Shown piece after piece: positions 1-32,701 of a DNA stretch of 32,701 nt. The position numbers and the translations under genes were made by a program. The first letter of the stretch is position 1. Each line of letters starts with the position of its first letter. The DNA is from Phycisphaerae bacterium (GTDB lineage Bacteria; Planctomycetota; Phycisphaerae; Sedimentisphaerales; SM23-30). Below the pieces are notes generated by a model that had not been told where the DNA came from, ran no database searches, and saw only the letters and a list, made by a program, of their open reading frames with translations. The stretch covers positions 1-32,701 of the forward strand of contig JAEIOG010000059.1 in the NCBI GenBank assembly GCA_016342495.1. Direction: 5' to 3'.

Positions 1-137
1 GTTGCCTATATTAACATTTGGAACTTTTTTGAGACTTTTTTCAAGAAATTTGCTCCACATGGCTAAATTGTTACGAATTTAATATATTTCAATTAATGCC
101 AGATCTACAAATGAGTCTGGCTGAATATACAAACTTC

Positions 138-204
138 AGGAGGTAACATGCAGAATGTCAGACACATACCTCCATGTGCAAAACAATTTCCGATGTGTAT
201 GTAG
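138..204 (+). other. 18-codon ORF with Shine-Dalgarno inside a hairpin
   Basis: AGGAGGT at 138-144 lies five bases before an ATG at 148, which opens an 18-codon frame ending TAG at 202-204. GGAGGTA (139-145) can pair perfectly with TACCTCC (167-173), so the ribosome binding site could be masked by a 7-bp stem that encloses the start codon. The predicted peptide has two cysteines and resembles nothing I know. It could be a leader peptide or a structured RNA, or chance. No larger gene follows on the plus strand until 1490. Confidence 0.25.
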
Positions 205-246
205 TTGTAATCATAAAATCTCCTTGTGTAGGAATGTAAAAAAAAC

Positions 247-437
247 GTAACATTTTAGCGACATGTAGCAAAGGCGACAATTGACCAACAAACAACTGGT
301 AGCGGCAGCGCCCAGCTAAAAAACGCAAATTGTGTTTTAATGCTAAAATCACTTTAATCATCATGTAATGTAGCATAGTGCCTTAGCACGGCGCTACCGC
401 TTCGTGCTGTTTTGCTCCAGATCGCTAAAATGTTACA
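247..437. repeat. Element with 15-bp terminal inverted repeats
   Basis: The sequence beginning GTAACATTTTAGCGA at 247 recurs as its exact reverse complement at 423-437. The interior contains a hairpin (AGCACG 385-390 with CGTGCT 403-408) and the word CCGCTTCGTGCTGTT (397-411), which reappears at 10595-10609. A related end, GTAACATTTTAACGAC, is found near 7600, and a looser one near 16265. This looks like a small non-autonomous mobile or palindromic repeat. No transposase is encoded. Confidence 0.5.
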
Positions 438-521
438 AAAAAACCTATTGTTAAAACCCATATTCCAACATATCAAAATTTCAATGAAAATTCAAGCGTT
501 ATTTATCCGTTTGCTTTCATG

Positions 522-560
522 AAAAAAGGTCAAAAACGCAACTGTATTGCATTTTTGACC
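522..560 (-). terminator. Rho-independent terminator of the PEP-CTERM gene
   Basis: Read on the minus strand this is a 14-bp stem (arms 547-560 and 528-541, one T-G wobble) with a five-base loop, followed by six T residues (522-527). It lies about 50 bases after the stop of the gene at 610-1296. Confidence 0.85.
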
Positions 561-609
561 ACTATTTTATTTTCACCAGAACACAGTTGGTTCTGATTAG
601 AATCTATAA

Positions 610-1296
610 TTATTTTTTGCGGCGAATAAGAGCCAACACGCCGATGCCTAATAAGCTCATGGTTGCTGGTTCTGGAACAGCTTCATAGGCAACGCCATCA
701 TACCAGACGCGATAGGTGTCGCGAACGCCAACATTATCGGAGTCATCAACAAATACAGCGATTTCGCCGTTTGCATTCGCTGTGGTTTCACCTAGTAAAG
801 CGCGATGTAATGCATAGTTGCCGCTTGTTGTTACTCCGCCGGTTGCCACAACTCGACCAGAAGCATCATCGGTGCCGATATGGTAATTGGCACCAATAGT
901 TTTGCTGGTTCCGGCGAAACCTTCGATAGTTGATTCACTTAGTCCGCCCATGATTGACCAGTTGCCGGTATTGCCGCAAAAATCAAGATATACATTGTAA
1001 GCCTGGCCAGCATTTAAACCAGTGATGGTGGTTTTGAGCGTTAGATAATCAGAACCCGCATCCCAGCTTTCATCAGCAGTGAAAACGCCAAAGACACCTA
1101 CTACAGCATCTCTGTCACGCCAAAGTGGTTGGCCATGCCCATAGTCAGCTTCCAGGCCAAGCCATTCTGCATCGCCATTGGCTGCTACAGTATTATTAAC
1201 AGTTGCATTGACAAAAGTTGCATCCATGTGTGCTGCCTGTGCCAAACCTGTTACGGCAAACAAAACCGCCGCTAAAATTAATATACTCTTCTTCAT
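610..1296 (-). CDS. PEP-CTERM sorting domain-containing exported protein
   Basis: Predicted secreted, envelope-anchored protein of 228 residues. I place the start at the ATG at 1296 because AGGAGAT lies seven bases upstream and a clean signal peptide follows (MKKS, a hydrophobic core, then A-QAA-H around residue 20); the open frame continues upstream but that part has no signal or ribosome site. The body (about 25-205) is rich in T, G, N and D and looks like a beta-sandwich, with no catalytic motif I recognise. The last 22 residues are a textbook PEP-CTERM tail: V-P-E-P, a hydrophobic stretch and RRKK. In known systems an exosortase recognises this tail; none is encoded in this window. It is transcribed divergently from the sugar transferase and ends at its own terminator. 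Confidence 0.85.
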   Translation of the reverse strand: MKKSILILAAVLFAVTGLAQAAHMDATFVNATVNNTVAANGDAEWLGLEADYGHGQPLWRDRDAVVGVFGVFTADESWDAGSDYLTLKTTITGLNAGQAYNVYLDFCGNTGNWSIMGGLSESTIEGFAGTSKTIGANYHIGTDDASGRVVATGGVTTSGNYALHRALLGETTANANGEIAVFVDDSDNVGVRDTYRVWYDGVAYEAVPEPATMSLLGIGVLALIRRKK

Positions 1297-1489
1297 TTTC
1301 AAAATCTCCTTAAGATTAAAAAAGACAACTTTCCACAAACCATTTATGGAAAAAGATGATTTATTATATCTAAAATTATTGATAATTACGTTCAAAAACA
1401 AGTTGATTAAAAGTATACATCGACTTTTAGAAGCTTTTTTTCCGGCTTTCTTACTTGCTGACTTAGCGGCTTTAATTTAAACTATATAT

Positions 1490-2095
1490 ATGCTAAAAAG
1501 ACTGATTGACATTTTGATAACGCTGCCAGCGCTGATTATTCTTATTCCGCTGGCTTTTATTCCGATTATTATCTGGATTCGTCTTAGCAGTAAAGGGCCG
1601 GCGATTTTCAGGCAGGAGCGGGCTGGTAAAGATGCTAAACCCTTTATACTGCTGAAGTTCCGAACGATGCGAACCGATGCCGACCCTTATGGAAACAGTC
1701 CTAAAGATGGCTCTGACCCGCGGTTGACAAAGGTTGGTAAAATCCTGCGGGAGACCTCTCTGGATGAATTACCTCAACTGATAAATGTCTTTTTTGGACA
1801 AATGACTCTGGTAGGGCCACGTCCACTGTATATTTCCCAAATCCCGGAATGGAACGATTATCAAAAACGTCGTCTGGAAGTAAAGCCTGGCCTGACTGGT
1901 TTGGCGCAAGTATCTGGCAGAGGGCAACTTACAATAGAAAAGAAATTAAACCTGGATGTGCAATATGTCGATAATGCTAGTATCTGGTACGATTTAAAAC
2001 TTATTTTTATCACCTTTTTACAGCTGCTTGGCCGAAAAGATATATATGAAGACAAATACTCAGAAACCCAAGACACCCGTGATGGCAGCGATTGA
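1490..2095 (+). CDS. PglC-like small phosphoglycosyl transferase (bacterial sugar transferase)
   Basis: Predicted to move a sugar-1-phosphate from a UDP-sugar to a polyprenyl phosphate at the inner membrane, the first step of building a surface glycan. At 201 residues it is the minimal monotopic form: one hydrophobic N-terminal helix (about 8-31, with a helix-breaking P at 20), then the catalytic domain. KFRTM (56-60), the catalytic pair D92-E93 in SLDELPQLINV, LVGPRP (107-112) and the PGLTGLAQVSGR block are all present. It lacks the extra transmembrane helices of WbaP/WcaJ enzymes. There is no clear Shine-Dalgarno before the ATG, but no later start would keep the membrane helix. The next gene overlaps its 3' end, so the two are probably co-transcribed. 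The sugar cannot be read from sequence. Confidence 0.9.
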   Translation: MLKRLIDILITLPALIILIPLAFIPIIIWIRLSSKGPAIFRQERAGKDAKPFILLKFRTMRTDADPYGNSPKDGSDPRLTKVGKILRETSLDELPQLINVFFGQMTLVGPRPLYISQIPEWNDYQKRRLEVKPGLTGLAQVSGRGQLTIEKKLNLDVQYVDNASIWYDLKLIFITFLQLLGRKDIYEDKYSETQDTRDGSD

Positions 2096-2978
2096 ACTGC
2101 TACGACCTTTGCACTGGAGCAAAAACGTCTTTGTTTTTGCTGCTTTGATCTGGAGCCACAAGCTTTCGACCTCTGATGCTGTTGGCGCATTAGTCCTTAG
2201 TATAGCGGGTTTTATGTGTTTTTGTTTTGCCAGTTCCGCTACCTATATTCTCAATGATATTCTGGATCGTCGGGCTGATCGGCTCCATCCGGTCAAATCT
2301 ACGCGTCCCATAGCATCTGGTGCGATTTCGGTTAATCAGGCTTTTGCATTGTTTTTGATTTGTTGTATCCTTGCAATTGGTGGCAGCTTTTTTTTGGGGA
2401 ATAAATTTGGGATTGTAATTGTTTGTTATATGATTCTTACCAGTTTGTATTCCCTTGTGCTAAAAAGAGTTATGATTCTCGACTGCATAATTATCTCAAT
2501 GGGATTTGTGCTGCGGGCGATAGGGGGGGTGGTTTTATTAGAGGTTGAATTTTCCCATTGGCTGATGATTTGTACTTTTACTTTATGTCTGTTTCTGGCA
2601 TTTGGCAAGCGTCGTGCGGAAATCAGCAGGTTGGCCGAAGGCTCGGTGGCTTTTCGGGAGACCCTGCGAGATTACAGTCCTGAGCTGTTAAGTCATATGC
2701 TCAATGTTACCAGCAGTTTGGCGATTGTTTCATTTATGCTTTATGCCAACGCTGAATCTACAATCAAGCGCTTTGGCAATAATTATCTGCTGTATACCAC
2801 CCCGGCGGTTTTATATTGCATCTTTCGTTTTACCGCACTGGTCCAGCAAGGCAAAGTGACCGGCCCGGTCGATGTGATAATGAAAGATCGGCCATTTCAA
2901 ATTGGTTTGTTTGTATGGTTGGCGGCAAGTGTTTATATTATTTATGGTATGAATTATGCGATGGGTGCGGGTGTGTGA
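2046..2978 (+). CDS. UbiA-family phosphoribosyl-polyprenyl phosphate synthase (DPPR synthase-like)
   Basis: Multi-pass membrane enzyme resembling mycobacterial decaprenyl-phosphate phosphoribosyltransferase (Rv3806c), which joins phosphoribosyl pyrophosphate to polyprenyl phosphate. Numbered from the ATG at 2046 (310 residues), it shows the RP-HWSKN start block (20-27), the UbiA motif N70-D71-xx-D74-xxx-D78 followed by KSTRPIASG (84-92), and a later block with LKRVMILD, GFVLRAIGG and FGKRRAE, all typical of this subfamily rather than of quinone UbiA. The start is uncertain: an in-frame TTG at 2028 and an ATG at 2082 are alternatives, and none has a strong ribosome site. It overlaps the sugar transferase by 50 bases, which suggests coupling and a shared role in making a lipid-linked pentose or glycan. 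Confidence 0.82.
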   Translation: MKTNTQKPKTPVMAAIELLRPLHWSKNVFVFAALIWSHKLSTSDAVGALVLSIAGFMCFCFASSATYILNDILDRRADRLHPVKSTRPIASGAISVNQAFALFLICCILAIGGSFFLGNKFGIVIVCYMILTSLYSLVLKRVMILDCIIISMGFVLRAIGGVVLLEVEFSHWLMICTFTLCLFLAFGKRRAEISRLAEGSVAFRETLRDYSPELLSHMLNVTSSLAIVSFMLYANAESTIKRFGNNYLLYTTPAVLYCIFRFTALVQQGKVTGPVDVIMKDRPFQIGLFVWLAASVYIIYGMNYAMGAGV

Positions 2979-3172
2979 TTTTGTTTAGTGGCAGGGGCAA
3001 GTTTTTGCGGGGTTATTATTTTGAATCTGATAAACAGGAATGTGATTTGAAGGTTGAGACGGGTTCACCATCGGGCCACCTGCGGTGTGTGTTGCCATCC
3101 CGGGGGTGTGTCAGGCGCTGGCAGGTTATGGGGACCCGGCGGTAGAGAAATTTTAGGGAGATAATTTCGCAT
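2979..3172 (+). other. Gap between the UbiA gene and the membrane protein gene
   Basis: This 194-base stretch is unusually G-rich on the plus strand (runs such as CCCGGGGGTGT) compared with its neighbours. An open frame crosses it (2816-3145) but mostly overlaps the UbiA gene in another frame and is not believable as a protein. It ends with the AGGGAG ribosome site of the next gene. Confidence 0.4.
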
Positions 3173-4009
3173 ATGACAGAACTCAGTGAAAATGATAATG
3201 TAATGATCAGAAGAATCCAGTTTCGAACTTTTCTGTTATTTACCGGGCTTTATCTGGTTTTTGTCGGGGTATCGTTATTGCTGTGGCCGCGGGATTTTAC
3301 TGAGGAAGTTTCCGCTTATTATATCTGGCAAATCATATTGGCCTGGTTTGTGGTGATTGATTATCCATTTAATGCTTTAAGAAAAACGCACCGGTTTAAA
3401 AACACATTTGACATCAGCCCACATGTCAGCAGTATTGATAAGTCATTTCCGGGTAGATGGGATTTTCCTGAGGTTCGCGATTATAGCCGCGAAGGGTCAG
3501 TCGTCCATAAGCTTATCTGGGGACTTCTTTCGCTTCATGTAGTTCCCTGGATTGGTGCGATATTTTGTAAGCCTGCCAGAGATATATTTGGTCAGGTATT
3601 GGTTGCCGATGTTATAGCTTCGGCTTTACCGGCGATGGTATTGGCTTATGTTTTGCCGGGATATATGTGTCGAATTTATATTGACCGGCCCGATTTTACC
3701 CGGCCATCCAGGACAAAACCTAGAAATATTTTTAAGTTCATCGTTGCGGCGATCCTGTTTCCGGTTATTGCTTATGTACAATGTCTTTCTTTTATTATAT
3801 TGTCTGGATTAGATTCGCAAGCTTCTATTCAGGATTATTGGTATGTCCCATTTGTTGTTTTATCTCTAAGTTCCGTAATTCCGATCCTGGTCATAAGATT
3901 TGCCCGCAAGGAATCATTCGACCGCTCTGATTTCCTCCATGGCTACTGGACATACATGCTCGCAGCTATGGCACTGGGTTTAGCATTTATTTTTATCTTT
4001 TGGTCGTAA
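3173..4009 (+). CDS. Multi-pass membrane protein of unknown function
   Basis: This 278-residue protein has about seven hydrophobic segments: roughly 17-40, 48-64, 113-132, 140-165, 185-213, 222-245 and 258-277. The soluble stretch between the second and third (about 65-112) is polar and carries no metal or nucleotide motif that I recognise. The start is supported by AGGGAG about a dozen bases upstream of the ATG. It follows the phosphoglycosyl transferase and UbiA genes in the same direction after 163 bases or more, so it may belong to the same envelope-glycan unit, for example as a flippase-like or accessory subunit, but that is only inference from position. I do not recognise its family. 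Confidence 0.7.
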   Translation: MTELSENDNVMIRRIQFRTFLLFTGLYLVFVGVSLLLWPRDFTEEVSAYYIWQIILAWFVVIDYPFNALRKTHRFKNTFDISPHVSSIDKSFPGRWDFPEVRDYSREGSVVHKLIWGLLSLHVVPWIGAIFCKPARDIFGQVLVADVIASALPAMVLAYVLPGYMCRIYIDRPDFTRPSRTKPRNIFKFIVAAILFPVIAYVQCLSFIILSGLDSQASIQDYWYVPFVVLSLSSVIPILVIRFARKESFDRSDFLHGYWTYMLAAMALGLAFIFIFWS

Positions 4010-4281
4010 ACAGGAGACAATTATGAAAATGTCACCGATAGATAATTAATCGTCCACGCGCTGGCGCTGGCGCTTGTGGTTGTAGGGTCGGAGGGTGGCA
4101 ATGATAGTAGGCTGCGGGCATTTGGCGATTATTGCTGTTGGCTTGCTTTGTTGAAAGGTGACTGCAATTCATATATTATGTTATATTGTAGTATTTTGAT
4201 ATTGTTTTATTCGAGATAATAGTTAAAATCTTATTTGTTAATCAACAATTTATTATAATTTTACTCAATAAAGGATAAACA
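4010..4281 (+). other. Intergenic region with orphan start contexts
   Basis: Just after the membrane protein gene, CAGGAGACAATT precedes an ATG at 4023 whose frame stops after eight codons. A second good ribosome site, GGAGGGTGGCA, precedes an ATG at 4101 that opens a 17-codon, hydrophobic frame ending TGA. Either may be a remnant of a deleted gene or a very short peptide; I cannot decide. The last 120 bases are AT-rich and probably contain the promoter of the next gene. Confidence 0.3.
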
Positions 4282-4770
4282 ATGAAAGTAGAAGCAAATA
4301 AGGTAAATGCCCTGGTTGATATGCCAAAAATGGTCGTAAGTGTCAGGGATAATGCTGGTAACGATAATGCTCTTGTAGTAGCTTATGGTGGTAATTGTAG
4401 TTATGATCCTCCAATGATTATGGTAGGCATCGTCCCATCCAGGCATTCATATCATATGATCAAGGAAAATGGCTGTTTCGTAGCTCATCTGCTGGATGCC
4501 TCGCAGACAGAACTCTATGAATGTTGTGGTCAGAAAAGTGGCAAAGACAGCGACAAACTCAAAGATTATAATGTTAAAATGACCGATGGCAAAAAAGTCA
4601 ATGCTGGCGTTATTGAAGCATGTCCTGTTGCTATTGAATGTACTGTAGTCGATTCAATTAAGACCGGTTCGCATGAAATGTTTATCGGTAAGGTCGAATA
4701 TGTTCATGCCGACAAGGAAATCCTCGGTGATGATGATAAAATTGATATGGCAAAACTGAATTTGATATAA
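4282..4770 (+). CDS. Flavin reductase-like (FMN-binding split-barrel) protein
   Basis: This 162-residue protein matches the flavin reductase-like split-barrel family, whose members bind FMN and use it for electron transfer, flavin reduction or as diflavin-linked partners. The N-terminal strand pattern with NALVVAYGG, the P-P-M-I-M-V-G-I block and the S-R-H-S-Y-H-M-I-KENG-F-V motif (about 54-70) are the usual FMN-contacting parts. A mid-domain C-C pair (76-77) and the acidic D/E-rich tail are not diagnostic. AAAGGA lies seven bases before the ATG. It stands alone, with its own terminator at 4797-4834. The substrate is unknown; similar proteins are often annotated only as oxidoreductases. Confidence 0.8.
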   Translation: MKVEANKVNALVDMPKMVVSVRDNAGNDNALVVAYGGNCSYDPPMIMVGIVPSRHSYHMIKENGCFVAHLLDASQTELYECCGQKSGKDSDKLKDYNVKMTDGKKVNAGVIEACPVAIECTVVDSIKTGSHEMFIGKVEYVHADKEILGDDDKIDMAKLNLI

Positions 4771-4796
4771 AATATTTTTTTCACCCCTCGCTCAAT

Positions 4797-4834
4797 AAAA
4801 ACACCGGTTGCTGATTTTGTACCGGTGTTTTTTT
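4797..4834 (+). terminator. Rho-independent terminator after the flavin reductase-like gene
   Basis: AAAACACCGGT pairs perfectly with ACCGGTGTTTT around a 12-base loop and is followed by a continued T tract. It separates the flavin reductase-like gene from the GH20 gene. Confidence 0.9.
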
Positions 4835-4921
4835 CTGGTAATTATGTGTATTGCCGTTAGGATATGCCTAATCATTATGATTGTCCCCGATCAGTTGAAA
4901 TCCTTATTATATGGAGATATT

Positions 4922-7375
4922 ATGTTTAAACGTATTATATCAGCAATGTTGGTTGGTGTTGTCGGTTTGTCGACTGTGGTTTTGGCGGTTAATCCTGAGC
5001 CAAAGGTTATCCCGGCGGTCAAGCAGTGGCAGGGCGGGGAAGGTTATCTGGCAGTTAAGGGAGTAGTTTTTTCTGTTCCGGCGAATTCGCCAGAAGAAGT
5101 CAATGCGCTCACGCGGATTTTGCACAATGAGCTGGTTTCACAAGCTAAGCTTAATTATGAAGCAGAGGGCAATTCATCGGTGCATATTCATCTGGATCTG
5201 AATAAAGACCATGAAATCCCGGCCGAAGGTTATGAGCTGGTTGTAGACAAGGGGATTTCGATTAAAGCTTCTACCGCTGAAGGTTTGTATTATGGTACAA
5301 GGACTTTGTTGCAGATGCTGAGCCAGAGTCATAAGCTGGCTAAGGGGACGATTATTGATGAGCCAACATATCAGGTGCGGTCGGTATTATTAGATACCGG
5401 GCGGAAGTTTATACCTTATGAAGAATTGAAGGATTGGGTTATTGCCTTAAGTTATTTTAAGATGAATGAAATTCATTTGCATCTGAATGATAATTGTTTT
5501 GGTTTGAGTAACTATGGCGGTTTTCGCGTTGAGATGAAGACGATACCGGGCTTGACAAGTCAGGATGGATATTATACTCAAAAGCAGATTCGTGAATTAC
5601 AGGATATGGCCAGGCTGCGTGGGGTGGAGATTGTTCCGGAAATTGATTCGCCGGGACATTCACGGTCATTTACAACGGTAAGGCCTGATTTGTCACATCC
5701 GAAACTGGGCGGCAATTACCTGGATATTAATAATGAAGGTACATATAAATTTATGGAAAAGGTGCTGGATGAAGTTGTGCCTTTGTTTGACGCCAAACAT
5801 TTCCATATCGGTACTGATGAATATAGATTAGGGGCAATTGGTGATAAGGCCGAAAGAGATGCCACAGGTGAAAAATTCCGCCAGTATATAAATCATTTCA
5901 ATAAATATCTCAGTGAAAAGCATGGCAAGACAGTTCGGATCTGGTCGGGCTATGAACATATGCCCGGAACGACCGAGCCAACAACTGATGTTGTAATTGA
6001 TATGTGGGAAACCTCTGATGCGGTCAATAAGAGCAAGGCCGGCTATAAGGTTATCAATTCTTCACATTTTTATACCTATATTGTGCCGGGTGCGGCTTAT
6101 TATGGAACGAATAATGTATTTTTATATGATACCTGGACACCGCTAATGTTTTCGGGTAAGCCAGAAGGTATGCTGGAGGCAGGTGATGAGAATCTGCTGG
6201 GCGGCAAACTGCATATCTGGAATGATAAGGGGACTGCTGGCTATACCACTAATGAGATAGCTCGAATTTCCATGCCAACGGTTATGGTGATGGCTGAGAA
6301 GACCTGGGGCACGAAAGGTTCGGCAAATTTTGAAGCATTCAGTAAAAGAGCTGATGTGGTATTGGGTGGCGATGATATATTTGAGATGACACCGGCCAGC
6401 CGGGGCGGTCATAGCCCGGAAAATGTGATGCTGGGTAATGTGCCGGGTACGAAATTTTTGGTGCGTAAGGCATTAGGTGATAATGATCTGGTTTGGCAGC
6501 TGGATAAGAAGGATCAGTATTTTATTGCCAATACCAGTAAGAAACTGAATATTGCCAACGGCGCGACTGATTTGGAATATCCCTGGACGGCTAAGTTTGT
6601 AATTACCCGTAATATGGATTTACGGCCACGCTGGGATAAACGCCCCGGTGGTCACGAGATTTTGCTGGCTTCGGATTTGGCGACGATGTATCTGGATTAT
6701 ACTCAGGAAGTAAGAAATGATAAAGGTGAAGTAACCGAGCGTAAGCAAGGTGTTGGTATGATTCGTGCAAATGGAGCTTATTTCCCTTCGCCGGAATATC
6801 ATGGCGGGCCAGATGTGATTATGTTTGATTATAAAGTGCCTGTGGGTAAAAAAGTGACACTGGAATTTGTGGGCTATCAGAAACGTACCGAGCTTTATGC
6901 TGATGGTAAGCTGGTAGGGACATCGAATACGCAAATGGTTTGCCCGGTTGAATTTTTAGGTGATGGCAAATGGCGGCAGGGCTTCAATGGGATTTTGCAT
7001 GATGCAAAGATTTATGGAAGTGCACCGGAGCAGAAGGTGGTTTGGAAATGGGAGCCATCGATGATGTCGGAAGAATTTAAGGCGATTGAAATTGGCGATA
7101 TCATTGATTTGGCGGGTGATTATATGCTGACTTTCCAGTATACCAAAGGGGCGTGTCGGCTGGATATTCGCAAGGTGGCGGTTTATTGTGATGGCAAGGA
7201 AATAGCTGTCGATGAACATGTTGGGATAACCGGTGGTAAGAGCAGCGATAATACTTTTAAGTTCACGATTGATAAATTTGATGCTGGTAAAAAGTATGTG
7301 GTGAAAGCGGAAATTCGCAGTGATGGCGGGACGGATTCTAATGGGATCGTGATGTTGAAGAAGGGGCGGAAATGA
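4922..7375 (+). CDS. Secreted family 20 glycoside hydrolase (beta-N-acetylhexosaminidase-like)
   Basis: Predicted to remove terminal N-acetylglucosamine or N-acetylgalactosamine from glycans outside the cytoplasm. Numbered from the ATG at 4922 (GGAG just upstream; 817 residues): signal peptide 1-23; GH20 N-terminal alpha/beta domain about 25-145; catalytic barrel from about 150, with DTGRKF (158-163, substrate arginine R161), NEIHLHLNDN (182-191), EIDSPGHSRSF (240-250) and the catalytic pair D299-E300 in HIGTDEY. The usual second glycine of HIGGDE is T here. The C-terminal 250 or so residues look like a LamG/concanavalin-type sandwich followed by a small beta-rich domain, probably for carbohydrate binding. 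The longer open frame begins inside the preceding terminator and is not the real start. No neighbouring transporter indicates the substrate. Confidence 0.9.
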   Translation: MFKRIISAMLVGVVGLSTVVLAVNPEPKVIPAVKQWQGGEGYLAVKGVVFSVPANSPEEVNALTRILHNELVSQAKLNYEAEGNSSVHIHLDLNKDHEIPAEGYELVVDKGISIKASTAEGLYYGTRTLLQMLSQSHKLAKGTIIDEPTYQVRSVLLDTGRKFIPYEELKDWVIALSYFKMNEIHLHLNDNCFGLSNYGGFRVEMKTIPGLTSQDGYYTQKQIRELQDMARLRGVEIVPEIDSPGHSRSFTTVRPDLSHPKLGGNYLDINNEGTYKFMEKVLDEVVPLFDAKHFHIGTDEYRLGAIGDKAERDATGEKFRQYINHFNKYLSEKHGKTVRIWSGYEHMPGTTEPTTDVVIDMWETSDAVNKSKAGYKVINSSHFYTYIVPGAAYYGTNNVFLYDTWTPLMFSGKPEGMLEAGDENLLGGKLHIWNDKGTAGYTTNEIARISMPTVMVMAEKTWGTKGSANFEAFSKRADVVLGGDDIFEMTPASRGGHSPENVMLGNVPGTKFLVRKALGDNDLVWQLDKKDQYFIANTSKKLNIANGATDLEYPWTAKFVITRNMDLRPRWDKRPGGHEILLASDLATMYLDYTQEVRNDKGEVTERKQGVGMIRANGAYFPSPEYHGGPDVIMFDYKVPVGKKVTLEFVGYQKRTELYADGKLVGTSNTQMVCPVEFLGDGKWRQGFNGILHDAKIYGSAPEQKVVWKWEPSMMSEEFKAIEIGDIIDLAGDYMLTFQYTKGACRLDIRKVAVYCDGKEIAVDEHVGITGGKSSDNTFKFTIDKFDAGKKYVVKAEIRSDGGTDSNGIVMLKKGRK

Positions 7376-7407
7376 GTGAGATGTTTAGTGGAAGGGAAAA
7401 ATATAAG

Positions 7408-7450
7408 AATAGAACGCGGATTTGGCGGATTGAACGGAAATTCGCTGATC
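7408..7450 (+). repeat. CGCGGAT-type dispersed repeat, copy 1
   Basis: Begins AATAGAACGCGGAT and continues with degenerate repeats of GCGGAT about 10 bases apart. Related copies begin at 9456 and 16071, and a reverse-oriented copy ends at 27972. This copy starts 33 bases after the GH20 stop codon. Confidence 0.55.
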
Positions 7451-7508
7451 TAGGTTGGTGCCGCTAGAGTAGATGATGATTGATTTATGGCATTTTTGTG
7501 ATGCGTAG

Positions 7509-7531
7509 TTTATCAGCATGGGCATAGCCCA
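7509..7531 (+). repeat. Hairpin repeat family, partial copy
   Basis: Contains TTTATCAGCATGGGCATAGC and the next three bases, which match the central part of the fuller copies at 10509, 16180 and 26577. GGGC-ATA-GCCC can form a tight hairpin. The flanking parts of the family are missing or diverged here. Confidence 0.55.
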
Positions 7532-7653
7532 ACCGTGCTTCATACTTCTTTGTCGGGCTGGCTGAGTTAGAGCAATGCCATCCCCGTCGAAAATATTGTA
7601 ACATTTTAACGACCTGGGGCAACTGGCGATAGTTTTAATTGTACAGGACTTGG

Positions 7654-7681
7654 GTGGAGACAAGGCATGCCTTGTCTCTAC
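7654..7681. repeat. Palindromic repeat (GAGACAAGGCA/TGCCTTGTCTC)
   Basis: 7657-7678 is a perfect 22-base palindrome centred on GCATGC, extended by three more pairs (one G-T) to 7654-7681. Palindromes of this general form are scattered in several bacterial phyla. No T tract follows, so I do not call it a terminator. Confidence 0.6.
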
Positions 7682-7773
7682 AGGTGTGCTACGGTTTTAG
7701 CTTGTTTGGTCGGCGAAATATGCTGGCTGAGCGTTCCTTGGCGGATCGCTGCCGCTTCTGGGTTAAATATTGA

Positions 7774-7802
7774 TTGACAAAAGGGGGATTTGGGCCTATT
7801 CT
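7774..7802 (+). promoter_or_regulatory. Sigma-70-type promoter of gltX
   Basis: TTGACA at 7774-7779, a 17-base spacer, then TATTCT at 7797-7802, 49 bases before the gltX start codon. The -35 box is perfect and the spacing ideal. Confidence 0.65.
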
Positions 7803-7850
7803 GGTGGGATTGATAATAATTAAGAATAATCCTATAAGGAGTTATAAGTT

Positions 7851-9470
7851 ATGACAGTTACTAGATTTGCGCCATCGCCTACGGGATATTTACATGTAGG
7901 CGGGGCCCGGACGGCTTTGTTTTGTATGTTGCTGGCGCGGCATGAAGGCGGGAAATTCATTTTACGGATTGAAGATACTGATCAGAAGCGCAATACGCCA
8001 ACTGCAACCGAACAGGTAATGAAAGATTTGCGTTGGCTGGGTATTCAGTGGGACGAAGGTCCAGAAGTTGGCGGGCCAGCGGAGCCATATATGCAGAGTC
8101 AGCGGCGGGATATTTATGATAAATATATGCAGCAGCTACTGGAAGAGGGTAAGGCTTATTATTGTTTTGATACGCCAGAACAGATTCAGGAATTGCGTCA
8201 GAAGGCCCAGGATGAAAAGCGTTCGTTTTTGTATCCGCGGCCAACGGAGTTTCCTACAGCGGCTCAGGCGGAAAAGGCCAAAGCTGATGGATTGGCGGTA
8301 ACGGTGCGGATGATGATGCCTGAAACTGAAATGGTAGTTAATGATATTATTCGGGGTCAGGTGACATTTCCAGCGGGGGAATTTGGCGATTTTGTGATAC
8401 AAAAATCCGATGGTTTTCCTACATATCATTTTGCCTGTGTGGTTGATGATGAATTGATGGGTGTAACGCATATTATGCGAGGTCAGGAACATCTGATGAA
8501 TACACCTTATCATATGGCCTTGCAGGAAGCATTGGGTTTTAAGACGCCGAAGTATGCTCATATGTCGGTGACTGTCAGCGAAGGCGGCGGTAAGCTTTCC
8601 AAGCGTGAACGCGGCAAAGTTTTGCGTAAATTTATTAAGGATAATGCCGAGCTGGATTATATTGAACTGGCTGGTATTGGCGGGATGAGCGAGGAAGATT
8701 TTGGCTTGTTTATGAAGAATAAGCTGGCGCCGGATTCTCCGCAGATTGACGCTATAGCCAACCATATTGGTTTGCATCTGCCGGAAATTAATGTGATTGA
8801 TTTTAAGAAGAGCGGTTATCTGCCGGAAGCTATGGTTAATTTTCTGGCGACGCTGGGCTGGAGCAGTCCCGATGGCAAGGAAGTTATGAGCTATGATGAA
8901 CTGGTCGAAAAGTTTGATGTTAAACGGTTGAGTAAAACTAATAGTTTGTTTGATCGTAAGAAACTATCGTCTTTTAATATGGAGCATATGAAGACTGTGC
9001 CGGCGGATACATTGTTGGGGCATTTTAAGGCTTATCTGGAAATGAATGATTCGCCGATTCTTAAACGTTTTGATGATGCGGGGCTGGCGGAGATGTTGCG
9101 GGTTTGTGAAGGAGCTCGGAACTTTGAAGATGTGATGGCTAAGTGCGCGTTTATTGTCAAGGAAGAATTGGAGTTTGACCCTAAAGCGGTTAAGAAAGTT
9201 TTAGCCAAAGAAGGGGCAAAGGATATGCTTTTGCTGGTTGCCAAGGCTTTTGAAGGTTTGGGCGAATGGACTGAGCCGGTGATCCATGGGGCGATTGAAC
9301 AATTGTGTAAAGAGCATGAAGTCGGCATGGGCAAGGTCGCTCAGCCTATCCGGGTGGCTATCAGCGGGTCGATGGTTAGCCCTGGCATTGGGGATGCATT
9401 GGTTATGCTGGGTAAGGAAAAAACATTGGCACGGATTAATGGTGCTGTTGGGTTTATAGAACGCGGATGA
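7851..9470 (+). CDS. gltX: Glutamate--tRNA ligase
   Basis: Attaches glutamate to tRNA-Glu in the cytoplasm, a class I synthetase. The Rossmann core carries the HIGH-equivalent HVGG (15-18, in PSPTGYLHVGG), the RIEDTD block (39-44) and the KMSKS-equivalent KLSKR (248-252). AAGGAG sits nine bases before the ATG. At 539 residues it is longer than the usual 465-500: about 55 extra residues lie between KLSKR and GYLPEAMVNFLATLGWS (starting near 324), where most bacterial enzymes have only a short loop. The C-terminal anticodon-binding region is otherwise normal up to ARINGAV. The final I-E-R-G and stop are encoded by a dispersed repeat (starting 9456), so the natural end has apparently been replaced. 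If tRNA-Gln is also charged by this enzyme an amidotransferase is needed; none is visible here. Confidence 0.96.
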   Translation: MTVTRFAPSPTGYLHVGGARTALFCMLLARHEGGKFILRIEDTDQKRNTPTATEQVMKDLRWLGIQWDEGPEVGGPAEPYMQSQRRDIYDKYMQQLLEEGKAYYCFDTPEQIQELRQKAQDEKRSFLYPRPTEFPTAAQAEKAKADGLAVTVRMMMPETEMVVNDIIRGQVTFPAGEFGDFVIQKSDGFPTYHFACVVDDELMGVTHIMRGQEHLMNTPYHMALQEALGFKTPKYAHMSVTVSEGGGKLSKRERGKVLRKFIKDNAELDYIELAGIGGMSEEDFGLFMKNKLAPDSPQIDAIANHIGLHLPEINVIDFKKSGYLPEAMVNFLATLGWSSPDGKEVMSYDELVEKFDVKRLSKTNSLFDRKKLSSFNMEHMKTVPADTLLGHFKAYLEMNDSPILKRFDDAGLAEMLRVCEGARNFEDVMAKCAFIVKEELEFDPKAVKKVLAKEGAKDMLLLVAKAFEGLGEWTEPVIHGAIEQLCKEHEVGMGKVAQPIRVAISGSMVSPGIGDALVMLGKEKTLARINGAVGFIERG

Positions 9471-9554
9471 CGCGGATTTAGCGGATTTTAGCTGATAATT
9501 TTAGATGATTTAATGGTGCGTTAGAAAGCACGGCTTGGCCGATTTGCGTTCTAT
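9456..9554 (+). repeat. CGCGGAT-type dispersed repeat, copy 2, with 9-bp inverted ends
   Basis: Begins ATAGAACGC (9456-9464) and ends with its exact reverse complement GCGTTCTAT (9546-9554), giving a 99-base element. The left part contains three CGGAT units spaced about ten bases apart. Its first 15 bases supply the last four codons and the TGA stop of gltX. I see no clear target-site duplication. Confidence 0.6.
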
Positions 9555-9574
9555 TTATATGAAAGGGCATAGAT

Positions 9575-10480
9575 ATGTCATTAGTTGTTACGGGTTCGAT
9601 TGGTATTGATACGGTTACTACTCCATTTGGGAAGCTGGATGACTGTCTGGGCGGTTCGGCGATTTATTTTTCGATGGCGGCTAATTTTTTTAGTCCGGTT
9701 CGCTTTTTAGGTGTGGTTGGCGAAGATTGCCCATTTGATTTGCCGGAGTTTTTTGCAGGTCGCAATGTTGATCTTGAAGGCTTGGAAGTTCGCAAGGGCA
9801 GTAAGACTTTTCGCTGGCAGGGCAGTTATAGCGGTAATATGGATGAGGCTGTGACCGAAGGTGTTGAGCTGAATGTGTTGGCTGAGCAGCCACCGGTGGT
9901 ACCGGATGGGTATAAGGATAGCGAATATGTTTTTCTGGCCAATACTGCCCCGGCTTTGCAGATTCAATTGTTGAATGAGTTTCCCGATTGTAAGCTTTCG
10001 GTCGCCGATACGATGAACCTCTGGATTGAGACGGCTAAAGATGATTTGCTGGCATTGATGACGAAAATTGATGGGTTAGTGCTAAATGAAGGTGAAGCGA
10101 CGATGCTAACCGGTGAGCATAACCTGGCAACGGCGGCCGGTAAGATATTAGAGATGGGACCGGAATTTGTGGTTATTAAAAAAGGCCAACATGGTACATT
10201 GCTGCGGACTAAAGATGGTCAGTTTTTTGCTTTGCCGGCATGGCCAACCGAAGATGTTAAGGATCCAACCGGTGCTGGCGATAGTTTTGCTGGCGGGATG
10301 ATGGGTTATCTTGCTAATGCGGGTAAGTTTGATTTGGAGACCTTGAAAGCTGCGATTGCTTATGGTACCTGCACAGCTTCGCTGGTGATCGAAGATTTCA
10401 GTTTGAATCGCTGGGCTAAGGCCGGCAAGGGCGAAATTGATAGTCGGCTGGAGCAGTTGCGGGCGATGATGAAGTTTTAG
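9575..10480 (+). CDS. PfkB-family carbohydrate/nucleoside kinase
   Basis: Cytoplasmic ATP-dependent kinase of the ribokinase-like fold, 301 residues. The N-terminal substrate part has GSIGIDTV (7-14) and a GG motif (26-27); NEGEATMLTG (171-180) is the second family signature region; DPTGAGDSFAGG (230-241) is the ATP-binding and catalytic motif with base D236. AAAGGG precedes the ATG by about eight bases. The substrate cannot be fixed: ribose, adenosine and other sugars are all handled by this family, and neighbours do not help. It follows gltX after a 104-base gap filled by a repeat, and ends before a bidirectional-looking terminator. Confidence 0.88.
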   Translation: MSLVVTGSIGIDTVTTPFGKLDDCLGGSAIYFSMAANFFSPVRFLGVVGEDCPFDLPEFFAGRNVDLEGLEVRKGSKTFRWQGSYSGNMDEAVTEGVELNVLAEQPPVVPDGYKDSEYVFLANTAPALQIQLLNEFPDCKLSVADTMNLWIETAKDDLLALMTKIDGLVLNEGEATMLTGEHNLATAAGKILEMGPEFVVIKKGQHGTLLRTKDGQFFALPAWPTEDVKDPTGAGDSFAGGMMGYLANAGKFDLETLKAAIAYGTCTASLVIEDFSLNRWAKAGKGEIDSRLEQLRAMMKF

Positions 10481-10508
10481 GTTTGCTGGCACTTTAGCCA
10501 TATGAAGA

Positions 10509-10580
10509 AATACGCAACAATCGGCATCGCTATTGCGATATGATTTTTATCAGCATGGGCATAGCCCATCCTACCTGCGA
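10509..10580 (+). repeat. Hairpin repeat family, copy 2
   Basis: Runs from AATACGCAACAATCGGCATC to CCTACCTGCGA, about 72 bases. It contains GGGC-ATA-GCCC hairpin sequence and the near-palindrome TATTGCGATA. It starts 28 bases after the PfkB-family kinase stop. Just beyond it, at 10595-10609, lies a 15-base word shared with 397-411. Confidence 0.75.
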
Positions 10581-10629
10581 CTTGCTTTATATAGCCGCTT
10601 CGTGCTGTTCAGATTATATAGTTTTGTTG

Positions 10630-10657
10630 AAAACGCTTTCATAGGGAGGCGTTTTTT
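10630..10657 (+). terminator. Terminator between convergent genes
   Basis: AAAACGCTTTC pairs with GGAGGCGTTTT (11 bp with G-T wobbles, four-base loop) and is followed by further T residues. It would end plus-strand transcription from the kinase gene, and its edge touches the stop codon of the small PEP-CTERM gene read in the other direction. Confidence 0.65.
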
Positions 10658-10853
10658 ATTTGTCTGAAACTTTTGGTTTGCGTCGTCGCAGTAAGAACAG
10701 GGTGCTGATGGCAAATAGAACTATGGTTGTTGGTTCGGGGACGGTTGTGGTGTCAGGGTTGACTATGGGGCTGGCGGCAATTGTTCCGGCGTAACAGTTG
10801 CCGGTAGCTACCAGGGCAATAATAGCAACATTTTTAAGATTTGAACAAATCAT
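10656..10853 (-). CDS. Minimal PEP-CTERM protein (65 residues)
   Basis: A complete small gene: AGGAGGA lies six bases before the ATG at 10853, the best ribosome site in the window. The product has an N-terminal signal peptide (hydrophobic residues about 7-20, likely cleavage after C-Y-A around 22), a linker of only about 15 residues rich in P, D and T, then VPEPTT, a hydrophobic stretch and RRRKPK, which is a PEP-CTERM tail. No room is left for a folded domain. It could be a small surface peptide released or anchored by exosortase, or the remains of a longer gene that lost its middle. The strong ribosome site and intact frame favour a working gene, but function is unknown. Confidence 0.7.
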   Translation of the reverse strand: MICSNLKNVAIIALVATGNCYAGTIAASPIVNPDTTTVPEPTTIVLFAISTLFLLRRRKPKVSDK

Positions 10854-11143
10854 TTCTATCCTCCTAGATAAAAAATCAAGGCTAACGCAAAAGGGCTAAC
10901 AGGCATAGCTGTAAAAAAACTAGTAAGCCTTAACGGGATAAATATGATACAATGGTTTTTCCTAGTTTGGCAAGTGTTTTCCATTGTTATTCTATATGTG
11001 GGAATGCAGGTTTTTTGTATGTGCAGCAATAGCAGGGGTTTAGCAGAATGAAAATAATGCTGAAAAAGTTAAAAAAAAAGGGTTTTTTGACATTGATTCA
11101 TATTAAAGGTAGAATGAATTGAGAAGATTTTAATATAGGAGTC
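10854..11143. other. Divergent intergenic region between the small PEP-CTERM gene and thpR
   Basis: These 290 bases contain the thpR promoter (11087-11115) and presumably the promoter of the minus-strand small PEP-CTERM gene; on the minus strand TTGCCA followed after 18 bases by TATCAT near 10935-10965 is a possible but weak candidate. The words GGCTAAC(GC) and AAGGCTAA/TTAAGGCTT near 10880-10935 form partial repeats. I see no gene. Confidence 0.4.
11087..11115 (+). promoter_or_regulatory. Sigma-70-type promoter of thpR
   Basis: TTGACA (11087-11092), 17 bases, TAGAAT (11110-11115); the gene starts about 30 bases downstream. Confidence 0.7.
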
Positions 11144-11146
11144 ATG

Positions 11147-11719
11147 ATGATACGTTGTTTTATTGCTATTGAATTGGATGAAGATGTTCGCAGCCGCATA
11201 GAGCTTTTGCAAGGGCAGTTGCGTCGGCAGTTGCGCGGCAAGGATAAAGGTTTGAAATGGGTAAAGTCTGGAAGTATTCACCTGACCCTGAAGTTTCTAG
11301 GGGAGATAGAAGATAAATATATCCCTGATATTTGCAGTGCTCTGAGCGAAACGGTTGAGGAATTTTCTGCTTTTGATTTTGATATTGATCGTTTGGGGAC
11401 TTTTCCGGAAAATGGGCCCGCCAGGGTATTGTGGTTGGGTATTGGTCAGGGCTCAGAGCAGTTAGCGGGATTACAGGATAAAATTGACCAGCGTTTAGCC
11501 GATTTGGGTATTGAGCCAGAAGGTAAAAAGTTTGTGGCTCATCTTACGCTGGCCCGGATTAAAAACAGCGATACGGGTCGGGAATTAAAGGAAATTGTCG
11601 CAGGTGATATATCGATGGATATTGGAATTCAGGATGTTTGTGAGGTCAGGATAATCCAAAGCGTATCTGGCAAGGAAGGGCCAAGCTATGTGCCTGTGCA
11701 TACAGCGAAGTTGAAATAA
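11147..11719 (+). CDS. thpR: RNA 2',3'-cyclic phosphodiesterase (2'-5' RNA ligase family)
   Basis: Two-histidine (2H) phosphoesterase of 190 residues that opens 2',3'-cyclic phosphates on RNA; the E. coli homologue was first known as a 2'-5' RNA ligase for tRNA halves. Both catalytic HxTx motifs are intact: HLTL at 45-48 followed by KFLGE, and HLTL at 132-135 followed by ARI. The N-terminus RCFIAIEL is typical. Two adjacent ATGs (11144 and 11147) are possible; AGGAG at 11137-11141 is better spaced for the second. It has its own promoter, and converges on the sulfatase gene. The physiological RNA substrate in bacteria is not settled. Confidence 0.92.
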   Translation: MIRCFIAIELDEDVRSRIELLQGQLRRQLRGKDKGLKWVKSGSIHLTLKFLGEIEDKYIPDICSALSETVEEFSAFDFDIDRLGTFPENGPARVLWLGIGQGSEQLAGLQDKIDQRLADLGIEPEGKKFVAHLTLARIKNSDTGRELKEIVAGDISMDIGIQDVCEVRIIQSVSGKEGPSYVPVHTAKLK

Positions 11720-11748
11720 AAAAGGCTCGGTAAAATTACCAGAGCCTT
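11716..11748 (-). terminator. Terminator of the sulfatase gene
   Basis: On the minus strand AAGGCTC plus TGGTAA pairs with TTACC plus GAGCCTT (12 pairs with one bulge, tiny loop) and runs into TTTTTTATTT. It overlaps the stop codon of the convergent thpR gene. Confidence 0.75.
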
Positions 11749-11764
11749 AGGATAAGTATTTGAT

Positions 11765-13219
11765 TTATGATTTATCCCAGAATGTACCTTCTGTCTGGAG
11801 TTGCTTTTGGAAGTTTTCCAGGTCGGTCAATAGTTCTTTAACGATTTCTGGATGTTCTGCGGCCCGGTCGATTCTTTCGCTTAGGTCTTGTTCGACCTGG
11901 AAGAGTAGCGGTTTTTCGCGTGAAGCGGTGAAGCCATAGTTGTCGCCGGTTTGCGAGCCGATTCGGATATGCAGTTTCCATGGACCTTTGCGAATGGCTG
12001 ATGGTTTATTGTCGTGATAGCTATAGAAAAAGCGGAAAGGCTGGAATTTTTCTTTTGGTTTGTCAGACATTAGCAGTGGGCCAATGTTGCAGCCATCAAT
12101 TGTGCGGTCGGTGGGAAGATTAATACCGGTGATATTGAAAATGGTTGGGAGAATATCTAAGGTGCTGGCGGGAATTTGCAGGTTTCTATTTGCGGGGATT
12201 TTTCCGGGCCAACAGAAGATACCGGGAACTCGATGGCCACCTTCCCAGGTTGAGCCTTTGCCGTCACGGAAAGGAGTGGCATAGCCAACGTGCATGCGAG
12301 CTTCGCCATATTTGCTTTTTTCGGTATTTCTAAATCGAATCCAGGGGCCATTGTCAGATGAGAAAATAATTAAGGTATTGTCGGTGATGCCGCAATCTTC
12401 TAAAGTTTTTCTGACTTTGCCAACAGAATCATCAATTTCTTCCATGACATCGCCAAGCAAGCCACGCCTTGACCTCCCTTTGAAACTTTCGCTGGCATGA
12501 ATGCCAAGATGGGGCATGTTGTGAGCAATATAGGCGAAAAATGGTTTGTCTTTGTTGGCTTTAATGAAATCTACCGCAGCGTTTGCATATCGCCCGGTAA
12601 GTGATTCGCAAGCTTTGGTATTTGAAGGGAGATTTTTGGTGATGATGCTATAGCCATCGACGGGTTCATGGCCAGTGGGGTCTTTTTGTATGAGCATGGC
12701 ATTTGAATAGTCATGGGAGACATTGGTGCCGATCCAGGTGTCAAATCCGTTGGCCAGTGGCAGGCTTTTGGAGTCAAAGCTATTGTTTTTATTTGGCGTT
12801 CCCAGATGCCATTTGCCAAACATTCCGGTGGCATAACCTTTTGATTTCAGGCCTTTTGCCAGGGTGATTTCTTTTTCGTGGATGTATTTTTTTGATTCTG
12901 GGCCAATTACCCAGCTACCCAGGCCTGATCGCCCCGGATAGCGTCCGGTCAAAAGAGAATATCGAGAAGCGCTGCAGGCGGCGGTAGTTACGTAAAACTG
13001 GGAGAAACTGGTGCCATCCTGTTTTAATTTCGAGATATTGGGTGTTCGGATAACGGGATTGCCATTATGTTCGTAGTCTCCGTAGCCGCTGTCATCAAGG
13101 AAAAAAATGACGATATTGGGTAATTGTTGTTTTTGCTCTTGCCCAAAAGAAAAATTTCTGGAAGTAAATAGCCCTGCGGTCGTCATTCCGGCCAATTTCA
13201 AAAAGTTGCGTCGATTCAT
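11765..13219 (-). CDS. Exported sulfatase (arylsulfatase family)
   Basis: Predicted to hydrolyse sulfate esters, probably on a sulfated polysaccharide, outside the cytoplasm. The 484-residue protein opens with a twin-arginine signal (N-R-R-N-F-L-K, hydrophobic to about 20). The sulfatase core shows the metal pair D42-D43 in FFLDDSGYGDY, and the modification site C82-S-A-S-R86, where C82 must become formylglycine; most relatives have CxPSR, but CxAxR is an accepted variant. A later SSDNGPW block supplies the other metal ligands. AGAGGG precedes the ATG by six bases. It stands alone with its own promoter (13278-13306) and terminator. No maturation enzyme is encoded nearby. The exact substrate is unknown. 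Confidence 0.93.
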   Translation of the reverse strand: MNRRNFLKLAGMTTAGLFTSRNFSFGQEQKQQLPNIVIFFLDDSGYGDYEHNGNPVIRTPNISKLKQDGTSFSQFYVTTAACSASRYSLLTGRYPGRSGLGSWVIGPESKKYIHEKEITLAKGLKSKGYATGMFGKWHLGTPNKNNSFDSKSLPLANGFDTWIGTNVSHDYSNAMLIQKDPTGHEPVDGYSIITKNLPSNTKACESLTGRYANAAVDFIKANKDKPFFAYIAHNMPHLGIHASESFKGRSRRGLLGDVMEEIDDSVGKVRKTLEDCGITDNTLIIFSSDNGPWIRFRNTEKSKYGEARMHVGYATPFRDGKGSTWEGGHRVPGIFCWPGKIPANRNLQIPASTLDILPTIFNITGINLPTDRTIDGCNIGPLLMSDKPKEKFQPFRFFYSYHDNKPSAIRKGPWKLHIRIGSQTGDNYGFTASREKPLLFQVEQDLSERIDRAAEHPEIVKELLTDLENFQKQLQTEGTFWDKS

Positions 13220-13277
13220 AATACCCTCTTAATTTGGTGTACGAAAATTTCACGAATTCATTTGCAGTTGGCTGGTA

Positions 13278-13306
13278 ATAATATGAGCCTAGTTAATATT
13301 ATGCAA
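13278..13306 (-). promoter_or_regulatory. Putative promoter of the sulfatase gene
   Basis: On the minus strand TTGCAT (13301-13306), 17 bases, TATTAT (13278-13283), about 60 bases before the start codon. The -10 box is good, the -35 box only partial. Confidence 0.45.
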
Positions 13307-13387
13307 ACAGTTTTATATTAAGTAATGTCATGAAAAAGTAAAATGGGACTGGAAAAATGAAAAGATTAGTTCTGCGCATAAAAAAAG

Positions 13388-13461
13388 GGTGAAAGACGGG
13401 GCTCGAACCCGCGACCCCTAGGACCACAACCTAGTGCTCTACCAACTGAGCTACTATCACC
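13388..13461 (-). tRNA. tRNA-His (anticodon GTG)
   Basis: The minus strand folds as a tRNA: acceptor with the extra G at -1 opposite C73, D-arm AGCTCAGTTGGTAGAGC, anticodon stem CTAGG/CCTAG around loop TTGTGGT (anticodon GTG), and T-arm GCGGG-TTCGAGC-CCCGT. The G-1:C73 pair is the histidine identity mark. One acceptor pair is a T-T mismatch (positions 5 and 68). CCA is not encoded; a run of T follows and may end transcription. A 7-bp hairpin lies just upstream (13467-13484). Confidence 0.95.
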
Positions 13462-13491
13462 ACGGTTTGACTTGGAAAAGTCAAGACGAGT

Positions 13492-13519
13492 ATTTTAGCG
13501 ATTTAAGAAGATTTGTCAA
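13492..13519 (-). promoter_or_regulatory. Promoter of tRNA-His
   Basis: On the minus strand TTGACA (13514-13519), 16 bases, TAAAAT (13492-13497), about 30 bases before the tRNA. Between them and the tRNA lies the perfect hairpin TTGACTT-TTCC-AAGTCAA in the leader. Confidence 0.65.
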
Positions 13520-13562
13520 CTGGGAAAATGGATTAATATTGGGGGATGGGTTGTTTTTGGCC

Positions 13563-13597
13563 AAAAAAATAACCCTGAAAGATAAATCCAGAGTTAT
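13563..13597 (-). terminator. Terminator of accD
   Basis: On the minus strand ATAACTCTG pairs with CAGGGTTAT (one T-G) and is followed by seven T residues, about 30 bases after the accD stop. Confidence 0.85.
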
Positions 13598-13625
13598 GCA
13601 ATATTTTTAAGAGTCTGTTTAGTAA

Positions 13626-14462
13626 TTACTTACCGCAATAATCGATGACACGGGCTATTTCGCTGCGCAGGTCTTTTCGGGCTACAATCATATCGACAAA
13701 ACCATGTTCCATAAGAAATTCGGCCCGTTGGAATCCTTCTGGCAGTTCGACTTTAATGGTATTCCAGATGGTTCTGGGCCCGGCAAAGCCAATCATGGCA
13801 TTGGGTTCGGCGATAATGACATCGCCAAGCATGGCAAAACTAGCGGTTACGCCACCAGTTGTCGGATCGCAAAGTACAGAGATGAAGAGTCCGTCGGCAT
13901 CATCAAGTTTAGCTAATGCGGCTGAGGTTTTAGCCATCTGCATGAGAGAAAGGGCACCTTCCTGCATTCGAGCACCGCCAGAACAACTGGCAATAACTAA
14001 AGGTAAGCCAGTTTCCAGAGCTAATTCGGCTGCTCTGGTGATTTTTTCACCCACGACAGATCCCATTGAGGCGCCAATAAAACCGAAATCCATAGCGGCC
14101 AAAATTACTGGTCGGCCCTTGATAAAGCCTCTTCCGACAATGACGGCTTCTTTTAATCCGGTTTTTTTCTTGGCGGCAGCGATGCGGTCTGGGTATGTTT
14201 TGCTGTCTACAAAACCCAGAGGATTTACAGTTTGGAATTCGGTCATAAGCTCTTCGAAAGTGCCTTCGTCGCATAAATGATTAATGCGTTCCTGGGCACT
14301 GATACGGAAATGATGCTGACATTCAGGACAAACACCCTGATTTGCTTTTACGTTTTTAGTAAAGAGGGTGTTGCCACAAGAAGGGCATTGCTGCCATAGT
14401 CCTTCGGGCATTTCCAGTCTTTTTTGTAAAGAAAAGCCATCCCATGATGCTTTTGCGCACAT
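13626..14462 (-). CDS. accD: Acetyl-CoA carboxylase carboxyltransferase subunit beta
   Basis: Beta half of the carboxyltransferase that moves carboxyl from biotin to acetyl-CoA, making malonyl-CoA for fatty acid synthesis; it works in the cytoplasm with AccA, which is not in this window. Numbered from the ATG at 14462 (278 residues; AAGGA seven bases upstream; an in-frame TTG two codons earlier is less likely): four-cysteine zinc ribbon C26, C29, C45, C48; carboxyltransferase domain with the GGAR motif at 162-165 in CSGGARMQEG; and FAGPRTI near 230. Length and order match the family. It begins 30 bases after the histidine-phosphatase-like gene, so the two are probably one transcript starting at the promoter near 15163-15192. 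Confidence 0.96.
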   Translation of the reverse strand: MCAKASWDGFSLQKRLEMPEGLWQQCPSCGNTLFTKNVKANQGVCPECQHHFRISAQERINHLCDEGTFEELMTEFQTVNPLGFVDSKTYPDRIAAAKKKTGLKEAVIVGRGFIKGRPVILAAMDFGFIGASMGSVVGEKITRAAELALETGLPLVIASCSGGARMQEGALSLMQMAKTSAALAKLDDADGLFISVLCDPTTGGVTASFAMLGDVIIAEPNAMIGFAGPRTIWNTIKVELPEGFQRAEFLMEHGFVDMIVARKDLRSEIARVIDYCGK

Positions 14463-14492
14463 ATACAAATCCTTATGTTAAAAGGGTTTATT

Positions 14493-15131
14493 TTATTCTT
14501 GAGTTACAACCACTGTTCCGGTCGGAACGTTTTTATTGCCATTGTCAGTAAGGTTGAAAACAGTCATTTCAGCTTCCTGTTCGATAACATTCCACAGTTG
14601 ATTTAAGGGTTTGCCAGTTAAAATACATTCAATCAGAGCCGCAGCAATCGGAGCGGCAACGATGGAGATTGTTTTTCCAGTATTTTTACGGTTTATCAGT
14701 TTTAGGGCATCTTGCATGCGGTCTAAAGCGTTTTCGATAGCTTCGCCTTCGGGTGGACAGATGGAAGTCGGATCGCTTTGCCACATTCTAAAAGCTTTGC
14801 CATATCGCTGTTTGATGTCGGCAATGCGTAAACCTTGCCAAAGTCCGCAATCCAACTCGTGCATATCGGTAATGGTTTTTAGTTTTACCTGACATATGTT
14901 GGCCAGAAATTCGGCTGTCGCGCCGGAAGATTCGTTTCCGCTGCTGTATATTTTTTTTATATTAGCTTCGGTCAGATGTTTTGCCAATAGACGCAGTGGT
15001 TCTTTGCCCTCGGTAGACAGTGGCAAAGGCAATGTCCCCTGTAATCGTCTGTCGTCCGGGTCGGCTTTATTTTCTGAGTTTTCATTGTCCCAGGCTGTAC
15101 GTCCAGCTCTGACCAGTATTAGTTTTTCCAT
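14493..15131 (-). CDS. Histidine-phosphatase-fold protein lacking catalytic residues (probable pseudoenzyme)
   Basis: The 212-residue protein clearly has the phosphoglycerate mutase-like (branch 1 histidine phosphatase) layout: LVRxGxTxW at the N-terminus, PLSTEGKEPLRLLAKHL, IYSSxxxSSGATAEFLA, HELDCGLWQG (91-100), PPEGEAIENALDRM (126-139) and the C-terminal strand-helix. But the active site is gone: the RHG motif reads R8-A9-G10, so the phospho-accepting histidine is alanine; the S-x-L-x-R-A arginine is S68; and the second histidine of VSHG is A160 (VAAP). Only R8 and E92 remain. It should not be a phosphatase by the usual mechanism; a binding or regulatory role is possible. It lies directly upstream of accD on the same strand. 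The frame is intact and length normal, so it is not an obvious decaying gene. Confidence 0.82.
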   Translation of the reverse strand: MEKLILVRAGRTAWDNENSENKADPDDRRLQGTLPLPLSTEGKEPLRLLAKHLTEANIKKIYSSGNESSGATAEFLANICQVKLKTITDMHELDCGLWQGLRIADIKQRYGKAFRMWQSDPTSICPPEGEAIENALDRMQDALKLINRKNTGKTISIVAAPIAAALIECILTGKPLNQLWNVIEQEAEMTVFNLTDNGNKNVPTGTVVVTQE

Positions 15132-15162
15132 AGATTATAATTTACTCCAATGGTAGGGGGTA

Positions 15163-15192
15163 ATTATAGCCTAAAACAGGTGGCTTATGCAA
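15163..15192 (-). promoter_or_regulatory. Promoter of the pseudophosphatase-accD unit
   Basis: On the minus strand TTGCAT (15187-15192), 18 bases, perfect TATAAT (15163-15168), about 30 bases before the start codon. The only Shine-Dalgarno-like word, GGAG, is rather far (13 bases) from the ATG. Confidence 0.55.
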
Positions 15193-15347
15193 TAGATCAT
15201 TGGTAATAAATAGCTAACAATTAACGTAATTGACTGTCAGTAAAGTGTTTACGTACAGATAAAATGGGTGAAAAGTGGGTTTTTCTTATTGTAGATAAGT
15301 CGATTTGCAGGGAAATTGACGCTGTAAATCAGATAACTCTGTTATAG

Positions 15348-16052
15348 TTATAGAATATTTTCCATGTTGGATAGCCCTAAAGGTTCATTGCAGAAAAATG
15401 GTTCGGCGTATTGGCAGTAGGTTCGATTGCCAAAATAACGGTTGATGTCGCCGATATGCTGCAAAATCCAGCCTTTTTTATCCGGGTCTGGCTGATTGAG
15501 CCAGAATTGGCTTTGGTAAGCTTCGATAGCATGGCATTTTTGCTGCCAGAATTTGCTGATGTCGATGCTGAAGGTTGGTTTGGCATCAACTCTTAAATGG
15601 CTGGCATAATAATAGAAGATTTTTTCGGGGAACCATGGGTCAAATTTCATGTCAGTTTTGGTCAGTTTGGCGGCGAAGCGGGCATCTTCGATGAGCTGGG
15701 CGGCATGGACATGGTCGGGATGGGCATCAGGTCGATAGGTGATAAAGAGCCACCGGGGTTGGAATTGGCGAATGACTTCGGCGACTTTGGTTCGAGATTC
15801 CAGGTCGGCTTGCAGATAGCGATTGGGCAGGTCGACGCAAACTCTTTCGGTTATGCCGAGTCGTTCGGCGGCGAGAGTTTTTTCTTTGGCGCGAATTTCG
15901 ATACTGCCAGCAGGTGTTGGCTCGCCATCGGTTAAGTCGGCAATGATAACTTCCCAGCCATCGCTGAGGAATTTTAAGATTGTGCCACCCATAGCGATTT
16001 CAGCATCGTCAGGATGAGGCGAGAAAACTAATATTCTTTTTTGATTTTGCAT
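15348..16052 (-). CDS. PIG-L family deacetylase (BshB1-like)
   Basis: Zinc-dependent de-N-acetylase of 234 residues, acting on an N-acetylglucosamine-containing small molecule or lipid. Zinc ligands are visible in SPHPDDAE (H13, D16; D15 is the likely base) and in RPDAHPDH (H111 or H114). The overall pattern, including DLTDGEPTPAG, AAERLGI, the D-A-F-A-A-L region, PWFPEKIFYYY and AIEAYQSQF, is close to BshB1, which makes glucosaminyl-malate for bacillithiol, but no bshA or bshC is adjacent, so I keep the general name. AAGGAAA precedes the ATG by about nine bases. The GT4 gene lies upstream on the same strand, 258 bases away; that gap holds two repeats, so linkage is uncertain. Confidence 0.85.
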   Translation of the reverse strand: MQNQKRILVFSPHPDDAEIAMGGTILKFLSDGWEVIIADLTDGEPTPAGSIEIRAKEKTLAAERLGITERVCVDLPNRYLQADLESRTKVAEVIRQFQPRWLFITYRPDAHPDHVHAAQLIEDARFAAKLTKTDMKFDPWFPEKIFYYYASHLRVDAKPTFSIDISKFWQQKCHAIEAYQSQFWLNQPDPDKKGWILQHIGDINRYFGNRTYCQYAEPFFCNEPLGLSNMENIL

Positions 16053-16070
16053 GGTTTGTTTTCCTTTTTT

Positions 16071-16117
16071 ATAGAACGCGGATGACGCGGATTAAGCGGA
16101 TATACGCGGATAATATT
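16071..16117 (+). repeat. CGCGGAT-type dispersed repeat, copy 3
   Basis: Begins ATAGAACGCGGATGACGCGG and continues with two more GCGGAT units at about 10-base spacing. It lies just upstream of the PIG-L deacetylase start (18 bases). No inverted partner end is visible, unlike copy 2. Confidence 0.7.
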
Positions 16118-16179
16118 ATTGTTTTTTGCACTTTATTCATTGGCGATAATAATTTGGTATATTTTGGTCAAGTGAAGGC

Positions 16180-16252
16180 AATACGCAACAATCGGCATCG
16201 CTATCGCGATATGATTTTTATCAGCATGGGCACAGTCCGTGTCTACCTGCGA
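16180..16252 (+). repeat. Hairpin repeat family, copy 3
   Basis: About 73 bases, nearly identical to copies at 10509 and 26577 up to TTTTATCAGCATGGGCA; the GCCC arm of the hairpin is changed to GTCC here. It is followed by CATAGCTAAAATGATAC, a weaker match to the inverted end of the element at 247-437. Confidence 0.75.
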
Positions 16253-16310
16253 TTTGTTTCATAGCTAAAATGATACAATAATTTTAACATCCAACTGTTT
16301 GTTGGTAAAG

Positions 16311-17540
16311 TTATCTCATAATCGAATTATATACTCGTTGGATTCTTTCTACCATAAGTTTATGGTCGAATTCTTTTATGCAGAAGGCTTTGCCTTGTTG
16401 TCCGAGTTTTATTCTTAATTGTTCATCAGCTAATAGTTTTTCCTGGGCTTGAACTAATCCTTCAATATCTTTGGCTTTGACGAGATAGCCGGTCTGGTCG
16501 TTTTTTATTACTTCTTTTGCGCCATCGACGTCGAAGCTGATAGCTGGCTTGCCACAGAGTAGTGATTGGGGCAATGTTCGGGCAAGTCCTTCACGCAGGG
16601 ATGGGTGCACCAGCATATCGCAAGCCTGGAGGATCGGGCCAACCCGTTGGGGCGGGACTAATCCGGCAAAGCGGAAACGGTCGGTCAGGCTGGCATTGGC
16701 GATTTGTTTTTTAAGGTCGTCCTGTAAGATGCCATCGCCTACGAACAGCCAGATGGCTTGGGGGAATTTGCTTGCCAGCTTTGTTGCTGATCGGATTACA
16801 TATTCATGGCCTTTCAGTTCAAACAGTCTGGCGACGGTGGCAATTACCAGTGCGTCTTGGGGGATATTGAATTCATCCCGGATGGCCTGCTTTTCTGTGT
16901 TAGATAATTCATGAGTATAATTTTCGGTTTCCATACCGGAAAAAACTTTATGATATTTTTCTGGTGTGCCAATGCCAGCGGCCAAAGCCTGGTCGGTCAT
17001 AGCCTGGGCGACGGAAATAAAAGCATCGGTCTGGTCGGCTACATGTTTTTCGGCGGCGATATATAATTTATTTTTAAGATTTGATTGGAACGGATGAAAA
17101 GCAAGGCCATGGATGGTGTGGACGATTCGAGGGCGGCCACAGGTACGCAGGTGAGCTTCATTGACTTTAGCGGTAATCGAACAACAGGCATCGTTGGCTA
17201 TGTGTTTGCGAACATGCTCGGCAGCAGACCGGCCCAGTATGCCGGCTTTGGCAGAATGGGTATGGACAATGTCAGGGGCAAGCTCGGCCAAAACTTTTTT
17301 CAATTGCTTATAAGCGAAATGGTCTTTGATTGGATGAACCGCTCGAATTAATGGTTCGATTTCGATGATTTTATAGCCACCAGCTTTGGCCCGGTCGACT
17401 AATTGTCCTTCGGGGCCGGCTGTAGGGCCGGTTATCAAAGTAACCTCGTGGCCATCGGCATGTTGACCTTCGCAGGTTAAAATGGTGTTCTCCTGGGCAC
17501 CGCCTAAGATTAATCTGGTTATTATATGCACGATCTTCAT
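16311..17540 (-). CDS. Glycosyltransferase family 4 protein
   Basis: Cytoplasmic GT-B fold enzyme of 409 residues that transfers a sugar from a nucleotide sugar, probably in surface polysaccharide synthesis. The N-terminal half has IITRLILGGAQENT and DIVHTHSAKAGILGR; the C-terminal half has ATVARLFELKGHEYVI, FVGDG and HPSLREGL followed by the family E-x7-E region, where the second acidic residue is Q325 (first is E317), a variant also common in this branch. Between HTHSAKAG and IVHTIHG there are roughly 25 more residues than usual, including a C-C pair. No Shine-Dalgarno is evident before the ATG. The PIG-L gene lies downstream on the same strand. Donor and acceptor are unknown. Confidence 0.9.
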   Translation of the reverse strand: MKIVHIITRLILGGAQENTILTCEGQHADGHEVTLITGPTAGPEGQLVDRAKAGGYKIIEIEPLIRAVHPIKDHFAYKQLKKVLAELAPDIVHTHSAKAGILGRSAAEHVRKHIANDACCSITAKVNEAHLRTCGRPRIVHTIHGLAFHPFQSNLKNKLYIAAEKHVADQTDAFISVAQAMTDQALAAGIGTPEKYHKVFSGMETENYTHELSNTEKQAIRDEFNIPQDALVIATVARLFELKGHEYVIRSATKLASKFPQAIWLFVGDGILQDDLKKQIANASLTDRFRFAGLVPPQRVGPILQACDMLVHPSLREGLARTLPQSLLCGKPAISFDVDGAKEVIKNDQTGYLVKAKDIEGLVQAQEKLLADEQLRIKLGQQGKAFCIKEFDHKLMVERIQRVYNSIMR

Positions 17541-17632
17541 TTTTATATAATATTAGATTGTTTTTGGATTTGCACGGTTTTTATTGAGGGAACTTTAAAA
17601 TTTAATTTTAGCTAGGAATGATGATTTTTGCA

Positions 17633-17660
17633 TTGAGTTTGTGTTTTTACCGACTACAAT
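17633..17660 (+). promoter_or_regulatory. Putative promoter of the two-gene unit at 17768-19914
   Basis: TTGAGT (17633-17638), 16 bases, TACAAT (17655-17660), about 108 bases before the first start codon in a divergent intergenic region. Confidence 0.4.
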
Positions 17661-17767
17661 GATTATATCTAATTAGTTGATATAAGTGGTTTGCTATCAA
17701 TATGTTGTGCGGATGCGAATATGTATTAAGGTTGAATTTAGGGCTTTGGGTGTGTAAAGGACAAGTT

Positions 17768-19114
17768 ATGGCAAAAATGAAGATTAAAAAACTATGGATT
17801 ATTTTGTCAGTTGTATTGCTGGTGTTGATTTTTAGCGGGGGATTGATGTGGCATTATTGGCGGATGGATGCTTCGCCAATTGTTGATGATTATACAGTTG
17901 AGGATTTATATAAAGTTCCAGATGATTGCGAAGCGAGTTTTGCATTGCTGGAAAAGTTAAGTTTTAAAAGCGGTTCACGGGTTTTGTATGATATTAACAC
18001 TTTTGAGAAATATTGTTCGCCTGATGGCATGCGCTGGCAAGATGAGAAGAAATATAAGCAAGATAATACTCTTTCTGTTGCTGCTACACCTGAACTTGGT
18101 TTGAGTGAAGAAGATGCTTTGGTTTTCGAGTTGGCTAGCCTAAAAATACAAAAAGCACCACTTGCTTATGCTGAACATAAGAAATTTTTTATGAAGCATG
18201 CAGACAGGTTTGATCAGGCATGGGAAAATATCCAAAAAGTCTGGGATGTTTTTTTGCAATTAAATGAATATGAAGAAATTGCGGATTTAAGCGGTCTCAA
18301 AATAGATGAAACCAGGGATTATTTGGCTGGCATGAGAGGGATAGTACAGTTGGCAAGTATTCATAGCTATTATTTGTGGAGTCAGGGAAACCAGCATGAG
18401 GCATTAAAGATCCAACAGATTTGTAATAGTGTTGTTAAAAAGTCGCTGCCAGCTGCAAGGGTGATGATTTTAAGATTAGTTTTGAATGGTATGATAAGAG
18501 AAACGCAAATGATGGGATATTATTTTTGTAATGATAAAGAATGCAGCGTAGATGTTTTGCAAGAGCTGAAGGAAAACACAGTTTCTTTCAATGAAAATGA
18601 ATTGTCGATACATAATTCATTGATTGCGGAATATCTGCAATTTAAGGAAACTCTGGAAGGGGAAGGCTATCGTAAAACCTGGGAGGAAATCGGTGGGGCC
18701 TGTAAGCCTAATTCGTCAAAAAGGCTTTATCGTTCGCAGATTTTTGCGGAAGATAAAGATATGATTAGGGGAGTCTGGTCAGCTGACTGGATGAATTGTT
18801 TTGATGTTTTTGAAGCTGATAAGTCCCATAAATTAAGCAAAACTTACAAGGCTTATAATCCTGTGGGCAGTAGATTGATTTACATATTAATGCCACAGTT
18901 TGACCGAGTGGGTTTTCTATTTGAGCGTATGGATGATTGCAATGAAGCTTTGCGGATAATGACCGAAGCCAGATTAAACCCTGATTATGATATTCAAGAA
19001 GCTTTGAAAGAAATGGATCTTGAAATTGATTATGACAACAAATGCTTAAAAGGCAAAGAAAGCAGATATGATGGGGTTACTATTCCATTTGATGCAGAAG
19101 TGTTTGGAGGATAG
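17768..19114 (+). CDS. Membrane-anchored alpha-helical protein of unknown function
   Basis: This 448-residue protein begins at the ATG at 17768 (AAAGGA seven bases upstream); an open frame extends 22 codons further but without signals. One N-terminal membrane helix (about 8-32) is followed by a W-rich junction (MWHYWRM) and a long, mostly helical, charged domain that probably faces the periplasm. Towards the end, YNPVGSRLIYILMPQFDRV followed by a helix resembles a segment I associate with uncharacterised planctomycete proteins containing an N-P-x-G-R-hydrophobic block, but I cannot name the family. There are no catalytic motifs. It is followed after 41 bases by a second membrane-anchored gene, so the pair is likely an operon. 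Confidence 0.75.
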   Translation: MAKMKIKKLWIILSVVLLVLIFSGGLMWHYWRMDASPIVDDYTVEDLYKVPDDCEASFALLEKLSFKSGSRVLYDINTFEKYCSPDGMRWQDEKKYKQDNTLSVAATPELGLSEEDALVFELASLKIQKAPLAYAEHKKFFMKHADRFDQAWENIQKVWDVFLQLNEYEEIADLSGLKIDETRDYLAGMRGIVQLASIHSYYLWSQGNQHEALKIQQICNSVVKKSLPAARVMILRLVLNGMIRETQMMGYYFCNDKECSVDVLQELKENTVSFNENELSIHNSLIAEYLQFKETLEGEGYRKTWEEIGGACKPNSSKRLYRSQIFAEDKDMIRGVWSADWMNCFDVFEADKSHKLSKTYKAYNPVGSRLIYILMPQFDRVGFLFERMDDCNEALRIMTEARLNPDYDIQEALKEMDLEIDYDNKCLKGKESRYDGVTIPFDAEVFGG

Positions 19115-19155
19115 AAACAGGTTTAAGCATTTATGGAAAATTACAGGAGTAAAAA

Positions 19156-19914
19156 GTGCGTTATTATTTGATTGTGTTTGTATTGCTGGTTTTGTTTTTA
19201 ATATCTTTCTATGGTAGTCGCAGTGTTTCTAAAGATAAGTATGAAGCGATAGTTGGAGAACCTGTAAGTTCATATTCGGGTGATTTTTTGTTGAAAGTAG
19301 ATATTCAAACCCAAGCTGATGGCTATGATTATTATATTTTTGAAGTGCAAAATATAAATACCGGCAAGGTCTATAAATTTGATGAATCATATTCAGTGAG
19401 ACATGCGACATTTTTTTTCTGGGAAAATGATGACTTGTGGGTATATAGTGGAGATGTTGGGGTTTTTGTGTGGAAATTAAATTCGCATGATTTCTGGGAT
19501 AAGTTCAGTGATTATCAAGTTGAATATGTCCCGGAGTTATTGCATAAGAGAAGACCTGATTTATTTAAGGAATATGCAGGTCGCCAGAAAATGGTGGGCA
19601 TTGTTGCGTATAAATACTGCGATAGAAGCCAACAAAATGAAAATAATAAAAATAAAGAGTCTGGGTGTGATGTTGTTATCGGTGCTGTTACCAAAATTGT
19701 ATCACCGAGAATGAGCATTGATTTGGATGCACACGAATGGATAGCTACAGTTGATTTGCAGACTAGCGTTGAAATAAATGGGAATTCAGTTAAACGAGTA
19801 GTTTTGAAATATGATAATGAAAAATTATTATTTAACCCACGGATAGAGAAAGGGATAAACCTGGTTTTTGAAATTGATAAGCAAAGCGAACTTATTGATG
19901 TTTATCCTGAATAA
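19156..19914 (+). CDS. Membrane-anchored protein of unknown function (GTG start)
   Basis: This 252-residue protein starts at GTG 19156, supported by AGGAG seven bases upstream. It has an N-terminal signal anchor (about 4-20). The first half is beta-rich with many aromatic residues (for example TFFFWENDDLWVYSGDVGVF about 77-96), the middle has a PELLHKRRPDLFKEY helix, and the second half contains IVSPRMSIDLDAHEWIATVDL, again beta-rich. I recognise no enzyme motif. It lies 41 bases after the other membrane-anchored gene and probably shares its transcript. It converges on truA with only 11 bases between stop codons and I see no terminator there. Confidence 0.72.
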   Translation: MRYYLIVFVLLVLFLISFYGSRSVSKDKYEAIVGEPVSSYSGDFLLKVDIQTQADGYDYYIFEVQNINTGKVYKFDESYSVRHATFFFWENDDLWVYSGDVGVFVWKLNSHDFWDKFSDYQVEYVPELLHKRRPDLFKEYAGRQKMVGIVAYKYCDRSQQNENNKNKESGCDVVIGAVTKIVSPRMSIDLDAHEWIATVDLQTSVEINGNSVKRVVLKYDNEKLLFNPRIEKGINLVFEIDKQSELIDVYPE

Positions 19915-19925
19915 AAAACAATTCC

Positions 19926-20684
19926 TTACGGATACCTGACCCATTGCAGGCAGAGGCCGTTGGCTGGGGCTCTTGTTCCTGCGGCTGAGCGGTCTTTAGC
20001 GGCCATAGCGGCGTGGACGCCGTAGGGGTCGCGTTTATGATAGCCTACATCCATCATATAGCCCACCATATTTCTTACCATATTGTGCAAGAATCCGGTT
20101 CCTTCAACATCAAAATGGACAAAAACCCCTTCACGATAAACCTGACAGCGCAGGACTCGCCTTATTGTCGTTTTTTTGTCGCAGGTCGAGGCGGCAAAGC
20201 TTTTGAAATCATGTTCGCCCACAAAAGATTGTGCCGCTATCCGCATCGCCTGAACATCTCTGATCACCGGACAATCATAAGCAAAGCGAAGCTGGGTTGG
20301 AATCGTTCGGGCCATGTCTCGTATATCACGATTATAAACCGTGTAGCGATACATTTTACTGATAGCACAATAGTTGGCATCGAAATCATCAGCGACATCT
20401 TCGGCCCGCCAGATGCGGATATCGCCGGGTAGATACCGATTGAGAACCATGTGCATACGCCGGCACGGGATGGGTGTATCAACTTTGAAGTTAGCAACCT
20501 GGCCTTGGGCATGGACACCGGCATCGGTGCGGCCTGAACACTTCAGCTTGACGGGCTGTTGGAAAAGTCCTTCCATAGCTTCTTCCATTACCTGCTGAAC
20601 CGTAACCATGTTGGGTTGGCGTTGCCAACCGTGGTAGTCGGTGCCGTCATAAGCGATCATTAGTTTTATGTTGCGTGTTGCCAT
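19926..20684 (-). CDS. truA: tRNA pseudouridine(38-40) synthase
   Basis: Makes pseudouridine at positions 38-40 of the anticodon stem of several tRNAs, in the cytoplasm. Numbered from the ATG at 20684 (252 residues) it begins with the usual MIAYDGTDYHGWQRQ (9-23), has the catalytic aspartate D54 in CSGRTDAGVHA, the SKMYRY strand, and the C-terminal GTGFLHNMVRNMVG block. Length is normal. The open frame continues upstream to 20777, but those 31 codons run through an inverted-repeat element and have no relation to TruA. Neither start has a strong ribosome site, so the true start is slightly uncertain. asd lies upstream on the same strand, across the element. Confidence 0.95.
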   Translation of the reverse strand: MATRNIKLMIAYDGTDYHGWQRQPNMVTVQQVMEEAMEGLFQQPVKLKCSGRTDAGVHAQGQVANFKVDTPIPCRRMHMVLNRYLPGDIRIWRAEDVADDFDANYCAISKMYRYTVYNRDIRDMARTIPTQLRFAYDCPVIRDVQAMRIAAQSFVGEHDFKSFAASTCDKKTTIRRVLRCQVYREGVFVHFDVEGTGFLHNMVRNMVGYMMDVGYHKRDPYGVHAAMAAKDRSAAGTRAPANGLCLQWVRYP

Positions 20685-20710
20685 GGTTTTTAAATTTGAA
20701 AAGTCATTTC

Positions 20711-20808
20711 TGGGTGGCAAGGAGCCGCCAATGGCAGCCCCTTGGTTGAACAGGTAAGGCTTTGCTGTCTGCCCCAAGGGACAATTATTGATTGTCCCTT
20801 GCCACCCA
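20711..20808. repeat. 98-base element with 12-bp inverted ends and internal hairpin
   Basis: TGGGTGGCAAGG (20711-20722) is exactly reverse-complemented at 20797-20808. Inside, AAGGGACAAT (20776-20785) and ATTGTCCCTT (20791-20800) form a perfect 10-bp hairpin with a five-base loop. No T tract follows on either strand, so it does not look like an ordinary terminator. It sits between asd and truA and looks like a small mobile palindromic unit. Confidence 0.65.
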
Positions 20809-20822
20809 AATCTTATGAAATA

Positions 20823-21824
20823 TCAGACAAGCAGTTCGGCGATTTGGATGGCGTTCAGGGCTGCGCCTTTGCGGATCTGGTCGCCGGCTACGAAGATGTT
20901 GATGCCGCAATTGTTGGCGATAGAGAAATCCTGTCGGATACGGCCAACAAGAATATCATTCTGGCCCGATGCTTCACTTGGCATGGGGAAATGATTGTTT
21001 ATGCGGTCATCGACGATTTTCACGCCGGGGGCTTTGCTGAGAATATCACGAACTTCTTCGGGTGTTATCGGGTTAGTGAACTGTAAATTAATGCTTTCGC
21101 AATGGGTACGAAAAACCGGGACACGCACGCAGGTGGTGGTTATCTGGATATTGTTATCGCCAAAAATTTTGCGGGTTTCGTTTAGCATTTTCATTTCTTC
21201 GACATTGTAGCCATTCTCGCCGATTTCGCTGTCATGGCTGAAGCAGTTGAACGCACAAGAATGTTTGAAAGTATGGGGCACGGGTTCTTTGCCATCGAGG
21301 ACTTCCTGGACCTGCTGTTTGAGTTCTTCCATCGCCTGCCATCCGGCACCGCTGACGGCCTGGTAGGTGCTGACAACCATGCGTTTGACAGGGTTGGTTT
21401 TGTGCAAAGGCCATACCGGGACAATACCGATAATGGTTGAACAATTCGGGTTGGCTATGATGCCTTTATTGGTTTTGATAGCTTCGGGGTTGATTTCGGG
21501 CACTACAAGCGGGGTGTTTGGATCCATGCGGAAAGCGGAAGAATTATCGACAACGACACAGCCAGCCTCCGCGGCGATAGGGCCATATTTCTTGCTGACA
21601 GTGCCGGAAGCACTGAAAAGAGCGATGTCGATGCCATCAAAGCTGTTTTCGCCAAGCTCTTCGATGGTATATTCTTTGCCCAGAAATTCCATATTTTTGC
21701 CCGCGGATCGGGCAGAAGCTAACATTTTATATTCGGTTGCCGGGAAATTTCTTTCCTTTAAAAGGGTTAAAAATTCCTGACCCACGGCGCCGGTGACGCC
21801 GGCGATTGCTACCTTTAGAGACAT
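20823..21824 (-). CDS. asd: Aspartate-semialdehyde dehydrogenase
   Basis: NADPH-dependent enzyme that turns aspartyl phosphate into aspartate semialdehyde, feeding lysine/diaminopimelate, threonine and methionine synthesis. It has 333 residues, the family length. The nucleotide-binding GVTGAVGQEF (9-18) starts the protein; DNSSAFRM (93-100) and the catalytic cysteine C128 in IANPNCST follow; then STYQAVSGAG, the acidic and histidine residues of RTHCESIN and the C-terminal GGDQ-equivalent VAGDQIRKGAALNAIQIAE. AAGGAAATGAGTT gives the ribosome site. It is the first gene upstream of truA on the same strand. Confidence 0.96.
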   Translation of the reverse strand: MSLKVAIAGVTGAVGQEFLTLLKERNFPATEYKMLASARSAGKNMEFLGKEYTIEELGENSFDGIDIALFSASGTVSKKYGPIAAEAGCVVVDNSSAFRMDPNTPLVVPEINPEAIKTNKGIIANPNCSTIIGIVPVWPLHKTNPVKRMVVSTYQAVSGAGWQAMEELKQQVQEVLDGKEPVPHTFKHSCAFNCFSHDSEIGENGYNVEEMKMLNETRKIFGDNNIQITTTCVRVPVFRTHCESINLQFTNPITPEEVRDILSKAPGVKIVDDRINNHFPMPSEASGQNDILVGRIRQDFSIANNCGINIFVAGDQIRKGAALNAIQIAELLV

Positions 21825-21975
21825 AACTCATTTCCTTGTATATACTTATATTGATTATGGGATATTGTTAGACAAATACAAACCGACTATTATAGCTAAA
21901 TATGGAGGTTAAAACAATAGCAATTGAAGTGGATTTGTGCGAATAGACAGGCAAGGTAGAGGATTTAAAAAGTTT

Positions 21976-22008
21976 AAAGCGGCTCGGCAAATTTGCTGAA
22001 ACCGCTTT
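21976..22008. promoter_or_regulatory. Stem-loop, possibly a terminator or RNA structure
   Basis: AAAGCGG/CCGCTTT outer stem with an inner CGGCAAATTTGCTG-type self-complementary stretch. On the minus strand it is followed by a short T-rich run. Its role is unclear because it lies between divergent genes. Confidence 0.35.
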
Positions 22009-22173
22009 AGTCATGAAATATCCTTATAATATATCGGCAGAAAACAGGACGAGTTTAAGTTTAAAATCCCATAATTACTATTAATTTTACGGATTAGGCA
22101 TTTTTATAGACGGTAGTTTTAGAGGCCCCCTATTAGGTAAAAGCTCTGGAAGGTCCTATAATTTTTGGTATGC

Positions 22174-22207
22174 CCAAAATTGATCACATAAATAAAGTCA
22201 ATTTTGG
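22174..22207. promoter_or_regulatory. 10-bp inverted repeat upstream of the phosphorylase gene
   Basis: CCAAAATTGA and TCAATTTTGG are perfect inverted repeats with a 14-base AT-rich spacer, 240 bases before the phosphorylase start. It could be an operator or a hairpin; no T tract follows. Confidence 0.35.
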
Positions 22208-22449
22208 ATACTTTAGTTGCTTTTCTTGTTTAAAAATTTCAATATTGCCGATAATGACGATTAGAATGCCTATAATGGTAATGTCAGAAAAATAGAGTAG
22301 AGAAAATTTAATTCAAAGATTCAGTTATAGCCTTAATTGACCGAATAAGAATAGTAACGAGTCCCGTTTGATGGGGGATGATCGTCCGATATTATTTCGG
22401 GGGGTTGATTATTGAATAATTACTTACAAACAAGAAGGCAGAACAAATT

Positions 22450-25044
22450 ATGCATACCGTAAGAACATTCGTTGTAGTGCCATCATTGCCAAATGAATTG
22501 ATGCGGCTGAAAGAGATCGCCAATAATATGTGGTGGTGTTGGGATCACGATGCGATTGACCTTTTCAGAAGGCTGGACCGTGACCTGTGGGAAAAATGTT
22601 ATCATAATCCAGTAAAAATGCTGGGTCAACTATCTCAGGAAAAGCTTGATGCTGCTCGCAATGACAGAGCACTGCTGGCTCATCTGGAGCGAGTTTGTGA
22701 TAAGATGGATCATTATATGCAGGATCAGAGCTGGTATGATACGCTAACAGACAGTAAAGGGGCTGGCACAATCGCGTATTTCAGTGCGGAATTTGCATTG
22801 AATGAATGCCTGCCGCTGTATTCTGGTGGTTTGGGGGTATTAGCTGGCGATCACCTGAAAAGTGCTTCTGACCTTGGCGTCAACCTTGTTGGTGTAGGGC
22901 TGTTATATCGCCAGGGATATTTTCAACAGTATTTAAATGCTGATGGTTGGCAGCAGGAAGCTTATCCTGAAAATGATTTTTATAATATGCCGGTTAGTCT
23001 GGTGATGTACGAAGATGGTCGTCCGATCCGTTTTCATGTTGATGTAGCTGGCCAGGATGTTGTCGTTCAGGTCTGGAAAGTTCAGGTTGGACGTATCAAT
23101 CTTTATCTGCTTGATACCAATCTGCGTTGTAACAAAATCGAAGATCGACAAATTACATCCCAGCTTTATGGTGGCGATAATAATATGCGACTGCGTCAGG
23201 AAATTATCCTGGGCGTAGGTGGTTATCGTGCTTTACAGGCAGTTGGTATTAATCCTGCTGTTTGCCATATGAATGAAGGCCATGCGGCATTTCTTTCGCT
23301 GGAAAGAGTTCGTCAATATATGGAAAAATACAATCTAAACTTTACCCAGGCCCGCGAAGCGACAATCTGCGGCAATGTCTTTACTACCCACACTCCGGTT
23401 CCTGCTGGTCATGATGCTTTTTCACCGGGCCAGATGGAAAAACATTTCAGTAATTTCTGCAAACAGTTGGGGCTGAAATGGGAAGATTTTATCGCTCTTG
23501 GCCGCAATGCTGTCAATGATGCCAATTCGCCATTTAGCATGACTAATCTGGCTTTGAAAATGTCAGTTTTCCGCAATGGGGTTTCGGAATTGCACGGTGA
23601 AGTTTCACGGCATATGTGTCAGAATGTCTGGGAAGGTGTCCCGGCTGAAGAAGTGCCAATTGATTCTATTACTAATGGTATTCATGTACGTAGCTGGATA
23701 TCGCATGAAATGTCGGATTTGTTTGATCGCTATCTTGGCCCGGAATGGTTTAAGCCTCCGATGACTCAGGCTTCGTTCAAATCGATAGATGAAATCCCTG
23801 ATGAAGAAATATGGAGAACACATGAGCGCCGAAGAGAACGTTTGGTTTCTTTTGCTCGTAAGCATGTTCGCAATCAGCTCAAGCAGCGTGGTTCCAGCCC
23901 GGCTGATATCGCTCTTTGTGATGAGATTTTAGATCCTGAAGCATTGACGATAGGTTTTGCCCGTCGTTTTGCTACCTATAAACGTGGTGCATTATTGTTC
24001 AGAGATGTAGAACGTTTTGCGAAACTTTTATCAAATAAAGATCGTCCTGTACAGATTCTCTTTGCTGGTAAATCGCATCCGCGTGATACCGAAGGTAAAG
24101 AGCTTATCCGTACAATCATACATCATCTTGGCCATGAAGAATTCAGACGTCGCGTCGTTTTCCTGGAAAATTATGATATTAATGTTGCCCGTTATCTTGT
24201 TCAGGGCGTTGACGTTTGGCTTAATACTCCACGACGTGGTATGGAAGCTTCTGGTACATCGGGTATGAAAGTTCTCGCCAATGGTGGTCTGAACTGTTCT
24301 ATTCTGGATGGCTGGTGGTGCGAAGGCTATAATCGTGAAGTAGGCTGGGCTATCGGCCAGGGCGAATCTTATCAGGATAAGCTTTATGAGGATGAAGTAG
24401 AATCGCATATGCTTTATAATCTGCTCGAAAACGAAATCATTCCTTTGTATTATGACCGTGGCCCAGACAGGTTGCCGCGTAATTGGATCCAAAGAATGAA
24501 AAATTCTATCCAGCAGATTACGCCGGTATTTTCTACTTCTCGTATGGTTTCTGACTATACAGAGAAATTTTATCTGCCAGCGGCAGTTCGCTATAGTAGA
24601 TTTAACAGCAATGAAAGAGCTATTGCCTGTGAACTTGCTGACTGGAAAGCCGGCATTTATGATCGATGGAACGAAGTCCAGATAGGCAAAGTAGATGTTA
24701 TCTCTTCTGGTGAGCTATTGGTTGGCGGAAAGCTGCAGGCTCGTTGCCATGTGAACCTTGGTTCTATCGCACCTGAGGATGTTTCTGTCGAAATGTATCA
24801 GGGTCCATTGGATTCCCAGGGAGCTATTACTAATGGTATAGCGGTTCCGATGGAATGCATAGGCCAGGCAGCTGAAGGTCAGCATATATTCAATGGCTTT
24901 ATCCCATGCCAGTCTAGTGGCTTATGTGGCTTTTCTATCAGAGTTATTCCTAGCCATCCGGAATTGGCCGACAAATATGATTTGAGGCTTATCCGATGGG
25001 AACAAACTGACCTTGAGCCAGCTTCAACGGCGACGAAATGCTAA
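22450..25044 (+). CDS. glgP: Alpha-glucan (glycogen/starch) phosphorylase
   Basis: GT35-family enzyme that releases glucose-1-phosphate from alpha-1,4-glucan using phosphate and PLP, in the cytoplasm; it provides storage-glycogen breakdown. At 864 residues it belongs to the type with an extra N-terminal domain (DUF3417-like, about 10-110, with NNMWWCWDHDA). The phosphorylase core begins at AYFSAEFALNECLPLYSGGLGVLAGDHLKSASDLG; MNEGHAAF and TTHTPVPAGHDAF are typical; the PLP lysine is K607 in EASGTSGMKVLANGG. The C-terminal 120 residues carry a small beta-domain as in relatives. A good ribosome site is not obvious (AAGGCAG nearby). It is a single gene with its own terminator; no other glycogen genes are adjacent. 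Confidence 0.95.
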   Translation: MHTVRTFVVVPSLPNELMRLKEIANNMWWCWDHDAIDLFRRLDRDLWEKCYHNPVKMLGQLSQEKLDAARNDRALLAHLERVCDKMDHYMQDQSWYDTLTDSKGAGTIAYFSAEFALNECLPLYSGGLGVLAGDHLKSASDLGVNLVGVGLLYRQGYFQQYLNADGWQQEAYPENDFYNMPVSLVMYEDGRPIRFHVDVAGQDVVVQVWKVQVGRINLYLLDTNLRCNKIEDRQITSQLYGGDNNMRLRQEIILGVGGYRALQAVGINPAVCHMNEGHAAFLSLERVRQYMEKYNLNFTQAREATICGNVFTTHTPVPAGHDAFSPGQMEKHFSNFCKQLGLKWEDFIALGRNAVNDANSPFSMTNLALKMSVFRNGVSELHGEVSRHMCQNVWEGVPAEEVPIDSITNGIHVRSWISHEMSDLFDRYLGPEWFKPPMTQASFKSIDEIPDEEIWRTHERRRERLVSFARKHVRNQLKQRGSSPADIALCDEILDPEALTIGFARRFATYKRGALLFRDVERFAKLLSNKDRPVQILFAGKSHPRDTEGKELIRTIIHHLGHEEFRRRVVFLENYDINVARYLVQGVDVWLNTPRRGMEASGTSGMKVLANGGLNCSILDGWWCEGYNREVGWAIGQGESYQDKLYEDEVESHMLYNLLENEIIPLYYDRGPDRLPRNWIQRMKNSIQQITPVFSTSRMVSDYTEKFYLPAAVRYSRFNSNERAIACELADWKAGIYDRWNEVQIGKVDVISSGELLVGGKLQARCHVNLGSIAPEDVSVEMYQGPLDSQGAITNGIAVPMECIGQAAEGQHIFNGFIPCQSSGLCGFSIRVIPSHPELADKYDLRLIRWEQTDLEPASTATKC

Positions 25045-25068
25045 GTATAGCTTGATATTGATTTTTAT

Positions 25069-25104
25069 AAACCTCGGAACAACAATGAGTTCCGGGGTTT
25101 TTTT
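25069..25104 (+). terminator. Terminator of the glucan phosphorylase gene
   Basis: AAACCTCGGAAC pairs with GTTCCGGGGTTT (12 bp, one T-G) around an eight-base loop and is followed by more T residues. Confidence 0.9.
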
Positions 25105-25114
25105 ACGTTTGGGA

Positions 25115-25143
25115 TTGTATTTTAAGAGAATTTAGTTTATTAT
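25115..25143 (+). promoter_or_regulatory. Putative promoter of tyrS
   Basis: TTGTAT (25115-25120), 17 bases, TATTAT (25138-25143), about 80 bases before the start codon and just after the preceding terminator. Confidence 0.45.
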
Positions 25144-25224
25144 ACCTAGTTATATTTTTTATATGTGATGTGCATGACCTATAAGAGTCATGGTATTTAT
25201 TAGTTTGTAAGAAAGGTTCAGATT

Positions 25225-26496
25225 GTGACGAATGTGATGACAATTTTGCAAGAGCGTGGCTTTGTCAGCCAGGTTTCCGATAAAGATATGGCTAAAATTC
25301 TGGAAAAGCCCAGGACTATCTATATTGGATTTGACCCGACTGCTCCCAGTTTGCATATCGGTAACCTTTTGCAAATAATGCTCTTAGCACAATTTCAGCG
25401 TTGTGGCCATCGTCCTATAGCTTTAGTTGGCGGGGCAACGGGGATGATTGGCGACCCTTCGGGTAAATCTGCCGAACGGGTATTGCTTACCCCGGAAATT
25501 ATCCAGGAAAATATCAAAGGCATTCGCAATCAGTTAGCCCAGTTTCTGGATTTTGACTGTGGCGACAACTCAGCCTTACTGGTAAATAATGCCGACTGGA
25601 TGGGCCAGTTTACTTTCATTGATTTTTTACGTGATGTGGGTAAATTCTTCCGCGTAGGCGAAATGATGGGCAAAGAATCGGTCCGCAAGCGATTAAATAG
25701 CGAAACGGGCATGAGTTTTACCGAATTCAGTTATCAACTACTGCAGGGTTATGACTTTAATCATCTTTGCAATGAATATAATTGTGAGATCCAGGCTGGT
25801 GGCGATGACCAGTGGGGCAATATTACCGCAGGTATCGACTGCACCCGTAAAATCTCCGGCAAACAGGTCTGGGGGATTACATCGCCATTGCTGACGACCG
25901 CATCGGGTCAGAAGTTTGGTAAAAGCGAAGGAGGGGCGATTTACCTTGATTCGCAGCTTACCAGCCCATATGAATTTTATCAATATTTTGTCCGGGTCGA
26001 TGACCGTGATGTTATTGAATTACTTAAACGTTTCACATTTTTATCTATGGATGAAATTAAAGATCTGGAAATTCAGGTAGCCGAAAATCCTGAAGCACGC
26101 CAGGCTCAAAAAGTATTAGCTTCTGAAGTTACCGCTTTGGTTCATGGTAAAGAGCAGCTTGACACTGTAATGAAAGCTACGCAGGTGCTTTTTGGCCAAC
26201 CGATAGAAGGTTTGACGGATAAAGAGTTGGCCGGAATTTTTGCCGATGTGCCCGGCTCAAAGATGCCAAAGGCCGCATTAGAAGCAGGTCTTTCAATATT
26301 GGATGCTTTTGCAGATACCAAGCTTTGTTCATCGCGTGGCGAAGCAAAAAAACTTATTAAAGCTGGCGGAGCTTATCTGAATAATAACAGAGTTACCGAT
26401 ATGGGCTTTAAGTTGACCGCTGAATCACTGGCATCAGAAACGACTTTAGTGCTTCGTAGCGGCAAGAAAAAATATCACCTGATAAGCTTTGAATAA
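25225..26496 (+). CDS. tyrS: Tyrosine--tRNA ligase
   Basis: Class I synthetase that charges tRNA-Tyr, cytoplasmic and dimeric in known bacteria. Numbered from GTG 25225 (423 residues): HIGN (44-47) in DPTAPSLHIGN is the HIGH motif, QAGGDDQWGNI is the tyrosine/adenylate region, and KFGKS (230-234) is the KMSKS motif; an S4-like RNA-binding domain closes the protein (SSRGEAKKLIKAGGAYLNNNRV, about 370-392). I prefer GTG over the ATG four codons later because GAAAGG lies eight bases before GTG. It is a single gene. Confidence 0.96.
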   Translation: MTNVMTILQERGFVSQVSDKDMAKILEKPRTIYIGFDPTAPSLHIGNLLQIMLLAQFQRCGHRPIALVGGATGMIGDPSGKSAERVLLTPEIIQENIKGIRNQLAQFLDFDCGDNSALLVNNADWMGQFTFIDFLRDVGKFFRVGEMMGKESVRKRLNSETGMSFTEFSYQLLQGYDFNHLCNEYNCEIQAGGDDQWGNITAGIDCTRKISGKQVWGITSPLLTTASGQKFGKSEGGAIYLDSQLTSPYEFYQYFVRVDDRDVIELLKRFTFLSMDEIKDLEIQVAENPEARQAQKVLASEVTALVHGKEQLDTVMKATQVLFGQPIEGLTDKELAGIFADVPGSKMPKAALEAGLSILDAFADTKLCSSRGEAKKLIKAGGAYLNNNRVTDMGFKLTAESLASETTLVLRSGKKKYHLISFE

Positions 26497-26498
26497 TT

Positions 26499-26526
26499 TT
26501 GACAGGATAACAGGGTGAATTAGATT
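26499..26526 (+). promoter_or_regulatory. Possible promoter upstream of the three-gene cassette
   Basis: TTGACA (26499-26504), 16 bases, TAGATT (26521-26526). It lies 225 bases before the first start codon, with a repeat in between, so the assignment is tentative. Confidence 0.35.
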
Positions 26527-26576
26527 GTTATTTTATCTTGTTTATCACAATAAAGTATAAGTTGAGTCTGTGATGC

Positions 26577-26646
26577 AATACGCAACAATCGCTATGGCTA
26601 TCGCGATATGATTTTTATCAGCATGGGCATAGCCCATCCTACCTGC
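26577..26646 (+). repeat. Hairpin repeat family, copy 4
   Basis: From AATACGCAACAATCGCTATG to CATCCTACCTGC, with intact GGGC-ATA-GCCC hairpin and the near-palindrome TATCGCGATA. It lies 80 bases after the tyrS stop and differs from the other copies mainly near the GGCATCGC/GCTATGGC part. Confidence 0.75.
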
Positions 26647-26751
26647 TAATATGGGTAATGTAGATGGCGTTGGATAGGAAATATTACAGAAAAAGTAAAT
26701 AGTAATGAAACTTGAGTAATCTATATAAATGATTATTGCAGCGAGAATAAA

Positions 26752-27327
26752 ATGAAACTACCAGAACTAAATAAACCAGAAAAATATGTTGGGCTTTATG
26801 TGATTGACTTTGGCGATAACTGCGCTGTGGGCTATACCGCACCAGAAGTGGCGGCTATTTTGGAATCTGAAAAATTCGCTTCGGCTAAGGTTTATAAAAT
26901 TCACCGGGCAACACCGGATGGATCGCTGGAGCTAAACGGCATATCCAATCAGCGGTTCACACTGGAAAGTGCGATGATTTTCCAGTGTCCAACTGAAACC
27001 ATCGCCAAAAATGATTATGCTCAATTGAAAGATATTGCTTCGGTCAATAACACACCATGTATGGCCAAGGTTCAGCTTGCCGAAATTGATGGGCAATATT
27101 TTATTGCCGCTATTTATCCGGCTGAGTATGAAAATGAAATAGGCCAATGGTTTGCTGATTCTGGATTCAAGGGCCATGGCTCTGTTGATGCTGGTGTTTC
27201 GCAGTTGGAAAGCTTCTATCAGATGAAGTGCAATATGATTGAATCAATTCAGCTTATTCCGGCAGGGCAGGAAGTGCGTGACTTTGCGACTTTGCTGGCT
27301 GCTGTTGGCGACGCTGTCCAAAGATAA
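26752..27327 (+). CDS. Protein of unknown function, first gene of a coupled cassette
   Basis: This 191-residue soluble protein has no signal peptide or membrane helix. It shows an alternating alpha/beta pattern, with KYVGLYVIDFGDNCAVGY near the start, EVAAILESEKFASAKVYKIHR, and near the end ESFYQMKCNMIESIQLIPAGQE. No catalytic motif is evident and I do not recognise the family. The ribosome site before the ATG is weak (GCGAGAA). Its stop codon overlaps the start of the next gene in the form TAATG, so the two are translationally coupled, and a third gene is joined the same way. A regulatory or binding role would be a guess. Confidence 0.72.
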   Translation: MKLPELNKPEKYVGLYVIDFGDNCAVGYTAPEVAAILESEKFASAKVYKIHRATPDGSLELNGISNQRFTLESAMIFQCPTETIAKNDYAQLKDIASVNNTPCMAKVQLAEIDGQYFIAAIYPAEYENEIGQWFADSGFKGHGSVDAGVSQLESFYQMKCNMIESIQLIPAGQEVRDFATLLAAVGDAVQR

Positions 27328-27524
27328 TGAAAACACTATACAAAAAACTTATAACCGCGATTGCTGTAGCGATGCTTTGGTTGATAACATCGAAAAAACA
27401 GAAAGCCAACAATGACACGATGGCTAAGATGGAATTTCGCACCAGCACCAAAAAAATGGGTTTGCGGTTCACCGAAAAAATCAGAAACCAGTGGCGATAC
27501 CGGTGGCTGAAAATTAAACGCTAA
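27327..27524 (+). CDS. Small membrane-anchored basic protein
   Basis: This 65-residue protein begins at the ATG that overlaps the upstream stop codon (TAATG at 27325-27329). It has one hydrophobic helix (about 7-20) and then a strongly basic tail with TSTKKMGLRFTEKIRNQWRY and four more lysines or arginines at the end, so it is probably anchored in the membrane with a cytoplasmic or nucleic-acid-facing tail. Its stop overlaps the next ATG in the same way (TAATG). Position and coupling support it as a real gene; the function is unknown. Confidence 0.68.
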   Translation: MKTLYKKLITAIAVAMLWLITSKKQKANNDTMAKMEFRTSTKKMGLRFTEKIRNQWRYRWLKIKR

Positions 27525-27538
27525 TGAAAGGAACGATT

Positions 27539-27925
27539 ATGAAAAATTTATTTATGTCGCTATTGCTATTAGCTCTTACTATTAGTTTTGCTGGCTGTCA
27601 CGCTATTGGGACCAGAGTTTATTCCAAAGGTGATTATGCCAAAATGGTTAAAGACCCTAAACAGGCCGATGTTGAACAATACCCGATTTTTCTGGGTACC
27701 CAACAAGCCTGGTATAATACCAATAAAAGTTTTGAACCAGACAGAGAAAGAAATTTCAAATTTGTCAGTATCGGTATCTTAAGTGCTATCGATATTCCAT
27801 TCAGCTTTGTTGGTGATGTGTTTATGCTCCCGCTTGACTTTGGCCTGTATTATAATACCAAAAGAATTCAGGATAAAGCAGAACGAGAAAACCCAGCCAG
27901 CCTTCGTGGCATGTGGCTGCAATAA
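27539..27925 (+). CDS. YceK/YidQ-like lipoprotein
   Basis: Predicted lipoprotein of 128 residues. I choose the ATG at 27539 because AAAGGA sits seven bases upstream and a clean lipoprotein signal follows, with lipobox F-A-G-C (cysteine at about 20); the ATG at 27524, overlapping the upstream stop, would add five residues. The mature part contains AIDIPFSFVGDVFMLPLDF (about 83-101), the block that marks the YceK/YidQ family of small lipoproteins in Gram-negative bacteria, whose role is not known. It ends 8 bases before a CGCGGAT-type repeat, and no terminator is visible. Confidence 0.8.
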   Translation: MKNLFMSLLLLALTISFAGCHAIGTRVYSKGDYAKMVKDPKQADVEQYPIFLGTQQAWYNTNKSFEPDRERNFKFVSIGILSAIDIPFSFVGDVFMLPLDFGLYYNTKRIQDKAERENPASLRGMWLQ

Positions 27926-27932
27926 TAATAAA

Positions 27933-27972
27933 ATCCGCGACGCTTCGCCTAATCCGCGAAATCGCGTTCTAT
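27933..27972 (-). repeat. CGCGGAT-type dispersed repeat, copy 4
   Basis: On the minus strand it reads ATAGAACGCGATTTCGCGGA and continues to a second CGCGGAT near its end. It lies immediately after the YceK-like gene and 22 bases before der. It is in the opposite orientation to the other three copies. Confidence 0.65.
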
Positions 27973-27994
27973 AGAAATTAAAGGATTAAAATAA

Positions 27995-29347
27995 ATGGCT
28001 CTATCTGTTGTAGCTATTGTTGGCCGACCAAATGTTGGCAAAAGTTCTCTGCTTAACGCTCTAGCGCGGCAGCGTATCAGCATAGTTGAAGAAACCGCTG
28101 GCGTTACCCGCGACCGTATCAGCACAATTATCGAGAAGGACGATCAGTTTTTTGAACTGGTCGATACTGGTGGTATTGGTATTGTCGATCATGACAATCT
28201 GACCTACCATGTTGAAGACCAGATCAATCTGGCTTTAGATCAGGCTGATCTGGTGGTGTTTGTTGTTGATATTCGTGAGGGCATCACTGTGCTTGACCGG
28301 CAGGTAGCCGACATGCTACGTAAGAAAAAGCTTAAGGTATTGTTAGTCGCTAACAAAGCGGATTCTTATGAATGGAATAATATGGCCGGAGAATTCTGTA
28401 AGCTGGGTTTTGACGAACCGATTTGTGTTTCAGCCGAGCATGGCCGTAATTGCGAGGAACTCGTCGAATATATTCTTTATAATCTCAAAGGTTTGGATAC
28501 CACCCGCCCGGAAGATACCGAAATGAAAGTAGCTGTTGTTGGCAAGCGTAATGCTGGCAAGAGCACATTCATTAACAGCTTAGCCGGCGAAGAACGTGTT
28601 ATTGTCAGCGAAGTTGCCGGAACGACTCGTGATGCTGTTGATGTTCGTATCGAGCGAGATGGCAAAACTATGCTGGTAATTGATACCGCTGGCGTTCGCA
28701 AAAAATCTAAAATAACCGATGGCTCAAATTCCATTGAATATTACAGCTATATCCGCGCTACCCAATCTATTCAGCGTGCTGATGTTGTGATGTTGTTTAT
28801 CGATGCGACATTACCAATTTCTCAAGTCGATAAAAAACTAGCCAGCTTCATCGCCACTAATTATAAGCCTTGTATTATCGTTATCAATAAATGGGATCTG
28901 GTTAAAGAAAATTCTTTGACCGATGATTATGCCGACTATATTGATAAGATTATGCCCGGTCTGGCTTATGCCCCAATTAGCTTTGTCACGGCAAAAGATG
29001 GCAAGAATGTTCATTCTTTGATGGACTTATCCCGCCAGCTTTATAAACAGGCGAAAACCAAAATTCCAACTGCTAAAATCAATAAAGCGATACGTTCCAT
29101 TACCGAAGGTCGAGTACCTTCTGCCCGTCGCAAAGTTGGCGGTTTGCCGAAATTCTATTATGGAACCCAGGTAGCGACATCTCCGCCAACCATATTGATG
29201 TTCGTGAACAAAGTTGAATTTATCGATGAAAATTATCGAAGATTCCTGGTGAATCGTTTGCGAGATATTTTGCCATTTTCAGAAATTCCAATCAGGATAC
29301 TGGTTCGCAGTCGTGGTGATAGTGAATCTGAGCCGAAAGAAGTATAA
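27995..29347 (+). CDS. der: GTPase Der (EngA), ribosome assembly
   Basis: Double GTPase needed for assembly of the 50S ribosomal subunit. The 450-residue protein has two G domains in tandem: P-loop 1 GRPNVGKS (10-17) with TRDR, DTGG and NKAD; P-loop 2 GKRNAGKS (183-190) with TRDA, DTAGVRKKS and NKWD. A KH-like domain (about 360-440) ends the protein, with the KFYYGTQVATSPPT block. AAAGGA precedes the ATG by ten bases. It is a single gene with its own terminator. Confidence 0.97.
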   Translation: MALSVVAIVGRPNVGKSSLLNALARQRISIVEETAGVTRDRISTIIEKDDQFFELVDTGGIGIVDHDNLTYHVEDQINLALDQADLVVFVVDIREGITVLDRQVADMLRKKKLKVLLVANKADSYEWNNMAGEFCKLGFDEPICVSAEHGRNCEELVEYILYNLKGLDTTRPEDTEMKVAVVGKRNAGKSTFINSLAGEERVIVSEVAGTTRDAVDVRIERDGKTMLVIDTAGVRKKSKITDGSNSIEYYSYIRATQSIQRADVVMLFIDATLPISQVDKKLASFIATNYKPCIIVINKWDLVKENSLTDDYADYIDKIMPGLAYAPISFVTAKDGKNVHSLMDLSRQLYKQAKTKIPTAKINKAIRSITEGRVPSARRKVGGLPKFYYGTQVATSPPTILMFVNKVEFIDENYRRFLVNRLRDILPFSEIPIRILVRSRGDSESEPKEV

Positions 29348-29354
29348 TAAAAAA

Positions 29355-29388
29355 AAGCCCGGGACACATTGAGGTCTCGGGCTTTTTT
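29355..29388 (+). terminator. Terminator of der
   Basis: AAGCCCGGGAC pairs with GTCTCGGGCTT (11 bp, one G-T) around an eight-base loop, followed by T residues. Confidence 0.92.
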
Positions 29389-29660
29389 ATTGCTTACGAT
29401 TTAGGGATATTTTCTTTTTTTCATTGTCAGGCTCAATTATTGATAGCCCGGTTATTTATTTTTTTCTAAAATTCCCATTAATGTGTAAGCCTGTTCACGG
29501 GATAATGTCTTTTAATGACAAAAAAAGGAAGGCGACAATGTTCTCGATGCTCATTAGAAGTAGTTGTGCCACCTTCACTATATAATACGATATAAAAATG
29601 GGAAGGTTGGAGAAAAGTTATAAAATTCAGGCCTGTCCATTTTACCGTTAACTGGTGCAT

Positions 29661-29690
29661 AAAAAAAGGTCCGCCAAAATTGACGAACCT
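29661..29690 (-). terminator. Terminator of alaS
   Basis: On the minus strand AGGTTCG pairs with CGGACCT (one T-G), loop of ten bases, followed by seven T residues, about 30 bases after the alaS stop. Confidence 0.75.
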
Positions 29691-29718
29691 ATTGAGCTTT
29701 ATATTGATTATATCGATT

Positions 29719-32418
29719 TTACAGCTTTTCGCTGATAAACTTTTTGGCTTCTTGTAATGCCTGATCAAGTTTTGCCGGTTCTTTACCACCTGCCTGGGCC
29801 ATTTGGGGCCTGCCACCGCCGCCGCCGCCAACGATTGGGGCGATTAATTTAACAATATCGCCAGCTTTAATTTTACCGATCATATCATCTGTGACCGCGG
29901 CAATTAGCATAACTTTATCTTCGCCAGCGGAATTGCCGAAAACGATAACGGCACTGCCGGCCTTTTTCTTGATAAAATCTATTTGCTGACGTATTGCGTC
30001 AACCGATGCTTCTGGCAGTTTGCCGACAACAATTTTAGCACCGCCGAGTTCATCTGCTTCATCCAGCATTTTTTCAACAATAGTTTTCAAATCGCCAGCG
30101 ACACCTTTTTGCAATTGTTTTTTCAGATTTTTATTGTCGCTGATGAGAGTGTCAATCCGGTCAGCTAATTCTTCGGGTTTGGCTTTCAATAAATGCACCA
30201 GTTGTTCAACTACAGCTGCCTGGCCGAGCAGCATCTTATTTAAGCCATGGCCTGTCATCGCCGTTATTCGACGAATTCCAGTGGCTACGCTTTCTTCTTT
30301 GGTTATCTTAAATGAACCAATTTCTGAAGTATTATTAACATGAGTTCCGCCACAGAATTCCTTGCTGAATGCATCTTCAAGCTGGTCAGGATTGTCACTG
30401 CCGATTGCCAGGACCCTTACATGTTGGCCATATTTTTCCGAGAACAATGCCATCGCGCCAAGTTTTTTTGCATCTTCGATTTCCATAACCTTAAATGTTA
30501 CCGGGACAGCTTCGCAAATCTTTTCACGCATTAAATCTTCGATTTCGGTGATCTCTTCATTTCTCAATGCTTTAGGATGCGTAAAGTCAAATCGCAGATA
30601 ATCTTCGCATACCAGCGAGCCTTCCTGCTGGACATGCTGGCCTAAAACTTTCTGTAATGCCCACTGAAGCAAATGCGTAGCGGTATGATTACGCTGAGTA
30701 TCCAAACGAGTCTGATCAATTAATACCATAACATCATCAGTGACATTGATAGAGTTTTTGGTCTGGCCAAAATGTAAAATAGCATTGCCGACTTTGCGAG
30801 TGTCATCGAATTCAAATTTACAGCCATTGGTTTTGATTATGCCCTTGTCGCCAACCTGTCCGCCCGATTCAGCATAAGCACAAGTCTCATCCAGAATCAA
30901 CCCGATACGCTGACCAAGGGGCAATGAGCCCTGGGCAATAAATTTGTCATCGGCAACATAGCCAACTATTTTGGCTTTCTTTTCAGTTACATCATATTTG
31001 GCACTATCATGGGTTGCAGGTAAGATTTCAGCTAACTCATCGGCAACATAAACAACATTTTTCTGTGCGGCTCTTGCACGCTGTCTTTGCTGGTCCATCA
31101 ACTGTTCAAAACCATCCAGATCAACAGTATAGCCTTTTTCTTCTGTTAATAATTGCGTCAGATCAATTGGGAAACCAAAAGTGTCATAAAGCATAAAAGC
31201 TTTTTCGCCTTGCAGTTCTTTGCGGCCCTGGGTTTCCATTTCCTTGATGTCATTAGAGAAAATTTCCATGCCGCGATCCAGCGTTTTGTTAAAGCTGGTT
31301 TCTTCGGATTCAATAACTGCTGCCACATGTTTGCCACGTTGAACAATCTCCGGGTAGACATGGCCCATTTTATCAATTACAGTTTGCACCAGTTTATAAA
31401 TAAAAGGTTCGTGCATATCAAGTTCAAGCCCATACTTTGCGGCTCTTCTTAAAATTCTTCTTAAGATATAGCTACGGCCATCATTGCCGGGTGTCGCGCC
31501 GTCTGCGATAGCAAATGTCAGAGTCCGCACATGGTCGCTGATAACCCGAAAAGCATTATCTATATTGTTGTCAAGTTTACTGGTATATTTTTTACCTGTC
31601 AGTTTTTCGATATGTTCAATGATAGGCATAAACAAATCAGTGTCATAATTACTTTCTTTGTTTTGCATAACTGAAACAATACGTTCCAGTCCCATACCGG
31701 TATCGACATGTTTGCTGGGCAGAAAACTCAGCTTGCCATCTTCGCCGCGACTATTCTGAATGAAAACTAAATTCCAGATTTCAATATAGCGCCCGCATTC
31801 GCCATTAACATGACATTGATGGCCTTTAATATGGCCTTTGTCGCAACGCCCAGGGCCAAGATCGATATGGATTTCGGTACAAGGTCCGCAAGGGCCCACT
31901 GAGCCCATCTCCCAGAAATTGTCTTTTTTGCCAAATGCTAAAATCTGATCCGGGTTAATATCTGTCAGATCTCGCCAGAACCCGGCGGCTTCTTCATCTG
32001 CCGGTACGCCATCAGCTTCGCTGCCTTCAAAATAGGTCGCCCATAATTTTGTCTTATCCAGTCCCCATTTTTCAGTTAGTAATTCCCAGGCCCAGCTGAT
32101 AGCTTCTTTTTTGAAGTAATCGCCAAAGCTCCAGTTGCCCAGCATTTCAAAAAAAGTATGGTGATAGGTATCGCGGCCAACTTCTTCCAGATCATTATGT
32201 TTGCCGCTGACCCGGATGCACTTTTGACTGTTGGCTGCACGGGTTGATTGTGGGGTGGCACTGCCTAAGAAAATATCCTTAAATTGATTCATGCCAGCAT
32301 TGGTAAACATCAAAGTCGGATCATCGGTAGGTACAACCGAACTGCTGGGCGTATAGGTATGCCCTTTGGATTCAAAAAACTCAACAAATTGTTGTCTTAT
32401 CTCTTTGGAACTTAGCAC
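29719..32418 (-). CDS. alaS: Alanine--tRNA ligase
   Basis: Class II synthetase that charges tRNA-Ala and clears mischarged Ser and Gly. I place the start at GTG 32418 (AAGGT seven bases upstream), giving the usual opening of [19 protein letters not shown] and 899 residues; the open frame reaches 32478 but the extra 20 residues are unlike any AlaS. Aminoacylation core: [23 protein letters not shown], and [17 protein letters not shown] (86-102). The editing domain has H578-x3-H582 (HTATH) and C689-GGT-H693. A C-Ala domain with a coiled coil and a glycine run ([10 protein letters not shown]) ends the protein, with the long acidic/lysine helix before it. It has its own terminator. Length is slightly above the common 875. 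Confidence 0.96.
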   Translation of the reverse strand: [899 protein letters not shown]

Positions 32419-32701
32419 TTTACAGACCTTTCTTAATATATCTATGCTGATAACAGTTGAAAATTTCCATTTTGCCAATACATAAGATTAGTTTATTACA
32501 GTGCCTTAACTATGGGCCTACCATGGAAAGTCATACCCTTTGGGTATATTGTTAATATCTATTTAAAATATAGCCGAATCAGTATGACATATTTCCCGAA
32601 ATTGTCAACCATGTTAATAAGTTCAGCAGGGCTAACGCATGAAATTTAATTGAAGAATTTGGAGAAATAAACAAAATGTTAAAATAGGCAACTTGCGCGA
32701 T
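32419..32701. other. Upstream region of alaS
   Basis: These 283 bases up to the window end carry no gene I can support. A small hairpin, ATACCC-TTT-GGGTAT, lies at 32533-32547, and GGCTAACGC near 32630 repeats a word seen near 10882. The alaS promoter must lie here on the minus strand but I cannot pick it with confidence. Confidence 0.4.

Follow-up and report, generated by a model that had tools for sequence, protein, structure and literature searches.

PspA of Hydrogenobacter thermophilus (PDB 4ij5/4ij6), a metal-independent phosphoserine phosphatase, was the best match in both sequence and fold to the protein described here, a pseudo-histidine-phosphatase (HP) of 212 amino acids. HP is encoded at positions 14493–15131 on the reverse strand of the window, the whole 32,701-nucleotide stretch of Phycisphaerae bacterium DNA that was analysed. 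The phmmer E-value between the two proteins was 2e-18, and the Foldseek E-value was 2e-17 with TM scores of 0.80–0.82. Both proteins possess the lid and the GLW(Q/E)G and GE motifs, whereas the histidine of RHG, the second arginine, and the second histidine, all present in PspA, are missing in HP. The score of HP against the PspA model NF045917 (NCBIfam) was 95.1 bits, below the cut-off of 350. CobC (α-ribazole phosphatase) and PhoE of branch 1 also share the fold and structural motifs with HP but have the catalytic residues that it lacks, and the CobC model TIGR03162 gave 79.2 bits, below its cut-off of 162.9. Planctomycete CobC-like paralogues are located in cobalamin operons and, unlike HP, have intact RHG and HGG motifs.

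In Bacillus subtilis, YqhY (Asp23 family), encoded in the accBC-yqhY operon, genetically controls ACCase (PMC5437119). Like HP, YqhY is not itself part of ACC but is conserved next to an acc gene; unlike HP, it has an unrelated fold and lies beside accBC instead of accD, and a role of this kind for HP is putative. Pseudophosphatases of other folds include the receptor PTPRU, which has a phosphatase fold without catalysis (PMC7320164). It differs from HP in its eukaryotic PTP fold and has no homology to it.

The HP gene and its surroundings

The HP gene started with ATG and was an intact open reading frame, as the original prediction had claimed. The Pfam profile PF00300 (His_Phos_1) matched residues 4–200, covering the whole domain (E-value 7e-32; 111 bits against a cut-off of 21.7). 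AlphaFold2, run on HP alone with 35 homologues, yielded a confident model (pLDDT 91, pTM 0.88) with an α/β phosphoglycerate-mutase-like fold, and the closest solved structures found by Foldseek were all histidine phosphatases, PspA being the first. The domain match and the predicted fold agreed with the histidine-phosphatase layout originally read from the sequence, and HP can be confidently assigned, on predicted fold and homology, to branch 1 of the histidine phosphatase superfamily. Alignment with canonical members placed A9 at the nucleophilic histidine site, where RHG of the canonical enzymes is RAG in HP, S68 at the second arginine site, and A160 at the second histidine site. Three of the five core catalytic residues are thus replaced, in agreement with the earlier claim, and R8 and E92 are kept. 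R29, W98, P127, G129, E130, and R138 are also retained in the HP of the window.

Directly downstream of HP on the same strand lies accD (13626–14462, reverse strand), the gene for the acetyl-CoA carboxylase carboxyltransferase β subunit, identified by its score of 386 bits with TIGR00515, whose cut-off is 317, and by its Zn-ribbon and carboxyltransferase domains. Its open reading frame as listed runs on to a TTG at 14468, but translation probably begins at the ATG at 14462, which has an AAGGA ribosome-binding site 7 nt upstream (14470–14474, reverse strand). With this start, the gap of 30 bases previously noted between HP and accD holds. A terminator-like hairpin followed by a T run, found by consensus match only, is located just 3′ of accD (13569–13597, reverse strand), suggesting that the HP-accD unit ends there. 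In contrast, the TATAAT sequence (15134–15139, reverse strand) that had been put forward as the promoter of HP is not credible as drawn: only 2 nt separate it from the ATG, which would put a sigma-70 start inside the reading frame. The consensus promoter scan called no site at this position, and the 8 sites that it found are to be compared with a chance expectation of 6.4 ± 2.7.

Upstream of HP is a gene for a PIG-L family deacetylase (15348–16052, reverse strand), also found 5′ of HP in several genomes of the window's family. It is preceded by a gene for a group 1 glycosyltransferase (16311–17540, reverse strand), which is kept further upstream in that family. The window also encodes a 470-residue protein (17702–19114, forward strand) that probably has a membrane segment at its N-terminus and that no Pfam profile matched above its cut-off, and a sulfatase with a twin-arginine signal and a CSASR maturation motif (11765–13219, reverse strand).

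Catalytic residues and gene neighbours of HP homologues

HP orthologues were identified in seven genomes of the window's family, with identities of about 40–53%. In all seven, RA or RS replaces RHG, and IYSSGNESS or a close variant replaces the arginine region; the second histidine was absent in all six full-length orthologues. The gene order was glycosyltransferase-(PIG-L)-HP-accD, accD being the next gene at each of the six loci with enough flanking sequence. The motif losses and the accD neighbourhood are conserved in these relatives; orthologues that keep the catalytic motifs away from accD, which the original prediction had taken as a sign of simple decay, were not found in the family. 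One genome of the family (G011) has accD without HP, and its glycosyltransferase gene immediately precedes accD. In the rest of the order, HP was seen only in G146, whose copy is 91% identical to that of G001; as the bin has 5% contamination, contamination or recent transfer is likely.

A contig scan with the HP of the window as the sole query gave no matches, and a profile of the window's family detected clear relatives throughout both the class and the phylum. The survey covers homologues above the profile thresholds, many of them in draft genomes, where absence is weak evidence, and the phylum assignment of loci relies on named-genome matches. Among 172 non-redundant homologue loci, 146 were linked to accD, rpe, or pgk and 26 were unlinked; one unlinked locus cut by a contig end (L009) was left out, giving 25 comparators. 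Inactivity was judged from motifs and linkage from BLAST of neighbours, and the two labels were assigned independently. The nucleophilic histidine was present in none of the 146 linked homologues and in all 25 unlinked ones, and the same held for the second arginine (0/146 versus 25/25). The second catalytic histidine was found in all 25 unlinked homologues and in 6 of the 146 linked ones, all from family f24 (L140, L170, L181, L184, L185, and L186). These six proteins lack the nucleophile and the second arginine, and their second histidine may be a trace of the order of loss.

The usual planctomycete gene order was pgk-rpe-HP-accD. A downstream accD on the strand of HP was present at 122 of the 146 linked loci, rpe was upstream at 114, and pgk at 62; in these counts, made with single BLAST references in flanks of 1.5–3 kb, a missing neighbour may reflect a contig end, a short flank, or a gene missed or lying just beyond. 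The rpe and pgk genes were always on the strand of HP and never opposite. The claim that an inactive phosphatase has been conserved in tandem with accD was strongly supported, and the pattern, which recurs in the 146 linked homologues, is far beyond chance. We found no published description of it for Planctomycetes in the open-access literature searched. In an independent scan of named GTDB genomes, all 26 planctomycete loci, one of which (L251) is titled only "bacterium", were inactive and located at accD or rpe. All 13 matches in Chloroflexota and other phyla were canonical and without an adjacent accD, an absence that holds for the single short pattern scanned. One of these canonical matches had an accD-like frame 1.4 kb away.

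Several variants of the order were observed. In family f9 (L049, L061, L128, L129, L131, L133, and L134), HP lies between pgk and the gene for class I fructose-bisphosphate aldolase (fba) and not beside accD. At L060 and L245, a gene of about 458 residues, whose N-terminus resembles glycosidase family 4, is inserted 3′ of HP and before accD, which at L245 is found 1.4 kb further on. HP-accD fusions were absent among the surveyed loci, and a 362-residue open frame at L158 (2162–3247) reads as rpe joined to HP, representing either a fusion or a frameshift or sequencing artefact. In several clades, accD and rpe are adjacent with no HP between them.

Single origin and conserved positions of the inactive proteins

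In a tree of 74 rows, the inactive proteins all fell on the same side of a branch (SH-aLRT 99). The same split was obtained without the catalytic columns (83/90, and in 86% of bootstrap trees). The inactive set thus has a single origin on the tree, which fits one loss of catalysis. The several clades in which rpe and accD have no HP between them read as losses, in a tree that is unrooted and does not give the direction.

The dN/dS of HP in 13 close pairs was 0.01–0.14, near that of accD in the same pairs (0.02–0.09), which points to a working protein under purifying selection. The emptied catalytic sites vary: P, A, C, S, T, or W occurs at position 9, A, P, S, or L at 68, and R, G, S, A, or P at 160. 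Meanwhile, R29, G96, W98, G100, P121, P127, G129, E130, and R138 were conserved at 96–100% across the inactive set, and some lid positions, Q116 and P126 among them, showed higher conservation than their counterparts in the canonical comparators. This drift of the catalytic sites beside a near-invariant set argues against a replacement catalytic set. As judged from its sequence, HP is a conserved pseudoenzyme, that is, an enzyme homologue whose catalytic residues are gone and which is under purifying selection, and we infer that it has no enzymatic activity.

Candidate partners of HP

As no invariant catalytic set has replaced the old one, these data are best explained by a binding role, and HP probably works by binding a partner instead of by chemistry. 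Our leading, still tentative, proposal is that an ancient, Planctomycetota-wide family with a dead HP fold has become fixed in the pgk-rpe-HP-accD operon and acts by binding the carboxyltransferase. Its ancestor, a relative of the PspA/CobC/PhoE branch, would have lost phosphoenzyme chemistry once, giving up the nucleophilic histidine and the second arginine and then the second histidine, while keeping the fold and lid (helix 103–119 and the P-P-x-G-E loop). The dead protein would then have become fixed in this central-carbon operon. Co-produced with AccD, HP would bind AccD or AccA-AccD and tune the assembly or activity of the carboxyltransferase, possibly matched to sugar-phosphate flux. In favour of AccD, the HP-accD pair survives without rpe and pgk in several families including that of the window; against it, the linkage to rpe and pgk is about as durable as that to accD. 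Comparison of AccD from HP-bearing and HP-lacking genomes revealed no clear sequence signature of HP, and the clades with adjacent accD and rpe suggest that HP is dispensable to AccD there. The suggestion that HP is a regulator or partner of carboxyltransferase is plausible from the accD link, while the specificity for AccD is weakened by the equal tie to rpe and pgk and by the missing AccD signature.

The same pseudoenzyme might instead have Rpe and/or Pgk as its partner, with accD merely coming next in an old operon. The frequent upstream rpe and pgk, the 23 loci where HP occurs with rpe or pgk and accD was not in the fetched flank, the pgk-HP-fba order of one family, and the rpe-HP reading frame of L158 would all fit this explanation. 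However, HP-accD is kept with rpe and pgk gone or unrecognised in f117, f118, f13, f20, f114, some f10 loci, and the window's family, and in the window's own genome pgk is on a different contig and has no rpe next to it. We consider Rpe or Pgk a rather unlikely partner; AccD is preferred because the window's family keeps accD alone and because accessory proteins encoded together with acc genes, such as YqhY, are known to control ACCase.

Somewhat less likely still, HP may serve another target, such as a metabolite, a subunit of another enzyme, or an RNA or stress factor, with the operon providing co-expression only. The linkage divided between accD and rpe/pgk, the lack of AccD co-variation with the presence of HP, and the clades that manage without HP are consistent with such a target. 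Nevertheless, every inactive homologue with room for neighbours was linked, and no pseudo-type copy was found outside the neighbourhood, which favours a local partner. It appears improbable that HP remains catalytic through a different chemistry or a nucleophile that has moved. HP does retain R8, E92, and the lid in part, and S64-G65-N66-E67-S68, invariant in the window's family, might form a new site; but SGNES is limited to that one family, positions 8, 9, 68, and 160 vary freely, and across the phylum the His/Arg set has no polar substitute on the pocket side. Decay of a normal phosphatase in this genome alone, which could be imagined from HP being the only His_Phos_1 gene detected in the window's 5.4-Mb draft genome (G000), was refuted by the motif loss shared with full-length orthologues of the family and the phylum, the single origin, and a dN/dS far below 1.

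Other roles and histories were also considered. HP as the phosphoglycerate mutase for the neighbouring glycolytic genes was ruled out, as it lacks the histidine. PF01676 is the superfamily of metalloenzymes that includes cofactor-independent phosphoglycerate mutases, and PF01676 genes are present elsewhere in the window's genome. Replacement of a missing AccA was ruled out by the presence of accA on another contig. There was no support for lateral acquisition of accD by the window's family, although accD was placed ambiguously among class relatives.

At least one complete-genome isolate, Planctomycetes bacterium Pan216, carries HP, and a transposon-essentiality data set is available for Planctopirus limnophila (PMC10632474); together these make HP directly testable. 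A domain match alone is liable to label HP genes "histidine phosphatase", which would be misleading. As a phylum-wide pseudoenzyme whose catalysis was recognisably lost in one event and whose neighbours are fixed, HP offers a rare clean case for the function of dead enzymes. It is conceivable, though doubtful, that this dead protein is an ACC control subunit of Planctomycetota's own, which would couple fatty acid synthesis, at its first committed step, to sugar-phosphate metabolism by binding AccD or AccA-AccD and would have been lost only in some clades. If HP does act on AccD, it would represent a new way of controlling fatty acid synthesis in bacteria, here in a phylum whose membranes and division are unusual.
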